The position numbers and the translations under genes are program-made. From Aggregatilinea lenta (lineage in GTDB: Bacteria; Chloroflexota; Anaerolineae; Aggregatilineales; Aggregatilineaceae), in the NCBI RefSeq assembly GCF_003569045.1, contig NZ_BFCB01000003.1, positions 1,054,001 to 1,118,000 on the forward strand: DNA of 64,000 nucleotides, written 5' to 3'. Positions 1-64,000 of the stretch are shown piece after piece. Below the pieces are notes generated by a model. That model did no database searches and was not told where the DNA came from. It saw only the letters and a list, made by a program, of their open reading frames with translations. Each line of letters starts with the position of its first letter. Position 1 is the stretch's first letter.

Positions 1-3000
1 TGCCCGCGAAGACATGCGCCAGCCGCACTTCCAGCTCGGACGGGCGCTCGGCCTGTGTGGCGACGCTGGTCAGCACCACCGACAGCGGCGAAAGGTCCAG
101 CTCGTCCAGCGTGGCAGTGAGCGTCTCCGCGAGTGCCTCATGCTCCGTGCCGTCGTCGTCCACCGTCTGTTCCCACACGTTCGCCGACAGCACGAAGCGG
201 CGCGGATCGCCCAGCCGCGCCCCGATCCACGCGTTCAGGCGCGGCTCGATCTGCGCTCGTAAATCGGTGCGGACGCCGCCCCAACCGGCGGGCAGCGCGG
301 CGTCTTGCAGTACCAGCAGCACGCGCTGCGTGAACATCATGCCGGAACGCGGCGTGCGCACCACCTGCGGATCGGGTGGGCGCGATTGGCGGTCGAAGGC
401 GGCCAGCGCCGCACCCGCGCGTTCGTAGTTGCCCTGCACGGTCTGGTAGACGCTTTCGGCGGTCATGATATCGCTGACCGAATCCATCAGATCTTCCAGG
501 TGTATGAATTCTGATTCGATCGCGCCGCGTTCCGTGACGGTCGGGCCGAGCGCATTGACCTCGTCGATCAGCGCCGCCCCTTCAGCGCGCCAGCGGGCCA
601 GCAGCGCCACGCCGTCCACCACGTCCCGCGCGGCGATGCTTTCCGACGGTTCACTGGTCGTGTCGGGCACGGTCGGGCGCAGCGGCGCGATCTTGCGGAA
701 CGGCAGAATGAAGCGCGCCAGCGTGATGCCCCGGTCGCGCAAGCCGCGCTCGAAGCGGTAGCCGAGCAGCGCCGACAGCGGCTGGCCCTGCGCGACGCCT
801 TCGATCAGCGACAGGCCCTGGCGCACGCGCGCCGAGCTGAGATCGATGTTGAGCGCCTCGCCTTCGCTGTTGCGGTGGCTGAGGTGGCCGCTGCGCAGCA
901 GGGCCGCCGTCGAGGCGTGGCTGAGCGACGGCGCGTGCACGTAGCCCAGGCTGTCGGGCGAGCGGTCGGGCCGCAGGTTCTCGACCCAGCCGTACCCGCC
1001 GACGTGCAGCCCGGCGGGGCGCGATGCCCGCGCCGCTTCCATGCGCCGCGAGGCCAGCGACGTGAACCACGCATCCAGGCGGTGCGAATAGCAGTCGAGC
1101 AGGGCGCGGAACGCCCGGTCGATCTCGTCCACTGGACGGGTCGCCAGACCGTCGAGGCTGGCGAGGAAGGTCGCCAGGTTGCGCACGGACGGTTTTTCCG
1201 GCGCGACGACCACCTGCTTGATCACGAAGTCGAGCACAGTGTCGCTGCCGGTCAGCGCCGGGATGATCGCCTTCGCCTGCTGCTCCGGCGTCTGGATGTA
1301 CATCTGTCCGGCGGCGGACTCCTCGGCGGTCTTGTACACGCCCAGCGTGGAGGCGACGCGCATCGACGAGCGTTCGAGCGTGGCATCGAGCACGCCCTGC
1401 GCCACGAGATGATCGTGAATGGTGCGGTCGCCGCTGACTTTCGTCTCGGTGAGCGCGGCCAGCGCCAACAGCATTTCCAGCAGCGCGTAGGTTGAGCGGC
1501 TGCGCGCGTTCAGGTCGCTCTGGCCGCTCGTGCCCGCCCGCGCCAGGGCCGCGATCTCGGTCACGTAATTGCGTTCCAGCGGCGCGCCGGGCACTAACTC
1601 GCCCGGCTGGACCCACGGCGCGGTCAGGGACGTGTGCGTGGGGTAGAGCGCCAACTGTGTGATGCGCGCGACATTGAAGAGCGGCCCGGCGAAAGACGCG
1701 AACTGCGGCAGAATCAGGCTGCGCAGAATATCCGACTGGACCATCGCCAGCCGCTTCAGGCCGTCGGTGTTGCTGACGGTTTCAGTATCCAGGGCGCGGC
1801 GGTAGCGCGCGCTCGTCGCCACGGGCGTGAGTTGGAGCAGCTTGAGCAGGTCGTCGTCAGGATCGCCGCTGCGGCCCATATAGGGCAGGTCGCGGATGCC
1901 GTCCTGCCAGTACCAGCGCGCGACCAGCAGGAAGCGGTACAGCGCTGCCTCGACGCCTTTGGGCCGGTCTTCCTTAAACAGATCCATCGCCACGACCGGC
2001 AGCACGCCGTAGGGTTGGCTGCCGATGCGCAGCGCGGCGTAGGGGCCGAACGGCTGTAAATAATGCGCGGCGTGATCGCGCGCGAGATCTACCATGGTGT
2101 CGGTGGCGAAGGGATCGAGCAGGGTGTCCAGGTAATAACCGAGCGTGCTCTGCCACAGCGCGTCCACCAGCAGCGAGGCCGTATGCTGCTCGGCCAGGCC
2201 CGCGTTAGGCGCACGGCTGAGGTCCGCGCCGCCGTCCGGCAGGGCGAGCGCGGCGGCGAGGCGCACGCTCGCGCCGTGCTGCGGATCGACCTGCGGTGAC
2301 TGGGACGGATCGAGCGCGTTCGCCTGGGCCACGGCGTCCGACGTGAAGCCGGAGCGTGTGTCCGCCGTGTTGTTGGTCGGCGTGCCCTGCGGCACGAAGG
2401 CCAGCCCGTCGCCGTACAGGTGCGACTGGAACAACGCGCTCAGGTTAGCCGCGCCCTGTTCCTCGGTCAGCGTCCAGTCGATGCCGAACACCACCAGCAG
2501 ATCGATGCCATTGGCGAGGCGGTTCCCGCCGGAAAGCTGCTCGTCGCGCACCGTGATCGCCATGCCCGCTGCCAGCGCCGCATCGTAGTCGAACATCCAG
2601 CGCATTTCCGGCTCGATGGGCGGCTCGTCCTCGGACGCCGAGATTTCCCCCAGCCGCTCGAACGACGGCCCGACGTTGAGCGCATCCGGCACGGGCCTGC
2701 CCCACTGGCGGAAGATCGGCTGATAACTCACCCCCACGCGCCGGTAGCCGATGGCGACCCAGCGGTCGGGCAGCAGCGTGGCACGCGGGGCGCGGGCGCT
2801 GCCGTTGGGGCGCTGTTCGACGTCAGGGAAGGCAGGTACCGTGCCGGGCGGCAGCGTGCCGTCCTCGGCTATGTTGGTCGGCGTCAGGCTGCGCACCACC
2901 CACGCAGCGCGCGGCGCGTCCATGCGCCGCCCCAGTTCCAGCCACGCCCCGCGCGTCTGGTCGGCGTCGCCACCTGCGCGCACGCCCCAATACCACTGGC

Positions 3001-3451
3001 CCAGCTCGATTTCAGCCGGCGTCAGTTCGGGGATGTGTGTATCGACGTGGATCTGGTCGGGATAGATGCGGATGTGCAGCTCGCGCGCGCTGTCGAAAAA
3101 GCGCGTCTCGAGGCGCGCGGGCAGCAGCGCCAGCGGCGTGCGCCCGTCGAGCGCGGTGAACAGCGTTTCCGGCTTGAGATCCACGATCACGCCGCCGGTG
3201 ACATCCGTGATATGCGTGTCCAGGTCGCGGATGTGGCCCAGAAGCTGCTGGCGCACCTCGCGGGCGGTGTCGATCGCCCGCTGCACCTCGGCGATCTCAG
3301 CGCTGCTCGCGCCCGCACGGATGCGAGCGTTCAGGTCAGCTTCCAGCGAGCGTAACTGCGCGTCGTTGGCGTGAAGCTGCGTCTCAGCGCCCGCTCGCTC
3401 AAGGCGGGCGTTGGTCAGCGTGGCGCGGTGCTGGTCAGGGTTGAATGGCAT
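1..3451 (-). CDS. Giant protein of unknown function, 3' end beyond window (DUF6603-cluster protein A)
   Basis: An open frame runs from an ATG at 3451 to the window edge with no stop, giving at least 1150 residues. Residues 1-80 are charged and heptad-like (LTNARLERAGAETQL and following), a probable coiled coil. A motif follows around residue 110 (LLPARLETRFFDSARELHIR), then YPDQIHVDTHIPEL and GQWYW. The rest is globular, with no signal peptide and no membrane segment. I cannot assign an enzymatic function. It is the last visible gene of an operon with a PhoD-like phosphatase, a DUF6603 protein and another giant protein, and starts 12 nt after the stop of the preceding gene. Its reading frame was translated directly from the minus strand, and the same frame reads sensibly at both ends. 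Confidence 0.85.
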   Translation of the reverse strand, partial: MPFNPDQHRATLTNARLERAGAETQLHANDAQLRSLEADLNARIRAGASSAEIAEVQRAIDTAREVRQQLLGHIRDLDTHITDVTGGVIVDLKPETLFTALDGRTPLALLPARLETRFFDSARELHIRIYPDQIHVDTHIPELTPAEIELGQWYWGVRAGGDADQTRGAWLELGRRMDAPRAAWVVRSLTPTNIAEDGTLPPGTVPAFPDVEQRPNGSARAPRATLLPDRWVAIGYRRVGVSYQPIFRQWGRPVPDALNVGPSFERLGEISASEDEPPIEPEMRWMFDYDAALAAGMAITVRDEQLSGGNRLANGIDLLVVFGIDWTLTEEQGAANLSALFQSHLYGDGLAFVPQGTPTNNTADTRSGFTSDAVAQANALDPSQSPQVDPQHGASVRLAAALALPDGGADLSRAPNAGLAEQHTASLLVDALWQSTLGYYLDTLLDPFATDTMVDLARDHAAHYLQPFGPYAALRIGSQPYGVLPVVAMDLFKEDRPKGVEAALYRFLLVARWYWQDGIRDLPYMGRSGDPDDDLLKLLQLTPVATSARYRRALDTETVSNTDGLKRLAMVQSDILRSLILPQFASFAGPLFNVARITQLALYPTHTSLTAPWVQPGELVPGAPLERNYVTEIAALARAGTSGQSDLNARSRSTYALLEMLLALAALTETKVSGDRTIHDHLVAQGVLDATLERSSMRVASTLGVYKTAEESAAGQMYIQTPEQQAKAIIPALTGSDTVLDFVIKQVVVAPEKPSVRNLATFLASLDGLATRPVDEIDRAFRALLDCYSHRLDAWFTSLASRRMEAARASRPAGLHVGGYGWVENLRPDRSPDSLGYVHAPSLSHASTAALLRSGHLSHRNSEGEALNIDLSSARVRQGLSLIEGVAQGQPLSALLGYRFERGLRDRGITLARFILPFRKIAPLRPTVPDTTSEPSESIAARDVVDGVALLARWRAEGAALIDEVNALGPTVTERGAIESEFIHLEDLMDSVSDIMTAESVYQTVQGNYERAGAALAAFDRQSRPPDPQVVRTPRSGMMFTQRVLLVLQDAALPAGWGGVRTDLRAQIEPRLNAWIGARLGDPRRFVLSANVWEQTVDDDGTEHEALAETLTATLDELDLSPLSVVLTSVATQAERPSELEVRLAHVFAG

Positions 3452-3463
3452 GTATGGCTCCGT

Positions 3464-6400
3464 TCATTGCACCAGATAGCGTCCGTGCACGGCGACGCGC
3501 ATCGGCTGCTGGAGTGTGATGGCCGCCATATGCGCTGCGTTCGAGCCGAAAGTCAGGCCGCTGAAGGTCCGTCCGGCCAGCGGATTCGCCGCCAGCTTCA
3601 GGTGACCCCCGGCGCTGACCCCCGCGTGGGCCCAGCTCGCGCCGGACCAGCCCGTCAGCGTGCCGGGCGGTCCGTCCGGCTCGTCCAGGCCGAAGCGCGG
3701 CTCGGTCGGCTGCTCCTGCACGATAAAGAACCAGCCGCCGTCCTCGTCGAGGTCGTCGTCCACGAGGTCGAACCCGCCAAAGATGATGTCCGGGTCCAGC
3801 TTGCCCTGGAAGACCGGGCGCTTGATGATCAGATCGCGCTGGGCCTGCGTCGCGCCGCTGGGAATGTCCGTGAGCAGCGCGCCGTTCGGTGTAGCTTTCC
3901 AGGCCAGCAGCACCGCGTTCGGGTAGCGCCGGACCAGCTCGCCGCGCACCAGCAGCACCAACTGGCCGCCTTCGCCCGCGCCGCGCGCGTTCTCGCCCAG
4001 GGCCGTGGTGTGGGACCACGTGTGGATCGGCACGATGTCGGGGATGCGGTCGATCCAGTCCCAGAAGAAGCGCCAGGACGTCGCCCGCTGATCGGTGGGC
4101 AGCGCGCGCCAGAGGTATTCGCGGTTCATCTCATAGTTCAGCCCGACCATGAAGCCCTCGATGAAGCGCGGATTGGTTTCAAGCAGCGTGATCGAGTTGG
4201 GCGGGATGATGCCGATGCCCGGCACGAAGCGTTCCTGGTCGTAGAGCGCCAGGTACTTGTACGCTGCCGCCGGAAATTCGGGTGCGACCATGATCCGGTC
4301 CAGCGTGGGCGCGACGTGCACGCCCAGGTCCGCAACGGCGTCCAGCCGCCTGCCGCCGACCTTGACCATCTCCGTGATGCGCTTGGGGACCATCACCGCC
4401 GGGTCGATGCGCGTGATCAGCGTCTGGGCTACACGGGTGAGGTCGAAGGGCACCAGCGTGCCGCCGTCGAACGGCTGGTTCAGCTCGCTGTTTTTCACCA
4501 CGTCATGCAGCACCACTTCATACTGCGTGATCGCGGTGACGTCCACGACCGGCATCGGGACGGTGTTGGTCGGCGCGGGCGGCGACACAACGATGGGCGG
4601 AATCTCGCCCGTGTCGATCGGCGGACGCCCGATGATTGGCCCTTCGTCCACCGGAGGTCGGGTGACGATCGGCGGGCGCTCGTCGAGGTCGATTACTGGT
4701 CCCTCGTCAATGGGAGGTCGGGTGACGATCGGCGGGCGCTCGTCGAGGTCAATTACTGGTCCCTCGTCAATGGGAGGTCGGGTGACGATCGGTGGGCGCT
4801 CGTGGATGTCGATGACCGGCTCCCCGCCCGGTGGCCGGGTGACGACCGGCGGCACACCGCCAGGCGGACGCGTGACAGCGGGAGGCCGTGTGACGATAGG
4901 CGTGTGCGTGATGGGCGAAACCAGCGGCGTGTTCAGCGTGCCCGGCTTGAGCGGAATGACGGCATGTGTGCCGCCCGGACTGAACAACACGCCGCGCGGC
5001 GTCTGCTCGGCGCTGAAGGCGGAGTCACGCAGCAGCACCTCGCCGCTGACGCTCCGGCTGATTCGCGGGCGAAACTCGCTGTTGAGGTTCAGCGTGCCGA
5101 TGGGTAGATCGTTCAGGACGTTTGCCACGTTCCCGACGCCGCTGGTGTTCAGGGTCGTATCGATGTGCCCGACCACAACCGACGTGCCAGGGGAGGTGTG
5201 AGTCACCACCGTGCCGTCGTTATGAATTTCGAGCGGGTTGAAGCTCGGCGGACGCTCCGGGTTCAGCGTGATGAGGATGCCCATCGCGCCCGGCGTCTTG
5301 ACCGCCGTTTGCAGGACCATGTCGATCATGGTGTACGAGTTGGCCGATTCCACCGCCTGATCCGCCGTGACCAGCTCCAGCGCGGTGATGTTGGAGACGT
5401 GCGTGCGCGTGATCAGCCCGGTCTGGCGCAGGTCGCTGCGCACGGTGATTTCGGGCGGCTGAGTCGCAAAATCGACGTTGCTATAGGCGTTGATCTGCGT
5501 GCGGTAGCTTTGCACGCGCTCCGCCGGGATCTGCACGTTCAGGCCAATGTCGCCCAGGTCGAAGACCTGCGCGTTGGGCGTTAGCTCAAGCTGGTCGAAC
5601 GTGACCGACTGCACCAACCCGTCCGGCATGAAGCGCGTCGGATCGACGTCCACCCGTCCGCGCGCCAGCGACTGTGTCAGCGCCGAGCGGCCTGTCGTCT
5701 TGTACGAGCCGGACAGCCGGTTTTCTGCCGCCAGCCGCCGCACGACCGTCTTGATCACCGGGCGCTGCGGGCTGACGAGGCGGCGCATCGCAGGGTCGGC
5801 GACGGCGTTGGGCAGGCTGCTGCGGCGCACCGCTGTGCGGATGGTGGCGTTGGTGTACAACGTGCGCATGTGCAGCGCGCCGGTCATTTGCAGCAGGCGA
5901 TCGGTGGGCAGGCTGCGGAAGTGCCGCGTATAGAGCCGCAGATTGGCTTCCAGGCTCAGGCGGCCCCAGTTCAGCCACGTATTCGCGCGGATCACCTCGC
6001 CGATCTGCTCCCACGCCTTTTGCATGAAGTCTTCCTGGAACTTGCGCACGACCTCCGCACCCAGCCCGGCGGCGACGCGGCTGCGCGGGTCGAGGTTCAG
6101 CTCGTGCATCCAGGCGGGATTGGTGGGCGCGATGGTGTGCTGTTTGACGTGCCACTGCCCATAGATCGGCGGCCCCAGGATCGGCGTGGCATCCTGCGGG
6201 CCGTCTTCGAACTGCTTTGAGGGCAGGTTGAGCGCAGTTTCCAATCCCTGCTGGATCGTGGCGACGATGTCGCTTAACTGGCCGGATTCGCGCGCGGGTG
6301 CGCGCAGCGCCCCATCCATCAGCGTGTTGCCCGCTTCCTGATCGGGCGCGATTTCCGGCATGAGCGGGTTGCCGTCGCCGATGTACATCGGGATCACGCC

Positions 6401-7219
6401 GACCGTGTCCGGGCAGGCGAACGGTTTGAGTTTGCGCGCCAGCGATTCGAAGTCGCCCAGCGGCCCGGTGGCGAACTCCCAATGGAAATAAACCGGAAGC
6501 TGTACCTCGCCCGGCGTCGGACCCCAGGCGGGCGCGAGCGGTTGGAGCGGATCGGGCGCCCCGCCCATGCCGCGCAGCACGCCCGCGTCGAAGGCGGGCA
6601 CGAGGCACGCGAAATACTGGTGATTGGGCACGAGGCGGCGCGGGCAGACCAGCCGTGAGACGTTCAGGTCCGGCTCGTTCGCCAGCTCGCCGGGCAGTTG
6701 GCTGGCGGGCAGCGTGTCCTCGGTCATGACCTGGGTGTGCGCCCAGGCCCAGGATTCGCTCAGGTCGGGCAGTTCCTGCGCGGCGACCTCGGCGGGGATC
6801 GTGATGGTGGGCAGTGGGCGCAGCCGATCCGCTTTGGGCAGCTTGACGTTGGCGCGGTCGAGCACCAGCAGCACCAGCCAGGGGCGCAGCCGCTGGTTGC
6901 CAGCGGCCTTCGCGGGGCTGAACATCCAGGGGAAGTCGGGCGGATCGAACTCGATGGCGGGCAGGTAGTTCGGCTCGACGTTCGTGCTGCCGGGACGTGG
7001 GGAGGCGCGCACGATCAGCCGCGTGTCGATACCTAGCACGTCACCGGGGCCGTACAGCGCCATATCGATCCCGTTCGTGCCGGGGACGTTGGTCACCGTG
7101 ACGCCGACCGAGATCTTCGCGCGTCCCGGCAGCGCCCCGCCCGTGTCGGGGTCCTGCACCTCGGCCACCAATCCGCGCCGGGTCCAGGGTAAGAAGCGAT
7201 ACTGTGCCTGGTTCGCCAT
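3464..7219 (-). CDS. 1251-residue protein of unknown function with proline-rich 20-residue tandem repeats
   Basis: No recognised catalytic domain. The N-terminal half contains FDPPDFPWMFSP (about residue 90) followed by RLRPWLVLLVLDRANV, then LVCPRRLVPNHQYFACLVPAFDAG (as separate short blocks around residue 190-210); these look like conserved structural motifs. A low-complexity linker at about residues 770-880 holds repeats of the type PPIVTRPPIDEGPVIDLDER, preceded by degenerate copies (TRPPGG). A second globular domain follows (YEMNREYLWRALPTDQRAT, WDWIDRIPDIVPIHTW). There is no signal peptide. It lies 35 nt after the DUF6603 gene and 12 nt before the next giant gene, so it is co-transcribed. 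The repeat linker suggests two rigid domains held apart, as in a structural or surface assembly; this is inference. Confidence 0.85.
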   Translation of the reverse strand: MANQAQYRFLPWTRRGLVAEVQDPDTGGALPGRAKISVGVTVTNVPGTNGIDMALYGPGDVLGIDTRLIVRASPRPGSTNVEPNYLPAIEFDPPDFPWMFSPAKAAGNQRLRPWLVLLVLDRANVKLPKADRLRPLPTITIPAEVAAQELPDLSESWAWAHTQVMTEDTLPASQLPGELANEPDLNVSRLVCPRRLVPNHQYFACLVPAFDAGVLRGMGGAPDPLQPLAPAWGPTPGEVQLPVYFHWEFATGPLGDFESLARKLKPFACPDTVGVIPMYIGDGNPLMPEIAPDQEAGNTLMDGALRAPARESGQLSDIVATIQQGLETALNLPSKQFEDGPQDATPILGPPIYGQWHVKQHTIAPTNPAWMHELNLDPRSRVAAGLGAEVVRKFQEDFMQKAWEQIGEVIRANTWLNWGRLSLEANLRLYTRHFRSLPTDRLLQMTGALHMRTLYTNATIRTAVRRSSLPNAVADPAMRRLVSPQRPVIKTVVRRLAAENRLSGSYKTTGRSALTQSLARGRVDVDPTRFMPDGLVQSVTFDQLELTPNAQVFDLGDIGLNVQIPAERVQSYRTQINAYSNVDFATQPPEITVRSDLRQTGLITRTHVSNITALELVTADQAVESANSYTMIDMVLQTAVKTPGAMGILITLNPERPPSFNPLEIHNDGTVVTHTSPGTSVVVGHIDTTLNTSGVGNVANVLNDLPIGTLNLNSEFRPRISRSVSGEVLLRDSAFSAEQTPRGVLFSPGGTHAVIPLKPGTLNTPLVSPITHTPIVTRPPAVTRPPGGVPPVVTRPPGGEPVIDIHERPPIVTRPPIDEGPVIDLDERPPIVTRPPIDEGPVIDLDERPPIVTRPPVDEGPIIGRPPIDTGEIPPIVVSPPAPTNTVPMPVVDVTAITQYEVVLHDVVKNSELNQPFDGGTLVPFDLTRVAQTLITRIDPAVMVPKRITEMVKVGGRRLDAVADLGVHVAPTLDRIMVAPEFPAAAYKYLALYDQERFVPGIGIIPPNSITLLETNPRFIEGFMVGLNYEMNREYLWRALPTDQRATSWRFFWDWIDRIPDIVPIHTWSHTTALGENARGAGEGGQLVLLVRGELVRRYPNAVLLAWKATPNGALLTDIPSGATQAQRDLIIKRPVFQGKLDPDIIFGGFDLVDDDLDEDGGWFFIVQEQPTEPRFGLDEPDGPPGTLTGWSGASWAHAGVSAGGHLKLAANPLAGRTFSGLTFGSNAAHMAAITLQQPMRVAVHGRYLVQ
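4640..4890 (-). repeat. 60-bp in-frame tandem repeats (proline-rich linker)
   Basis: The 60-bp unit encodes a 20-residue unit with the pattern PPIVTRPP-DEGP-I. Two copies are almost identical at the DNA level (periods starting near 4660 and 4720), a third is slightly diverged, and shorter TRPPGG units continue upstream in the protein. Near-identity of adjacent DNA copies points to recent unit duplication or slippage within the giant gene. Confidence 0.9.
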
Positions 7220-7254
7220 ACTCTGCCCTTATCTCGCTGCGCCGCGTGTGCGGC

Positions 7255-10200
7255 TCACGACAGCTCGTATGCTTCGACGATCTGCGCCTGGCGCACGCCG
7301 CTGGACTTGACTGCCTGTTCCACCAGCGACGTATTGCTGGCGGCCCGCCCGCTCACCGCGACTTCGTCCACGACGCCCAGGTCGGTCTGGTTGACGACCG
7401 TCAGCGGCGGCTGTTCCAAGTGGACGGACTTGTCTACCTCGCTGCGCAGCTTGTCGTGGATGCGCAGCCCGGACTGCGCGGCAGCGCCCATCGCGGCATG
7501 GACGTGCAGCACGTCCATCGTCACGAAGACGTGCAGCAGCGTGGCGTCGATCAGGATGCCGTCCTCGCCTTCTTCGCCGGGCGTCAGGTACTTGGTTTCG
7601 TAACTCAGATCGCCGTTGGCGACGGCGGACGACACCGCGTAAGCCTGCGTGCCGACCGCGATGCCGACGTCGAAATTCTCGAACGACGGCTCAGAAAGCT
7701 TCTGCTCGTCGCTCAGGTTCAGGTACTGCGCGCGCGACAGGTGTTCCTGCGTGTAGGCCGGTTCGGTGATGGTTCGCCCGCCAACGGTCACTGACGTGAG
7801 ATCGAAGCGGTTGGGGCCGTCGATGCGCGTCTCGCCGTACTTGTCGAGCGTCAGACCCAGCGGCGCGGTCTTCTGGCTGACGCGCAGCGTGCCCAACGGG
7901 TGCGCGATGACGCCCGTGTCGCCCGGCAGCGCGCTGAGCGTCACGAGCGTGTCGGACCCGGCGGGCAGCGCGGCGCTCCAGTTATCGGCGTTGCTGTAGT
8001 CGGCGGCCATTAGCGCGGCGACGTTCGTGCTCACATCCGGCACGGCGGGCTTGTCGCCCCATTCCTCGTCGAACTTGGGGTTGAACGACCAGAACAGGAT
8101 CTTGAACTTGGCGGAGCCTTTGATGCGCCAGTGGCCGGGGCCATAGAGCGTGCCTTCGACGTCCACGCCGAGCAGCGTCTCGCCGAAGATCTTGATCGCC
8201 ATGCCCGCGCGGAAGCCGACCTCGAAGCGGAAGTCCGGCTTGTAGTAGATCAGCGCGTCGAAGCCCAGGTAACCGCTGATCTCGACGGGGTCCAGATCGA
8301 CCTTGAGCTTCACTTCCGCGCCGAACTGGACTGTGGCCGACGTGACCGCGACGTAGCAGTTGATCGTCACCTCGACGATGCTGGCGATCTTGAACTTGAT
8401 GCCCAGCCGGTCCAGCTTGGATGGCAGCCCGGCGGGCAGGTCTTTGAAGCCGGGGTGGAAGCCCCCGGCGGCCACGACAAACGTCGGGTTGTCGCCGTAA
8501 TCGATCATCAGCACCAGCGAGCCGGTCAGTTCCAGCACGCTGACCAGCCGCGAATTGCGCAGGCGGGCGTAGAAGCCGAAGCGCTTGTTGTCGAAATCCA
8601 GGTAGCCCATGAAATCGACGATGATGCGCACCACGTCGCCGCGCTGCGTCTCCGGCATGCCGATACGGAGCTGGCCGAGCAGCACGATCTTGCTCAGGCT
8701 GACGTCTTGCTCGCCGCCCAGCGCGTTGTCGAAGGCCAGGATCAGCCCCAGCTTGATCTCGCCCACGCGTGGCGTGCCCCAGCTCAGGCGGAACATCAGG
8801 CCGACGGTGAAGGCGTTGCGCTTGATGGGGAAGATCACGCGCAGGCGGTTGATGATGCGCGGCGCGTCGGCCACGGGGTTGGCCGGGAACAGGATGTCGT
8901 CGAACGCGCCCTTGGGCATGTCTTCCTGCAGCGCCGTGATATCGACCGTGTGGTGCAGGCCGATCATGCCGCCGACACCGTCGAAGAAGATGCCGAACGC
9001 GATGTGGAAGCGCGGCAGGTCGGCGTAGATGAGCAGGACGAACGCCCAGCCGTCGCTGCCGTCGGGCATTTTGGTCGTCAGCAAGCCGATGGCCTTGATG
9101 CCCCACGCGCCGATCTTCAGTTCCAGCGCCCCGGCATATTCGCCGCGCTCGTGGTCGAGGAACAGGTAGCCGCCGCCGCGCACGATGCCCACATCCAGCA
9201 CCATGCCGATGCCGTTGGGCGGCTTGAAGCCCAGCGCGACGTCCATGAAGCCCAGATTGCCCTCGTGGAAGGCGAACTCGAACTTGAAACCGATGCGGTC
9301 CACGCTGGCGCGGAACGGGCCAAGCGTCAGGCCGAGCGTGGTGGACATTTCGAGCGCGGCGTCGTAGCCTGCGCTGCCCGCACCGAGCGCCAGGTCAATG
9401 GTGTGAATGTTGAGGATGCCGCCCAGCGACTTTTCGACCGGGATCGTCGCACGCGCGGACGTGCCGCCCTCGACGCGGAACCCGCCCGCCGTGTCGGCCA
9501 GGATGCCGATGTTGAAGCCCAGCTTGATCTCCCCGGCGGGAAGCTGCTGCAAGAAGCCGTCGCCGTCGCCCAGCTTGATCACCAGCTCGGCGTCCTTCAT
9601 GAACAGGCGCAGCCCGGCGCGGTCGGCCATGAGGTCCACGCCCAGCCCGATCTTGCCGATGTCGAGCCGCGTCTTGTCCGCGTCGCCGATGCGGATCGCC
9701 GGTTCGTCGTGCCCGGCGTGCAGCATGCTGAACTTCAGGAAGCCCGCCGCGCCGCTGCCCAGCTCGAAGTCGTGCGCGTCGCCGCTGAACGGAATGAACA
9801 TGTCGAGCGCGCTGGCCGCCCCGGCCTCGATGGTAAGTGTCGTCTGGTCGATGGTTTTTTCGAACGCACCGCTGCCGCCGATCGACAGGAACATGCCCGG
9901 CCCGCTGTGTTCCGGCGGCACGCCGGTCATGGTCAGCGCGATTTTAGGCGTGATGTCGGCCACGTCCGGCAGGGAGAAGATCATGGTCAGCGTGCGCGCG
10001 GAGACGAGGTCCGAGCGCGGCGTGGTCGAATCGGGCGCGGGGTCCCAGCCGTAATACGCATCGAGCAGGTCCGGCCCGACGTACTTGTCGAGGATGTATT
10101 CCAGCACGACGATCAGCAGCGACGCCCCCGCCGAGATGCGCTGCACCACGATCTCGCCGTAATCGGCGGCGACCGGCTCGCCGCGCCCCAGGCGCACCAG

Positions 10201-10629
10201 CAGCGCCGGGTCCAGCTCGGTCAGCATCTCCGGGTCGTCGGTGACGAACAACGTCGTCTTGCCGACGAAGTACACGATCGGCTCGCGCGTGCGGATGATC
10301 TCAGAGGCCAGCAGCTTGCCCAGCAGGTACGCGACATCCCAGCCGGTGACGGTGCTCTCGTCGTCGGTGAGCTGTTCGCCCAACTGGACGAACGCCTCGA
10401 TGATGATCTTCAGGTCTTCGACGGTCTCCGCGAAGCCCTTTTTGTCGGGGTCCAGCCCGTCGGCGAAGTGCTTGATCTGGTCGCGCTGCGATTCTGGCAC
10501 GTCCCGGTCAGGGGCCAGCCCCAGGTCGTCACGGATCGCCTCGATGATGTACGGATCGCCGAGGTTTTCCTGCACCCATTCCGCGAGTTCTTTGAACCAG
10601 TTCTTGACGTCGGTGAAGAAGTCGGACAT
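7255..10629 (-). CDS. DUF6603 domain protein, 1124 aa
   Basis: The central and C-terminal two thirds (about residues 270-880) match the DUF6603 family as I remember it. Visible hallmarks are YAGALELKIGAWGIKAIGLL, then FHIAFGIFFDGVGGMIGLH, FPANPVADAPRIINRLR, YGDNPTFVVAAGGFHPGF and ISGYLGFDALIYYKP. The pattern alternates glycine and aromatic residues in long amphipathic beta strands, suggesting an extended beta barrel or beta-solenoid. The N-terminal 110 residues are helical and acidic (FTDVKNWFKELAEWVQ). There is no signal peptide or lipobox. It starts 6 nt after the PhoD-like gene. The biochemical function of DUF6603 is not known to me. It may be a large amphipathic scaffold, but this is inference from the strand pattern and the neighbours. 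Confidence 0.85.
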   Translation of the reverse strand: MSDFFTDVKNWFKELAEWVQENLGDPYIIEAIRDDLGLAPDRDVPESQRDQIKHFADGLDPDKKGFAETVEDLKIIIEAFVQLGEQLTDDESTVTGWDVAYLLGKLLASEIIRTREPIVYFVGKTTLFVTDDPEMLTELDPALLVRLGRGEPVAADYGEIVVQRISAGASLLIVVLEYILDKYVGPDLLDAYYGWDPAPDSTTPRSDLVSARTLTMIFSLPDVADITPKIALTMTGVPPEHSGPGMFLSIGGSGAFEKTIDQTTLTIEAGAASALDMFIPFSGDAHDFELGSGAAGFLKFSMLHAGHDEPAIRIGDADKTRLDIGKIGLGVDLMADRAGLRLFMKDAELVIKLGDGDGFLQQLPAGEIKLGFNIGILADTAGGFRVEGGTSARATIPVEKSLGGILNIHTIDLALGAGSAGYDAALEMSTTLGLTLGPFRASVDRIGFKFEFAFHEGNLGFMDVALGFKPPNGIGMVLDVGIVRGGGYLFLDHERGEYAGALELKIGAWGIKAIGLLTTKMPDGSDGWAFVLLIYADLPRFHIAFGIFFDGVGGMIGLHHTVDITALQEDMPKGAFDDILFPANPVADAPRIINRLRVIFPIKRNAFTVGLMFRLSWGTPRVGEIKLGLILAFDNALGGEQDVSLSKIVLLGQLRIGMPETQRGDVVRIIVDFMGYLDFDNKRFGFYARLRNSRLVSVLELTGSLVLMIDYGDNPTFVVAAGGFHPGFKDLPAGLPSKLDRLGIKFKIASIVEVTINCYVAVTSATVQFGAEVKLKVDLDPVEISGYLGFDALIYYKPDFRFEVGFRAGMAIKIFGETLLGVDVEGTLYGPGHWRIKGSAKFKILFWSFNPKFDEEWGDKPAVPDVSTNVAALMAADYSNADNWSAALPAGSDTLVTLSALPGDTGVIAHPLGTLRVSQKTAPLGLTLDKYGETRIDGPNRFDLTSVTVGGRTITEPAYTQEHLSRAQYLNLSDEQKLSEPSFENFDVGIAVGTQAYAVSSAVANGDLSYETKYLTPGEEGEDGILIDATLLHVFVTMDVLHVHAAMGAAAQSGLRIHDKLRSEVDKSVHLEQPPLTVVNQTDLGVVDEVAVSGRAASNTSLVEQAVKSSGVRQAQIVEAYELS

Positions 10630-10635
10630 GGTCGT

Positions 10636-13272
10636 CTAGCTCCCGCTTTGTAGGGTGGGCGCAGGCTCGCTGGTGGGAGCCAGGGAGATCGTGTGGATGG
10701 TGTTCGGCTCGCCCTCGTCGGTGATCTCGCTCGCGCGCGACAGCAGCGTGTGCTTGACCTGCATCGTCGCGCCGGAGCCGGAGAACTCCACCAGCCCGAT
10801 ATTGGTCGTGAACACCATCTGGCGCACGTTCAGGAAGCGCCCGGTTTGCGCGGCGATCTGGTGCCGCGCGGCGATGGCGCGGTAGGCGGGCAGGTGGTTG
10901 GACGCGACGGCGGGGTCAACCTCTTTGCTGGGGTCCAGCATGGGCTGCTGTACGTCCAGCGGCATGGCCGTGTTGGGGCGCTCGTCGCGCACCAGGGCGA
11001 TGCGCCAGCGCCAGTCTGGTTCTTTGTCCGGCGGGATGGTCGTCCCGGCGGGCCAGTTGCGGGTGGGCAGCAGCGAGGGCTTGCGGCGCATGCGCGAGCG
11101 CCGCCCCGGTTTGATCTCCGCGCCCGGCGGCAGTGTGATCGGCGCTTTGTCGTCCCAGGCGAGTCGCTCCGGGTTGACGCCGCGCTGGTAGGCTTGCAGC
11201 AGCGCGTTGCTGCGCAGGACCGCCTCGACGCGGCTGTCGAAGCTGTTGCGCAGCGCGCTGGACGTCAACTGGATGATGCGGGCAGGCGTGGGTTTGTTTT
11301 TGGTCCAGAAGTCCATTGCCAGGCTGCACCCGTAGTGCACGTCGCCGGAGAGGATGACCACTTTGCCGAAGGGCGCAATGCGCTTCAGCAGCTCCTCGCG
11401 GGCAGGTTCGTTGGCGGCCCAGCCTTCGGCGTCGGCGTCCTCGACGCCGGTCACCGTGCCGCCCGGCGAACACGGGTCGTCGGCGGCGCGCTGGAGGTAC
11501 TCGAAGCCGTACTTGAAGTCGCCCACGGCCTCGTAAATCGGCGCGGCAAGCTGGTCCATGACGTTCGGCCCCAGCACCGGCGCGGGCGCGACCAGGATCA
11601 GCACCTCGCGCGCGTCGCCGAACGGGCCTTCGGGGATCTGCTTCTTGAGCGTGTCGCCGAGTAAACTCGGCGGCGCGATGCCCTCCCCGCGAAACTTGCG
11701 CCGCGTGCGCGAATCCATGACTACCGTCAGATGGCGCGGGCCGGGGACCTGATAGTGCCACTTGACCAGATCGTCGCCGGTGGCGTCCGTCAGGGCGAGC
11801 AGCTTGGTCAGGTGCGAAAACGAGCTGTTTTCCTCGTCGGGATCGGTTTCTGGCGAGGAACTGCTCTGGCTGATCCAGATGCGCGCGTACTTCAAAAATT
11901 CCTTGTTACGGCCATCTTTCTTGTTTGCGCCGTCCACTAAGATGCGGTTGAACTCGACCGGGTCGTTGCCCCAGCCCTGGAACAGCCCGTAGGCCATCAT
12001 GCCATTGAGCATGATGTCTATACCGAGCGTTGGGCGCAGCGCGCGGTTGCGCCAGCGCTTGTTGAGGTTCCAGTCGTCGGTGATCTCGTGATCGTCGAAG
12101 ATCATCAGCGTGGAAATGTTCGCCAGCGCGCGGGCGACGCGCGGCACGGCGTCGCGCCACGCGATCACGCGTTCCCGCTCGCGGTCCACACCCGCTGCTT
12201 TGGCCTCGCGCCACTTAGTAAGCGGGTCGCCGCCGCCGCTGTCGTAGCAGGCTTCCCAGTCCGTCAGCGCGTCCTTGATCTCGGCCTCGACCCCCGCATC
12301 CACGGCGCGGAACAACTGGTCGTTGGTCGCCAACGCACGCCAGGCGCGAGGACTCCACGCCGCGAGATACATCGCCGCGAACTCGCCGAACGACAGCAGG
12401 TGGTTGTCGCACGAGGTCGTGGACATACGTGCGTGTTTACGGACCAGCTTGCGGCGGCGCAGCGCGGGGAAGTTGGCGATCGTCGCGTCGGTCAGTTTGG
12501 TCAGGCTCAGCGAGCCGTCGTCGTTGAAGGTGTTGACACTGATCATCTCGCTGGGACCGATCAGGTCCTGCGCGAGGCTGTTGAGCATGGGCAGCAGACA
12601 CGCGCCCACGTCGTCGGCGTAGATCTGGTCGCCGGTCAGGTACAACTGCTGCGGACGCTCGCCGTCGATGTTGGCGTAGCTGTCTTCGAGCACGTCGTCC
12701 AGCCACGCCAGCGCGTCGAAGCCGCTGCCGTTCGATTTGCGGCAGCTTCCGTGTACCAGCCGCAGCTGGTCCACCGCGCCGGGCAGTGCCACAAACGACG
12801 GCAGCCGGTCGGTGATGTAACCCAGCGCGAGCTGGCGCGGCACGTCGCCGTCGGCAGGGTGGTCGGCCAGCAGGCCCTCGTCGCGCAGGCCCTTCGTGCC
12901 GAACGTGCCGGTCATCACCAAATCGTACGAATAGGTCATGCCGGGCGTGAACGCCGGACGCCCGGTGACGATGGGATTACCGGTGTCGTCCAGGCGGGGT
13001 ACCCCGGTTTCAGGGTCGATTTCGGCGAGCTGGATCTGGATCACGCCGATGTACAGGTGGTCGCCGCACTTCAGGAGATCGGTTGCTTCGGAGCTGGCGA
13101 ACGAGAGTTCGCCGCCCTCAACCGCGCCCGCCGACGCGCCTGCCATGCGGGTGCCTTCCCAGACGCGCGCGATCACCGAGGCGGGTTCGCTCAGGGCAAT
13201 CCAGAAGGCGCAACTGGTCGGCTCCACGCGACGAACGATCGGACCGGCGAGGACGCGCGGAAGTGGAGGCAT
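10636..13272 (-). CDS. PhoD-like metallophosphatase, 878 aa
   Basis: Metal-dependent phosphatase/phosphodiesterase of the alkaline phosphatase D superfamily. Motifs in order: VHGSCRKSNGSGFDAL (about residue 160), QQLYLTGDQIYADD (about 205), LMIFDDHEITDDWN (about 390), VVILSGDVHYGCSLAMDFW (about 645). These supply the Asp, His and Asn ligands of the bimetal centre. A fibronectin-like N-terminal region (IVRRVEPTSCAFWIALSEP) precedes the catalytic core, as in PhoD. At 878 residues it is much longer than a usual PhoD (about 500-600), with large insertions and a C-terminal extension, and it lacks the Tat or Sec signal that secreted PhoD proteins carry, so it may act in the cytoplasm or in an assembly. 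It is the first gene of the four-gene operon; AAGGGG upstream is the likely ribosome binding site. Confidence 0.88.
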   Translation of the reverse strand: MPPLPRVLAGPIVRRVEPTSCAFWIALSEPASVIARVWEGTRMAGASAGAVEGGELSFASSEATDLLKCGDHLYIGVIQIQLAEIDPETGVPRLDDTGNPIVTGRPAFTPGMTYSYDLVMTGTFGTKGLRDEGLLADHPADGDVPRQLALGYITDRLPSFVALPGAVDQLRLVHGSCRKSNGSGFDALAWLDDVLEDSYANIDGERPQQLYLTGDQIYADDVGACLLPMLNSLAQDLIGPSEMISVNTFNDDGSLSLTKLTDATIANFPALRRRKLVRKHARMSTTSCDNHLLSFGEFAAMYLAAWSPRAWRALATNDQLFRAVDAGVEAEIKDALTDWEACYDSGGGDPLTKWREAKAAGVDRERERVIAWRDAVPRVARALANISTLMIFDDHEITDDWNLNKRWRNRALRPTLGIDIMLNGMMAYGLFQGWGNDPVEFNRILVDGANKKDGRNKEFLKYARIWISQSSSSPETDPDEENSSFSHLTKLLALTDATGDDLVKWHYQVPGPRHLTVVMDSRTRRKFRGEGIAPPSLLGDTLKKQIPEGPFGDAREVLILVAPAPVLGPNVMDQLAAPIYEAVGDFKYGFEYLQRAADDPCSPGGTVTGVEDADAEGWAANEPAREELLKRIAPFGKVVILSGDVHYGCSLAMDFWTKNKPTPARIIQLTSSALRNSFDSRVEAVLRSNALLQAYQRGVNPERLAWDDKAPITLPPGAEIKPGRRSRMRRKPSLLPTRNWPAGTTIPPDKEPDWRWRIALVRDERPNTAMPLDVQQPMLDPSKEVDPAVASNHLPAYRAIAARHQIAAQTGRFLNVRQMVFTTNIGLVEFSGSGATMQVKHTLLSRASEITDEGEPNTIHTISLAPTSEPAPTLQSGS

Positions 13273-13583
13273 AGGGGATCCCCTTCAGTGAGGTACAAAA
13301 AATCACCACGGTGAGCAATACGGCGTATTCTCCCGCGACAACACGGCGGTCGAGCAACTTCGGTGATTGATAAGACTGCGGCTAACAAAACAAAAAATTA
13401 GAAATCCACCTGACAAAATCATCGTATGCGTTTGCTAGATCCATGTCAATATTGTGAATTGGGGTACAGCTTGCGGGAATCGATTGCAGCGGGCCTGTGC
13501 CAGCGCCAACCGACCGGCTGGCGCTGGCACAGACCAAGCACAACGTCGTTGTTGCGAGGTGTGGGATAGAAGGCGGCGCGGTC
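13273..13583. other. Intergenic region upstream of the PhoD-like gene
   Basis: 311 bp between the start of the PhoD-like gene and the end of the nucleoside phosphorylase gene, both on the minus strand. The part at 13380-13440 is AT-rich compared with the surroundings and probably holds the promoter of the giant-gene operon, but I cannot name a convincing -35/-10 pair. A strong inverted repeat at 13495-13532 is listed separately. No gene is seen. Confidence 0.5.
13495..13532 (-). terminator. 14-bp perfect inverted repeat after nucleoside phosphorylase operon
   Basis: CTGTGCCAGCGCCA at 13495-13508 and TGGCGCTGGCACAG at 13519-13532 are exact reverse complements with a 10-nt loop. It lies about 50 nt beyond the stop of the nucleoside phosphorylase gene and before the next operon, a terminator position. 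No T tract follows, so it may be a non-canonical terminator or an mRNA 3'-end stabiliser. Confidence 0.6.
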
Positions 13584-14489
13584 TTACGCGGTCCCGCCGC
13601 GCAGCGAGGGCGTCCAGAAATCCTGCCCGGCGCGCTGCTTTTCGAGGTCCATCCGGTGCAGCACGCTGAATCCCTTCAACGCGACGCGGATCGCGGTGTC
13701 GTGTCCGGCCCCGGCGGTGAAGGATTCGCCCGTGACGATATTGTCCGCCACGGAGCAGATCGAGCCGCCGCGCTTGCCGAACAGGGTTGCCAGCGTGACC
13801 ACCGCCGCCGATTCGCGGTCGCCGTTGAGTACCCCCGCGCGCCGGTAGTAGTCGATCACTTCGAGGTGGCGCGGCTGCATGTAGCCGCCGACCGAAGGCC
13901 GCCCCACGCCGCAGAAGTCGCTGTCGCTGGAGCGTGTAACGCCCACGTGAAACGATACGCCGAGATCGTATGCAGCCTGCACGAACGCCATCACAACTTC
14001 GTAACTGGCCGCGGCGGGGTAGGACGGCGCGACGTACGCCTGCGTCATGCCCTCGTCGCGCACGACGCCCCGGCTGATCACCACGTCGCCCGGTCGCACC
14101 GACTCGTGCATGCCGCCCGACCCGCCCACACGGACGTAGGTGCTGGCGTCGGTGTTTTCGATGAACTCGTGCAGCACCAATTCGGCTTCTGGGGATCCGC
14201 TGCCGCCGCTCACGATGCTGATCCGCGCGCCTTCGAACGTGCCGGTGTAGGTGGTGAACATGCCCGTACGCGCGATCATCTCCGCGCCTTCGAGGTGCTG
14301 CGCGATCTGCGCGGCGGGGTCGTCCACGTAGTCGCACAGCGGATCGCGCACGGTGAGGATCACGTAATCCCCGATGCGCGCCGGATCGATGCCGGTCAGG
14401 GCGGGCTTGCCGTCGATGAGCAGGCCCTTCAGCGGCACGTTGGGCGCGTAGTCGTAGCGGTCATAGAGCTTCTTGATCGACTCTTGCAT
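13584..14489 (-). CDS. Nucleoside phosphorylase (uridine phosphorylase-like, PNP/UDP family)
   Basis: Expected to cleave a nucleoside with phosphate to a base and ribose 1-phosphate in the cytoplasm. Family features: GDYVILTVRDP near the start, MFTTYTGTFEGARISIVSGGSGSPEAELV (short blocks around residues 75-100), STYVRVGGSGGMHESVRPGDVVIS at about 120-145 (the phosphate/ribose-binding stretch; the run is quoted in shorter pieces TYVRVGGSGG and RPGDVVIS), and the late acidic motif LNGDRESAAVVTLA that contacts the base or ribose. Length 301 aa is slightly longer than bacterial Udp (about 250). It is the last gene of the minus-strand operon with YjbQ, SIS and PfkB proteins, which supports nucleoside catabolism. 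Base specificity cannot be read from the sequence. Confidence 0.85.
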   Translation of the reverse strand: MQESIKKLYDRYDYAPNVPLKGLLIDGKPALTGIDPARIGDYVILTVRDPLCDYVDDPAAQIAQHLEGAEMIARTGMFTTYTGTFEGARISIVSGGSGSPEAELVLHEFIENTDASTYVRVGGSGGMHESVRPGDVVISRGVVRDEGMTQAYVAPSYPAAASYEVVMAFVQAAYDLGVSFHVGVTRSSDSDFCGVGRPSVGGYMQPRHLEVIDYYRRAGVLNGDRESAAVVTLATLFGKRGGSICSVADNIVTGESFTAGAGHDTAIRVALKGFSVLHRMDLEKQRAGQDFWTPSLRGGTA

Positions 14490-14515
14490 GGTGTGGTGGC
14501 CTCGTGTGTACGCGG

Positions 14516-14917
14516 TTATTGGCCGATGACCTGGACGTTATATTGCCGCTGGCGCGGTCCGTCGAACTCGAAGAAATAAATCGCCTGCGAATGGCCCAAT
14601 ACCAGATCCCCGTCCGATACGATCAGCGACAGCGACGCGCCGACCAGCACCGATTTGACGTGTCCGGCGGCGTCCTGGGGCGTGTCGTGCTGGTGCTTGA
14701 AGTCGATGCGCGTCGGGATCAGGCGGCTGATTTCGTCGTTGACGTCTTCCAGCCCCAGCGGATCGGGAAACGAGATGATGGTCAGGGCGGCGGTCGTGTG
14801 CGGGACCATCACCACGGCGATGCCTTCCTGCACCTGCGAGGACGCTACGGCGCGCCGCACCCCCTCGGTGATGTCCACCACGCCGTTACGCTCGGTTTTG
14901 AGCCGTTCCGTGAACAT
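14516..14917 (-). CDS. YjbQ/UPF0047 family protein
   Basis: 133 aa, the normal length of the family. The PHTTAALTI and DVNDEI blocks and the NxxGHxKS-type stretch DAAGHVKSVLVG carry the clustered His/Asp residues typical of the family, followed by the C-terminal EFDGPRQRQ signature. Some members have weak thiamine-phosphate synthase activity, but the physiological role is uncertain. The usual LGTWQ motif is replaced by LGHSQAI. It lies 26 nt upstream of the nucleoside phosphorylase and 49 nt after the SIS gene. Confidence 0.88.
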   Translation of the reverse strand: MFTERLKTERNGVVDITEGVRRAVASSQVQEGIAVVMVPHTTAALTIISFPDPLGLEDVNDEISRLIPTRIDFKHQHDTPQDAAGHVKSVLVGASLSLIVSDGDLVLGHSQAIYFFEFDGPRQRQYNVQVIGQ

Positions 14918-14966
14918 AGAAGCTGTGCCCTTTCGCGTCCGTGCTGCAAAAATCCACTCGTGCGGA

Positions 14967-16097
14967 TCAAAGAATCAGGCTGTTGCGCGTCGTCGCGCCG
15001 TCGTGGCAGTCGGCCCACGGTCCGCTGGCTCCGCGCCCGTACGCCGCGCCGGTTTCGGCGGAGAGATATGCCGCGAAGAGGGCCAGCGGCGCGCTGTAGA
15101 GCAGCGGGGCGAAGACCGGGCGGATCGTCTGTGTGTGGGCCAGGACCTGCCCGAACGCCGCCGCCGCCGGGCCGCCACTGAGGACGAGGTAGGGGCGCTG
15201 GAGCGTGCGCAGGTATCCTTCGACCTCCACCGCGCGGCTGAAGGCGGGTGAATCCACCGGGCAGATCAGGATCGTGCCCGTGCGGGCCGCATCCGCGACG
15301 AAATATTCCTGGTGCACCCACTCCTCGACGTCCTGATGCGCGGCGTGCACGCCGACCGCTTCCAGCAGCTTGGCCGCGCCATAGGCGGCGGTGGCGCGAT
15401 CCGGCCCACTGCCCAACAGCTCGACGGCGGGCAGTGACGCCCACTCCTGCGCGAGGCGTTGAAGCGGCTGATCCATCTGCGCGATCACCGCGTCGACGGC
15501 GTCCGCTGCGGTTTCCAACTCGCGGCGCAGGTCCATCGCTTCGTCAGCGGTGACCTGTCCGCGCACTTCGGCCATGCGGATGGCGAGCAGGTACAGCGTC
15601 AGCAGCGATCCGTAATAGGAGCGGACGCCGGGCGCGGAGGCGAACGGCGGAATCGTGACCTCGACGACGCGGCTGGCGGCGTGTCCGAGGCGGCTGCCGG
15701 GGTTGCCGGTGATCGCCACCGTCAGCGCGCCGCAGTCGTTGTAGTGCTGCACAGCCTCGACGACGCGCGCCACTTCGCCGGAATTGCTTACGGCCAGTAC
15801 CAGGGGATTGGAGGGATATTGCCAGTCGAAGCGGCGGGCGTGGTAGCGCGAGGCCTGCATCGCGCTCAGGGCCTGGGCGCGCACTCCCGCCAGTTCGACG
15901 AACGCCGCTTCCGCCGCCATCGCGCCGATGTACGAATCGCCGCTGCCGGTCAGCACGACGTCTCGCACGGCGAACATCTCCGGCGTGGTGACGATCTTGC
16001 GCGTGCGGCCTTCGAGCGTCCAGATTTGCTCACGAATCAGCGTTGGCAGACTGAATACCTGATCGCGCATGGGGTTGGAAGAGTCGGATGAGGGCAT
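14967..16097 (-). CDS. Double-SIS domain sugar isomerase/deglycase-like protein
   Basis: 376 aa with two SIS (phosphosugar-binding) domains. First domain: VVLTGSGDSYIGAMAAEAA (about residue 48) and LVLAVSNSGEVARVVEAV (about 100). Second domain: VELLGSGPDRATAAYGAAK (about 225), then VEEWVHQEYF. This resembles the isomerase half of GlmS and the FrlB/AgaS relatives; the glutaminase domain is absent. The likely substrate is an aminated or ketose sugar phosphate produced by the PfkB kinase, whose gene lies 42 nt upstream in the same operon. ATG at 16097 is preceded by GCAGGT. The exact reaction cannot be assigned. Confidence 0.85.
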   Translation of the reverse strand: MPSSDSSNPMRDQVFSLPTLIREQIWTLEGRTRKIVTTPEMFAVRDVVLTGSGDSYIGAMAAEAAFVELAGVRAQALSAMQASRYHARRFDWQYPSNPLVLAVSNSGEVARVVEAVQHYNDCGALTVAITGNPGSRLGHAASRVVEVTIPPFASAPGVRSYYGSLLTLYLLAIRMAEVRGQVTADEAMDLRRELETAADAVDAVIAQMDQPLQRLAQEWASLPAVELLGSGPDRATAAYGAAKLLEAVGVHAAHQDVEEWVHQEYFVADAARTGTILICPVDSPAFSRAVEVEGYLRTLQRPYLVLSGGPAAAAFGQVLAHTQTIRPVFAPLLYSAPLALFAAYLSAETGAAYGRGASGPWADCHDGATTRNSLIL

Positions 16098-16139
16098 ACC
16101 TGCTTTGTCCTGTTCGTGAGAGCGTCCGATAAAGAATGG

Positions 16140-17066
16140 TTAGTCGATGCGAGTGGGCGTCAATAGATCGGCGCGCCGCCGGGCTTCGGCTTCGAGCGCG
16201 GCGTCCATGCAGCGCGGCGGTCCGAACTGTTCCAGCATGAACGAGGCGGCGGCGGCTCCACAGCACCCCGCGCGCCGGACGTCTCCGCCGGACATGCAGT
16301 AGCCGACGAGAAAGCCGCCTGTGAAGGCGTTGCCCGCGCCGGTGACGTCCGCGACTTCGACCGGGTAGATCGGGATGTGCCACCTTGCTTCCCGGTCCGC
16401 CGCGATGGTTCCCTCTGCGCCGAGCCTCAGCGCGACCGCACCCACGCCCGCGCCGAGTAATTTTCGCACAATGTCGTGTGGTTCCGCGAGGCGGCACAGC
16501 GCGCGGGCTTCGGCCACGTTCAGCGATACAAGGTCGATGCGCGCCAGGATCGCCGCCGCTGCATCCCACTGGCGCGCCTCCGCCGCGCCTGCGTGCAACT
16601 CCCATACGATGATCGGGCGGCGCGGCGCGATGGCCTGGAAGGCATACACAAGGTCCCAGTACGCGGGATTGGCGTCGCGGAACAGGTACAGCCCGCGCGC
16701 TTTGTGGTATTCGGGCGGCAGATCGGCCAGGGTCGGCTCCATGCGCTTGAAGTGTTCCGGTCCAAACTGCGGATCTTCGACGCGGTCGTCGTCGGAGGCG
16801 TAATTGATGGTGGAGTGGGGCGTTTGGGGCGCGCGCACGTCCAGGCCCCGCGTGTCGATCCCGTTCTGGCGGAACCAGCCGCCCAGCAGTGCGTCGAAGT
16901 CTTCACCTACGCCGGAGACGATGCCCACTGCATTCGACCACAGGCGCATGCCCGCCGCCGCGTAGGTTCCCGCGCCGCCCAGCAGCCCGACCCGCTGCGT
17001 GCCATGCGGCAGGATAAGGTCATCGCTAATGATGTTGGCAACCGACACATACTGAACTGGTTGCAT
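16140..17066 (-). CDS. PfkB-family carbohydrate kinase with GAGN in place of GAGD
   Basis: 308 aa, ribokinase fold, expected to phosphorylate a sugar or nucleoside. Family features are the N-terminal GGAGTYAAAGM sugar-binding motif (residues 30-40), LVSLNVAEARALC (about 180-191) and the ATP/anion-hole motif ADVTGAGNAFTGGFLVGY (239-256). The catalytic base of the family is the Asp of GAGD; here the codon is AAC, giving Asn246. Either the base is supplied otherwise or catalysis is altered; a Mak32-like GAGN subfamily may exist. First gene of the minus-strand operon, divergent from the GntR gene, with the promoter in the shared 144-bp region. Confidence 0.85.
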   Translation of the reverse strand: MQPVQYVSVANIISDDLILPHGTQRVGLLGGAGTYAAAGMRLWSNAVGIVSGVGEDFDALLGGWFRQNGIDTRGLDVRAPQTPHSTINYASDDDRVEDPQFGPEHFKRMEPTLADLPPEYHKARGLYLFRDANPAYWDLVYAFQAIAPRRPIIVWELHAGAAEARQWDAAAAILARIDLVSLNVAEARALCRLAEPHDIVRKLLGAGVGAVALRLGAEGTIAADREARWHIPIYPVEVADVTGAGNAFTGGFLVGYCMSGGDVRRAGCCGAAAASFMLEQFGPPRCMDAALEAEARRRADLLTPTRID

Positions 17067-17092
17067 AACGAAATCCTATGCAGGCTGACCAA

Positions 17093-17145
17093 TTGACATC
17101 TCGAATAGACGTCTATACAATAAAACAAGTTGGCGCAGATGTAAA
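17093..17145. promoter_or_regulatory. Overlapping divergent promoters with a GntR (HutC-type) operator
   Basis: Plus strand: TTGACA at 17093-17098, 17-bp spacer, TACAAT at 17116-17121, a near-consensus sigma-70 promoter for the GntR gene. Minus strand: TTTACA (complement of 17140-17145), 17-bp spacer, TATTGT (complement of 17117-17122) for the PfkB operon, so the two -10 boxes overlap. A perfect 12-bp palindrome ATAGACGTCTAT (17105-17116) and the HutC-subfamily pattern GT-N-TA-N-AC (GTCTATAC, 17111-17118) lie on the -10 boxes. One bound GntR dimer could block both operons. Confidence 0.8.
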
Positions 17146-17210
17146 GATGACCTTTTTTCACTGATTTTCACTGAACTTAAATCTCTTCGTCAAAAACCAG
17201 GGTGAACGAC

Positions 17211-18032
17211 ATGGGAAAAATTGACCGAGAGTCGCCAGTTCCAGCCTACTACCAGATCGCGCTCGATTTGCAGAGCCGCATCGCCAAGCAGGAATGGCGG
17301 GCCGGGGAGAATATCCCATCCGAAACGGCGCTCGCCAAACAGTACGGCGTCAGCCGGGTGACGATGCGCCAGGCGCTCGCGGAACTGGCGAAGGATGGCC
17401 TGCTGGAGCGGCGGCAGGGCAGCGGCACGTTTGTCAGCCAGGAGCCGATCCCGCTGGTGCATGACCAGAGCCTGCCGCATATCATGGCCGGGCGACTGCA
17501 CAGCCGGGGGCTGGTGACCTCGTCGCGCGTGGTGGCGGCGCACACCTTCCCCGATCCGACGCCGCAGGTGCAGGATCACCTACGAATCTCGGCAGAGACA
17601 CCTGTTGCCTATTTAAAACGCATCCTGCTGATCGGCAACCAGCCCGCCGCGCTCAACCGCTCGTGGTTCGACCAGTCGCTGTGTCCCGGTATCACCGAGC
17701 AGGACCTGATCGATGGATCGCTGTCAAGGACGCTGCGCGAGCGGTACGGGCTGGTGCCCGCCTACGCCGACAACTGGCTGGAAGCGGTGCGCGGCACGCG
17801 CGAGACGCTCGATCTGCTGGAGCTGGACGGGGGCCTCGACACCCCCATGATTTTGCTGCAATCCGTGTCATACCTCGCGGATGGGATCCCGCTCGAATAC
17901 TCGATCACCGAGTGGCTGGGCGACCGCATCCGCTTCAACTTCCGCTCGCCCTTCGCGCACGAATCGACCGACCGGCGCTACGGCATGCGGATAGGCTTAA
18001 CCAGCGACTCTGTGCCGATCCCTGAAGATTGA
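17211..18032 (+). CDS. GntR-family regulator (HutC subfamily, UTRA effector domain)
   Basis: 273 aa. The N-terminal winged helix-turn-helix spans residues 5-75 (PAYYQIALDLQSRI, then IPSETALAKQYGVSRVTMRQ, then DGLLERRQGSGTFV). A UTRA effector-binding domain follows (residues 95-255: ETPVAYLKRILLIGNQPAALN, quoted as landmarks ETPVAYLKRIL and PLEYSITEWLGDRIRF). UTRA domains bind small sugar- or nucleoside-like effectors. ATG 17211 is preferred over an in-frame GTG at 17202 because CAGGGTG just upstream of 17205 can serve as the ribosome binding site. It heads the plus operon and is probably autoregulated through the operator at 17105-17118. Confidence 0.92.
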   Translation: MGKIDRESPVPAYYQIALDLQSRIAKQEWRAGENIPSETALAKQYGVSRVTMRQALAELAKDGLLERRQGSGTFVSQEPIPLVHDQSLPHIMAGRLHSRGLVTSSRVVAAHTFPDPTPQVQDHLRISAETPVAYLKRILLIGNQPAALNRSWFDQSLCPGITEQDLIDGSLSRTLRERYGLVPAYADNWLEAVRGTRETLDLLELDGGLDTPMILLQSVSYLADGIPLEYSITEWLGDRIRFNFRSPFAHESTDRRYGMRIGLTSDSVPIPED

Positions 18033-18058
18033 CCGGCGCCCACCCAGGAGGGCTGCTC

Positions 18059-19006
18059 ATGAAGCGAGTGTTGATCGACTGCGATCCCGGAATCGACGAT
18101 GCGTTGGCTCTCATTCTCGCCGTCAAGTCCGGGGGACTGGCGATTGAGGCCATCACCACCGTCACCGGCAACCTGACGGCGGATCGCTGCTACCGCAACG
18201 TGCTGAAGGTGCTGGCGCTGCTGGGCGCGGACCCGCTCCCGATGGGCCAGGGGCCGCTGAAGCCGCTCATTCGCGCGTTCCCGTCCGACCCGTTTTCGCA
18301 CGGCGCGGACGGGCTTGGAAATACCAACCTGCCGGAGCCGGACCTGCCCGCCAGCATCCCCTACGCGCCGAACGTCATCGTAGAAACGGTCAACCGCCAC
18401 GCGGGTGACATCACGCTGATCGCCACCGGGCCGCTGACCAACGTCGCGCTGGCACTGATGCAAGATCCCGATCTGCCCCAAAAAGTGCAGCAGCTGATCA
18501 TCATCGGCGGCGCGTTCGGCTTCGACCGCAGCGCGGCGCTCAACGCCACGGGCGACAACCCGGTGAGCGAGTGGAACATCTACGTCGATCCCGAAGCGGC
18601 CAAGCTCGTCTTTCACGCCGGGTTCAGGCTGGCGGCGCTCGGCCTGGACGTGGCGACACACCACGACATCAACCTGCTGGAACCGGAGATCGAGCGCCTG
18701 AAAGCCGCCACGACGCCGGAAGCGAAATTCGCGCTGGACATCATCGCCTTCACCACGGGGCGCGGCTTTGGAACCTACACCGCGCTGATCGACTCGACCG
18801 CGATCGCGGCGGCGCTGCACCCGGACCTGTTCGAGTTCGTCCCGATCCACGTGGACGTCGAGACGCAGGGTGAGCTGACGCGCGGCGAAACCGTGACCGA
18901 CATCCGCAACAACTTCCGCTGGACTCATCTCCCCGCCATCGACGCGGCGTGCGGGGCCGACTTCGATGCCTTCCGCGACCTCGTCGTGACGACCCTTTGC
19001 CAGTGA
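18059..19006 (+). CDS. Inosine-uridine preferring nucleoside hydrolase
   Basis: Hydrolyses the N-glycosidic bond of ribonucleosides to ribose and a base. 315 aa, normal for the family. The N-terminal Ca2+ site DCDPGIDDALAL is at residues 6-17. TLIATGPLTNVALAL (about 118-132) and the GGAF/NPVSEWNIYVDPEAA ribose-binding block (about 145-178) follow. TALIDSTAIAAAL (about 243) supplies the late conserved Asp. ATG 18059 is chosen because a perfect AGGAGG lies at 18046-18051; a TTG at 18029 would overlap the GntR stop. Second gene of the plus operon, consistent with riboside catabolism. Confidence 0.93.
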   Translation: MKRVLIDCDPGIDDALALILAVKSGGLAIEAITTVTGNLTADRCYRNVLKVLALLGADPLPMGQGPLKPLIRAFPSDPFSHGADGLGNTNLPEPDLPASIPYAPNVIVETVNRHAGDITLIATGPLTNVALALMQDPDLPQKVQQLIIIGGAFGFDRSAALNATGDNPVSEWNIYVDPEAAKLVFHAGFRLAALGLDVATHHDINLLEPEIERLKAATTPEAKFALDIIAFTTGRGFGTYTALIDSTAIAAALHPDLFEFVPIHVDVETQGELTRGETVTDIRNNFRWTHLPAIDAACGADFDAFRDLVVTTLCQ

Positions 19007-19136
19007 AGCCGGAGCAGGCAAGAAAACAGGCGGTGAACCGGATGACGCCACCAGAAAGGAGAGGCTCTCGCAGGACGATCGTGCGTGCTTGTGTCCCGTT
19101 TTCCCCTCGACAGCCCGCCATAAGGAGATATGCTCG

Positions 19137-20480
19137 ATGAAGACGAAAAAGATAACATTGGTGCTGGTCGCTGTGCTGTTGCTGGGCACGCTGGCCAGCG
19201 GTGCCACCGCCCAGGCGCGTCAGCGCGAGACGATCTCGATGTGGTTCTGGGGCGCTCCCCCAGAGCATCAGGTGACCATGAACGAAGTGCTCGTCGAGCC
19301 GTACAACGCCTCGCAGGACGAGTACGAGCTGGTGATCGAGTTCCGCAACACCGTAGACAACGACATCGCCGTGGCGCTGGCCGCCGGTGAAGGCCCGGAC
19401 ATCGTGTACGGGTCCGGCCCGTCGTTCGTAGCCCCCTACGCCGCTGCTGGCAAGCTGGCATCGATGGATCCGTATTCCGAGCAGTACGGCTGGCAGGATC
19501 GCATCCTGGCCCCGATTTACGAATCGGGCACGGTTAACGGCGAGCTGTACGCACTGCCCAACTCGCTGAACACGCTCGGCATCTTCTATAACAAGGCCGT
19601 GCTCGAAGAATACGGCTGGGAGCCGCCAACCACGATCGAGGACCTGGAAGCGATCATGGATGCCGCGATGGAAGAGGGTCTCTACGCTTCCGTCACCGGC
19701 AACAAGGGCTGGCGGCCCGTTAACGAAAACTACACCTCGCTGTTCCTGACGCATATGGCCGGGCCGGAAGCCGTGTACGAAGCGCTGACCGGCGCGCGCC
19801 CGTGGAACTCGCCCGAAATCGCCGCTGCCGTCGAGAAGTCGGCGGAGTGGTACCAGAAGGGCTATCTGGCCGGGGAAGATTACATCAACCTCAACTTTAA
19901 CGATGCGGTGCAGCTTCTGGCCGCGCACGAATCGCCGTTCTTCATCGGCCCGACGCTGGTCTTCCAGTTTGCGACGCAGTTTTTCAACGAGGAAAGCGGC
20001 AACGTGGACGAACTGGGCTTCATCCCGTTCCCGTCCATCGGCGACCTGCCGTACCCGCTGTATACGCTGGGGACCACCGCTTCGCTGTCGATCAACGGCA
20101 GCTCCGAGCATAAGGACGCCGCCGCGGCCATCATCGACCGTATGATGACGCAGGACTTCCTGGTCCAGATGACCGAGCGTTGGCCCGGTTACTGGGGTGT
20201 GCCGGTGAAGGAACTGGACGTGAACCCCGACGACTTCCAGGGCTTGTCGCGCGAGTATCTCATCGCGATCCAGGACATGATCACCGCCGTCAACGAGGGC
20301 CACTTCGGTTACTTCTCCGCGACCTTCTTCCCGCCCGCGACGCAGCAGGAGTTCATTAACGTCGATACGGTCTGGCTCGACACGGCCTCGGTCGACGAGT
20401 TCCTGACGCGCGTCGACGAGGTCTTCGCCGAGGAGCTTGAGAAACAAATGGTGCCGCCGATCCCCGTGCCGGGTGAATAG
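19137..20480 (+). CDS. Sugar ABC transporter substrate-binding protein (family 1)
   Basis: 447 aa. The signal peptide MKTKKITLVLVAVLLLG is followed by an Ala-rich cleavage region near residue 27 (ATAQARQ) without a lipobox Cys. The mature protein has the family 1 binding-protein layout: ISMWFWGAPPEHQ, AAGEGPDIVYGSGPSFVAPY, NGELYALPNSLNTLGIFYNK and the C-terminal WPGYWGVPVKEL. It captures solute outside the membrane for the two permeases encoded downstream. ATG 19137 follows AAGGAG at 19122-19127; an upstream in-frame start would place 16 residues before the signal peptide. No ATPase gene is in the operon, so a shared MsmX/UgpC-type ATPase must be supplied from elsewhere. Confidence 0.93.
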   Translation: MKTKKITLVLVAVLLLGTLASGATAQARQRETISMWFWGAPPEHQVTMNEVLVEPYNASQDEYELVIEFRNTVDNDIAVALAAGEGPDIVYGSGPSFVAPYAAAGKLASMDPYSEQYGWQDRILAPIYESGTVNGELYALPNSLNTLGIFYNKAVLEEYGWEPPTTIEDLEAIMDAAMEEGLYASVTGNKGWRPVNENYTSLFLTHMAGPEAVYEALTGARPWNSPEIAAAVEKSAEWYQKGYLAGEDYINLNFNDAVQLLAAHESPFFIGPTLVFQFATQFFNEESGNVDELGFIPFPSIGDLPYPLYTLGTTASLSINGSSEHKDAAAAIIDRMMTQDFLVQMTERWPGYWGVPVKELDVNPDDFQGLSREYLIAIQDMITAVNEGHFGYFSATFFPPATQQEFINVDTVWLDTASVDEFLTRVDEVFAEELEKQMVPPIPVPGE

Positions 20481-20512
20481 GGCGGTCGGGCGCTGCACGG
20501 CGCCCGGAACGT

Positions 20513-20568
20513 AACGAACGGAGAGCGCTGTGTGCCGGGTCGTGTGGTCCGGTACACAGCCGTTCGTT
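20513..20568 (+). promoter_or_regulatory. Long two-part hairpin between binding-protein and permease genes
   Basis: The outer stem AACGAACGG (20513-20521) pairs with CCGTTCGTT (20560-20568). The inner stem GCTGTGTGCCGG (20527-20538) pairs with CCGGTACACAGC (20549-20560) with one G-T pair. No T tract follows. Position suggests mRNA 3'-end protection or partial termination raising binding-protein levels. Confidence 0.65.
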
Positions 20569-20602
20569 CAGGCATCCTGGTCGTGTACAAAGGATCTCGT
20601 GT

Positions 20603-21463
20603 ATGAAGTCGCTGCGTTATTACCTGCTGGTGATGCCTGCGCTGCTCTTGAGCCTGTCGATTATCGCCGTTCCCGGCCTGCTGACCGTCTACGTGTCGTT
20701 TACCGACTGGAACGGCGTCTCGCCGCACATGAACTGGATCGGGCTGGGGAACTACCGGAGCATCGTCGACGACAAGGTGTTCTGGCAGGCGCTGACGAAT
20801 AACTTTCGTTGGACGCTGCTGTTCCTGACCATCCCGGTGTTCATCGGCCTGCTGACGGCAATGCTGCTGCTGCGCCGCAAACATGGCCGCACCGCGTACC
20901 AGATTATCTTTCTGTTCCCCTACGTGCTGGCCCCCGTCACCAACGCGATCCTGTGGCTGAATATCATGTTGAATCCGCTGACGGGTGTGGTGGGCTATTT
21001 GCGTGATTACGGCTTCCCGCTGCGCTCGCCGCTGGGTAACCTCGACACCGCGCTGTACACCGTCGCTACGGTGGATATCTGGCACTACTGGGGCTTTCTG
21101 ACGATTGTGTACCTCGCCGCGCTGCGCCAGACGCCGCAGGAACTGGTCGAAGCGGCGCGGGTGGAGGGCGCGAACGGCTGGCAGTTGTTCCGGCATATTT
21201 ATCTGCCTTCGATCCGGCCCACCGTGCAGTTGATGTTCGTCATGATCATCATCTTCTCGTTCCTGACGTTCGACTATATTTACCTGCTGACGGGCGGCGG
21301 CCCCGCCCACGCGACGGAAATGTTGAGTACCTACGCCTACACCTTCGCCTTCCTGACGTTCCAGTTCGGCAAAGCGTCGGCGGTGGGGCTGGTGATGAGC
21401 CTGTTCGGGCTGTCGGCTTCCTTCCTGTACGTCTGGCTCAGTCGAAAGGACATTGGCGCATGA
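20603..21463 (+). CDS. Sugar ABC transporter permease (MalF/UgpA type)
   Basis: 286 aa, six predicted membrane helices beginning with YYLLVMPALLLSLSIIAVPG. The inner-membrane EAA loop is visible as LVEAARVEGANGWQLFRHIYLP (about residue 175; E-A-A-x-x-x-G), which docks to the ATPase. It forms the membrane channel with the following gene, whose start overlaps its stop by 4 nt (ATGA), indicating translational coupling. It lies downstream of the family 1 binding protein and belongs to the GntR-controlled operon. Confidence 0.93.
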   Translation: MKSLRYYLLVMPALLLSLSIIAVPGLLTVYVSFTDWNGVSPHMNWIGLGNYRSIVDDKVFWQALTNNFRWTLLFLTIPVFIGLLTAMLLLRRKHGRTAYQIIFLFPYVLAPVTNAILWLNIMLNPLTGVVGYLRDYGFPLRSPLGNLDTALYTVATVDIWHYWGFLTIVYLAALRQTPQELVEAARVEGANGWQLFRHIYLPSIRPTVQLMFVMIIIFSFLTFDYIYLLTGGGPAHATEMLSTYAYTFAFLTFQFGKASAVGLVMSLFGLSASFLYVWLSRKDIGA

Positions 21464-22296
21464 GAGTCCGCCTGTCACAAGGGATCGGAGGCACGGCGGC
21501 GCACCTGATCCTGATCCTGTTCGCGATCACGGCGCTGTTCCCGCTGTCGCTGGTGGCGGTCAACAGCGTCAAGACGCACCGCGAAATCGTCAAGAATCCG
21601 CTGGCGCTGCCGCAGACGCTCGACTGGGAGAACTATTCTGAAGCGTGGGAGTTCGGACATTTCCAGCAGGGTTTCGTCAACAGTATCAAGCTGTCGGGCA
21701 CGGCGATCCTGACGGTGCTGGTGTGTTCGTCGCTGGCCGGATACGTGCTAGCGGGCAAGAAGATCAGGACGTGGCCGCTGATCATGATTTATTTCATGGT
21801 CGCCATGACCGTGCCGATCCAGTTATTCATGTTCCCGCTGTACTACGTCTTCGCCCGGCTGCATTTGCTCGGCAACGTGTACGCGGTCGGGGTGGTGCTG
21901 GCCGCGCTGAACCTGCCGCTGGCGGTGTTTCTGATGCGGTCGTTTTTCCTGAACGTGCCGGTCGAATTGGAAGAAGCCGCCATGATCGACGGGGCCGGGA
22001 CGCTGCAACTGCTGCTGCGTGTCATGCTGCCGCTGGTGTCGCCGGGCATGATCACCGTCGCGGTGATCGTGGGCTTGCAGTCGTGGAACGAGTACCTGAT
22101 CACCTCGACGTTTTTGCAGGGGCAGTCGAACTTCACCGCGACATTGGGCTTCCTGTCGATGAACGGCACGTATACCGTCGATCAGGGGCTGATGATGGCC
22201 GCCGCCGTGATCATGATCGGCCCGGTGATCGTGTTTTTCGTCGCGGTGCAGCGCTATTTCATCGATGGCCTGGTCAGCGGTGCGTTGAAGGGGTAG
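21460..22296 (+). CDS. Sugar ABC transporter permease (MalG/UgpE type)
   Basis: 278 aa, six predicted membrane helices. The second-permease pattern is clear: an N-terminal periplasmic segment with VNSVKTHREIVKNP, the EAA loop LEEAAMIDGAGTLQLLLRV (about residue 170), and the C-terminal ending QRYFIDGLVSGALKG typical of MalG-like proteins. It pairs with the preceding permease. The next gene, an ADP-ribosylglycohydrolase homologue, starts 7 nt after its stop. Confidence 0.93.
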   Translation: MRVRLSQGIGGTAAHLILILFAITALFPLSLVAVNSVKTHREIVKNPLALPQTLDWENYSEAWEFGHFQQGFVNSIKLSGTAILTVLVCSSLAGYVLAGKKIRTWPLIMIYFMVAMTVPIQLFMFPLYYVFARLHLLGNVYAVGVVLAALNLPLAVFLMRSFFLNVPVELEEAAMIDGAGTLQLLLRVMLPLVSPGMITVAVIVGLQSWNEYLITSTFLQGQSNFTATLGFLSMNGTYTVDQGLMMAAAVIMIGPVIVFFVAVQRYFIDGLVSGALKG

Positions 22297-22303
22297 AGAA
22301 GCG

Positions 22304-24421
22304 ATGCCGGTTGCGCAGTATCAAGAGCGGATTTATGCGGGCGTGTTGGGCAAGATCATCGGCGTATACCTGGGGCGCGCCGTCGAGGGCTGGAGCTACG
22401 AGGCGATCCGGTCGCGCTTCGGCACGGTGGATTTTTACGTCAACGAGCATATCGGCATGCCGCTGATCGTGCCCGACGATGACATCTCCGGCACGTTCGT
22501 GTTTTATCGCGCCCTGGCCGATAACGCCTATCCCGCCGCCATCACCGCGCGGCAGGTGGGCGAAACGTGGCTGAACTACGTCATCGAGGACAAGACGATC
22601 CTGTGGTGGGGCGGTCTGAGCCGTTCCACCGAGCACACCGCGTTTTTGCGCCTGAAGGCGGGCATTCCCGCGCCGCAGAGCGGATCGATCGCGCTCAACG
22701 GGCAGTCGATGGCGGAGCAGATCGGCGCAGAGATCTTCGTCGATACGTGGGCAATGGTCAACCCCGGCGACCCGGAACGCGCCGTTGCGATGGCGCGCGA
22801 GGCCGCGTCGGTCAGCCACGACGGGTTGGCAGTCGAGGCGGCGTGCGTGCTGGCGGCGATGGAAGCGCTGGCCTTTGACGAGCCGCGTCTGGACGTGCTG
22901 ATCGAGCAGGGACTCAGCATGACGTCCGATGCGCGTCTGCTGCGCATGGCGGGCGACGTGATCGACGTCTGCGCCAAAACGGACGACTGGCGCGCCGCGC
23001 GCGACTGGATCGCGCAGCACCACGGCTACGAACGCTATCCCGGCAACTGCCCGATGGCGACCAATCACCTCGCGGTGTTGATGGCGCTGATGATGGGCGG
23101 CGACGACTTCCAGCACAGCATCATGATCGCGGCGTCGGCGGGCTGGGATACGGACTGCAACGCGGGCAACGTCGGCTGCCTGAACGCGATCCGGCTGGGC
23201 CTGCCCGCGCTGGACGCCGGGGCGGATCTGCGCAAGCCCGTGGGGGACCGGATGCTGGTGGTCAGTGCCGATGGTGGCGAGTGTTTCACGGACGCCGTGA
23301 TCGAGGCGCGCAAGATCGTGCACGCGGCGGCAGCGCTGCGCGGGGAGACGGTCGAGCTGCCTTCTGCGCGCTACGCCTTCGAGTATGCGGGATCGATGCA
23401 GGGCTTCGCCATTCATCCGACGCCCGTACTGGGGCAGGCGGTGACGCGCGTCGAAAACGCGCTTGGGCCGACAGGCGAAGCCGGGCTGTTGATCCTCTAC
23501 GAAGGGCTTGCGCCGGGCGCGCGCGGGACCGTCTCGGCGCAGACGTTTGTGGATCCGGAGCCGAAGGGCGTCAAGGGCACCAGCTACTTCGAGGTGATCG
23601 CCAGCCCGACGCTCTACCCAACGCAGACCGTGCGCGCCACGATCAAGACCTTCGATGAGGTGAATCCGGCGCTGGCGTTCTTCGTCGATTATTACGACGA
23701 AAACGACGAGATCGCCACGCTGACCGGCGAAGCGTTTGCGCTGGCGAACGGGATCAATGACCTGGAATGGACCGTACCCGACACGGGCGGCCACCCGATC
23801 TATCGCCTGGGCCTCATGCTGAGCGCCGCGCGCAGGCTCGACGGGGCAGTTGCGCTGTTGAGCCTGGATTGGTCCGGCGCGCCGGAACGCTTCGTCATGG
23901 GGCGCTCGATGGAGCTGTCACCGTCGCTGACGCCGTGGACGACCGTGACGACCTGGATGAACGGCTTCGTCAGCTCGGCGCGCAACCTCGCGCCGGACTA
24001 CACCACGACGCTCTCACTCTCGCATCCGACCGAAAACGGCGTGATCACGACCGGCACGCGCGACTGGGCGGACTACGAGGTCGCCTCGACGATCACGTTT
24101 TTGCAGCAGCGTGCGGCGGGACTCGTGGCGCGCGCCAGGGGACACCGGCGCTACTACGCGGCGGCGATTCGCGACGGGCAGGCCGTGATCCTCAAGCGCC
24201 GGGACGGCGAGGTGAGCACGCTGGCCGCCGGGCCGCAGGGCTACGCCGTGGACGAGACGCACGCGCTGGCGCTGCGCGTTCAGGGGGACCGGCTGGTGAT
24301 GCTCGTGGACGGGCAGCAGGTCGCGGAAGCGGTGGACGGCGAGTACCCGTTTGGCGGGGCGGGTTTCGTGGTGGACGAGGGTGGCATCCTGTGCGACGGC
24401 TTCAGTGTCGCGCGGATCTGA
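22304..24421 (+). CDS. ADP-ribosylglycohydrolase-family protein with added C-terminal beta domain (copy 1)
   Basis: 705 aa. Residues 1-370 match the ARH fold: AGVLGKIIGVYLGRAVEGW (12-30), the first acidic metal cluster PDDDISGT (57-64), VSHDGLAVEAACVLAAMEAL (about 168-187), and the second metal motif WDTDCNAGNVGCLN (about 281-294), corresponding to the D-x-D-T region of ARH enzymes. Residues 400-705 form an extra domain (TVRATIKTFDEVNP, DLEWTVPDTGGHPI, a C-terminal LamG-like stretch GHRRYYAAAIRDGQ), probably carbohydrate or ligand binding. ARH enzymes hydrolyse N- or O-glycosidic bonds to ADP-ribose; the operon suggests an imported glycoside instead. No signal peptide, so cytoplasmic. Confidence 0.85.
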   Translation: MPVAQYQERIYAGVLGKIIGVYLGRAVEGWSYEAIRSRFGTVDFYVNEHIGMPLIVPDDDISGTFVFYRALADNAYPAAITARQVGETWLNYVIEDKTILWWGGLSRSTEHTAFLRLKAGIPAPQSGSIALNGQSMAEQIGAEIFVDTWAMVNPGDPERAVAMAREAASVSHDGLAVEAACVLAAMEALAFDEPRLDVLIEQGLSMTSDARLLRMAGDVIDVCAKTDDWRAARDWIAQHHGYERYPGNCPMATNHLAVLMALMMGGDDFQHSIMIAASAGWDTDCNAGNVGCLNAIRLGLPALDAGADLRKPVGDRMLVVSADGGECFTDAVIEARKIVHAAAALRGETVELPSARYAFEYAGSMQGFAIHPTPVLGQAVTRVENALGPTGEAGLLILYEGLAPGARGTVSAQTFVDPEPKGVKGTSYFEVIASPTLYPTQTVRATIKTFDEVNPALAFFVDYYDENDEIATLTGEAFALANGINDLEWTVPDTGGHPIYRLGLMLSAARRLDGAVALLSLDWSGAPERFVMGRSMELSPSLTPWTTVTTWMNGFVSSARNLAPDYTTTLSLSHPTENGVITTGTRDWADYEVASTITFLQQRAAGLVARARGHRRYYAAAIRDGQAVILKRRDGEVSTLAAGPQGYAVDETHALALRVQGDRLVMLVDGQQVAEAVDGEYPFGGAGFVVDEGGILCDGFSVARI

Positions 24422-24444
24422 CGGAATCGATGGAGACGGGATAC

Positions 24445-26547
24445 ATGGGTATCGAACGTTACGCCGCGCAGATGTACGCGGGCGTGCTGGGCAAGATGAT
24501 CGGGGTCTACCTGGGCCGTCCGGTCGAGGGCTGGTCCTACGAAAAGATTCAGGAAGTCTTCGGTGAAGTCGATTATTACGTGCACGACCGCATCGGCGCG
24601 CCGCTGGTGGTGGCCGACGACGATCTCTCCGGCACGTTCGGGTTTTTCCGCGCGCTGGAAGACAACGGCTATCCGGCGGATCTGACCCCGCAGCAGGTTG
24701 GGCAGACGTGGCTGAACTACATCATCGAGGACAAGACGATCCTGTGGTGGGGCGGGCTGGGGCGCTCGACCGAGCACACCGCCTATTTGCGGCTGAAGGA
24801 CGGCGTCCCCGCGCCGCGCAGCGGCTCGATTGAACTGAACGGCCCGACCATCGCGCAGCAGATCGGCGCACAGATCTTCATGGACGCGTTTGCGATGACC
24901 TCGCCCGGCGACCCCGACCGCGCGGTGGCGCTGGTGCGCGCGGCGGCGTCGGTCAGCCACGACGGGATCGCGGTCGAGGCGGCGTGTTTCCTGGCGGCCA
25001 TGGAAGCGCTGGCATTCGACGTGCGCCCGCTGGACGATCTGATAGAGGGCGCGCTGCCCTACGTAACCTCGGCCACGCTGAAGAAATTGATCGATGACGT
25101 GCGCATGATCTGCGCGCAGGAATCCGACTGGCGCGCCGTGCGCGCGTGGCTCGATCCGCGTTACGGTTACGGCGTATGTCCCGGTCCATGCCACATCATC
25201 CCCAATCACGCAATGGTGCTCAGCGCGCTGCTGCTGGGCGGCGACGACTTCCAGTGCAGCGTCACGATCGGGGCATCGGCGGCATGGGATACCGACTGCA
25301 ACGCGGGCAACGTCGGCTGCCTGAACGGCATCCGGCTGGGGCTGGAGGGGCTGCGCGGCGGGGCGGATTTTCGCGCGCCGGTCGCGGATCTGCTCTACGT
25401 GGTGACGGCGGACGGCGGCTCGTGCGTGACGGACGCCGTGCAGCAGACCAACGGCATCGCGCGCGCGGCGGCAGCGCTGAACGGCGAGCCGGTTCCCGAA
25501 CGCGGGCCGCGCTACAGCTTCGACTACCCCGGCTCCACGCAGGGTTTCGTGCCGTGCCCGTACGGCAGCGCGCCCTATCCTGTGGCGCGTGTCGGCAACC
25601 TGAACGAGACTTCGGACGAGAACGGGCTGGTGGTGGCGTACCATGCGCTGGCGCAGGGCGTGACGTGCCAGGTGTCCACGCCTACATTCCTTGATTTCAG
25701 CGTGCTGGCGAACAACTTCGCCACGATCGCCAGTCCGACGCTGTACGCGACGCAAACCGTGCGGGCGCACGTCAAGGCGTTCGCGGATGTGAACCCGCGC
25801 CTGCGGTTTTACGTGCTGTACTACGACTCCGATAACGAAGTCGGCCGTATGGCGGGCGATCTGTTCGATCTGGCGCGCGGTGTGAACGCGCTCGAATGGA
25901 CCGTGCCCGATACGGGCGGCATGCCGATCTTCCGGCTGGGGATCGAGCTGGTCGCCGACCGGCGGCTGGACGGGCGGATCGGCCTGCTCGACCTGGACTG
26001 GGACGGCGCGCCCGCTGCGTTTGCGCAGCAGGGCATGCTGATGACGTCGATCTGGAACCTCGCGCCCTACTGGTTGCAGGCGTGGGTGAGTTCGGCGCGG
26101 CAGTTCGCACCCGACTTCACCTATACCTACTGCATCTCGCACACGGTAGACAACGGCGTGGTCACGCTGGGCACGCAGGACTGGGCCGATTACAGCGTGG
26201 AGAGTGGTATTGCGTTCAGCCTGCACGAAGCAGGCGGTCTGGTCCTGCGCAGCAAGGGCCACCGGCGCTACTACGCCGCGCTGCTGTCCGGCGGCACGAC
26301 CGCGTCGATCATCGCCCGGCGCGATGATGTGGTCGAAACGCTGGCGTCGGTGCCGTTTCCGTACGAGATGGATCGCGTCTATGCCCTGCGATTTGACGCG
26401 CAGGGCGACGCGCTGGCGCTGTCGATTGACGGCGCACGCGTGCTGGAAACGCGCGATCCTGAGGGGCGGCACGCGCACGGCGGAGCCGGGTTCGTCGTCG
26501 AGCGCGGCACGATCCTCGCGGACGGCTTCCGGGTCGCCGCGCTCTGA
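24445..26547 (+). CDS. ADP-ribosylglycohydrolase-family protein, tandem paralogue (copy 2)
   Basis: 700 aa, a paralogue of the preceding gene along its whole length: same N-terminal AGVLGKMIGVYLGRPVEGW, VADDDLSGT metal cluster, VSHDGIAVEAACFLAAMEAL and AWDTDCNAGNVGCLNGIRLG. The same C-terminal beta region is present (NALEWTVPDTGGMPIFRLG, GHRRYYAALLSGGT). ATG 24445 is chosen because it gives exactly the same 11-residue lead to AGVLGK as copy 1; GGAG lies about 9 nt upstream, and an in-frame ATG at 24430 is the alternative. Last gene of the plus operon; the gap to copy 1 is 23 nt. The two copies may act on different anomers or glycosides, or form a heteromer; this is inference. Confidence 0.85.
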   Translation: MGIERYAAQMYAGVLGKMIGVYLGRPVEGWSYEKIQEVFGEVDYYVHDRIGAPLVVADDDLSGTFGFFRALEDNGYPADLTPQQVGQTWLNYIIEDKTILWWGGLGRSTEHTAYLRLKDGVPAPRSGSIELNGPTIAQQIGAQIFMDAFAMTSPGDPDRAVALVRAAASVSHDGIAVEAACFLAAMEALAFDVRPLDDLIEGALPYVTSATLKKLIDDVRMICAQESDWRAVRAWLDPRYGYGVCPGPCHIIPNHAMVLSALLLGGDDFQCSVTIGASAAWDTDCNAGNVGCLNGIRLGLEGLRGGADFRAPVADLLYVVTADGGSCVTDAVQQTNGIARAAAALNGEPVPERGPRYSFDYPGSTQGFVPCPYGSAPYPVARVGNLNETSDENGLVVAYHALAQGVTCQVSTPTFLDFSVLANNFATIASPTLYATQTVRAHVKAFADVNPRLRFYVLYYDSDNEVGRMAGDLFDLARGVNALEWTVPDTGGMPIFRLGIELVADRRLDGRIGLLDLDWDGAPAAFAQQGMLMTSIWNLAPYWLQAWVSSARQFAPDFTYTYCISHTVDNGVVTLGTQDWADYSVESGIAFSLHEAGGLVLRSKGHRRYYAALLSGGTTASIIARRDDVVETLASVPFPYEMDRVYALRFDAQGDALALSIDGARVLETRDPEGRHAHGGAGFVVERGTILADGFRVAAL

Positions 26548-26623
26548 CGGCCCTGCAGCAGGGCGCCAGAGCGTGTCTGCACTCTCACGCCATTACCGGC
26601 CAAAGAGTGTTATGTCCAAGAGC

Positions 26624-26695
26624 ACCTCACCCCTTAACCCGCTCTCCAATCCGATTGGAGAGCGGGTTAAGGGGCGTCAGCGAGTGGGGTGAGAT
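26624..26695. repeat. 21-bp perfect palindromic element in CTCACCCC-type repeat; probable bidirectional terminator
   Basis: Left arm 26630-26650 and right arm 26654-26674 are exact 21-nt reverse complements (CCCCTTAACCCGCTCTCCAAT on the left, given as CCCCTTAACC plus CGCTCTCCAAT) with a CCG loop, flanked by CCTCACCCC and GGGGTGAG. It sits between convergent genes, so it can terminate both. Related elements occur near 35917 and 56528, pointing to a dispersed family. Confidence 0.75.
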
Positions 26696-26738
26696 TTCTT
26701 CCGCGCCCCTACTCGCTCAACAGGTGCATCCCCAGCGT

Positions 26739-27656
26739 CTAACCTTTCGTAAACTCTGCGACATCGGCCTTGCTGACCGAGGCCAGCGACATCGCTTCGC
26801 CTTTGGTGATCGCCGCCACGGCCATCACGTGATCGCCGCCGCCGTAGTAGATCAAATACTTATCGTCCGTCTCGACGCCGCCACAGGTGAACACCACGTT
26901 CGGCACGTCGCCGTGCACTTCCCAGGGCGCGCGCGGCACGAGGATCGGCTCGTCCTGGCGCTTGAGCACCTTTGACGGATCGTTCAGGTCCAGCAGGGCG
27001 AGTCCCAGGCAGTACACGCGCTCCTCCGCGAAGCCGTGATAGAAGCACAGCCAGCCGTCATCGGTGCGGAAGGGCGGCCCGCCCGCGCCGATGCGCACGC
27101 CGTCCCACAGGCCGGGGCGCGGATTCATGATGATCTGGTGATCGGTCCAGTGCAGCAGGTCGTCGGAGAACGCCAGCCAGATGTCGGGAATGCGCCGGTG
27201 GAACATCGCGTAGCGCCCGTCGATTTTCTCAGGGAACAGCACCGCGTCTTTGTTGTCTTCGTCGGGCAGGATGATACCCATCCGCTCCCATGCGATCAGG
27301 TTGCGGCTGCGCGCCATCGAGACGCGCGTGCCCAGCGAGGAATAGGCGGTGTAGATCATGTAGAACCAGCCGTCCAGCCTGGTAACGCGCGGATCTTCGA
27401 CGCCAAACGCCTCGTAATCTTCTTCCGGCACGAAGACCGGCTCCTGCAAGCGGTTGAAGTGGTAACCGTCGCCGCTGACCGCGCAGCCAATGCGCGAGAC
27501 GCGGTCCAGACCTTGCGCCCGGTACAACATGTAGATTAGCCCTTCGTGCTCGACCACCGCCGCATTGAAGACGTTGTCGGTTTCCCACTCGTTCACCAGG
27601 GAGGGCACCAGGATCGGATTGCCGGGATAGCGCGTCAAAGTGAGTGGTTTGCTCAT
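26739..27656 (-). CDS. GH130-family glycoside phosphorylase
   Basis: 305 aa five-bladed beta-propeller. Features: RYPGNPILVPS at the N terminus, NVFNAAVVEHEGLIYMLYRA (about residues 28-47), YEAFGVEDPRVTRLDGWFYM (about 80-99, containing the catalytic Asp region EDPRV), WDGVRIGAGGPPFRTDDGWL (about 183-202) and YYGGGDHVMAVA at the end. Family members phosphorolyse beta-mannosides such as mannosyl-glucose, giving mannose 1-phosphate. Its start overlaps the... upstream DUF624 stop by 4 nt (27653-27656). It is the distal gene of the LacI-controlled oligosaccharide operon and so acts in the cytoplasm on the imported sugar. Confidence 0.88.
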   Translation of the reverse strand: MSKPLTLTRYPGNPILVPSLVNEWETDNVFNAAVVEHEGLIYMLYRAQGLDRVSRIGCAVSGDGYHFNRLQEPVFVPEEDYEAFGVEDPRVTRLDGWFYMIYTAYSSLGTRVSMARSRNLIAWERMGIILPDEDNKDAVLFPEKIDGRYAMFHRRIPDIWLAFSDDLLHWTDHQIIMNPRPGLWDGVRIGAGGPPFRTDDGWLCFYHGFAEERVYCLGLALLDLNDPSKVLKRQDEPILVPRAPWEVHGDVPNVVFTCGGVETDDKYLIYYGGGDHVMAVAAITKGEAMSLASVSKADVAEFTKG

Positions 27657-28300
27657 TGTTGGTCTCCGTCGATGGTGGGCTGTGCGGGAGTGGGCAGCTT
27701 GCCAAAGGTGGTCAGGCGCTCGATCACAGCCCGGTTACCCAGTAAAGATAAAAAGCTGGCGGTGAAAACGGCCAGCGGCAGGATCGTGACGGCGCTCAAT
27801 ATCACCACCAGCGCCGCAACGGCCAGCAGCGTCAGCGTATAAACCGGCGTGCCGAGCGCCAGGAATACCGCGTTGCGCAGCGCCAGACGCAGGCGCTTGT
27901 CGTCCTGTTCCATCAAAAACGGCCATACGTACAACTGCGCCGCCAGCCACAGCACGGCCAGCGTCGCGACGAGCACCTGGACGACCGGCCCGATCGGGCT
28001 TTCGATCGCGCCGTAAAACACCGTGTTCACGGCGAGCAGCGCGACGACGATTGCATTCAGCATCAGCCAGCGCAGGCTGATCCACAGGTAGGCCTGCGCG
28101 CCGTCTTTGAAGTCCTCGAAGTGCTGGCCCGTGCCGTGCGCGATGCTGTTGGTCACGGCGGCGAGGCCCGCCGTCGCCGGAGCCAGCAGCACCACCGTCA
28201 GCCCCGAGCCGATCCAGAGCATGTTCAGGGCGGCCAGCCCGACCATGCCGTTATACCAGTCCTTCAACGTTTCCCACACGACGCCTAACGCTGCCTGCAT
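27653..28300 (-). CDS. DUF624 (YesL-like) membrane protein
   Basis: 215 aa with four to five predicted membrane helices: MVGLAALNMLWIGSGLTVVL, LMLNAIVVALLAVNTVFYG, VLVATLAVLWLAAQLYVWPF, TLTLLAVAALVVILSAVTIL. WETLKDWYNGMVGLAALN and the YVWPFLMEQDDKRLRLALRN stretch are characteristic of YesL/DUF624. Such proteins are frequent in carbohydrate ABC operons, but their job is unknown. ATG 28300 is preferred, 7 nt after the stop of the upstream gene with AGGGA before it; a TTG at 28321 would overlap that gene. Confidence 0.85.
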   Translation of the reverse strand: MQAALGVVWETLKDWYNGMVGLAALNMLWIGSGLTVVLLAPATAGLAAVTNSIAHGTGQHFEDFKDGAQAYLWISLRWLMLNAIVVALLAVNTVFYGAIESPIGPVVQVLVATLAVLWLAAQLYVWPFLMEQDDKRLRLALRNAVFLALGTPVYTLTLLAVAALVVILSAVTILPLAVFTASFLSLLGNRAVIERLTTFGKLPTPAQPTIDGDQQ

Positions 28301-28307
28301 GTCCCTG

Positions 28308-30785
28308 CTACTCGCTTTCAAGCACGCGCAGATCGCCCGTCCGGGTGTCGTAGGTCAGGGTGAGCGTACCGCCGTCCGCCCCGGCAAACACCCGCTCCGC
28401 GACGACCGGCTGGATCAGGAAGCCGTCCACTTCTTCGCGGCGGCTCGCTTCCGTGCCCGCATAGGTCAGGCGCAGCGTGTGCGCGCCCGCGTCCAGGTGC
28501 ACCGGTTCCGATCCGGCCCGGTCCAGCCACAAATAGCGGCGGTCCGGCGAGGTGTTCGACGGCACGACGAGCGGCTCCTCCCCGTCCAGGCTGATGCCGA
28601 GGGCGATTGCGCTGTCCGCACCGGACAGAATCTCCTCCGCGCCGCCAAATTCGTCAAGATCGCCCAGGTCATCCGCCAGGATCAGGTGCGCGAGATTGGC
28701 GGGCGTGTCGGGGTCGGAGCCGGTCAGATCGAGGAACGAATCGCCGCCCACGCCGATGCCCGCCTCCACGCCGAGCACTTTGCCGCTGGCAGGATCGTCT
28801 ACACGCAGCGAGCGGAACGGCAGACGCGCCTCGTAGGTGTAGCCTGCGCCGTCCGGCGCGACCTGCCATCCCAGTTCCGCATTGGGCAGCCATGTCTGCG
28901 CGATCCAGTCCCACACCTGCGGGCCGTCGGGCGTTTGCGCCAGCGTGAACTTGGCGCTCAGCCGCGTGCCGCGCCCGGTTGCGTCCAGGTAACCCCAGAA
29001 CGCATCCTGCTGCCACACGCCCGGCCCCACCTGATCCTGCTCGAAGCGGGGATCGCGCACCTCGGCGGCGAGGTACAGCGCGTCGTCATCCCACATGAAA
29101 CGGATCGTGAAGCTATCCACGTCCGGGCCGCGCCACAGGCCCGAGCCGCGCAAAAACTGGCGGCCCGTATTGGCGGCGAAGCCGGGCGCGGCCTCCCATT
29201 CGTCCAGCGCACCGTCCACCGTCACCGGACCGGGCGCGCGCAGCGCGGCGAGCGTGGTTTCTTCCACGGCAATACCCTGACGCTGGTGCGCGGCATAGAT
29301 CCAGTAGTCGCCAGACCAGACCAGCTCGAACGGCACTTCCAGCGCGTCGCCTTCGCCCAGGCTGTAGTAACCGCCGCTGCTGACCACCGCCTCGCCGGTC
29401 CACTCGCGCGTGCGGAAGTCCGGCTCGCCGCCCGCCACCCGGCCCGATTCCGCCTCCACGATTTTGTAGGGCCGCACGGACGTTTCGGTGTAGTCCAGGT
29501 AGCGCGACGCGACCGGATCGCCGCCCACCGTAAGCAGGGCCATCAGCGCTTCGATGGTCGATTCTGCCCCGGCGTTGAAGTTGACGCGCCACACGGTCGG
29601 CCCGTTGATGCCGTCGTAGCCGCGCCCCGTGTCGGGATCGTACATCGGCACGCCCGCCATGTTGTTGCCGAAGAACCACGACGCCGACAGCCCCGCGAAC
29701 TGCGCATACTGCGGATCGCCCGTCGCGCGGTAGAGCGTCATGAAGTCCTGCACCATCATGTTCGTGCCGTAGGCGATCTGGCCGAGGCGGTTGGGCAGGA
29801 TGCCGATCTCGCGGATGCGCTCGAAGGCCAGTTGGCGGACCAGGAACGTATCCGCGCTGCGCGCCGCCGCATCGATCCAGTCCTGGCGACCGAGCGCATC
29901 CCCCGCGCCCGCCAGCGCCGCGATCATGTGGCTGCCCCAGGCGTGCCAGTAGCCCGCCGCGCTGGTCGTGACCGGGATCAGCCCGAACGGATACGTCTGG
30001 CTGTCGCCCAGGCCGTACGCTGCGATGCCGCTGGCGACGTTTTCGATCAGCGCCTGCGTGCCGGGATTCGGCGCGGCGCGATAGTAGGCGGTCAGCGCCA
30101 GCAGCTCGACCGAGGCGACGTCCGCCGCGCCGCCAGGAATCCACGACGGGATCGCGTAACCGTGCAGCATGGTCGTCGCGCCTTCTTCGACGACGTTTTC
30201 CGCCAGCGCGGATTCGGTCAGCAGGTAGCTTGATTGAAGTTCGGCGGCGTAGGCGGGATCGAGCGAGGCAAACACGCGGTAACCTTCGGCCAGCGCCCAC
30301 AAGCCGCGCATTGCCCACCAGCCGAGGGACCTGTAGCTCGTCCCGCCCTCGGTGTTGATCGTGCCGGTGCGGTCGTAGACGAAGTTGTAAAACGCGCCAT
30401 CCTCGGTTTGCAGCGCCCGCACGAATTCCAGGCACAGCCGCGCCTCGTCCAGCGCGCGCTCGTCCCCGGTGCGCTCGTAGTACCACAGGTAGACGATTGC
30501 CGCGCGGGCCACGTCGTCCACCGCCGCGATGCCTTCGCCCGCCGCATCGACCCATTCATAGTCGGGCGTTTCGGAATAGATGTGGACCAGCGCCACGTCC
30601 CGGTCGCCGAACGTCACCGGCTCGGTCAGAAAGCGGAGATGCTCCAGATTCACGATCCCGTCGCGCATCGCGCCGTCCTGCGCCTGTGCACGCTCCACCG
30701 GCGCACTTCCTTTCAACAGCAAGCCGCACCCAACAACGGCCACCAGCAAGAGACGCAGGGGGTGAGAGAAGCGACCGGTTGCCAT
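28308..30785 (-). CDS. Secreted six-hairpin glycosidase-like protein with CBM9-like domain
   Basis: 825 aa with an N-terminal signal anchor (LRLLLVAVVGCGLLLKG; VGC could be a lipobox). Residues 60-440 form repeated alpha-hairpins typical of (alpha/alpha)6 barrels: AAIVYLWYYERTGDERALDE, LGWWAMRGLWALAEGYRVF, WGSHMIAALAGAGDALGR, NRLGQIAYGTNMMVQDFMTL. About 530-720 is a CBM9-like sugar-binding module beginning VDGALDEWEAAPGF and containing FMWDDDALYLAAEV. The C terminus (about 730-825) is another beta domain. It likely trims or holds extracellular oligosaccharide for the adjacent importer; the enzyme class cannot be fixed. It lies 6 nt after the permease stop. Confidence 0.8.
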   Translation of the reverse strand: MATGRFSHPLRLLLVAVVGCGLLLKGSAPVERAQAQDGAMRDGIVNLEHLRFLTEPVTFGDRDVALVHIYSETPDYEWVDAAGEGIAAVDDVARAAIVYLWYYERTGDERALDEARLCLEFVRALQTEDGAFYNFVYDRTGTINTEGGTSYRSLGWWAMRGLWALAEGYRVFASLDPAYAAELQSSYLLTESALAENVVEEGATTMLHGYAIPSWIPGGAADVASVELLALTAYYRAAPNPGTQALIENVASGIAAYGLGDSQTYPFGLIPVTTSAAGYWHAWGSHMIAALAGAGDALGRQDWIDAAARSADTFLVRQLAFERIREIGILPNRLGQIAYGTNMMVQDFMTLYRATGDPQYAQFAGLSASWFFGNNMAGVPMYDPDTGRGYDGINGPTVWRVNFNAGAESTIEALMALLTVGGDPVASRYLDYTETSVRPYKIVEAESGRVAGGEPDFRTREWTGEAVVSSGGYYSLGEGDALEVPFELVWSGDYWIYAAHQRQGIAVEETTLAALRAPGPVTVDGALDEWEAAPGFAANTGRQFLRGSGLWRGPDVDSFTIRFMWDDDALYLAAEVRDPRFEQDQVGPGVWQQDAFWGYLDATGRGTRLSAKFTLAQTPDGPQVWDWIAQTWLPNAELGWQVAPDGAGYTYEARLPFRSLRVDDPASGKVLGVEAGIGVGGDSFLDLTGSDPDTPANLAHLILADDLGDLDEFGGAEEILSGADSAIALGISLDGEEPLVVPSNTSPDRRYLWLDRAGSEPVHLDAGAHTLRLTYAGTEASRREEVDGFLIQPVVAERVFAGADGGTLTLTYDTRTGDLRVLESE

Positions 30786-30791
30786 CGCCCG

Positions 30792-31718
30792 TTACCCTTT
30801 CACCGCGCCCACGGTCAGCCCTTCGATGAAATAGCGCTGCGCCACGAAGAACAGCACCAGGATCGGCGCGGCCATCATGGTCGCCATCGCCATCATGTAG
30901 TGCCACTTCGGCGCTTCCTTCGACAGCGACTCCTGGAAGAACCGGATCGCCAGCACCAGCGGGAACATCTGCGTGGTGTTCAGGTAAATCAGCGGCGACT
31001 CGAAGTTGTTCCAATTGCCCTGGAACGACAGCACGCCGATCGCCAGGAAGGCCGGTTTGACCAGCGGCAGCATGATGTAAAAGAAGATCTGGATCGGGTT
31101 AGCCCCGTCCACGGTGGCGGCGTCTTCCATATCGCGCGGGATGGTCATGAAGAACTGACGCAGCAGGAAGATGTAGGTCGGTCCCCACGCGGTCCACGCG
31201 GGCACGATCAGCGGATCGTACGTGTTCAGCAGCCCCAACTCGCGCCAGATCAGGAACGCGGGCACGCGCGTCAGCGTCGGCGGGATCATCATCGTCGCCA
31301 GCATGACGAAGAAGATCACGTCGCGGCCTTTGAAGTAGAACCGCGCGAAGCCGTAGGCCACCACCGCCGCGCTGAACATTTCCGCGAACATCGCCAGCAC
31401 GGTAATGAACAGCGTGTTGCCGATGATGCGCCAGAACGTCAGTCCCGGCGCGATCGAACCGAGCGCGGTCCAGGCGTCCACGTAGTTGTCAACCTTGATC
31501 GGGTCCGGGACCCACTTCGGCGGGTAGACGAACAACTGCGACTCGGTCTTGAGCGAAGTCGAGAGCATCCACAGCACCGGAACCAGGATCATCGCCGCGC
31601 CGATCAGCAGCAGGACGTAGATCGCCGCCCGGAACAGGACGTGCATCCGGTGGCGGCGCTGCTCCAGCGGATCGAGGACCGCTGCGTCGCGGTTGAGGAC
31701 TTGCGCATCGGTGCTCAT
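30792..31718 (-). CDS. Sugar ABC transporter permease (MalG type)
   Basis: 308 aa, six membrane helices starting with [39 protein letters not shown] is the MalG-type periplasmic loop, [19 protein letters not shown] (about residue 198) is the EAA loop that contacts the ATPase, and the protein ends [15 protein letters not shown]. It is coupled to the upstream MalF-type permease by a 3-nt gap. It is part of the LacI1-controlled oligosaccharide importer; no dedicated ATPase is encoded in the operon. Confidence 0.93.
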
Positions 31719-31721
31719 GGC

Positions 31722-32891
31722 TTATGCGCCTCCTTCGCGGCGGCGCGCGCCTTCATAGAACACCCACGCGCTGGAAGAGCGGAAGATGAGCAGCGTCAGC
31801 AGGATGACCAGCACGGCCAGCATCCAGCCCAGCGCCGAGGCGTAGCCCATGTGCCCAAAGTTAAACGCCTCGTTATAGATGAACCAGTTCACGAACCAGC
31901 CATCTTCGCGGTTGGTGGGAATAAACGCCTGCTGCGTGAAGACCGTCAGCGCGGCGATGGTGTTGGTCACGAGGTTGTAGAACAGCGCCGGGCTGAGCAT
32001 GGGGATCGTGATGTGGCGGAACTTCACCCAGTTGCCCGCGCCGTCGATGGATGCCGCTTCGTACAACTCCTTGGGGATGTTCTTCAGACCGGCCAGCAGA
32101 ATAACCGTGTTCGCGCCGAAGATGCCCCACATACCCATGATGATGAATGAGGGCAGCACGAGGCTGGCGTCCGTGAACCAGCCGAGCGGATCGATGCCGA
32201 GCAGCGCGTAGAGCGGCTTCAGGAACCAGTTGATCAGGCCCCGGTTAGGCGCGAAGATCCAGAACCACAGCAGCGCGACCGCCGCCGCAGGCAGCACGGC
32301 GGGCACGTAGTAGAGCGTGCGCCAGAAGCCGATCCCCCGGATGTTCTGGTTGAGCAGTAGCGCGACCGCCAGCGCGCCTAACATGCCCAGCGGCACGCTG
32401 ATCACGGCATAGCGCAGCGTCAGCCAGATTCCTTTCAGAAAGTAGCCGTCCGTCGCGCCGAGCACGTACTGCTTGCCTCGAAACGAAAACTGCGTCAGCT
32501 CGCGGTAGCGCACCGTTTCGGGCGTGGCGCCCTCCATCGTGCCCAGGACTTGCAGCGGGCGCTCGCCTTCGGGTAGTTCCACCACCTTGACCGAAAGTGC
32601 GCGTTTATAGTTAAAAAGCTTGTCTTCCAAAGATTTTGGACTGTCCCACAAAATGTTGTATTCGGTGAAGCTCAGGTAAAACGACAGCCCGATTGGAAAC
32701 GCGGTGAAGATGGTGAACCCCACGATCCACGGCAGGATCAGCGAGAAGCCCGTCGCGGACTCCTGCTTTGCGCCCAGCGCACGCAGCAGGCGGTACACCC
32801 CAACCATTAAAATCGCCAGTCCAACCGCGACGCCCACGTAGCGCAACAGCGTGGGATAGTACGTTGCGAACGCGCCGGGATCGCCGCTCAT
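31722..32891 (-). CDS. Sugar ABC transporter permease (MalF type) with periplasmic insertion
   Basis: 389 aa, about 90 longer than a usual MalF-like permease. Membrane helices begin with YPTLLRYVGVAVGLAILMVG, then FSLILPWIVGFTIFTAFPIG. A soluble insertion at about residues 85-145 (WDSPKSLEDKLFNYKRALS, VLGTMEGATPETVRYRELTQ) lies between the early helices. The EAA loop is PKELYEAASIDGAGNWVKF (about 275). It forms the transport pore with the next permease. An 11-bp hairpin separates it from the upstream binding-protein gene. Confidence 0.92.
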   Translation of the reverse strand: MSGDPGAFATYYPTLLRYVGVAVGLAILMVGVYRLLRALGAKQESATGFSLILPWIVGFTIFTAFPIGLSFYLSFTEYNILWDSPKSLEDKLFNYKRALSVKVVELPEGERPLQVLGTMEGATPETVRYRELTQFSFRGKQYVLGATDGYFLKGIWLTLRYAVISVPLGMLGALAVALLLNQNIRGIGFWRTLYYVPAVLPAAAVALLWFWIFAPNRGLINWFLKPLYALLGIDPLGWFTDASLVLPSFIIMGMWGIFGANTVILLAGLKNIPKELYEAASIDGAGNWVKFRHITIPMLSPALFYNLVTNTIAALTVFTQQAFIPTNREDGWFVNWFIYNEAFNFGHMGYASALGWMLAVLVILLTLLIFRSSSAWVFYEGARRREGGA

Positions 32892-32926
32892 GCGTCACCT
32901 CCCTGATCCCTGTCCGGCCTGTTGGA

Positions 32927-32958
32927 CGAGCAGGGGCAATGTGCACCGCCCCTGCTCG
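32927..32958 (-). promoter_or_regulatory. 11-bp hairpin between binding-protein and permease genes
   Basis: CGAGCAGGGGC (32927-32937) and GCCCCTGCTCG (32948-32958) are perfect complements with a 10-nt loop, 20 nt after the binding-protein stop at 32978. No T tract. It is in the same relative position as the hairpins in the other three ABC operons. Confidence 0.7.
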
Positions 32959-32977
32959 CCGCTGTGCGGAGCCAGCG

Positions 32978-34225
32978 TTATTCGGTCGGTAAGACGTCTT
33001 CCAGCAAGATCCGGGCGTCAGCGGCCAGGTTTTCGACGGAGTCCTCGCCGTGGAACAGCGGGTCCTGGAAGTCTTCCCAGAAGATGGTGTCCCATTCGTC
33101 CTGGCGCGGGATGATGCGCAGAGCGCGCATGTCCGGCACGGCGGCCAGGATGGCTTCGGCGTTCGCTTCCTTACGCGGTTCCGAAGCAACGAGATGCTCG
33201 ATGGTGGTTTGCGAGATGCGCGGCGACACGATCTTCCAGCTCTGAATTGCTTCGGTGAGCTGGACCAGCGCCTCGTAGGCCAGATCCGGGTTTTCGGTGT
33301 CGGCGTTGATCGCCGTCGCAGCGGTCCATGCGAAGGTGGTATTGCCGCCGTTCACGTCCTGCGGCACGGGCGAAACACCCACGTTCAGGCCCTCGACGCG
33401 GTCCAGGTCATCCGCCGCGCCGCCCATGAACATCGCCACGCGCCCGGCTTTGAACATCTCGGCGCTGCCTTCTTCCGCGATGACTTCTTCCGTCGCGCAG
33501 CACTCAGGGTTGTAGATCATATCCGCGTACAACTGCGCGCCCGCGATCGCTTCCGGCGTATCAACGGGGGAGGTCTGAAGGTCTTCGCTGACGATTTCGC
33601 CACCCATCGACCAGATGAACATGTGGATTGGCGGCCAGCTGTTGAGGACGAACCCGTAGTGTGCGTCGTTGGTCAGGTCAATGGCGGCCTGCTGGAACTG
33701 GTCCCAGGTCCACTCGGCGGTCGGGTAGTCCACGCCCATTTCGTCGAAGATGTCTTTGTTGTAGTAGATCACCACCGGCTGAGCGATCCAGGGCAGGCCG
33801 TACACGCCATCGTTCAGTGCAACGATCTGCCACACGCCAGGATAGTAGTCGCCAGGATCTGCTGCGCCGCGATCGTCGGCTTCCAGGTAGGAGTTGATGT
33901 CCAGCAGCACGTCCTGATAGGCCCAGGCCATGTGATTCTGGTCCAGCCAGAACAGGTCCGGGGCGGTGTTGCCTGCAAGCTGCGTTTGAAGCTGCACGTA
34001 GTAGTCGTCGGGCTTCGGCTCGTAGACCAGCTCGAAGTCGGTCGCGTTGGCGTTGATATCGTCCACGATGGCCTGGAATTCAGCGGCTTCGTCTACACCT
34101 GCCCAGTTGGTGACGCGCAGGGTGACCTTATCTTGAGCGAGGGCACGTGTTCCGGCAGGGACCAGTGGCAGCAGGGCCACCACCAGCACAACAAGAACGG
34201 CAGAGCGTAAATACTTGGTGGTCAT
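32978..34225 (-). CDS. Sugar ABC transporter substrate-binding protein (family 1)
   Basis: 415 aa. Sec signal peptide (YLRSAVLVVLVVALLPLVPAG, cleavage near ALAQD at residue 31), no lipobox. The mature domain shows VTLRVTNWAGVDEAAEF, LAGNTAPDLFWLDQNHMAWA and VYGLPWIAQPVVIYYNKDIF, the hinge and ligand-cleft signatures of maltose-type binding proteins. GGAGAG precedes the ATG. The gene is 125 nt downstream of the LacI regulator and feeds the two permeases that follow. Confidence 0.93.
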   Translation of the reverse strand: MTTKYLRSAVLVVLVVALLPLVPAGTRALAQDKVTLRVTNWAGVDEAAEFQAIVDDINANATDFELVYEPKPDDYYVQLQTQLAGNTAPDLFWLDQNHMAWAYQDVLLDINSYLEADDRGAADPGDYYPGVWQIVALNDGVYGLPWIAQPVVIYYNKDIFDEMGVDYPTAEWTWDQFQQAAIDLTNDAHYGFVLNSWPPIHMFIWSMGGEIVSEDLQTSPVDTPEAIAGAQLYADMIYNPECCATEEVIAEEGSAEMFKAGRVAMFMGGAADDLDRVEGLNVGVSPVPQDVNGGNTTFAWTAATAINADTENPDLAYEALVQLTEAIQSWKIVSPRISQTTIEHLVASEPRKEANAEAILAAVPDMRALRIIPRQDEWDTIFWEDFQDPLFHGEDSVENLAADARILLEDVLPTE

Positions 34226-34350
34226 TTTTCTCTCCTGTTCGACCGTAAACTTAGTTGAAAAAGCTCAACATCGAGTGGTGAACGGGCTGGCGAGACGGTG
34301 AATGCCTTCCTTCCTACCCGGCGAGGGCGCTCAGACTGCTGTGTTCGTGC

Positions 34351-35391
34351 TCATTCGTGCGGGAAAAGGGAGTGCTCGGCGGGCAGGCAGCCGCACGAGC
34401 GGCGGATGACCAGATCCACGCCGAGCCGGAGCTGAAACGGCGTGGCCGATCCGCGCTCGATCACGTCGATCAAGCGGCGCGCGGCCTGCACGCCGGTTTC
34501 GTACTTGAACATGCCGACTGTCGTCAGAGGCGGGTCGTGCAGCGGCCCCCATGCGACGTTGTCGAAGCCAACGACAGCCACATCTTCTGGGACGCGCCGC
34601 CCGCGCTCCTTGCACGCGCGGATCGCGCCGACCGCCGTCGCGTCGTTGACGGCGACCACGCCCTGCACGTCCGGCTGCTCGTCCAGCACGCGCAGCATCG
34701 CGGCGTAGCCGGTGTGTACCGTCGTGTCCGGCATAGTGCCCACGCGCGGCTTCAGGCCGCTGAGCGCCAGGGCGCTTTCGTACCCGGCGCAACGCTCGCG
34801 GCTGCTGAACCAGTGCGCCGGGCCGGATAGGAACACCAGCCGTTCCAGGCCGTGCGTTTCGATCAGGTGGCGCGTGATCTGGTGTGTGCCGTCGATGTTG
34901 TCGCATACCACCGCGTCGAGCTTGGTTTCGTTGAGCAGGTTATCGACCAGCACGATCGGCACGCCGCTGTTATACAGCTCGATGATGAACGGGGCCTTCA
35001 GCGCCGGGCCCACCAGGATCAGGCCGTCCGTGCGCTGTTCGGCGACGAGCGGCAACCGCTCGCCGTTCGACATCATCTCGTCGTCTACGAAGCGTGTAAT
35101 GACGTGGTAGCCGCGCGCCTGCGCCTCGTAGTCGATACCCTGCGCGATCTGCACGTGGTAGCTGCCGATGGGCTGGGGCGTGTGCTTGTAGGTCAGCATG
35201 CCGAGGTTGTAGGTGCGAGAGGTTGCCAGGCTGCGCGCGGCCATGCTCGGCATGTAGCCCATTTCGCGCGCCAGGCTGAGGATCTGCTCGCGCGTGTCGG
35301 GATTGACGCCCGCGCGGTCGTTGAGGGCACGGGAAACGGTGGCGGTCGAGACGCCAGCGCGTTGGGCGATGTCTTGCAGGCTTGGCTTCAT
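34351..35391 (-). CDS. LacI-family transcriptional regulator (LacI1)
   Basis: 346 aa. The helix-turn-helix is at residues 4-25 (LQDIAQRAGVSTATVSRALN) followed by the hinge helix EQILSLAREMGYMPSMAARS. The periplasmic-binding-protein-like effector domain starts at about residue 62 (YNLGMLTYKHTPQPIG) and includes VVAVNDATAVGAIRACKERG and PEDVAVVGFDNVAWG. Two Cys near the C terminus (RRSCGCLPAEHS) are typical of some sugar-responsive LacI proteins. It probably represses the oligosaccharide operon and itself through the AAGCGCTT-centred site upstream. Confidence 0.93.
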   Translation of the reverse strand: MKPSLQDIAQRAGVSTATVSRALNDRAGVNPDTREQILSLAREMGYMPSMAARSLATSRTYNLGMLTYKHTPQPIGSYHVQIAQGIDYEAQARGYHVITRFVDDEMMSNGERLPLVAEQRTDGLILVGPALKAPFIIELYNSGVPIVLVDNLLNETKLDAVVCDNIDGTHQITRHLIETHGLERLVFLSGPAHWFSSRERCAGYESALALSGLKPRVGTMPDTTVHTGYAAMLRVLDEQPDVQGVVAVNDATAVGAIRACKERGRRVPEDVAVVGFDNVAWGPLHDPPLTTVGMFKYETGVQAARRLIDVIERGSATPFQLRLGVDLVIRRSCGCLPAEHSLFPHE

Positions 35392-36132
35392 AACACTTTT
35401 CCCTGCGATGGATGGGGCGTGCCTTCACACGGGACGGCGGGGCACTTGCCGTAAAACAGTTATTGCAAGTCTTGAAAATATATCGCAAGCGCTTACGCAA
35501 AGCATACGATGATTTTAATCGCGGTGTCAAGCGAGTCCATGTGGCAGAGTGCCCAGGCGCGGCGCGGAATTCGGGCAAACCGCACTATTACACCGGCACA
35601 GAAAGAGCCGTGCTTATCGTAGGGGCGATGCAAGCATCGCCCGGCGTTGCGCAAAAACGGCGAGTTGCAAACCCGCCATGCCTATTAATTTAAGGGCAGT
35701 GAAGCCGTGTTTGTCTGCGGTTGCGGGAAGCAGCAGGTAGATCGTTGTGTGCTGAGGGCGTAAGGGTAGGGCTTGCCCTACCCGGCTCTCTAAACGGGTG
35801 GAGCAAGCCCCGCCCCTACAGAGGGGGCGCGCCGCGTTTTCTTGAAAGCTCGCTTAAGGTGATGCCTAGGCGGGTCACAGACCCGCCCCTACAAAACCGA
35901 CCGAGACTTGCTTGGCTCCTCTCTCCAGTCTAGGTTGGAGGGGGGCCGGGGTGAGGTTTCTGCGACGACCGGACACATTCGTTAGCCCACGTTGCATTGC
36001 CCGGCGGGGCGTATCGCAATACGCCCCTACGCCTTTTCCCCGTCCCGCCGCTTGCGTGGAGGAAGGAGCAAAGGGGATGGGGGGCCGTTATGCAGGCGTT
36101 TTCAAGGCCGGGAATGGGCAGAAACCGAACCC
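35392..36132. repeat. Gene-free island with five short palindromic repeats
   Basis: 741 bp without a supported gene. Inverted repeats: GGGCGATG/CATCGCCC (35623-35642), GGGTAGGGC/GCCCTACCC (35764-35783), GGCGGGTC/GACCCGCC (35869-35887), a CTCTCC...GGAG...GGGGTGAG element (35917-35957), and GGGGCGTAT/ATACGCCCC (36006-36027). Most are flanked by GTAGGGG or CCCCTAC. This is a cluster of REP/MITE-like dispersed elements. The LacI1 operator lies at the right side of the LacI1 start within the same gap. Confidence 0.8.
35484..35497. promoter_or_regulatory. Candidate LacI-family operator upstream of LacI1
   Basis: CGCAAGCGCTTACG with the perfect core AAGCGCTT lies about 93 nt upstream of the LacI1 start codon in an AT-rich stretch (35461-35520). 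The core matches the classical LacI/CcpA operator type. No well-scored promoter pair was assigned. Confidence 0.65.
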
Positions 36133-37038
36133 TTACCGCCGGTAACCCAGCGTGGTGTGCTTGTGGCGGAAGCCGACGCGCCGGTAGAGCATTTCCGCTG
36201 GGTCGTTTTCCGCGTCGTAGCCGACCATCGCCGTGCGCATGCCCTGCCGCTGCAGGTCGCGTAGCGCGTGCAGCATCATCGCGCGGCCCAGGCCCCGGCG
36301 CTGGAAGTCGGGGTGCGTCCCGACCGGCTCGAACAGGCCGACCTTGTTGCGGTCGTCCAACCACGTCTTGATGAAGGCGGCGAACCGGCCATCCGGCGCG
36401 ACGACAACCAACTCGCGCTCTGGCTCGTAGCCCGGCTTGCACATCACCTCGTCGCGGAACGCCTCCGGCTGCAGGTGCGTCCCGAACGCCGCATTGCGCA
36501 CCGCCGCCAGTGCCGCGTAGTCGCCCATCGTCGCGGCGCGGAGGGTGAATCCGTCCGGAAGGGTGGCGTCGGGGATCGGGTCGGCGAGGCTGCGCTCTGC
36601 GAGGTGCCCCCACACGCGGTACTGCTCGAAGCCGAGGTGCGCGAGCTGGCGTTTCCGCGTCGCGTCGCAGTCCCACACGTCGATGATCACGTCCGTCTCG
36701 GTGCGCCCCGCCCGCTGCATCAAGCGCTGCGTGGCCGCGATGACCTCGTGCAGCATAATGCGTTCCGTGGCGGTGCCCCGGCAGGCCGGGCGTGTGTACA
36801 GCTCGAAGGCGTTGTCGAAGCGCAGAGTGAGAGCGAACGCGGCGATGCCCGTATCGTCTTCCCACACCTGGACACGTTCCGAGGCGGGCGGCGTGCCGGT
36901 AAAGCCGTCGTAGATGCGCTCCGGGATCTCGCCCACGTGGCAGTAGCCGCAGTTGCCTGCCGCCGCGATCCACCCACCCAGGGCGGCTTGCAGCAGCGGC
37001 AGATCATCATCGGTGTACGGTCGGGGTGTGGTGCTCAT
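36133..37038 (-). CDS. Tandem-GNAT acetyltransferase
   Basis: 301 aa with two GNAT folds. The first (residues 1-150) has a degenerate acetyl-CoA site (YTRPACRGTATERIMLHEV). The second (about 165-300) has a good motif A, PVGTHPDFQRRGLGRAMMLH (about 243-262, R-R-G-L-G), and ends with AEMLYRRVGFRHKHTTLGY. Tandem GNAT proteins include mycothiol synthase-like and Eis-like enzymes; the substrate here is unknown. ATG 37038 is used; a GTG nine bases upstream is possible. It stands alone between the repeat island and the MFS exporter gene. Confidence 0.85.
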   Translation of the reverse strand: MSTTPRPYTDDDLPLLQAALGGWIAAAGNCGYCHVGEIPERIYDGFTGTPPASERVQVWEDDTGIAAFALTLRFDNAFELYTRPACRGTATERIMLHEVIAATQRLMQRAGRTETDVIIDVWDCDATRKRQLAHLGFEQYRVWGHLAERSLADPIPDATLPDGFTLRAATMGDYAALAAVRNAAFGTHLQPEAFRDEVMCKPGYEPERELVVVAPDGRFAAFIKTWLDDRNKVGLFEPVGTHPDFQRRGLGRAMMLHALRDLQRQGMRTAMVGYDAENDPAEMLYRRVGFRHKHTTLGYRR

Positions 37039-37127
37039 GGGGATCACTGCCGGGCGTCAAAAGGTGCTCATAACCCGGCGGGCAGAAAGCCCTTTCGCCC
37101 GCCGGGGATATCGTTCGTCTATTCCGA

Positions 37128-38708
37128 TCAGTCGCCTGCGACGGCTACCGGCTCGGGCAGCGTGCCAAAGTCCACCTCGTCTTCGCAGTCGTCTTCGATG
37201 CAGCTGATCTCGGACGGCAGCACGATCAGTGTGAACAGCGCCGCGCTGACCATTACGAACGTGGCGATGAACATCGCGTCGGCCATGCCAGCCGCAAATG
37301 CCTTGTTCGCCACATCCACGATCACCCCGGCCACCGGCCCGCCGATCTGGCTGGCGACCGCGTGCGCGCCCTGGATGCTGCTGCTGACGATGCCGTACGC
37401 TTCCGGCGGGAGCTGCGTCTTGAGCGTCGCTACCTGATCCAGGTAGGCGTTGTTTATGACCGTGCCCAGCACCGCCACGCCCAGCGCGCCGCCGATCTCG
37501 CGCGTGGTGTCATTCATAGCCGAGCCGACGCCCGCCTTATGCGCTGGAACCGATCCCATGATCGAGTTGGTGGCGGGACTCATCGCGATCCCGATCCCGC
37601 CGGTCATCATCAGCAGGCCGCCCAGCAGCCCCAGGTAGGACACGTCCGCCGCTGTGATCTGCGACAGTACGGCCATGCCGCTCGCCGCGAGCAGGAAGCC
37701 CAGGCCCACTGTGCGCTTGGTTCCGATGCGCTGGGCGACCTGGGCTGACATGCCCGCCGTGAACATCAGCACGAGGGAGGTCGGCAGGAACAGGCGATAA
37801 CCCGTCTCCAGCGCCGTGTAGCCCTGTACCGACTGGAATAACTGGCTGATGGCGAAGAACACGCCCAGCATGCCGAAGAACATCAGCGTGACTGCCACGT
37901 TCGCCCCCGTGAAGGACGGGTTGCGGAACAGGTAGAGCGGCAGCATCGGGTTCTTGGTGCGGCTTTCCCACGCGAAGAACACGACCAGGATGATCGCCGC
38001 CACGCCGAGCGAGGTCACGACGTTGCTCGCGCCCCAACCGTCGACGCCCGCCTCGATGATGCCGTACACGAGCAGGAACAGCCCGGCGATCGACAGCAGC
38101 ACGCCCGGCACATCCGGCGACGGAGCCGCTTCGTCCTTCGATTCTTCGAGGAAGAAGAAGCCGCCGATCAGCGCGACCGCCACGACTGGCAGGTTGATCA
38201 TGAACACCGCGCTCCAGTCGGCTTGCTCCAGCAGGTAGCCGCCGACCAGAGGCCCAATGCCCGCGCCCAGACCGAACACGGCGGCCCACAGCGCGATGGC
38301 TTGCGCGCGTTCCTTGGGATCGCGGAAGCTGGCGGTGACCAGCGACAGGGTCGCGGGCATGATGATCGCGCCGCCCAGGCCCAGCAGGGCGCGCGCGGCG
38401 ACCAGCATCTCGACCGAGTTCGAGAGCGCCGCCATCAGCGAAAACACGCCGAACCACGCGATGCCGAACTGCAAAATGCGCTTGCGCCCGATCCGGTCCC
38501 CGATGGCGCCCATCGTCAGTAGCAGCGAGGCGAACACCAGGATGTACGCGTCGACGATCCACTGTAATTCGGCCTGGCTTGCGCCCAGGTCGGTAGAAAT
38601 CGCGGGAAGCGCAACGTTGAGGATGGTGTTGTCAAGGCTGATGATCAAGAGCGAGAAGCAGATGAACAACAAGCCAAGCCAGCGGTTCTTATTCCCTTTG
38701 TCGTTCAT
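37128..38708 (-). CDS. MFS drug exporter, DHA2 (14-TM, EmrB/QacA) family
   Basis: 526 aa. Motif A is at GAIGDRIGRKRILQFGIAWF (about residue 69), motif C (antiporter signature) at GLGAGIGPLVGGYLL (about 146), and the DHA2 motif D1 at SLDNTILNVALPAISTDL (about 24-41). Fourteen hydrophobic helices are evident. It exports toxic compounds by proton antiport. The acidic C-terminal tail (EDDCEDEVDFG) is unusual. An inverted repeat 56 nt upstream of the start codon may be the operator of a regulator encoded elsewhere. Confidence 0.92.
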   Translation of the reverse strand: MNDKGNKNRWLGLLFICFSLLIISLDNTILNVALPAISTDLGASQAELQWIVDAYILVFASLLLTMGAIGDRIGRKRILQFGIAWFGVFSLMAALSNSVEMLVAARALLGLGGAIIMPATLSLVTASFRDPKERAQAIALWAAVFGLGAGIGPLVGGYLLEQADWSAVFMINLPVVAVALIGGFFFLEESKDEAAPSPDVPGVLLSIAGLFLLVYGIIEAGVDGWGASNVVTSLGVAAIILVVFFAWESRTKNPMLPLYLFRNPSFTGANVAVTLMFFGMLGVFFAISQLFQSVQGYTALETGYRLFLPTSLVLMFTAGMSAQVAQRIGTKRTVGLGFLLAASGMAVLSQITAADVSYLGLLGGLLMMTGGIGIAMSPATNSIMGSVPAHKAGVGSAMNDTTREIGGALGVAVLGTVINNAYLDQVATLKTQLPPEAYGIVSSSIQGAHAVASQIGGPVAGVIVDVANKAFAAGMADAMFIATFVMVSAALFTLIVLPSEISCIEDDCEDEVDFGTLPEPVAVAGD

Positions 38709-39019
38709 GTTGCCAGGTTTCTCCTTGGTGCGTCATTGGTGGCAGACACTACACACGACGATGCTTTGACTTACGACTCAAGCTAAGTCAAAGTTTCAAA
38801 AGAAGGCTGTCTTGGTACAAAAAAGGGAAATTTGGAAAGCGGTCGCGGAGGCGATCCAGCGGGCGGGCGGTGTGTTCAAGAAGAACTAAGTGTACCACAA
38901 ACTACGATGAGGTGACAGAACATATAATCTTTTTTTACAAGCTGCCAGCCCGGCTTATTTTCCTTCCCGGACCGGCAGCTCGCTTGTGTATTTTTCGTAA
39001 ACGTGGAGCGCCGGTTTGC
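38709..39019. promoter_or_regulatory. MFS promoter region with 10-bp inverted repeat
   Basis: CTTTGACTTA (38764-38773) and TAAGTCAAAG (38784-38793) are perfect complements 10 nt apart, a TetR/MarR-size operator upstream of the exporter. The remaining bases up to 39019 hold AT-rich sequence (38925-38940) and an AGCTGCC/GGCAGCT stem with a T run on the plus strand (38940-38997), possibly the galK terminator region. No gene is supported. Confidence 0.6.
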
Positions 39020-40198
39020 TCAGAAGGCTAGCAGGCCCGCGCCGTCACTGGCCGTCACGGGGAACACGCGCGGCTGAATCCCGGTTCCGGCGGCGTACGT
39101 CCGCTCGACGGCGGCGCTGAAGGCCACGACCTGCTCACACTCGACCAGCGCGATCATGCAGCCGCCGAAGCCCGCGCCTGCCTGCCGCGCGCCGATCACG
39201 CCCGGCGCGGCCAGCATCGCGTCCATCATGGCCGCCATCGACGGCGCGCCGATCTCATACAGGTCCCGCGCGCCCGCATACGAGTCCGCGTAGAGCTTCG
39301 CTAGCCGGACGCGATCCCCGACTGGCAGCGCCCGCGCCAGATCCAGCACGCGCCGGTTTTCCTCGATGATAAACCGGCAGCGCCGTGCCACGACCTCCGG
39401 CAGCGCGTCGCAGTGAGCCGCGAGCTGTTCCAGACTCACGTCGCGCAGCGCCTCGATTGCCGGGTAGGCCCGCTGCAAGAGGCGCACGCCATGCTCGCAC
39501 TGCGCCCGGCGCTCGTCGTACTCTGTGCCGGTCAGGTTGCGCGCAGCGCGCGTATCGCAAATCACCATTTGCAGCGACGGGTTGAGCGGTACGGCCCGGT
39601 GTGTAAGCGTGCGGCAGTCGAGCAGGAGCGCGCTGCCCGACTGCCCCAACGCGGAACTGTACTGGTCCAGAATGCCGGAATTGACTCCGACGAAGTGGTT
39701 CTCTGCGCGCTGGCCGATCAGCGCCATTTGCACCGGATCGAGGTCGAAGCCGCTGACCGCCGCGAACACCACCGCCGCCGCCATCTCGATCGCCGCCGAC
39801 GAGCTGAGGCCGCTGCTGAAGGGTACCGTGCTGTGCACCAACCCGTCGAATCCGCGCAGGGCGTAGCCCGCCTCTTGCAGCGCGACCGCGACACCGCGCA
39901 CATAGTTCGTCCAGGGCGCGTCGTCGTCATGCTCGATCATGTCGAGACTGAAGGCGGCGCTGCTGGCCACGTTCAGGGAGCCGATCCTCACCTGGCGATC
40001 CGCGCGGGGGCGGGCGGCGATCCAGGTATCGCGGTCCACGGTGGCGGTCATCACGTAGCCGAGGTTGTAGTCGGTGTGGCTGCCCATCAAATCGACGCGG
40101 CCCGGCGCGCGCGCCCATAACGCTGGCGCTGCGCCGAAGCGCTCCGCAAATGCCTGCGCCACCGTGTCCTTGCGTGCTGTGTAGTCGTATTCGTCCAT
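39020..40198 (-). CDS. Galactokinase-like GHMP kinase
   Basis: 392 aa, the length of GalK. GHMP motifs: 1, APGRVDLMGSHTDYNLGYVM (about residues 30-49); 2, VPFSSGLSSSAAIEMAAAVV (about 127-146); 3, GARQAGAGFGGCMIALVECE (about 335-354). It phosphorylates a sugar at C1 using ATP. The GalK signature normally reads GRVNLIGEHTDY; here Asn is Asp and Glu is Ser. The Glu is one of the sugar-contacting residues in galactokinases, so specificity may differ. Its ATG overlaps the upstream URO-D-like stop (TAATG), indicating coupled translation. Confidence 0.88.
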   Translation of the reverse strand: MDEYDYTARKDTVAQAFAERFGAAPALWARAPGRVDLMGSHTDYNLGYVMTATVDRDTWIAARPRADRQVRIGSLNVASSAAFSLDMIEHDDDAPWTNYVRGVAVALQEAGYALRGFDGLVHSTVPFSSGLSSSAAIEMAAAVVFAAVSGFDLDPVQMALIGQRAENHFVGVNSGILDQYSSALGQSGSALLLDCRTLTHRAVPLNPSLQMVICDTRAARNLTGTEYDERRAQCEHGVRLLQRAYPAIEALRDVSLEQLAAHCDALPEVVARRCRFIIEENRRVLDLARALPVGDRVRLAKLYADSYAGARDLYEIGAPSMAAMMDAMLAAPGVIGARQAGAGFGGCMIALVECEQVVAFSAAVERTYAAGTGIQPRVFPVTASDGAGLLAF

Positions 40199-41208
40199 TA
40201 TAGATCCTCGAATGCGCGCCACAGCGCGTCGACGTTCGCCAGGGGGATGTCGGTCATCATGCGGTGCGACGGCGCGACGATCAACCCGGTGCCGTCCGGC
40301 GCCAGCGCGCGCACGCACGCCTCGACTGCGCCCCGCACCTCGTCCGGCGTGCCGTGCGGCAGCACGGTCTGTGTCGAGATGCCGCCGTAGAAGGCCAGTT
40401 TGCCGTCAAACTCGGCGTGCAGCGAGTCGTGGTCGAGCACTTCCGGCTGTACCGGGTTGAGCACGGTCAGGCCGATCTCGACCAGATCCGGCAGGATGGG
40501 CTGGATCTGCCCGTCGGAATGCATCAGGACCGGCAGCCCGCGCTCGCGGAACGGCGCGAATAGTCGCGCGAGGCGCGGCTTGATGTACTGCCGCCACATG
40601 CGCGGCGAAAACAACAGGTTTTTTTGCGCGCCGTAGTCGTCGCCAAAATATGCGCCGTCCACGCCCAGGTCGATGAAGCGGCGGATCAATGCCAGTTGGA
40701 TCTCGGTGATGCGGTCCAGCAGCTCGACGATGTAGTCCGGCTCGGCGGACATATCCAGGAACAGGTTGTCGAAGCCGCGCAGCGTCCAGGCGCGTTCGAA
40801 CAGCGCGAAGCCGAAGTTGGGCGTGACGAAGTGCGTCGCGCCGTACTGCGCCACCAGCCGTTCGGCCTCGCCCAGCAGACCGGGCGCGTGCGGGTCCGGC
40901 CAGTCGAACGCGTCCAGATCGGGATCGTCGCGCAGGGGGCTGAACGCCACAAAGTAGCCTTCCTCCTGCGTGGCGTGGCCTGCGCCCCACCAGTCGTAGC
41001 GCAGCCGTCCGTCTACGCTGAGGCGCGGCGGCGCGCTGATGTCCACGCGCACCATGTGGTTGCCCAGCAGGGCGGGTAAGTCCGCCGGAGTCACGCCGAA
41101 GTGCTGCGCTATCTGCGCGCCCATCGCGGCGGTGTAGTTGATCTGCGTCGGCAAGCGGTCGACCGGCTCGTACCGGGCCGCGCGCCGGAAGCGTTCTTTC
41201 GGGATCAT
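40198..41208 (-). CDS. Uroporphyrinogen decarboxylase-superfamily (URO-D/MtaA-like) protein
   Basis: 336 aa TIM-barrel of the URO-D superfamily. Features are PKERFRRAARYEPVDRLPTQ (the typical MT-R-ER opening), LGVDGAYFGDDYGAQKNLLF (about 195-214), LPVLMHSDGQIQPILPDLVE (about 240-259) and GISTQTVLPHGTPDEV (about 285-300). Members include heme decarboxylases, corrinoid methyltransferases and many uncharacterised proteins in sugar operons; the coupling to a galactokinase-like gene points to the last group. ATG 41208 is chosen because it begins at the conserved family N terminus. Confidence 0.87.
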   Translation of the reverse strand: MIPKERFRRAARYEPVDRLPTQINYTAAMGAQIAQHFGVTPADLPALLGNHMVRVDISAPPRLSVDGRLRYDWWGAGHATQEEGYFVAFSPLRDDPDLDAFDWPDPHAPGLLGEAERLVAQYGATHFVTPNFGFALFERAWTLRGFDNLFLDMSAEPDYIVELLDRITEIQLALIRRFIDLGVDGAYFGDDYGAQKNLLFSPRMWRQYIKPRLARLFAPFRERGLPVLMHSDGQIQPILPDLVEIGLTVLNPVQPEVLDHDSLHAEFDGKLAFYGGISTQTVLPHGTPDEVRGAVEACVRALAPDGTGLIVAPSHRMMTDIPLANVDALWRAFEDL

Positions 41209-41575
41209 CGCGGGTTTTTCTCCGTGTGAGGTGAAGTCGGGTCGCGCGGCAGGCGGGGCGGGGATGTCGTCGTGGAGGGGCCGCCAGCGGAGCTGCCTCA
41301 AGTCTCTTGTATTCCGCGCCGTTCGTCAAGCGACTGGCCTGAGGGATAGGACGTGTTGCGCAGGCAACCTCCACGCGCAGCCCGGTGTTCTCTGCGCAGC
41401 CTCTCACCCGGCAAAAGCCCGGTTTCGGGGCGTTTTGTCAGACGCCGCGACCTCGTCTGCTCAGAAATTCACGAAATATTCGGACAAGACTACTGCATAC
41501 TGAGTTAAAGTAACTATAGCGGATGAGGCACCCTGTTTGATCTGACTTACCCTTTATCTGACGGAGCTGTTACAC
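41209..41575. other. Divergent intergenic region
   Basis: 367 bp between the minus-strand URO-D/galK operon and the plus-strand small gene at 41576. It becomes AT-rich at 41460-41530, where the promoters are probably located. I see no clear operator, repeat or gene. Confidence 0.5.
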
Positions 41576-41905
41576 ATGAACGCCCATTTAGCGCGAGTTT
41601 CCACATGGGAATCGATTGCTCCTGCCATGCCGGATAGCCTGGAAGAGCTTGGGAATGGCCAGTACCTGGCGAAGTGGTGGAAGCCGGTCCCGATGCAGGA
41701 AGTTCAGGTACTGCTCCAGATTGAAGGGATCACGATCCTCCGGGGGCCGTACGAGCCGCGGAACCTGCCCGGCGGCGTGGCGGTCCGGTTCGCGATCGGG
41801 CACGACGTGCTCGGCGAGGACGCCAGCCATATCGGTGAGGACGAAACCTTCCCGGTCGAAGCACGGCGGCGGGCCACCCGGTCGCTGCAGCGGACAGGGT
41901 CCTAG
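41576..41905 (+). CDS. Small protein of unknown function
   Basis: 109 aa without recognised domain, signal peptide or membrane segment. It contains ITILRGPYEPRNLPGGVAVR and an acidic C-terminal region (LGEDASHIGEDETF) followed by basic residues. GGAG lies about 10 nt upstream of the ATG. The 53-nt gap to the HEAT-repeat gene suggests co-transcription. The only support is a clean ribosome binding site and position. Confidence 0.55.
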   Translation: MNAHLARVSTWESIAPAMPDSLEELGNGQYLAKWWKPVPMQEVQVLLQIEGITILRGPYEPRNLPGGVAVRFAIGHDVLGEDASHIGEDETFPVEARRRATRSLQRTGS

Positions 41906-41958
41906 GCTGCCGGACTGCACGCATCGCACTCGATTCAGTAATCAGGTGACACCGGTCA

Positions 41959-42618
41959 ATGACCAATACGAATCTACTCATCGACAATCTTGCTAACTCG
42001 GATCTCAGCTGCTCTGAGAACGCGAAGTCCGCACTCATCGCTATGGGGCGGGACGCGGTCGACCCCCTGCTGGAGGAGCTTTCGCACGCCGATGCGAAAC
42101 GTCGCTGGGAGATCATCATCGTCCTGACCAAGATTCGCGATCCCAGGGCGATCCCGGCGGTCGCGGAGCATCTACGCGCGGATCACGGCGCGCTCCGTGT
42201 GGCGGCGGCGCAGTGCCTGGGCGAGATCGGTGATCAGCAGGCGACGGGCGCGCTGCTGCGCGCGGTCGATGAAAACCGGAATTCGGGGGCGCTGATTTGG
42301 ATTTTGCAGGCGTTGGGCCGTTTGAAGGATGACCGCGCGATCGACGTGCTGGTGGACGTCATGCAGCACACCGATTCGACCGCCGTGCGCTACACGGCCA
42401 TTGAGGCGCTGGGCCTCATCGGCGATCGCCGGGTCATCGAGACGATCCGGGCGTATCGCGACGACGAATCCGGGCACGTCCGCTCGCGGGTTGAAGTTGC
42501 GCTCGAACGGCTGGGCTACAACCAGTCACCGTCAGCCTCCGGCGCCGACGGGCGCGACGAGCCGCCGGTTTGGAGCGCGGAGCACGTGAACCATCGCATC
42601 GACACGCATCACGCCTGA
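41959..42618 (+). CDS. HEAT-repeat (PBS lyase-like) protein
   Basis: 219 aa built of repeated helix pairs: IMGRDAVDPLLEELSHADAK-like units (MGRDAVDPLLEELSHADAK), RDPRAIPAVAEHLRADHGAL, VAAAQCLGEIGDQQATGALL, ALGRLKDDRAIDVLVDVMQH, TAIEALGLIGDRRVIETIRA. About five HEAT repeats of 31 residues span residues 20-185; the tail is hydrophilic. Such proteins act as protein-protein scaffolds or in phycobilin-like lyases; no partner is evident. It converges on the HAD gene with only 5 nt between stops. Confidence 0.88.
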   Translation: MTNTNLLIDNLANSDLSCSENAKSALIAMGRDAVDPLLEELSHADAKRRWEIIIVLTKIRDPRAIPAVAEHLRADHGALRVAAAQCLGEIGDQQATGALLRAVDENRNSGALIWILQALGRLKDDRAIDVLVDVMQHTDSTAVRYTAIEALGLIGDRRVIETIRAYRDDESGHVRSRVEVALERLGYNQSPSASGADGRDEPPVWSAEHVNHRIDTHHA

Positions 42619-42623
42619 CCACG

Positions 42624-43286
42624 CTATGTGACTTCAATCTCCAGCAGCGTCCGCACCCGCCGCATATTCAGCCCCAGGTCCACATCGGCAAAACGATCGT
42701 ACCGGTCGAGCAGCCATGCGTGCAGGCCGCATTCCTGGGCAAACGCCAGATCGGACCAGGGATCGTCCCCGACCATGATGGCGTTGTCCCCGGTCGCTGC
42801 CGGGAGCCGTTCCATCACGCGGTCCCAGAAGCTGCGGTCGGGCTTGGGACGCGCGCCGGGCAGCATGTGCGGCGTGATGACGTCGTCCACGATGGCGTCC
42901 AGGCCGAGATCCCTGGCGAACTGCGGTGCGCGCGGGTTGTTCGAGAGCACGACCACCGTTTGCCCCGCCACGTGCAGGGCGGATAGGAACGCGGTAGTGT
43001 CCTCGAACAACTGAGGGCGGTAATTCTCCAGCACGTCGCGCAGCAGCGATTGTTCCAACTCCGCAGGCCAGTTCATTTCCTGGAAGAACCCATGCAGGAT
43101 GGCGTCCAGATCCATCGTCTGGTTCGACAGCTCCTGCGCGGCCAGCAGACTCCGGTTGAACCGCACCGGATCGACCGGCAGGCCGTGCGCCTCGATCAGC
43201 TTGGGCAGGGCGTGCTGGTAGCCCCAGGTCACCGGCCCGGTCGCCAGCGTATCGTCAAAGTCAACCAGCCAGATCTTGCTCGTCAT
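42624..43286 (-). CDS. HAD-superfamily phosphatase
   Basis: 220 aa subfamily IA HAD hydrolase. Motif I is DFDDTLATG (residues 9-17, nucleophile Asp9), motif II TVVVLSNNPRA (about 110), motif III Lys in ARPKPDRSFW (about 148), motif IV MVGDDPWSDLAFA (about 169). A helical cap lies between motifs I and II. It hydrolyses a phosphate ester. It is the last gene of the diterpene/two-component operon, 32 nt after the Rv3378c-like gene, so dephosphorylation of a prenyl phosphate or diphosphate is a plausible role; this is inference. Confidence 0.85.
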   Translation of the reverse strand: MTSKIWLVDFDDTLATGPVTWGYQHALPKLIEAHGLPVDPVRFNRSLLAAQELSNQTMDLDAILHGFFQEMNWPAELEQSLLRDVLENYRPQLFEDTTAFLSALHVAGQTVVVLSNNPRAPQFARDLGLDAIVDDVITPHMLPGARPKPDRSFWDRVMERLPAATGDNAIMVGDDPWSDLAFAQECGLHAWLLDRYDRFADVDLGLNMRRVRTLLEIEVT

Positions 43287-43318
43287 GTGGTGCGATTCCT
43301 CTCCCTGCGCGCAATGCG

Positions 43319-44278
43319 TTACTGCTGCCGGTTGCGCTTGAGTCCCGCGATCGATCCCACGTCCGACGCCAGCGCGACGACGCGCGCGTACTCGGCTTGC
43401 GCCTGCTCGGAGGAATAGCTGCCGGAATAGTCGTAGCTCTTGGACAGCGACTTGCCGCCGAACGCCAGATCGTCGAGGATGGCGCGCAGCGCCTCGCGCG
43501 TCATGAACGGGGATGGGTAGGGCAGGAAGAACATGCGGAACGGGCCCCCGGCCAACAATGCGATCGGGACCATCGAGCGCAGCTTCAGGTCGCCGTTGCG
43601 ATTGGTGCCCACATAGAAGTGCGGCACGGGGATCTCGGCCCCCAGCGCCGCCCGTGAATAGTACGCGAACAGGATGTCGTACATCTCGCGCATGTCGGTT
43701 GACTCGCGCAGCGCGGCTTCCATCGACTGCGTCGCGTCTTCCGGCATGGTGTGCTGTGCCTGCCGGAACGAGTACACCGGAATTGGCGCGATCTCCCAGA
43801 AGACTTTGCGCCGCGCCGGGCTGTAGGACCAGCCCTGCTGGAATACTTGCAGCCGGACGCCCAACTGACGGATGGGTTCGGTGTCGGGCAGGTGGAGCAG
43901 CGTGTCGATCCCGACGAAGTACGGATCGGCGTCGTGCTGCCGGTACGCGGCTATCGCGCGTTCCCCGACGAGATCGAGCGTGTAGTCCATGATGACCTGA
44001 GTATACGCTGCGCCGCGCTCGTAGAACGCCTGGAAGGACAGGGGCGGGACGATCAGGTTTCTGCCGCCCAGCGCGAAGAAATCGTCCATGAGCCGCAAAT
44101 ACTGGTCGAGCGTGTAGTGTGCGTAATCGGTGAAGTTGTCGATCTGGCCCGGATCTTCCCGGTCGCGGTTGCGCTCCAGAATGTACGCCGTTCGTGTTCC
44201 CCCGATGGCGAAGATACCTGTCAGCCCTTCGGGATAGCGCTCTGAAATGCGAGCGGCAAACGCGGCGTCGTCACTCAT
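43319..44278 (-). CDS. Rv3378c-like diterpene synthase/transferase (cis-prenyltransferase fold)
   Basis: 319 aa. From memory it aligns with the M. tuberculosis tuberculosinyl transferase Rv3378c: GTRTAYILE vs its GTRRWFHLE, the stretch after it (ALGGRNLIVPPLSFQAFYER) matches the HGIETVISP region, GERAIAAYRQHDADPYFVG matches the EEILSFYKEHEVHVLFYG region, and FMTREALRAILDDLAFGG matches YMTETTLRRILYDHIYL. Rv3378c converts a class II cyclase product to tuberculosinol or tuberculosinyl adenosine. The Asp that precedes GTRR in Rv3378c is Gly here. The start overlaps the response-regulator stop by 4 nt. The class II cyclase encoded in the same operon supports a two-step diterpene pathway. Confidence 0.78.
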   Translation of the reverse strand: MSDDAAFAARISERYPEGLTGIFAIGGTRTAYILERNRDREDPGQIDNFTDYAHYTLDQYLRLMDDFFALGGRNLIVPPLSFQAFYERGAAYTQVIMDYTLDLVGERAIAAYRQHDADPYFVGIDTLLHLPDTEPIRQLGVRLQVFQQGWSYSPARRKVFWEIAPIPVYSFRQAQHTMPEDATQSMEAALRESTDMREMYDILFAYYSRAALGAEIPVPHFYVGTNRNGDLKLRSMVPIALLAGGPFRMFFLPYPSPFMTREALRAILDDLAFGGKSLSKSYDYSGSYSSEQAQAEYARVVALASDVGSIAGLKRNRQQ

Positions 44279-44667
44279 GTACTGCCTCCCGACTGTAGGA
44301 TGTGGCGCAAATCGTCGATCAGCGAGGTCACGTTGACCGGCTTGGGGATGTAGCCCTTAAATCCCGCCCGGATGATCTGTTCCTCGTCGCCGCTCATCGC
44401 GTGGGCCGTCACGGCGATCACCGGGATGTCCTGCCACTGCTCGTTGTCGCGGATGTTTTCGAGCAGCTCATAGCCCGTCATGCCGGGCATTTGAATGTCT
44501 ACCAGCAGAAACGACGGGCGCTCCGCAGCCAGCATTTGCAGGCATTCCTGCCCGGACGTCGCAAGGCGCGTCTTGACATTGTGAAAATCCAGTACAAGCT
44601 CCAACACGCCGATATTGCTCGGCTCGTCGTCCACGATCAGTACGTGCCACTGCGAAGGATCAATCAT
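44275..44667 (-). CDS. Single-domain response regulator (receiver only)
   Basis: 130 aa. Canonical receiver: acidic pair in VLIVDDEP (residues 9-16), phosphoacceptor Asp57 in LLVDIQMPGMTG, Thr87 in VIAVTAHA, Lys109 in YIPKPVNV. No output domain, so it acts by protein interaction as CheY or a relay intermediate. It is most like receivers of hybrid kinases. Its stop overlaps the start of the Rv3378c-like gene by 4 nt (ATGA), so the two proteins are made together. Confidence 0.93.
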   Translation of the reverse strand: MIDPSQWHVLIVDDEPSNIGVLELVLDFHNVKTRLATSGQECLQMLAAERPSFLLVDIQMPGMTGYELLENIRDNEQWQDIPVIAVTAHAMSGDEEQIIRAGFKGYIPKPVNVTSLIDDLRHILQSGGST

Positions 44668-44682
44668 GGCGCACCTACGGTC

Positions 44683-45096
44683 CTACCTTTTCGAATTCCA
44701 AAAATCTGTGAAGTCCTCAGACCGGTCGGAATCAACGACAAGGCCGAGGTAGGGAACGAGGTCGCTGACGTCAAACAATTTGGGGATGAACCCGTCGAAG
44801 CCATGCCGTTCGGTGGTCTCGGCCCACTCACTTGGCTGCCGCGCTGATGTTACAATGAACTTAGCATCAGGGGCAAGCGCGCGCAGATCGGACAGCAGCC
44901 GGTCGTTGTGGGCCGTCGCCAACTTGTACTCGATGATGACCAGTGCGACGGCGTGGTCACCCAGATAGGCCAGGGCGCTGTCAGCGTCCTGGCAGATGTA
45001 GTGCGGGATAGCGTGGTAATCGAGCACGAGCCTGAACGTCTCGCGAATGTAAGCGTCGCGGTCGATTAACAAGACGGAAATTTTGGCCGGATTCAT
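44683..45096 (-). CDS. Degenerate receiver-like protein with Glu at the phosphoacceptor site
   Basis: 137 aa, receiver fold by alignment with its neighbour: LLIDRDAYIRE (one of the two acidic residues is Arg), Glu56 in VALVIIEYKLA where the phospho-Asp should be, Ser in FIVTSARQ and the conserved Lys in FIPKLFDV. The Glu may mimic the phosphorylated state and make it a constitutive partner. ATG 45096 is chosen because the homologous reading starts there; upstream in-frame codons lie in the histidine kinase gene. It has 15 nt to the next receiver gene and shares the VLDYHAI/VLDFHNV helix with it, suggesting duplication. Confidence 0.85.
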   Translation of the reverse strand: MNPAKISVLLIDRDAYIRETFRLVLDYHAIPHYICQDADSALAYLGDHAVALVIIEYKLATAHNDRLLSDLRALAPDAKFIVTSARQPSEWAETTERHGFDGFIPKLFDVSDLVPYLGLVVDSDRSEDFTDFWNSKR

Positions 45097-45127
45097 GGCG
45101 TCGAGTCTTTCTTCATTGAGCAGCACA

Positions 45128-46588
45128 TCACGGCCTGTTGGTGTGGCCGTTCGTGCTGACAAGATCTGTCGAATCCCGCAGGCCCGGCAGCACCACCGTG
45201 AAGGTCGATCCAATCCCGACCTGCGACTTGATGCTGATGGTTCCCTCCAGGGCCTCGACCAGGCGCTTGGTGATCGAGAGGCCCAGTCCCGTGCCGGAAT
45301 ACTTCCGCTTGAGCGAGCCGTCCACCTGCCGGAACGGATCGAAGATGGACGACTGTGCGTCGTCGGGAATGCCAATGCCGGTGTCCGTAATCTCAATGAC
45401 CAGCGTTTTGTCCGCCTCACCGCTGACTTTGATCGTGACGCCGCCGTGCTCCGTAAATTTGATAGCGTTGCTGAGCAGGTTCACGATGATCTGCTCAAGT
45501 TTGTTTTTGTCGCTCAAGATCGTGGCGGGCGTGGATTCATCGAAAAATGTCCGCACGTAAATCGCCTTTTCCTCCGCAAGCCCGCACAGACTATCGACCG
45601 TCTCTCTGACGGTACGCGCCGGGTCGAGCTTTGTCAGGTAGACCGCCATCGATCCGGCCTCGATTTTCGACAGGTCCAGAATGTCGTTGATCAGGGTGAG
45701 CAGGCGGCGCGAGCTGTGCTGCATGATGCCCAGCAGCTTGATCTGCTGGGGCGTGAACTCCCCGACCATCCCGGCGAGCATCGCTTCGTCGTAGCCGATG
45801 ATGGCGTTCAGAGGCGTGCGCAGCTCGTGACTGACATTCGCCAGGAACTGCGACTTGGCGCTGTCGGCTTCCTCGGCGCGCAGCCGCGCAGCTTCGGCCT
45901 GCTGCTTGGCGTGCTCGATTTCGGTCATGGATTTTTGCATTTCCGCGAGCCGGTCGTCGAACTCCCTGCGCAGCCGCCGCAGCAGGAAACCTTCGAACAC
46001 CAGGACCAGCATTACCGGAACGATCATAAACTGGGGACTCAGCCCTTCGACCTCGAAGTCGCTGACCGGGAGGACGAACTGGAACAGGCTGTACATGGCA
46101 ATGCTCAGCACGGCCAGCAGGATGATCCGGTCTTGCGGCAGCACCAGGGCGGCGACGATGGGGACCATCAGGAAAATGGGCGGCCCCAGGAAAGCCCCAG
46201 CGACGGACCCATTCTGCCGCGAAAGGATAATGACACCACATGCACCCGCCATCGCCAGCAGCACCATCAGCCAGCCCGCCAGAACCAGCCTATTTTTGAC
46301 AACGGCGAGGCCGATGAGATAGCACGATGCGAGGAAAAATAAGTGCAGAGTGGGAAAAGACAGGAGACGCCACTCGTCGTGAAACACGACGCCTGAAACG
46401 ATGAGACTCGCTACAGTAAGCGAAACGAGAAGCGCCAATACAGCGCGCAGGAACCGTTCGCGGAATGCCTCGTCACGGTCAACCGCTCGCGGCGTCAGCC
46501 ACTCTACCGCCGACGTCTTGAATATCCCAAATGCTTTAGAAACCGGACCGTTCACCTGGCCGAGCCTATCGAAGTTGTATAGGTACAT
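45128..46588 (-). CDS. Membrane histidine kinase
   Basis: 486 aa. Five to six membrane helices at about residues 45-205 (FLRAVLALLVSLTVASLIVSG, LHLFFLASCYLIGLAVV, IILLAVLSIAMYSLFQFVLP, FMIVPVMLVLVFEGFLL) form a 7TMR/MASE-like sensor with little extramembrane sequence, suited to a lipophilic signal. Then a coiled coil, the H box FLANVSHELRTPLNAIIGYD (about 250-269), N box NKLEQIIVNLLSNAIKFTEH, G1 VIEITDTGIGIPDD and G2 KYSGTGLGLSI. There is no attached receiver. ATG 46588 overlaps the cyclase stop by 23 nt with GGGAG upstream. It probably phosphorylates the canonical receiver encoded two genes downstream. Confidence 0.9.
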   Translation of the reverse strand: MYLYNFDRLGQVNGPVSKAFGIFKTSAVEWLTPRAVDRDEAFRERFLRAVLALLVSLTVASLIVSGVVFHDEWRLLSFPTLHLFFLASCYLIGLAVVKNRLVLAGWLMVLLAMAGACGVIILSRQNGSVAGAFLGPPIFLMVPIVAALVLPQDRIILLAVLSIAMYSLFQFVLPVSDFEVEGLSPQFMIVPVMLVLVFEGFLLRRLRREFDDRLAEMQKSMTEIEHAKQQAEAARLRAEEADSAKSQFLANVSHELRTPLNAIIGYDEAMLAGMVGEFTPQQIKLLGIMQHSSRRLLTLINDILDLSKIEAGSMAVYLTKLDPARTVRETVDSLCGLAEEKAIYVRTFFDESTPATILSDKNKLEQIIVNLLSNAIKFTEHGGVTIKVSGEADKTLVIEITDTGIGIPDDAQSSIFDPFRQVDGSLKRKYSGTGLGLSITKRLVEALEGTISIKSQVGIGSTFTVVLPGLRDSTDLVSTNGHTNRP

Positions 46589-48116
46589 AACGATGCAGCG
46601 CTCCCAGAATGGCCGCGCGCACCGGCCCTTCGGGATGGTACATACTTTTGCCAATCCACAGGGGGATTTTTCGGTAACTAAAGAGATTCTTCCATAGATA
46701 ATTGGCCGCTGCGTCCATGATTGACCGGTCGAAGGTCTCTCCGAGATTGTACCATTTTGTCAACGCCTGAAGGCAATAGGCGGTCTCCTCAGGGGTCGAT
46801 TCGCCCAGATAGCCCCAACCGCCATCGTCATTCTGTGTCCTCAGAATCCACTTCAGGCGCGAGCGCACGAGACGGTCGTCCAGGCCGCGCAGTGCATCCA
46901 GCGCAATTCCGCTGACGTAGTAGGGCGACGCATGCCACTTGTCCCACCAGTACGAGCCGTTTTCGTCGAGGCGATGTAGCGTGCCGACAATTTTTGCGCT
47001 CCATGCCGGGTAATTGGGGTGATCGTCGCACTTGCGCAGCGTGGACAGCAGGCGCACCTGCGCGCTCAGCGCCGGATTCGTCTCGTCCACATAGCAGAAG
47101 AAATCCTGCTCACCCTCGTAATAGCTCAGGACGTCCGCGCTGACTGGGTAGTTTCCCCACTTGAGGACCGATAGTCCGATCGCCGTGCAGTCGGAATCCG
47201 TGACCGGGTAGTAGGAGGAAAAGCTGGTGCCGACCGTGGGCGACCACGACCGCCAGAGGTGATCGAGCAACCGCGTTATCTGCGGTGAATCCGGCTCAAC
47301 CGCGCCAGCTTGCAGCAGGTGCGTGAGCGACCATGCAATCGAGAACAGGTCGATGGGGGCCACCGCCGGAACGGAGCCGTCTTCCTGCTGCGACCTCTGC
47401 AGGTAATCGAGCGCCGCCTGTTCGTTTGGGCTGTTCACGGACAACAAGAACGCGGCGGTCGCGGATGGCGACGACGCGACCGAACCGTTCGCTTCGAGCA
47501 CCTGATCGCTGTCCCGGATCGAATTGCGCAGCGCTTCCAGCGAGAACGCCACGGTCGTCGCGCGCCAGTTGCGGTTCGGGTTGTCGAGCAGGGCCTGCAC
47601 TTTTTTGCGGTAGGCGCTGGCGAAGCGCATCGGCGGCATCGGCACGTCGAGGCCCAGCGCGGTCGCCTCGGTGGCCAGCGAGGCGGAGAGGATAGGGAAG
47701 CCGATCGTGTCGCTGTCGTCGCGGCCCAGGCGTCCCATGATCTTCCAGAGGATGCTTTCGCCGCGTCTGACCCGGCGCTCGTCCCTGGGATCGGCGCCCG
47801 CCTCGCGCAGCGCGACGATGGCCGCCAGCGTCGAGATGAACCGGTCGTGATACTGGACCAACGGGCCGCCCCAACTGCCGTCTTCATACTGGTTGCGTCG
47901 CAGCCACTCCAGCGCACTCTCAAAGCCGTTGCCGGGATAACGCAGGCCCAGCCGCGCTATCCAAGCCGTGTCGTAGGCGACACCCTCGACCCTTCCTTCC
48001 GCCAACTCCGCCAACAGACAGTCAATCTCATGATTGATCACCTCCGGGTTCGGAGCGGAAAGTTGGGTACCTACCGGCGGATTACGCCGTTTGAGGGTGT
48101 TCCATTCTCGTGTCAT
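46566..48116 (-). CDS. Class II diterpene cyclase-like protein
   Basis: 516 aa alpha-barrel (beta-gamma domain) enzyme related to squalene-hopene cyclase and to copalyl/halimadienyl/tuberculosinyl diphosphate synthases. The AYDTAWIARLG motif near residue 47 is typical of class II diterpene cyclases. QW-like repeats are seen: WLRRNQYEDGSWGGPL, YLQRSQQEDGSVPA, WILRTQNDDGGWGYLG. The catalytic DxDD motif reads DSDCTA at about residue 304 (PVTDSDCTAIGLS): the first and second Asp are kept, the last is Cys. Expected reaction: protonation-initiated cyclisation of geranylgeranyl diphosphate. It is the first gene of the operon; no signal peptide. Confidence 0.83.
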   Translation of the reverse strand: MTREWNTLKRRNPPVGTQLSAPNPEVINHEIDCLLAELAEGRVEGVAYDTAWIARLGLRYPGNGFESALEWLRRNQYEDGSWGGPLVQYHDRFISTLAAIVALREAGADPRDERRVRRGESILWKIMGRLGRDDSDTIGFPILSASLATEATALGLDVPMPPMRFASAYRKKVQALLDNPNRNWRATTVAFSLEALRNSIRDSDQVLEANGSVASSPSATAAFLLSVNSPNEQAALDYLQRSQQEDGSVPAVAPIDLFSIAWSLTHLLQAGAVEPDSPQITRLLDHLWRSWSPTVGTSFSSYYPVTDSDCTAIGLSVLKWGNYPVSADVLSYYEGEQDFFCYVDETNPALSAQVRLLSTLRKCDDHPNYPAWSAKIVGTLHRLDENGSYWWDKWHASPYYVSGIALDALRGLDDRLVRSRLKWILRTQNDDGGWGYLGESTPEETAYCLQALTKWYNLGETFDRSIMDAAANYLWKNLFSYRKIPLWIGKSMYHPEGPVRAAILGALHRYVPIQLR

Positions 48117-48611
48117 GGTTCACTCGTCATCGAATGTAGTGCCTGGAGGAATGCGCCCGCAAGGGGTCATTACCCTGCAACCAAGTAGGGAGATCTATTT
48201 AATACTACTCAGCAGACTGCAACAAATGAAGCGATCTGAAAGCAGGCCTATACCCTTTTTGTGTGCCAAAAACGAAAGAAAGCTCCATCAACCCGTAACT
48301 AGTCTACACCATTGCAGCGGCTCTAGGCGAACAATGTGTGTCAAATTACAGGTAATGTGTTGCAAACATGCTATGAGTTGGCGTGACGATCGACGCTCCA
48401 GCAGCCATGCCTGGTCCGATCCGTGCACGGCGGCATGACTTGCGGATCGAATTGCGGCGGCCCGGCGTCAGAGGTTGAACGGCAGCGCACCGCATGCCGG
48501 GGCGGATCCGGCGGGTTCAGGCAGAAAGTCCGGGACGGATATGTTCGTCGTCCCGGACTTTTTGATCCGATCGGAACCGGCGGTGCAATCTGCTGGTCTG
48601 CTGGCGAGCGC
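48117..48611. other. Upstream region of the diterpene operon
   Basis: 495 bp. The part next to the cyclase (48180-48230) is AT-rich with TATTAAAT on the minus strand, a plausible -10 region, but no good -35 is obvious. A strong hairpin at 48525-48561, listed separately, ends the transporter operon on the right. No gene is supported. Confidence 0.5.
48525..48561 (-). terminator. 13-bp stem terminator after NicX-like gene
   Basis: AAAGTCCGGGACG (48525-48537) and CGTCCCGGACTTT (48549-48561) are perfect complements with an 11-nt loop. The stem ends in TTT read on the minus strand and has TTTTT on the plus strand, so it can terminate both ways. It lies about 50 nt beyond the end of the Opp/NicX-like operon. 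Confidence 0.8.
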
Positions 48612-49631
48612 TTAGCCCAGATCTTGGGCGACGAAACGCTCGTTCTCGACGATCAGCTCGCCGTCCAGGTACAGGCTGGTGTTGCGACAGCAAATGTCGC
48701 AGTGCGCTTCGGAGAGGTTGTCCCCGCCGAGGCCGGAGTAGGGCGCGGGTGTGGTGAAGATGTTGCGCCCGATGGCGACCAGCACCGTGCCGTACAGCGA
48801 CTCTGAGTCCATGCCCACGTGGCCCCAGTCGGCGCGCGGATCGATGCCCCAACCCGCGTGCGCGAAGTGGAACGCGCCCTCGTCGCCTGCGCGCTCCAGA
48901 AGCGACTGGAGCAGGTAGGCATCCGGTCCGCCCTCAATGCGCGTGACCTTGCCGCGTTCGATGGTCAGCTCGACGCGGCTGTTGGCGTGGCGCCACAGCC
49001 CCAGCAGCACGTCACCCGGCTCGATCACGTACTTGCCCTCGCCCTGATCCCGCAGCGGCGCGCAGGTGACCAGCCCGGACGGCCAGTGATCCCAGCGGCC
49101 CGGTGTGTCGGCAATGCCGCACTGGTACATGCCCGGTCTGCCGTCCTTACGCAGGTAGTAGTCCGACCCGGCCTTCGACACGACGTGGATCTCTTTCGCT
49201 TCCTGGATGCGCTGCGCGCCCGCGAGTCCCCGGCGGCGCACGTCCTCCGTGGGCAGCATGCGCAGCAGCACCTCCAGTGGCTCCTGTACCATCAGCACGC
49301 GCGCCCCGGCTTCCAGCGCGGCGTTGTGCGTGTCGGTATACATCCACGAGCCGATTCCGCGCGGCAGCATGCTCATGCCCAGGATCATGTCCGCGTTGGC
49401 CCAGGCGGCACGCACGAGCGCGTCGTCGAAGGTCTGGTCGCCCTGGGAGGTGAGGATGTAGGCATTCGCGCCCAGGGCGCGCGCGGCGGCGAACGCTGCC
49501 GGGGGATATTCGGGATGCGGGAAGCGCGGATCGGTGAAGATGAGCACGTTCTCGTCCTCGTGCACGTTGCAGAGGCGCAGCTCGTGCTGGAACGCGGCAA
49601 CAAGATCGGCACTGGCGAGTTCAGCAGACAT
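48612..49631 (-). CDS. NicX/M29-like metalloenzyme
   Basis: 339 aa, resembles 2,5-dihydroxypyridine 5,6-dioxygenase (NicX) and related thermophilic aminopeptidase M29 fold proteins. Features: ENVLIFTDPRFPHPEYPPAA, ADMILGMSMLPRGIGSWMYT, PSGLVTCAPLRDQGEGKYVI (about 185), FHFAHAGWGIDPRADWGHVG (about 255) and the C-terminal metal-site segment SEAHCDICCRNTSLYLDGEL (about 305). It may cleave a ring or peptide-like compound brought in by the adjacent Opp-type importer. It lies 32 nt after the OppF-like gene in the same direction. The substrate is unknown. Confidence 0.78.
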   Translation of the reverse strand: MSAELASADLVAAFQHELRLCNVHEDENVLIFTDPRFPHPEYPPAAFAAARALGANAYILTSQGDQTFDDALVRAAWANADMILGMSMLPRGIGSWMYTDTHNAALEAGARVLMVQEPLEVLLRMLPTEDVRRRGLAGAQRIQEAKEIHVVSKAGSDYYLRKDGRPGMYQCGIADTPGRWDHWPSGLVTCAPLRDQGEGKYVIEPGDVLLGLWRHANSRVELTIERGKVTRIEGGPDAYLLQSLLERAGDEGAFHFAHAGWGIDPRADWGHVGMDSESLYGTVLVAIGRNIFTTPAPYSGLGGDNLSEAHCDICCRNTSLYLDGELIVENERFVAQDLG

Positions 49632-49663
49632 GGTTCAATCTCCTGTGTGGCACACGATGTTCG

Positions 49664-50704
49664 CTAATCCGGCGGCATGAGCGGGCCGGAGGTGGTTCCG
49701 ATGTCGTCAGTCCGCCAGCAGCGGACCCAGTGATCGGGTTGGACCTGGATCAGGCCCTGCGGCTCGTCGGCGCAGCGCGGCAGCGCGAACGGGCAGCGCC
49801 CGTAGAGCTTACAGCCCGGCACGCCGCCCGTGACAGCTTCGCCACGGAGCGCGGCCCGGCGTTGGCGAGGCTGACGCGCGTCGCGCCCGGTAACGGTGGC
49901 GGCCAGCAGCGCCTGGGTGTACGGGTGGCGCGGCGTCTCGAAGATCTGCTGCTTGGGACCCGTTTCCACCACCTGACCCAGGTACATGACGACCACCCGG
50001 TCGCTGACGTAGCGGATTACCCGCAGGTCGTGCGAGACGAAAACGAAGCTCAGGTGATTCTGGCGCTGGAGGTCCAGCAGCAGGTTGATGATCTGGCCGC
50101 GAATCGACATGTCGAGCGCCGCTGTCGGTTCGTCGAGGAAAATGAACTCCGGCTCCGGCGCGAGCGCTCGCGCCAGCGCCACGCGCTGAAGCTGGCCGCC
50201 GCTCATCTCGTAAGGATAGAGCGAGGCGAAGCGCTCGTCGAGCTGCATGCGATCCAGCAGCAGCATGGCGCGGTGTCGTTTTTCCTCGGCGCTGGCATCC
50301 GCCAGCAGACGCATCGCGTCGACCAGGGTTTGCCCGATGGTCATCGTCGGGTTGAACGAGGTGGCGGGATTCTGGAAGACCATTTGCAGCCGCGACCGCA
50401 GCGGGCGGAACTCGCGCTCCGTCAGCCCTTCGATGCGCTGGCCGTCGAACCGCACCTGGCCGCTGTCGAGCGGCGATAGATTGAGGATCGCGCGTCCCAA
50501 CGTCGATTTGCCGGAGCCGCTCTCGCCCACCAGCCCGACCATCTCCCCGCGTCCGACGTGCAGGTTAACGTCGTCCACGGCGGTGATTGTCACGCGGCGG
50601 AAGCTGCGCCGGCGGACCGAGAAGGTCTTGACGGCGTGCTCGACCGACAGCAGCGCTTCGGTGCTTGCGGCAGCAGCCGGACGGGTTTCTAGGGAAAGTG
50701 ACAT
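49664..50704 (-). CDS. Opp/Dpp ABC transporter ATPase (OppF/DppF type)
   Basis: 346 aa. Walker [16 protein letters not shown] (about residue 58), Q-loop MVFQNPATSFNP, signature LSGGQ-like MSGGQLQRVALARALAPEP, Walker B FIFLDEPTAALDMS, switch His in FVFVSHDLRVIRY. The oligopeptide C-terminal extension with Cys residues (GCKLYGRCPFALPRC) is the Fe-S or zinc-like motif of OppF-type ATPases. ATG 50704 overlaps the OppD-type stop by 16 nt. It powers the importer with the preceding gene. Confidence 0.93.
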   Translation of the reverse strand: MSLSLETRPAAAASTEALLSVEHAVKTFSVRRRSFRRVTITAVDDVNLHVGRGEMVGLVGESGSGKSTLGRAILNLSPLDSGQVRFDGQRIEGLTEREFRPLRSRLQMVFQNPATSFNPTMTIGQTLVDAMRLLADASAEEKRHRAMLLLDRMQLDERFASLYPYEMSGGQLQRVALARALAPEPEFIFLDEPTAALDMSIRGQIINLLLDLQRQNHLSFVFVSHDLRVIRYVSDRVVVMYLGQVVETGPKQQIFETPRHPYTQALLAATVTGRDARQPRQRRAALRGEAVTGGVPGCKLYGRCPFALPRCADEPQGLIQVQPDHWVRCWRTDDIGTTSGPLMPPD

Positions 50705-51645
50705 GCTGAAAAGTGTCCTGTTTCGACTTCGACCAGGGCGGGCCGCTGCTGGCGGCAGATGTCCTGCACGCGCGGGCAGCGCGACGCGAAGCAGCAGCCG
50801 GTCCACTGCTCGCGCAGGTCGGGCACGCGCCCCGGAATGAACGGCATGCGGTCGCCGCCCTCTTCAAGCGCGCATTCCAGCAGCAAAATGGTATACGGAT
50901 TGGACGGCTGCCGCAGCACCTGATCCGCCGTGCCGGTTTCCATCACGGTGCCCGCGTACATGACCACCACGTGATCGCACACCGCCGACACCAGCCCGAT
51001 GTCGTGCGAGATGATGATGAGCGTCGCGTTCAGCTCGTCGATCACCTGCTGAATGACGTCCAGTACCTGAACCTGGATGGTGACATCCAGGCCGCTGGTC
51101 GGCTCATCGGCGATCAGCAGCTGCGGGCGGCAGGCGAGGGCCATCGCGATCATGGCGCGCTGGGCCATGCCGCCGCTGTACTCGAACGGGTAATTACGCG
51201 CGCGATCTTCCGGGTCGGGGATGCCGGTCGCGTCGAGCACCTCGACCGCCTTTTGCCAGGCCTCCGCCTTGCTGACCTTCGCGTGGTAGCGGTAGATGTC
51301 CGCGATCTGGCTGCCCACAGAATAGAGTGGGTTGAGCGCGGCGGCGGCATTCTGGAAGACCATGCCGATCTGCGTGCCACGCACGGCCTGCATGGCTTTG
51401 TCGCTCAGCGGCAGCAGGTCGGTCCCGTCGAAGCGGATCTGCCCGTCCGTCACGCGCGCGTTGGGCGGCAGCAGCCGCAGCGCGGCCAGCGCAGAGACGG
51501 TCTTGCCGGAGCCGCTTTCGCCTACGATGGCGGTGCGCGTGCCCCGTCCGATCTGGTAGGTGGCGACGCGCAGGGCGTAGACCGTGTCCTTGCCGATGCG
51601 GAACTGCACGCTGAGCCGGTCGATATCGAGCAGCGTCATCGTCAT
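50689..51645 (-). CDS. Opp/Dpp ABC transporter ATPase (OppD/DppD type)
   Basis: 318 aa. Walker [19 protein letters not shown]-loop [12 protein letters not shown], signature [16 protein letters not shown], Walker [15 protein letters not shown], switch His IIISHDIGL. The C-terminal oligopeptide motif is [16 protein letters not shown] 51645 overlaps the permease stop by 4 nt. Together with the OppF-type ATPase it forms the heterodimer on the cytoplasmic side. Confidence 0.93.
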
Positions 51646-52520
51646 ACCCGCCTGATCCACAAGGTTTTCAGGATGTCGCTGATGTTGTTGAGAATCCACA
51701 CGGACAGAAATAGCGCCGCGCCGGGGAAGATCGACAGCCACCATTTGCCGAACACGATGTAGTTCGCGCCGATCTGAATCATCGATCCCCATTCGGGCTT
51801 GGGGATTTCCACGCCCAGCCCGATGAAACTCAGCCCGGCGATCATCTGGACCGCGTAGGCGCAGCTCAGCGGCAACTGCGAGAACACGGGCACCAGCGCG
51901 TTGGGGATGATGTGCCGGAAGATGATCGCCGAGGACGGGTTGCCCGCAACTTTCGCGGCCTGGACGAAGTCCACGTCGCGCAGCGGGATGACCACACTGC
52001 GGACCATCTTGCTGTAAACCGGGATGTTGTAGAACGCGACGATCAGCACGACGTTGGTCAGGGTGTTGCCCGCCGCCGCGATGACGGCCATGCCGAACAG
52101 GATCTGCGGGAAGCCCTGGAACACCTCCGTCACGCGCGTGATCACGTTGTCCAGCAGCCCGCCGCAGTAGCCCGCGATGGCCCCCAGTGGCACGCCGATC
52201 GCGATCCCGATCAGCACGGAGCTGAGCGCCAGCGTGAAGTCGGTGCGGATGGCATAGATCGTGCGGGCGAAGATGTCCATGCCGTCGCGGTCCGTGCCGA
52301 AGTAGTGCTCGGCGGAAGGCGGCTGCATGGTGTTCATGGGGTTGGGCTTGACCGGGTTTTGCAGCGGCAGCAGCGGCGCCAGCAGGCCCAACAGCAGGAT
52401 TGCCGCCAGCAGGCCGAGATTGATCCAGACGCGCCAACGGCCATTGGCATCGACGAGACGTTCCAGGATCGACGGGCGCTTGAAGGTTTTGCGGGTCGTG
52501 GTTGCGCTTGCAGTCGTCAT
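51642..52520 (-). CDS. Opp/Dpp ABC transporter permease (DppC type)
   Basis: 292 aa. N-terminal OppC signature (NLGLLAAILLLGLLAPLLPL, then HYFGTDRDGMDIFARTIYAI) and the EAA-type loop VDFVQAAKVAGNPSSAIIFR (about residue 190). Six membrane helices. It forms the pore with the DppB-type protein. The next gene is coupled by a 4-nt overlap. Confidence 0.93.
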   Translation of the reverse strand: MTTASATTTRKTFKRPSILERLVDANGRWRVWINLGLLAAILLLGLLAPLLPLQNPVKPNPMNTMQPPSAEHYFGTDRDGMDIFARTIYAIRTDFTLALSSVLIGIAIGVPLGAIAGYCGGLLDNVITRVTEVFQGFPQILFGMAVIAAAGNTLTNVVLIVAFYNIPVYSKMVRSVVIPLRDVDFVQAAKVAGNPSSAIIFRHIIPNALVPVFSQLPLSCAYAVQMIAGLSFIGLGVEIPKPEWGSMIQIGANYIVFGKWWLSIFPGAALFLSVWILNNISDILKTLWIRRV

Positions 52521-52537
52521 AACAGATCCCCCGGCGG

Positions 52538-53566
52538 CTACTTGGTGACCCGCACGCGCGGGTCGACCAGGGCGTTGAAGACGTCCGCCAGCAGGTAGAC
52601 GAACAGGTAGAAGCCCGCGCTGATCAGCACTACGCCCATGACCGGCTCGTAGTCGGAATGGTTCATGGCGTCCACGGCGTAGAGGCCCAAGCCCGGCCAG
52701 GTGAAGACGACCTCCACCAGCACCGTGCCGCTCAGCAGGTAGCCGTACGTCATGGCGATCATGGTGATGACGGGGGCCAGCATGTTCTTGAGCGCGTAGC
52801 GCCGGACGGTGGACGGCGGCAGGCCGAAGGCGCGCGCCGTGCGGATGAAGTCGCTCTGCATGATTTCTTCCGTCTTGTTACGCGCGATTTGCAGCGTGCT
52901 GGGGCTGGTGGTCACGGCCAGCGTGAGCGCGGGCAGGATCAAATGCTTCACGGACGACACGAACGCGTCCCAGTCCCCGGCCAGCAGCGTATCGATGGTG
53001 TACCAGCCGGTGACCTGCTCGAAGCCCCGAAACTCGCGGTCGATGCGTCCCAGCGGCGCGGGCAGCCAGTGCAGCTGCGCGAACAGCACGTAGATGAGCA
53101 GCAGTCCCAGCCAGAAACTCGGCATGGAAACGCTCGCCTTGGCGATGACGTCGATGGCCCGCGCGAATGGGCTGTTGCGGCGCGCCCCGGCGATGATCCC
53201 GGCGGGCACGGCCCACAGCACGCCCAGGATCAGCGCGAAGGTGGATAACTCCAGCGTGGCGGGCAGGCGCGACCGGATATCCTGCGTGACCGGGTTGTAG
53301 GAATAGCGCGAGGTCCCCAGGTCGCCGTGCAGAAGCTGGCCGATGTAGTTGGCGTACTGTTCCCACAAGGGCTTATCCAGCCCCAGCTCGCGCGTCATGT
53401 TGTCGAGCATTTGCTGCGTGTGGCGCGGCCCGACCAGCAGATAGACCGGGTTCCCGATGAAGTGCGTCACCGCGAAGGTGATCATGGAAACCAGCACCAG
53501 CGACAGCAGCAGAACGCTGAAGCGCTTTGCCAGGAAGAGCGTCCATTCGCGTGCGGATTCGAACAT
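52538..53566 (-). CDS. Opp/Dpp ABC transporter permease (DppB type)
   Basis: 342 aa. Membrane protein starting FLAKRFSVLLLSLVLVSMIT, with the DppB hallmarks VSMPSFWLGLLLIYVL, DFIRTARAFGLPPSTVRRYA (EAA loop, about 240) and LVEVVFTWPGLGLYAVDAMN. ATG 53566 fits the usual N terminus; an upstream start would add 26 basic residues not seen in the family. 17 nt precede the DppC gene. Confidence 0.92.
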   Translation of the reverse strand: MFESAREWTLFLAKRFSVLLLSLVLVSMITFAVTHFIGNPVYLLVGPRHTQQMLDNMTRELGLDKPLWEQYANYIGQLLHGDLGTSRYSYNPVTQDIRSRLPATLELSTFALILGVLWAVPAGIIAGARRNSPFARAIDVIAKASVSMPSFWLGLLLIYVLFAQLHWLPAPLGRIDREFRGFEQVTGWYTIDTLLAGDWDAFVSSVKHLILPALTLAVTTSPSTLQIARNKTEEIMQSDFIRTARAFGLPPSTVRRYALKNMLAPVITMIAMTYGYLLSGTVLVEVVFTWPGLGLYAVDAMNHSDYEPVMGVVLISAGFYLFVYLLADVFNALVDPRVRVTK

Positions 53567-53614
53567 GGCAGTGAGTGACCTGCGGCTTCGGATACGGGCT
53601 GAACGATGCCCGGA

Positions 53615-53635
53615 GCGCGGGAGCAGTTCCCGCGC
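53615..53635 (-). promoter_or_regulatory. 8-bp hairpin between binding-protein and permease genes
   Basis: GCGCGGGA (53615-53622) and TCCCGCGC (53628-53635) are perfect complements with a GCAGT loop, about 35 nt after the binding-protein stop. No T tract. It is in the same relative position as the hairpins of the other ABC operons. Confidence 0.6.
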
Positions 53636-53668
53636 CCCAGGCAAGTGTGGGCTGCGGCTCAGTGGGGC

Positions 53669-55276
53669 TTATTCGGCCCGGTAGAGCGGGAAGTACCACA
53701 GCAGATTGTCGGGCAATTGTACGTAGCCCTCGATGTCGCTGCGCATGGCGATCTCGAACGGCATGTCCACGACGTACAGCGCGGGCGCGTCTTCGATCAG
53801 AATCGACTGGTACTCCTGGGCGAGTTCGGCCTTGCGATCTTCGTCCAGCGTCGCGGCCAGCTCGTCGATGACGGCGTCCAGGTCGGGATTGCTGTAGCCC
53901 ATCCAGTTCGCCACGGCCCCGGTGCGGAAGAACAACGCGCCCGTGTAGCCGGGATCGTCCACGTACCACAGCAGGTCGCGCATCCACGCCTGGTGTTCCA
54001 GCGTGCCGAGCTGCTCGGCGAACACGGCGGATGCCTGACGGTTGATCGTCATCTCGACGCCGATCTGCGCGAACGAGTCCTGCAGCAGAATGGCGATCTG
54101 CTCGGCGGTCGGCGCGCCGTCGGAGATGTCCAGCGTGAACTCGAAGCCGTCGCCATAGCCCGCTTCGGTCAGCAGCGCCGCCGCCTTCTCCAGATCGGTG
54201 CTGTAAGGCCACAGGCTGCTGTCGTGCAACTGGCCGTCCACCGGGATCGGGCCTTCGGACACCTTGCCATTGCCGTTGAAGATGCCGTTCAGGACGTCAT
54301 CATAGGGCACAGCATAGGACAGGGCCTGCCGCACAAGTGCGTTGTCAAACGGCTCCATCTGCGTGTTGAAACCCAGGATCATCTGGTTGCGGGTGGGAAC
54401 CGACAGCACCTTGACCCCGTCCGCGTCGCGCAGCAGGTCGAGTTCGTCGGTGCTCAGGTCTTTGGCGATGTCCACTTCGCCCTGCTGGAGCAGCAGCGCG
54501 CGGTCAGCGGAGGACGGCACGACACGCAGCACGACCTGATCGAAGTACGGCTTGCCGTCCCAGTAGTCGGGGTTGGCGCGCAGGACCATCTCGACGCCGG
54601 GGTCCCAGTTCTCGACCGTGTACTCGCCGGAGCCGATGTCGTTCTTGGCCAGCCAGCGCGTCGCCCATTCGTCGTCGCTTTCGGCGTGAGCCTGGGCTTC
54701 TTCGGCGTCCATCGGCGCCTGCGACTGGTCGCGGAACAGGTAGAAGAACCACGGGCTGGGCGCGGAGAAGTTGAGTTTGAGTTGATAGTCGCCGAGCTTC
54801 TCAACCTGATCGATGCTGTCCACGTGGGCCGTCAGCGCGTTCCACTCGGTGCCGGACTGCGTGCCGTAGGCGCGCTCGAACCAGTAGACGAAGTCATCGG
54901 CGGTGACTTCGCGCCCGGTCTTGGGATAGATCACGCCGGGGCGGATGTTCAGCGTGATCGACAGGCCGTCGTCGGACCATTCCCACGATTCGACCGCCGA
55001 GCCTTCGATCTGGCTCACGTCGGCCATGCTGTAGCCGGCGCCGGTGTCGGCCCAGCCATAACGGAAGAACTGGTCGTAGACGTTGTAATTGACTTCGTTG
55101 GAGAGCTGGAAGCGGGAGAAGGGCGGATCGAGGGTTTCCACGTCGCCCGAAATGGCGATGACGAGCACGTGTTCGTCATCCTGGGCGTTTAGCGTCGCCG
55201 TGGTCGGGGCGGCCAGTGCCCCCACCACCAGGAGGACCGCTAAAACGGCGGAGGGCAGCAATCGCTGGATGCGCAT
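53669..55276 (-). CDS. ABC transporter substrate-binding protein, family 5 (Opp/Dpp type)
   Basis: 535 aa. Signal peptide LPSAVLAVLLVVGALAAPTT with cleavage near residue 31; no lipobox Cys. Family 5 features: ETLDPPFSRFQLSNEVNYNV, VESWEWSDDGLSITLNIRPG, TADDFVYWFERAYG and VLRVVPSSADRALLLQQGEV. It binds peptides, or oligosaccharides in some members; a LacI-family regulator just upstream (21 nt) makes a saccharide or glycoconjugate ligand possible. Confidence 0.93.
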   Translation of the reverse strand: MRIQRLLPSAVLAVLLVVGALAAPTTATLNAQDDEHVLVIAISGDVETLDPPFSRFQLSNEVNYNVYDQFFRYGWADTGAGYSMADVSQIEGSAVESWEWSDDGLSITLNIRPGVIYPKTGREVTADDFVYWFERAYGTQSGTEWNALTAHVDSIDQVEKLGDYQLKLNFSAPSPWFFYLFRDQSQAPMDAEEAQAHAESDDEWATRWLAKNDIGSGEYTVENWDPGVEMVLRANPDYWDGKPYFDQVVLRVVPSSADRALLLQQGEVDIAKDLSTDELDLLRDADGVKVLSVPTRNQMILGFNTQMEPFDNALVRQALSYAVPYDDVLNGIFNGNGKVSEGPIPVDGQLHDSSLWPYSTDLEKAAALLTEAGYGDGFEFTLDISDGAPTAEQIAILLQDSFAQIGVEMTINRQASAVFAEQLGTLEHQAWMRDLLWYVDDPGYTGALFFRTGAVANWMGYSNPDLDAVIDELAATLDEDRKAELAQEYQSILIEDAPALYVVDMPFEIAMRSDIEGYVQLPDNLLWYFPLYRAE

Positions 55277-55297
55277 ATTCTCACTCCTTGACAGGCT

Positions 55298-56362
55298 TTA
55301 CTCAGGTCGGTCGGGACGATTTTCCAGGGCTGGCGATGTGTCGATTGGCGCGCGCTCTCCTTTCCATTTGCTGCCACACGACGCGCGAACTTTCAGTTCG
55401 GTTTCCAAAACAACGGTGCGTGTTGGGCGGTCCGGCTCGGCGATGCGGTCCAGCAGGAGCCTTGCCGCCGCGTGCCCGATGTCGAAAGTCGGCTGCGCGA
55501 CCGTTGTCAGCGGCGGATTGAGTGAGATCGCCCAGGCGAGATCGTCGAAGCCGACGACCGCGATCTCGTCCGGGATGATGCGCCCCGCCTCGTGAATGGC
55601 GTTGAGCGCGCCGGTCGTCATCTGGTTGTTGGCGACAAACAGGGCGGTGGGCGGGTCGGGTTGGGAGATCAGATCCCAGGCCAGCTCGTACCCCGCGCTG
55701 TGGCGGTAGTCGCCGAAGCGCGTCAGCGACGACTCCACCTTGAGCCTGGCATCGGACATCGCCTGTAAATAGCCGTTGTAGCGTTCACGCCCGGACGTGA
55801 GGTGCAGCGGGCCGCTGATAACGCCGATCCGCTGGTGGCCGAGCGCGATCAGGTGCTGGATCGCGCGCAGCGAGCCGCTGAAGTTGTTGGTCAGCACGGT
55901 GTCCACGTCCGTGGTGCTCACGCGGCGGTCGATGACCACTGCCGGAAGGCCGCTTTCCACCACCTCCGCCAGCGCCAGTGAGTCTTCACGCGTGGGCGCG
56001 ATGATCAGCCCATCGATGGCTTCCAACTGCATCAGGCGCAGGAAGGAATCTTCGCGCTCCTGGTCCGCGTCGGCGTTTCCAATCAGCACGCTGTAGCCTT
56101 CGTGTGACAGCAGGTGCTCGATGCCGCGCAGCACGTGGATGTAAAACGGGTTGGTGATGTCTGAGAACACGACGCCGATCAGGCGGCTGTCCGTGGCCCG
56201 CAGCCGCTGCGCGACCCGGCTGGGGCGGTAATCGAGTTCGTCAATCGCCTGGAGCACGCGCTGCGCCAGCTCGTCCGCGACGTAGGGCCGGTGGTTGAGC
56301 ACCCTCGACACGGTACTGACGGAGACGCCTGCGCGCTGCGCTACATCTTTAATGGTTGCCAT
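55298..56362 (-). CDS. LacI-family transcriptional regulator (LacI2)
   Basis: 354 aa. HTH TIKDVAQRAGVSVSTVSRVL (residues 3-22) and hinge helix QAIDELDYRPSRVAQRLRAT. The effector domain begins SRLIGVVFSDITNPFYIHVL and includes ALFVANNQMTTGALNAIHEA and PDEIAVVGFDDLAWA. First gene of the Opp-type operon, so it is autoregulated. The palindrome at 56430-56445 is its likely operator. Confidence 0.93.
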   Translation of the reverse strand: MATIKDVAQRAGVSVSTVSRVLNHRPYVADELAQRVLQAIDELDYRPSRVAQRLRATDSRLIGVVFSDITNPFYIHVLRGIEHLLSHEGYSVLIGNADADQEREDSFLRLMQLEAIDGLIIAPTREDSLALAEVVESGLPAVVIDRRVSTTDVDTVLTNNFSGSLRAIQHLIALGHQRIGVISGPLHLTSGRERYNGYLQAMSDARLKVESSLTRFGDYRHSAGYELAWDLISQPDPPTALFVANNQMTTGALNAIHEAGRIIPDEIAVVGFDDLAWAISLNPPLTTVAQPTFDIGHAAARLLLDRIAEPDRPTRTVVLETELKVRASCGSKWKGERAPIDTSPALENRPDRPE

Positions 56363-56809
56363 GTTTAGGGTCCAGGGTTCCCGATTCCTTGCGATAAAAA
56401 CGATTTCTTAACGGTAATGCGTGAAAGGTCTGAAAACGATATCAGATCCATCATAGAACAGAGCGGTTCGCGTGTCAACCGGTGCGCGGGCTTGAGAAGG
56501 TGTTTAATAAGTCCCCTCAAGCCCCGGCCCCTTCTCCCCTCTGAGGGGAGAAGGGGAGATTTTTCCCTCGCCCTTGAGGGAGAGGGGTGACACGCAGTGC
56601 CGGAATGAGGGCTTTTTCAGCACACTCTGAAACTCATCGGGTTTGGCGGCCTTACGTGAGGGTTAGTGCATCTGGGGCGGGGAAAAGGCGCACGCCCTAT
56701 TCAGGCGCCTGTGTTTTTGCCTGGATAGAGCGTGCGCCACCAGTCCGAACATACGGGTGCTTATGTGTTTTCAATGCTGCGCGCGAGCAAGTGGTACCGG
56801 GCGCTGAGC
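56363..56809. repeat. Region with CTCACCCC-type palindromic element
   Basis: 447 bp without a supported gene. CCCCTTCTCCCCTC (56528-56541) and GAGGGGAGAAGGGG (56543-56556) form a perfect 14-bp stem with a single central base, followed by CCCTC/GAGGG and GAGAGGGGTGA up to 56592. It belongs to the same family as the elements at 26624 and 35917 and may end the ribose-type operon. Confidence 0.7.
56430..56445. promoter_or_regulatory. Candidate LacI2 operator
   Basis: The 16-bp imperfect palindrome CTGAAAACGATATCAG, with matching CTGA/TCAG arms and the central CG usual for LacI-family sites, lies about 68 nt upstream of the LacI2 start. A partly similar AAAACGATTTC occurs near 56396. Confidence 0.65.
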
Positions 56810-57580
56810 CTAAACCAGCGCCGCTGCAGGCAGGGTGTCGCTAATGCCGGTAATCACTTTTTCGACTTCCTCGATCGTCGTCTTCTTCGGATTGACTTCG
56901 CACACTTTTTTCCCGCGCCGGATGATCACGATCCGGTCGACAACCTGGAAGACGTGGTAGATATTGTGCGTGATGAAGACGCAGGACACGCCCGCGTCGC
57001 GCGCGTTGCGGATAAAGCGCAGCACACCCTGCGTCTCTTCTACGCCCAGGTTGTTCGTCGGCTCGTCGAGGATGATCAGGTCCGCCTCGAAGAACATGGC
57101 CCGCGCGATGGCAATCGACTGCCGCTCGCCGCCCGACAGCGCCGTGATCGGCGTGTTGGGATCGAGTTCTTTCGTAAGGCCCACTTTCTTGAACAGCTTA
57201 CTCGTCTCCCGCTCCATGCGCCTCTTGTCCATCCGGTTCAGGAAGCGCGGCCCGATGATCGGCTCGCGGCCCAGGAAGAGGTTGCGTATGATGGAGAGTT
57301 GGGGGACCAGCGCGGAGTCCTGGTAGATCGTCTCGATGCCCAGCTCGATGGCGTCCCAGGTGTCGTTCAGCTTGACCGGCTTATTCTTGAAGTAGATGTC
57401 GCCGCTGGTCGCCTTGTGCGCGCCGGACAGAATCTTGATTAGGGTGGATTTGCCCGCGCCGTTATCGCCGACGAGGCCGACGATCTCGCGCTCGTTGATA
57501 GTCAATGATACATCGTCAAGCGCCTGGACCCGGCCAAACATCTTGCTGATGTGTTCCATTCGGACGAGTTCATCAGTCAC
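56810..57580 (-). CDS. Ribose-type ABC transporter ATPase, single domain
   Basis: 256 aa with one nucleotide-binding domain: Walker A GLVGDNGAGKSTLIKIL (about residue 37), signature LSGGERQSIAIARAMFF, Walker B LIILDEPTNNLGVEE (LDEPTNNL, atypical last residues), His switch VFITHNIYH. The usual RbsA has two such domains in about 500 residues, so this is a half-size (FrcA-type) ATPase acting as a homodimer. A GTG start is used with GGAG inside the end of the permease gene; the gap is 4 nt. Confidence 0.9.
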   Translation of the reverse strand: MTDELVRMEHISKMFGRVQALDDVSLTINEREIVGLVGDNGAGKSTLIKILSGAHKATSGDIYFKNKPVKLNDTWDAIELGIETIYQDSALVPQLSIIRNLFLGREPIIGPRFLNRMDKRRMERETSKLFKKVGLTKELDPNTPITALSGGERQSIAIARAMFFEADLIILDEPTNNLGVEETQGVLRFIRNARDAGVSCVFITHNIYHVFQVVDRIVIIRRGKKVCEVNPKKTTIEEVEKVITGISDTLPAAALV

Positions 57581-57584
57581 CGCA

Positions 57585-58595
57585 TTACTCTCCTGGCTGC
57601 AAGTTCCGCTCGACGAGCGAGTGCACGGACATCATGATGAGGATAATCGCGCCGATGAAGATGTTATAGGCCAGCCCCGGCACACCGATGAAGACGATCC
57701 CGTTGCGCATGACGCGCAGGATGAGTACGCCGAGAACCGTGCCGATAATCGTGCCCCTGCCGCCCGAAAGCAGTGTCCCGCCGATCACGACCATCGCGAT
57801 GACTTCCAGCTCGTAGCCTGCACCGCTGTTCGGGTTGGCTGCCGAAACGCGGATCGAGCTGGTGATTCCGGCATACCCGGACATAACCGCCGTCAGCACG
57901 AACAGCCACACCTTCGTGCGCCCGACGGGCACCCCGCGCGCGCGCGCCGAGCTGGGGTTGCCGCCCGCCGCCTGAATCCAGTTGCCCACCTTGGCTTGTG
58001 TGAGCACGTAATTCAGCAGGATGGCAAAGGCAATGAACCAGAGCAGCGACGCGAAAATGCGGAACTCGCTAATGTGAAAGTCGCCGACGATGATATTCAT
58101 CAGCCGCGATTCGGCGTTCCAGGTGCGCTGCGGAAAGCCATCCGTAATGTAGAGGGCGCTGCCGCGCACGACGAACTGCATGCCGAGCGTGACGAGGAAC
58201 GAGGTGATCTTCAGCCGGGTGACGAACCAGCCGTTAGCAAACCCGATCAGGGCCGCGATCACCATGGCTACCACAAAGCCGACTTCGAGCGATGCGGCTC
58301 CTTCGTTTAACAGGGTCCACATCACGATCGGCGTGATGCCAAAGACCGCGCCGACCGACAGGTCGAATTCGCCCGACGTCATCAGCATGGTCATGCCCAG
58401 CGCGATCATGCCCAGCTCCGGGATGAAGGCGAGCATATTGCTGATGTTGCCCGACGAGTAGAAGCGCGACTCCATCACGGAGAAGATGATAATTTCAGCA
58501 AGCAGCAGGATGAGCGGCCCAAACTCGGGGATGGAGATGATCCTTCTAGCGTCGGGCCGGAAAACACCTTTTTGGCGGAGAGAGATCGATGACAT
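57585..58595 (-). CDS. Ribose-type ABC transporter permease (RbsC family)
   Basis: 336 aa with eight to ten predicted helices; signatures are FGPLILLLAEIIIFSVMES, MLMTSGEFDLSVGAVFGITP (residues about 68-87), GWFVTRLKITSFLVTLGMQF and MVVIGGTLLSGGRGTIIGTV, all typical of RbsC/FrcC permeases. AGGGAAGGA precedes the ATG. A 14-bp hairpin separates it from the binding-protein gene. Confidence 0.93.
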   Translation of the reverse strand: MSSISLRQKGVFRPDARRIISIPEFGPLILLLAEIIIFSVMESRFYSSGNISNMLAFIPELGMIALGMTMLMTSGEFDLSVGAVFGITPIVMWTLLNEGAASLEVGFVVAMVIAALIGFANGWFVTRLKITSFLVTLGMQFVVRGSALYITDGFPQRTWNAESRLMNIIVGDFHISEFRIFASLLWFIAFAILLNYVLTQAKVGNWIQAAGGNPSSARARGVPVGRTKVWLFVLTAVMSGYAGITSSIRVSAANPNSGAGYELEVIAMVVIGGTLLSGGRGTIIGTVLGVLILRVMRNGIVFIGVPGLAYNIFIGAIILIMMSVHSLVERNLQPGE

Positions 58596-58637
58596 CGAGT
58601 CCTTCCCTAAGTTTTTTTGAAAGTGGCGAACAATGGG

Positions 58638-58669
58638 TATGAGACTGGCGGTATGCCGCCAGTCTCATA
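58638..58669 (-). promoter_or_regulatory. 14-bp perfect hairpin between binding-protein and permease genes
   Basis: TATGAGACTGGCGG (58638-58651) and CCGCCAGTCTCATA (58656-58669) are exact complements with a TATG loop. It lies about 47 nt beyond the binding-protein stop and 43 nt before the permease start. No T tract, so more likely mRNA stabilisation or partial termination than full termination. Confidence 0.75.
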
Positions 58670-58715
58670 TCGTTCACGCTGCTATGAAGTCACATCTGCC
58701 ACAGCAAGAAAAGGG

Positions 58716-59666
58716 TTAGCCGCCCTGCATGATGTTGAGGTAGATCTCAGCCGAATCGGCTTCGTACAGGGTGCCGACGATGACGTCGAACCCCGGCGGA
58801 ATGCCGCTGGACGCCATCATAGCCATGGTCAGGCCCATGTAGCTGGTCGCCTGCGGATCCTGCCACATTGCCGCATTCACGTATCCATCCAGCACTTCCT
58901 GGGCGGTTTCGGGCGAGTTGCCCCAACCGACCACCGGAATCGCGCCAGCTTCAACGCCAACCTGATCGAAGACGCGCGCGATGCTGCCCGTCACGAGGTC
59001 GCCCAGGCCGATAATCGCGTCGATATTGTCCTGGTTCGCGGTCAGGTAGTCCGACATGCGGGTGATGATCTCCGCCTGGTCAAGCGTCGCGTCGGTCACT
59101 TCGTATTCGATCCCGAGCGGGTCGAACACGCTGGAGATGCCTTCGGTTTCCAGCGCCTGGTAGGTCGCGCCGGGGACTTCCACCGGCATCCACACGAAGT
59201 CGCCTTCGCTGACGAAGCCGTTATCGACGAGGTACTGCGCCCAACGACGGCCAATCTCGACATTGTCGCCGCCCACGTAGGCGTCGCGGCCACTGTCGGC
59301 ATCTTCAGTGTTAATGATGATGACCGGGATGCCAGCGTCATGGGCCTCTGCGATGACCTCGGTCAGGGAACCCGGATCGGGCGTGCTGGTGACAATGCCG
59401 GTCGCGCCCGCGGCAATCGCTGCACGGAACGCTTCTTGGTGCGAGGGCACATCGCCGCTGTGGAACGAGGTGCGAACCTCGATGCCGGTGTCGGCGGACC
59501 ACTGCTCAGCACCATCGAGGAAGTACGTCCAGACCGGGTCCGCCGGGGAGCCGTGCGAAATCCAGTAGAAGACGCGGGTGTCGTCTTGGGCCGAGGCAGT
59601 ATACGGAACTGCGAATGCGAGGACCAGAGTCAAAGTCAGTAGAAGCAGACCGAGCTTTTTAATCAT
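58716..59666 (-). CDS. Ribose-type ABC transporter substrate-binding protein (RbsB family)
   Basis: 316 aa. Signal peptide LGLLLLTLTLVLAFAVPYTA with cleavage near residue 25. The PBP1 fold is seen in YWISHGSPADPVWTYFLDGA, AAIAAGATGIVTSTPDPGSL, DAGIPVIIINTEDADSG and IDAIIGLGDLVTGSIARVFD. It binds a free sugar outside the membrane. GAGGGA precedes the start. First gene of the three-gene importer. Confidence 0.92.
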   Translation of the reverse strand: MIKKLGLLLLTLTLVLAFAVPYTASAQDDTRVFYWISHGSPADPVWTYFLDGAEQWSADTGIEVRTSFHSGDVPSHQEAFRAAIAAGATGIVTSTPDPGSLTEVIAEAHDAGIPVIIINTEDADSGRDAYVGGDNVEIGRRWAQYLVDNGFVSEGDFVWMPVEVPGATYQALETEGISSVFDPLGIEYEVTDATLDQAEIITRMSDYLTANQDNIDAIIGLGDLVTGSIARVFDQVGVEAGAIPVVGWGNSPETAQEVLDGYVNAAMWQDPQATSYMGLTMAMMASSGIPPGFDVIVGTLYEADSAEIYLNIMQGG

Positions 59667-60048
59667 TGCAATCCCTCTTCAACATTTAATAACCCATACG
59701 AAGTGGAGCTTAGCTCATGGGACGGGACCCGACCTCTTCAGGCCGCTGGTGCCTCCTTTCTGAACATGAAAGCGAAAATCTACGATGACGGGTCGCTGTC
59801 TCGCTCCGAAACAAGATCAGGCTTACACTGAAATTGCAGTCGAGCGGATCGGGCCGACCATCGTGAAACAAACCGCATAGTTATTCTTATGGCCGCGCTG
59901 TACGGAGCGGTGTGCAGTAATGAACCAATGAAGCATAGAATTACGACCATTGTAGGTGCATATTGATGCACGGTCAAACTGGGCGCTCAGAAGCGGCTGG
60001 CGGCGCGAGAGAAATCAGGCATTTGTGACTACCCATAGGGAGAAAAGA
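59667..60048. promoter_or_regulatory. Divergent control region between importer and deoC
   Basis: 382 bp between minus-strand rbsB-like and plus-strand deoC. GTGCAT (59956-59961) and ATGCAC (59966-59971) form a short palindrome about 78 nt before deoC; GAGCT-T-AGCTC (about 59704-59714) is a second one near the importer start. Either could be a regulator site. No gene is supported. Confidence 0.45.
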
Positions 60049-60732
60049 ATGGATTACACCTATCAAGACATCGCCAAGATGATCGACCATTCGCTGCTTA
60101 ACCCGACGCTGACGCAGGACGCGCTCGAAGAAGGCATCCGGCTGGCGCTGGACTACGACGCGGCCAGCGTGTGCATCCTGCCGTACTATCTCAAGCGCTG
60201 CGCGGATCTGCTGCGCGGCAGCGACGTGCGGGCCAGCACGACGATCGGGTTCCCGCACGGCGGCCATACGACCGCGATCAAGGTGGCCGAGGCGGAGCAG
60301 GCTCTTGCGGATGGCGGCGAAGAACTGGACATGGTGGTCAACATCAGCCAGGTGCTCAGCGGCAAGTGGGATTACGTCGCCAAAGACATCCGCGCCGTGA
60401 CCGAGGTGACGCACGCCGCCGGGCAAAAGGTCAAGGTCATCTTCGAGAACTGTTACCTGAACGACGACCAGAAGATCATGCTGTGCAAGATCTGCGGCGA
60501 GATCGGTGTAGACTGGGTCAAGACCTCGACCGGGTACGGGTCCGGCGGCGCGACGGACGAGGACCTGACGCTCATGCGCGCGCACGTTCCGGCCAGCGTG
60601 CAGGTCAAGGCGGCGGGCGGCGTGCGCACGCTGGATCGTTTGCTGGAAGTACGCGCGCTGGGTGTCACACGCTGCGGTGCGACCCGCACGGCAGGCATTC
60701 TGGACGAGGCGAAGGCGCGCCTGGGGCTGTAG
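60049..60732 (+). CDS. deoC: Deoxyribose-phosphate aldolase
   Basis: 227 aa class I aldolase that splits 2-deoxyribose 5-phosphate into glyceraldehyde 3-phosphate and acetaldehyde. Signatures are MIDHSLLNPTLTQ (residues 12-24), IGFPHGGHTTAIKV, ELDMVVNISQVLSGKWDYV (catalytic Asp), the Schiff-base Lys in WVKTSTGYGSGGAT (about 163) and the proton-relay Lys in QVKAAGGVRTLDRLL (about 192). ATG 60049 follows AGGGAG; the longer upstream frame is not in the family. It converges on the shikimate-dehydrogenase-like gene with a 6-nt gap. It and the ribose-type importer suggest use of (deoxy)ribose or related sugars. Confidence 0.95.
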   Translation: MDYTYQDIAKMIDHSLLNPTLTQDALEEGIRLALDYDAASVCILPYYLKRCADLLRGSDVRASTTIGFPHGGHTTAIKVAEAEQALADGGEELDMVVNISQVLSGKWDYVAKDIRAVTEVTHAAGQKVKVIFENCYLNDDQKIMLCKICGEIGVDWVKTSTGYGSGGATDEDLTLMRAHVPASVQVKAAGGVRTLDRLLEVRALGVTRCGATRTAGILDEAKARLGL

Positions 60733-60738
60733 CCCGGC

Positions 60739-61701
60739 TTATCGCAGGGCTTCGGCGGCGGCACGCAGCTCGTTGAACAACGCGGGCGTGATGTCGACGT
60801 CGAAGATCTGGCCGACGATCATCGACCAGCCCGCCAGGAAGTAGTACCAGCCATCGACCACGGTCAGGTTGCGCGCGGCGCGCTGCCGTTCCGCCTGATG
60901 CAGAAAATCAAGCTCGCCCCGGTAGTTCAGTTCCCAGGCGAAACCGCCCTGCGGAAACACGCCCTCGTCCGTGATGGGCGAGCCGGGCGTATCTTTGCCC
61001 ATGCCGGTGGCGTTGATCACCATCGATCCCGGCGGCAGCGCGGCCATGAGGCGGTCGTTGGCGGCGGGATCGCTGTTTTCCACGAACTCGAATTCGATGC
61101 CGGATGCGGGCATGTGGGTGTCGAGCAGGTCGCGCAGGCTGTCCAGGCGCGGCCTGCCGCGATTGACGAAGATCACCCGCGTGGGCCGGTCTTCCGGCGG
61201 CAGCGTGCGGGTAAGGTAGACGCTGATGGCGGTTGCCGATCCGCCCGCGCCCAAACACAGGATGTGCGCCTTGCTCCGGTTCCAGGTGCCCGGCGGGACG
61301 AACTGCTGCATGGACAGCCCCGACGTGATCGGATCGACCGCGTGCCCGACCAGCTTGCCGTCGCGTTTGTACACCGACGCAACTTCCTGCGTGAGCTGCG
61401 CTTCGGCGGTCAGCACATCGAACAGGTCGCGGGCCGCGCTCAGCGTGTTGAGCTTGTGCGTGGTGATGACCGCGCCTAGCGACAGGGGATCGCACTTGAT
61501 CTGGTAGATCGCCCGGCGGTACACCTCGGCTGGCCCGTTGATCGGCAGGTCCAGCCCGACCAGCTCCGCGTTCCCTAGCCCCAGGATCTCGGCCCAGCGC
61601 GGGAACATCCGGCGGCTGAGCGAGCGCCCGGTCGTGACGCCGAAAAAGTAGGCGGTGGGCACGTCGCGCGTCACGACATCGAATTCGGGGGCGTCGGGCA
61701 T
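60739..61701 (-). CDS. Divergent shikimate dehydrogenase-family protein
   Basis: 320 aa. N-terminal substrate domain with FFGVTTGRSLSRRMFPRWAE, GAVITTHKLNTLSAARDLFD (the catalytic Lys in THK, canonical PHK), and the Rossmann motif ILCLGAGGSATAISVYLTR (about residue 148). The substrate-site Asn (usual AVNT) is replaced by SVYK, while the Asp in VGHAVDP is kept. The C-terminal helix region is WYYFLAGWSMIVGQIF. It likely oxidises a polyol or quinate-like compound instead of shikimate; the sugar operon context supports this, but it is inference. Confidence 0.83.
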   Translation of the reverse strand: MPDAPEFDVVTRDVPTAYFFGVTTGRSLSRRMFPRWAEILGLGNAELVGLDLPINGPAEVYRRAIYQIKCDPLSLGAVITTHKLNTLSAARDLFDVLTAEAQLTQEVASVYKRDGKLVGHAVDPITSGLSMQQFVPPGTWNRSKAHILCLGAGGSATAISVYLTRTLPPEDRPTRVIFVNRGRPRLDSLRDLLDTHMPASGIEFEFVENSDPAANDRLMAALPPGSMVINATGMGKDTPGSPITDEGVFPQGGFAWELNYRGELDFLHQAERQRAARNLTVVDGWYYFLAGWSMIVGQIFDVDITPALFNELRAAAEALR

Positions 61702-61705
61702 GGGG

Positions 61706-62479
61706 TCAGCCTCCGTACACGCGCTTGAGCCGCCGCCGGTAGTCGTCGTACGAGTCCTCGAAGCCCTGCTGCGACTTTTCCGCCCCGGCGAACACGCTGC
61801 TGGTCAGCACGAGCGGCGGCTTGCCGAGCGCCACGAGCCGCTGCGCGATGGCGCACTTCAGCGCGTTCGTCACCGCCGCCCCGCCGATCGTCGAGCCGGG
61901 GCCGACCGGATCGTCCAACCCTTCGACGCGGACCATTGCATCCCCGGCGGGTGTGCAGTTGTCGATCGTGACGTCGGCAATATCGATCAGCTTCTTGCCG
62001 GAACTGTGCTTGGGTGGCTGCAAGCGGCTGTGGTCTTTGGAGATCACGGCGATGACGAGCAGATCGCGTTTTTTCGCTTCGAGCGCCATCTCCACCACGA
62101 CCTCGTTCACGCCGCTGTTAGAGAAAATCAGAAAGCTGTCCGGCGGCTGGAGCACGAAGTTGCGCAGGATGACCGGCGCGAAGCCCTCGACGTGTTCGAG
62201 AAACATCGCCTGCCGCTGCCCGTTCGCGCCCACCACCTGAGTGTGGTACGTGAGCGACAGTTCCACGATCGGGTGGAAGCCGGGGAAGCTGCCGTGGCGC
62301 GGGTACATTTCCTCGATCATCATGCGCGAGTGGCCGGTGGCGAACATATGCACCAGCCCGTCATTGGCGATCGTGTGCGCGCAGATCTCTGCCGCGCGCT
62401 CGATGTGCTCCATTTCGTGTTCGCGGATGCGCTTGAGGATCGCCTCCGCCGCATCCAGGTAGGCCAGGGCCGGGTCCAT
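61706..62479 (-). CDS. SIS-domain sugar-phosphate isomerase-like protein (UPF0309 family)
   Basis: 257 aa. Single SIS domain with ATGHSRMMIEEMYPRHGSFP (residues 46-65; the glycine/serine phosphosugar loop) and FLIFSNSGVNEVVVEMALEA (about 114-133), both typical of UPF0309. GPGSTIGGAAVTNALKCAIA is another family block. It lies 4 nt from the shikimate-dehydrogenase-like gene and 31 nt from the metallo-beta-lactamase-fold gene, so all three are one operon. Confidence 0.88.
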   Translation of the reverse strand: MDPALAYLDAAEAILKRIREHEMEHIERAAEICAHTIANDGLVHMFATGHSRMMIEEMYPRHGSFPGFHPIVELSLTYHTQVVGANGQRQAMFLEHVEGFAPVILRNFVLQPPDSFLIFSNSGVNEVVVEMALEAKKRDLLVIAVISKDHSRLQPPKHSSGKKLIDIADVTIDNCTPAGDAMVRVEGLDDPVGPGSTIGGAAVTNALKCAIAQRLVALGKPPLVLTSSVFAGAEKSQQGFEDSYDDYRRRLKRVYGG

Positions 62480-62510
62480 CGGTCATCCTCTCCATTGTGT
62501 GCAGGGTAGG

Positions 62511-63371
62511 TCAAACGGCGTTGCGCCGCCACTCGAACCGCTCGCCGCAGCGCAGCACGGCGTAGGACAGTCCGGCGGCGTCCGCGCGGCGGGTAAACTC
62601 GCTCACGTCCACCGTGTTGAAGGTGAACATGTCGTAGTGGTGCGGGATCACCAGCCGGGGCGATACGGCTTGCGCCAGCGTTACGGCTTCTTTGGCGTTG
62701 ATGTTGGGTGGCACTTTGAGCTGCGCCAGCCGCTCGCTCGTGCCGTTGATGGGCAGAAACAGGATGTCCGGCGCGAACGGCTTCAGGCGTTCGGCCAGCC
62801 CATCGTAGACGAGCGTGTCGCCGCTGTGGTACAGCGTCAGGCCGTCCACCTCGATCGCGTAGCCCAGGAACGGGTAGCCGCTCGCAGGATCGTGCTCGAA
62901 GGTGGGGTGGGCCGAGGGCAGGCTATGCACCGTGAGCGGCCCGACCCGGATCGTCTCCTCGCCGCGCGTGGGGATCAGCCGCGCCCGGTCCAGGCCGAGC
63001 GTGTCTGCGGCATACTCGACCAGCGCGGCGGGCAGCACCAGCCGTGCGCCGGGCGACGCTGCGAACAGATCCGGCATCGTGCCGGGATCGAGGTGATCGC
63101 TGTGCTTGTGGCTGGCGAACACCCACTCTGCGTTGCGGATGTCCGCGCCGCGCAGCGGAGCCGCCGTCATGCGGACGTGCGGTTTTTCCGTCGCGGCGTA
63201 CTTGGCGGTGAGGTGTTCCGACAGGTACAGGTCGATGTAAAACAGCGCCGACGCGGTTTTGATGGCGTACCCGCTCTGGCCCAGCCACCAGATCGCAACT
63301 TCTCCCGCGCCGGGATGGGTCGCGTCGATGTCGTCAAGCAGCGCCTGGCCGCTTTGCACGGGCTGAATCAT
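62511..63371 (-). CDS. Metallo-beta-lactamase-fold hydrolase (UlaG-like)
   Basis: 286 aa. Metal-binding motifs FASHKHSDHLDPGTMPDLF (H-x-H-x-D-H, about residue 88), LPSAHPTFEHDP (His, about 153), LYHSGDTLVYDGL (Asp, about 182) and PRLVIPHHYDMF (His, about 239). The arrangement matches L-ascorbate-6-phosphate lactonase UlaG-like proteins, which open sugar lactones. ATG 63371 is chosen over a GTG at 63377 because GGGGAG lies 5 nt before it. It may act on a lactone formed by the neighbouring dehydrogenase-like protein. Confidence 0.87.
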   Translation of the reverse strand: MIQPVQSGQALLDDIDATHPGAGEVAIWWLGQSGYAIKTASALFYIDLYLSEHLTAKYAATEKPHVRMTAAPLRGADIRNAEWVFASHKHSDHLDPGTMPDLFAASPGARLVLPAALVEYAADTLGLDRARLIPTRGEETIRVGPLTVHSLPSAHPTFEHDPASGYPFLGYAIEVDGLTLYHSGDTLVYDGLAERLKPFAPDILFLPINGTSERLAQLKVPPNINAKEAVTLAQAVSPRLVIPHHYDMFTFNTVDVSEFTRRADAAGLSYAVLRCGERFEWRRNAV

Positions 63372-63457
63372 GGTCACTCCCCGATTTATGCTACACTATC
63401 TTCCATTATGACAGGTAGCTTAAACTTGCAAAAGTATTCTTTCAGGAGCAGCGCCCC

Positions 63458-64000
63458 ATGACGTCCAATCTGCCGCTTTTGCCCACCAGTGTGATCGGAT
63501 CTTACGCGTGGCCCGCGTGGCTGCACACGGCGCTGGCTGCCGCGCAGCGCGGGGAATACGGGCCGGACGATATGCTCGAAACGCAGAACGACGCCGTCGA
63601 TCTGGCCCTGCGCGACCAGGACGACGCGGGCGTGGACATTATCACCGACGGTGAGATGCGCCGGGTCGGGTTCTTCACCGCCGAGTTTTACGGCCATATG
63701 ACCGGGCTGATCGAGCTGCCGCCGCGCCGCAAGGTCGGGGTGGTGGGGCACGACCAGCGCGAGGGCTACGAAGCCACTGCGCCGGTCGAAGCGCCTGCGG
63801 GCCTGGGGCTGGTGCAGGAGTTTGAATATGCGCGCACGCGCACCGCGACGCCGCTAAAGGTGCCGTGTCCCGGGCCGTTCACGCTGGCGGGGCGCATCAG
63901 GCCCGGTAGTATTTACAAAGACCGCATCGACGTGGCCTACGCGCTGGCGGCGATCATCAACCGCGAGCTGAAGGCGCTCGTCCAGGCGGGCGTGACGTTC
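63458..64000 (+). CDS. MetE-like cobalamin-independent methionine synthase-family protein, 3' end beyond window
   Basis: 181 residues visible. PTSVIGSYAWPAWLHTAL (about residue 9) and DQDDAGVDIITDGEMRRVGF (about 52-71, DGE motif) and the TPLKVPCPGPFTLAGRI block (about 128-144) match the C-terminal catalytic domain of MetE and its shorter stand-alone relatives. ATG 63458 follows AGGAG at 63444-63448. Such short proteins are often methyltransferases of unknown acceptor. Divergent from the metallo-beta-lactamase-fold gene. Confidence 0.88.
   Translation, partial: MTSNLPLLPTSVIGSYAWPAWLHTALAAAQRGEYGPDDMLETQNDAVDLALRDQDDAGVDIITDGEMRRVGFFTAEFYGHMTGLIELPPRRKVGVVGHDQREGYEATAPVEAPAGLGLVQEFEYARTRTATPLKVPCPGPFTLAGRIRPGSIYKDRIDVAYALAAIINRELKALVQAGVTF

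What the first reader, a model, noticed from the sequence alone, without database searches (positions are those of the whole stretch)
17093..17145. Overlapping back-to-back promoters under one GntR site
TTGACA-17-TACAAT (plus) and TTTACA-17-TATTGT (minus) share their -10 boxes, and a perfect 12-bp palindrome plus a GTCTATAC (GT-N-TA-N-AC) element covers them. Polymerases cannot occupy both at once, giving either/or control of transport genes and kinase/phosphorylase genes unless the regulator is released.
Basis: seen in the sequence. Interest (0 to 1): 0.6.

Follow-up and report, generated by a model that had tools for sequence, protein, structure and literature searches.

The report
Repressor-covered two-way promoter, riboside genes
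One short stretch of DNA appears to start transcription in both directions of a sugar/nucleoside-breakdown gene cluster, and a repressor made from that same cluster probably sits on it and switches both halves on and off together; this is a well-formed example of a known arrangement, with an unusual-looking repressor site.

Summary
In detail: TTGACA-17-TACAAT (+) and TTTACA-17-TATTGT (-) share five -10 bases under a perfect 12-bp palindrome (17105-17116) and GTCTATAC (17111-17118). None of 20,000 shuffles put GTNTANAC on a shared -10 pair. Predicted starts lie 18 bp apart, the commonest spacing of E. coli bidirectional promoters (PMC12825309). The neighbouring GntR is a HutC/UTRA protein. Its relatives at the same catabolic island in one Caldilineaceae and two Lachnospiraceae-family genomes have TTGT-N12-ACAA in the intergenic region (0 of 5000 shuffles match), overlapping the -10 of a predicted promoter. 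A matrix from those sites alone ranks the window's site first in 64 kb, though moderately against shuffles as a 20-mer. A shared regulatory site is supported; 'either/or' control is not: relatives keep transport and kinase genes in one direction, so co-induction is likelier, competition setting the ratio. Known kind (compare PacrA/acrR). Unusual: GT-N12-AC spacing, 8 bp wider than ordinary HutC sites. No transcript or binding data.

The parts
17093..17121 (+). predicted sigma-70-type promoter toward GntR, nucleoside hydrolase, ABC transporter and ADP-ribosylglycohydrolase-family genes: TTGACA-17-TACAAT; start near 17128 if 7 bp from the -10
   Evidence: 11 of 12; not mapped
17117..17145 (-). 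predicted promoter toward pfkB, SIS, yjbQ and phosphorylase genes: TTTACA-17-TATTGT; start near 17110 if 7 bp from the -10
   Evidence: 9 of 12; TTKACA-17-TATTGTATA is shared with the divergent promoter of L029
17105..17116 (.). perfect 12-bp palindrome ATAGACGTCTAT; central N12 of the predicted 20-bp operator
17111..17118 (+). GTCTATAC, matches the HutC consensus core GTMTAKAC
   Evidence: consensus in PMC4494728 (passages)
17101..17128 (.). predicted operator: overlapping 20-bp sites 17101-17120 (TCGA-N12-ACAA) and 17109-17128 (ACGT-N12-ACAA); AC half-sites at 17109, 17117, 17125 in 8-bp steps
17211..18032 (+). GntR/HutC (UTRA) regulator, 273 aa, ATG start assumed; AGGG ends 8 bases upstream of it
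   Evidence: PF07702 98.7 bits, PF00392 73.2 bits
18029..19006 (+). inosine/uridine-preferring nucleoside hydrolase family protein
19089..20480 (+). ABC solute-binding protein
20603..22296 (+). two ABC permeases (20603-21463, 21460-22296)
22304..26547 (+). two tandem ADP-ribosylglycohydrolase-family proteins (22304-24421, 24433-26547)
   Evidence: 159.8 and 164.9 bits
16140..17066 (-). PfkB-family kinase
14967..16097 (-). SIS-domain protein, nearest to the isomerase part of GlmS
14516..14917 (-). YjbQ/UPF0047
13584..14489 (-). nucleoside phosphorylase family protein, nearest to uridine phosphorylases

Best explanation
The stretch 17093-17145 is a bidirectional promoter: one pseudo-symmetric -10 (TATACAATA) read in both directions, each direction with its own -35 17 bp away. 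The HutC/UTRA protein encoded at 17211 binds an operator at about 17101-17128. This covers the + spacer and -10 and the - strand -10 and start site, so both directions, including its own gene, are shut together. An effector, probably a metabolite of the pathway, releases it and both operons are induced together. While the site is free, polymerase binds in one orientation at a time. Because the + promoter is nearer consensus, competition should bias output toward transport and hydrolases over kinase and phosphorylase. Shown here: the sequence elements, their excess over chance, recurrence of a related operator in orthologous loci, and a clade of regulators. Inferred: binding, repression, effector, start sites, competition.
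For: Elements and chance. HutC assignment. Same island with a related GntR: L029/L042 (53% identity; synteny), L030 (about 36%; pfkB divergent from GntR), L060 (44%). Regulators of window, L029, L030, L060 plus L043 form a clade at 100/99; the four alone 86/77, an unstarred branch. TTGT-N12-ACAA: one in L029, one in L030, two in L060, none in window or L044; 0 of 5000 shuffles had it in three or more of the five regions. These sites overlap the -10 of a predicted promoter at L029 (TTGACA-17-TATTGT), L030 (TTGAAA-17-TAACAT) and, for one of its two sites, L060 (TTGACA-17-TAAAGT). A matrix from the four sites, without the window, puts the window's site first on both strands of 64 kb; shuffles of the intergenic region at least as good: 146 of 5000 (20-mer), 100 of 5000 (symmetrised), 1 of 5000 (28-mer). 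HutC operators are detectable near such genes: GTMTAKAC within 250 bp upstream of 6 of 27 HutC-like genes, mean 0.2 and maximum 3 in 300 shuffles. Predicted starts 18 bp apart (coordinates), the commonest distance in PMC12825309.
Against: No transcript or binding data. The left arm of the window's 20-mer is TCGA, not TTGT, and arms alone are not significant (147 places with up to two arm mismatches in the window). GTMTAKAC itself is absent upstream of the nearest relatives L029, L030, L043 and L060. Half-site definition, 8-bp step and N12 were noticed by eye before testing, so the counts are optimistic. L043, inside the 100/99 clade, has none of these elements upstream. The window 28-mer matches L060 (95 of 3000 shuffles as good) and L044 (706 of 3000) only weakly, against L029 (11) and L030 (1). 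In L030 three minus-strand candidates reach 9/12, so the overlapping one is not unique. The - promoter is weak, and another candidate (TTGACG-18-GAAAAT, 17193-17164) lies upstream of it.
Confidence: 0.68

Rival explanations
1. Only the + promoter is real. The - hexamers are a by-product of the symmetric AT-rich operator, and pfkB is transcribed from elsewhere, for instance TTGACG-18-GAAAAT at 17193-17164.
For: - promoter only 9 of 12; alternative 9-of-12 promoter upstream; -10 boxes are inherently symmetric (PMC12825309).
Against: TTKACA-17-TATTGTATA is also found toward the divergent operon in L029; 0 of 30,000 shuffles of the L029 region gave a 9-of-12 minus promoter with that -10 plus 3 bases, though the pattern was picked after seeing both.
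Confidence: 0.2
2. True either/or switch: with the regulator released, one operon is transcribed at the expense of the other, in a physiologically meaningful way.
For: Overlapping -10 boxes exclude simultaneous polymerases; a near-consensus + promoter makes interference plausible (PMC12825309 saw interference once a -35 was improved).
Against: In L029/L042 and L058-L063 transport and kinase genes run in one direction, so the pathway seems to want both; a common operator favours co-induction.
Confidence: 0.12
3. The 12-bp palindrome is the site of another regulator or a chance palindrome; the GntR protein binds elsewhere.
For: A 12-bp palindrome arises in 654 of 20,000 shuffles; the island in L092 has divergent operons with no GntR hit in the 19.5 kb fetched.
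Against: The palindrome is exactly centred in a 20-bp site found by a matrix made without the window; GTCTATAC fits the HutC core.
Confidence: 0.1

Closest known systems
Bidirectional promoters of E. coli, especially PacrA/acrR (PMC12825309; first two of six parts and searched passages seen)
   Same: shared pseudo-symmetric -10, divergent mRNAs, one of them the gene of a repressor that represses both directions
   Different: TetR-type AcrR there, HutC/UTRA here; start sites mapped there, predicted here; activators known there, none known here
HutC-subfamily divergons with a single central site (PMC4494728; searched passages seen)
   Same: regulator gene in one arm, operator between the two operons, GT/AC half-sites, additional half-sites 7-12 nt away described
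   Different: that paper gives 4 nt between GT and AC for most HutC sites; in the relatives here the arms are GT-N12-AC, and half-sites recur in 8-bp steps
GgaR (YegW)/yegTUV of E. coli (PMC10819704; abstract and passages seen)
   Same: GntR-family single-target repressor of a small operon; that yegU is ADP-ribosylglycohydrolase-type, yegV PfkB-type and YegW UTRA-type is recalled
   Different: divergent fbaB was not affected by the regulator there; ABC transporter, SIS and YjbQ genes are not part of that operon
NagR/YvoA of B. subtilis (PMC4333415; passages seen)
   Same: closest solved relative by sequence; native sites are imperfect palindromes
   Different: NagR reads G-5 with Arg38; the window protein has PSETA where relatives with GG/CC-flanked sites have PSERE (equating that Arg with Arg38 is from recall), and its site lacks the flanking GG/CC
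NupR of B. thuringiensis (PMC9430930; passages and the section on sites seen)
   Same: HutC regulator of nucleoside uptake; several of its 13 listed sites contain GACGT
   Different: different genes, 20-bp consensus not a perfect palindrome, several targets

Membership tests
Bidirectional promoter | shared or overlapping -10 boxes on opposite strands, start sites commonly 10, 18 or 23 bp apart | tested here: met
   five shared bases, predicted starts 18 bp apart; definition
Bidirectional promoter | divergent RNAs actually made from it | not testable with these tools
   no transcript data
HutC subfamily of GntR | GntR wHTH plus UTRA domain | tested here: met
HutC subfamily of GntR | operator NyGTMTAKACNy (GT-N4-AC) | tested here: inconclusive
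   GTCTATAC present in the window, but GTNTANAC absent from the intergenic regions of L029, L030 and L060, which have TTGT-N12-ACAA
Autoregulated divergon | regulator gene in one arm, site between the arms, on promoter elements of both | tested here: met
Autoregulated divergon | regulator binds the site and represses both arms | not testable with these tools
   needs gel shift and expression data
yegTUV/GgaR system | transporter, ADP-ribosylglycohydrolase and PfkB kinase genes under a GntR repressor sensing ADP-glucose | tested here: inconclusive
   PfkB, ADP-ribosylglycohydrolase and GntR families present; transporter is of ABC type; effector untested; gene families of yegTUV recalled

The most novel reading that the evidence does not exclude
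A clade of HutC/UTRA repressors that travels with a cross-phylum ribosyl-compound catabolic island reads operators of a new geometry: GT and AC arms separated by 12 bp (8 more than ordinary HutC sites), with further half-sites repeated every 8 bp so that several protomers could load side by side across a bidirectional promoter. In the window and in L029 the better -35 lies on the side of the transport genes, as if promoter strength had switched strand when the operon was rearranged.
Probability: 0.3. Interest if true: 0.55.

Novelty: new member of a known kind. Interest (0 to 1): 0.4.

Why it matters
The bidirectional promoters in the papers seen here are from E. coli and Salmonella. This is a sequence-level example from a distant group (the same class as a Caldilineaceae genome), with a recurring operator on top. 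It predicts the operator of an otherwise uncharacterised regulator and ties it to an eleven-gene island found in two phyla, on which two literature searches returned nothing relevant. If the 8-bp lattice and N12 spacing hold, they extend the operator geometries known for the HutC subfamily.

Tried and rejected
Genome-wide search for further copies: the palindrome is unique without mismatch. CGTCTATACAATA with up to two mismatches gives 18 places, its own included, against 24 for the reversed control, so no evidence for a larger regulon from that pattern. I looked at six of the 17 other places and three of the five: L102, L108 and L114 overlap no ORF of 100 aa, and only L102 has both arms of a HutC-type site. 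A 14-mer core shared with L029 (11 of 14) arises in 32 of 5000 shuffles, and a shared 9-mer in 625 of 5000, so I do not rest on these alone.

Spread of the regulator. Own family: 11 of 18 genomes, own included, match at 1e-30, none outside the own genome better than 39% identity. Phylum sample of 400 genomes: only the own genome at 1e-40. Order, 154 genomes at 1e-60: own plus one, L034/L044. Class sample of 396: own plus two. Order of G759, 46 genomes at 1e-55: only itself. One scan of genome contigs: four relatives. Plasmids: none at 1e-35. Several of these are samples with a capped first look, so absence is not shown; the regulator looks rare and patchy.

An AraR-like reading of the ACGT-centred palindrome was dropped by inspection: the GT/AC positions do not fit. 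A fructosamine-type pathway (SIS plus PfkB) was considered: both proteins match NCBIfam models only below the curated cut-offs, so the substrate is left open.

Rows dropped before counts: one search used 27 HutC-like loci and left out L008 (DNA-binding domain only), three weaker own-genome hits without a locus, L031, L032, duplicates of loci (L034-L036) and the window itself; L013/L014 and L027/L028 are near-copies, so 6 of 27 holds about five independent sites. The tree used 26 rows and also left out L024 and L028, judged near-copies from their recognition helices and scores. In one search the registers of the five sites were set by eye; L030's best leave-one-out hit was the reverse strand of the same site, and L044 failed (284 of 3000 shuffles as good).

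Full report
What is there. The intergenic region 17067-17210 (144 bp, 39% GC) separates a minus-strand set pfkB, SIS, yjbQ, phosphorylase from a plus-strand set gntR, nucleoside hydrolase, ABC binding protein, two permeases and two ADP-ribosylglycohydrolase-family genes. Against 20,000 dinucleotide shuffles the shared -10 pair is rare (92, or 3 at a summed score of 20 or more), and no shuffle had GTNTANAC on such a pair. The palindrome by itself (654 of 20,000) or GTNTANAC by itself (412) would not be remarkable.

The regulator. The 273-aa protein has a GntR wHTH and a UTRA domain well above Pfam cut-offs; its best solved relatives by sequence are YvoA/NagR, then YydK and DasR. Within 250 bp upstream of 27 HutC-like genes examined, 6 have GTMTAKAC against a mean of 0.2 and a maximum of 3 in 300 shuffles. 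Five of these six regulators read PSERE before the recognition helix and have GGT...ACC sites. The sixth, L044, reads PPETE and has TTGTCTAGACAT. The window reads PSETA and its core lacks GG/CC. This agrees with the NagR structure paper, where Arg38 reads G-5 and Arg48 reads G-4 (PMC4333415, passages); equating the PSERE arginine with Arg38 is my recall. Against an ordinary HutC site: L029, L030, L043 and L060, the window's nearest relatives, have no GTNTANAC upstream.

Orthologous loci. One genome-contig scan gave four relatives, the best L029, a Caldilineaceae MAG, 53% identical. There gntR and the nucleoside hydrolase gene face away from binding protein, permeases, two ADP-ribosylglycohydrolases, then pfkB, SIS, yjbQ and phosphorylase, all in one direction. 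L030, a Lachnospiraceae MAG, has pfkB divergent from gntR, with yjbQ and part of SIS nearby. A search of 299 genomes of that family with the PfkB alignment found 7 with a match at 1e-45, its own included. Of nine stretches then fetched (L058-L066), six hold the island with one to three of its genes missing from the hits (L058-L063; L058-L060 lie in one genome) and three do not (L064-L066). L060 has a gntR (44%) divergent from its island. L061, L062 and L063, and less clearly L058, have a LacI-like ORF upstream instead, judged by eye. L092, from the window's order, has the window's divergent layout with no gntR hit in the 19.5 kb fetched. L094 also holds the island, with only a weak partial GntR hit 7 kb or more away; L093 and L095-L099 hold parts of it. 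So gene set and regulator are separable, and the layout varies.

The shared operator. L029 has, on the strand facing away from gntR, TTGACA-17-TATTGTATA, against TTTACA-17-TATTGTATA in the window; none of 5000 shuffles held TTKACA-17-TATTGTATA and none of 30,000 a 9-of-12 promoter with that -10 plus three bases. The pattern was chosen after seeing both. HutC half-sites (ACAA or TA[GT]AC) recur in 8-bp direct steps: 7 pairs in 4 of 6 regions against a mean of 0.16, and in none of 2000 shuffles did any spacing from 4 to 20 reach four regions. L030 and L043 had no such pair. TTGT-N12-ACAA occurs in the intergenic regions of L029 (7774), L030 (7801) and L060 (1613 and 1753), not in those of the window or L044; among spacers of 2 to 18 only 12 (four sites) and 16 (one site) occur, and 0 of 5000 shuffles had N12 in three regions. 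In 26 sources scanned whole the pattern turned up at six other places, in L059 (2), L060, L061, L063 and L092. A matrix made from the four sites alone scores 17101-17120 and 17109-17128 highest of all positions on both strands of the window. Shuffle counts are moderate for 20-mers (146 and, symmetrised, 100 of 5000) and strong for 28-mers (1 of 5000). Leave-one-out gave 0 of 3000 for the window, but registers were set by eye; L044 failed it (284 of 3000).

Tree. Of 26 HutC-like proteins, window, L029, L030, L060 and L043 form a clade at 100/99, the four island regulators alone at 86/77, which is below the mark for a firm branch.

Mechanism. The operator 17101-17128 covers the + spacer and -10 and the - strand -10 and start, so a bound repressor should block both directions. 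In L029, L030 and, for one of its two sites, L060 the site likewise overlaps the -10 of a predicted promoter toward enzyme or transport genes (L030 is less clear since it has three candidates). In L060 the second site lies about 17 bp before the gntR start. With the repressor off, polymerases exclude each other, as described for bidirectional promoters (PMC12825309). That paper reports too little basal activity for competition at five promoters, competition once a -35 is improved, and repression of both directions by AcrR at PacrA/acrR. Here the + promoter is 11 of 12, so competition at the expense of the - side is plausible but unmeasured. Because relatives keep transport and kinase genes in one direction, I read the design as joint induction with a set ratio, not a choice.

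Known or new. This is a bidirectional promoter in a predicted autoregulated HutC divergon, both described kinds. PMC4494728 (passages) reports that single sites in FadR/HutC divergons usually sit mid-region and may serve both operons, and that extra half-sites 7-12 nt away are common. What I did not see described is GT-N12-AC as a HutC arm spacing: that paper gives 4 nt for most HutC groups, with exceptions of other form. None of my searches was aimed at the spacing itself, and I saw only listings and passages.

Limits. No transcripts, binding data or effector. Patterns were found and tested partly on the same few sequences. Only three orthologous loci define the operator.

Noticed in passing
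window 13584-26547; L029, L042, L030, L058-L063, L092, L094: The set ABC binding protein, two permeases, ADP-ribosylglycohydrolase-family proteins, PfkB, SIS, YjbQ, phosphorylase and nucleoside hydrolase recurs, rearranged and with some genes missing, in a Caldilineaceae MAG, other genomes of the window's class and Lachnospiraceae, three times in one genome; two searches returned no paper on it.
   Followed up: partly
window 22304-26547: Two tandem ADP-ribosylglycohydrolase-family proteins of about 705 aa; only about 290 aa match Pfam in each, the remaining roughly 400 aa match nothing at 0.001, and the first has no solved relative by phmmer at 0.001.
   Followed up: no
L102 around 1501-1513 (own genome C3:535541-535553): Intergenic TTGTATAGACAA, a symmetric HutC-type site with another TAGAC nearby, beside a gene whose N-terminus looks like a glycoside hydrolase family 38 protein (by eye, not searched).
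   Followed up: partly
window 17164-17193: A second minus-strand promoter-like site, TTGACG-18-GAAAAT, upstream of the shared one.
   Followed up: no
L030 4137-5107: In the Lachnospiraceae MAG the start of a nucleoside hydrolase seems to run into the later part of the SIS gene; a deletion or misassembly.
   Followed up: no
L060 1613-1632 and 1753-1772: Two TTGT-N12-ACAA sites in one divergent intergenic region, with ACAAGCAGACAAGAT repeated at or just after both.
   Followed up: partly
window 26739-27656: Minus-strand protein similar to beta-1,2-mannobiose phosphorylase (369.6 bits, below the 450 cut-off) directly after the island.
   Followed up: no
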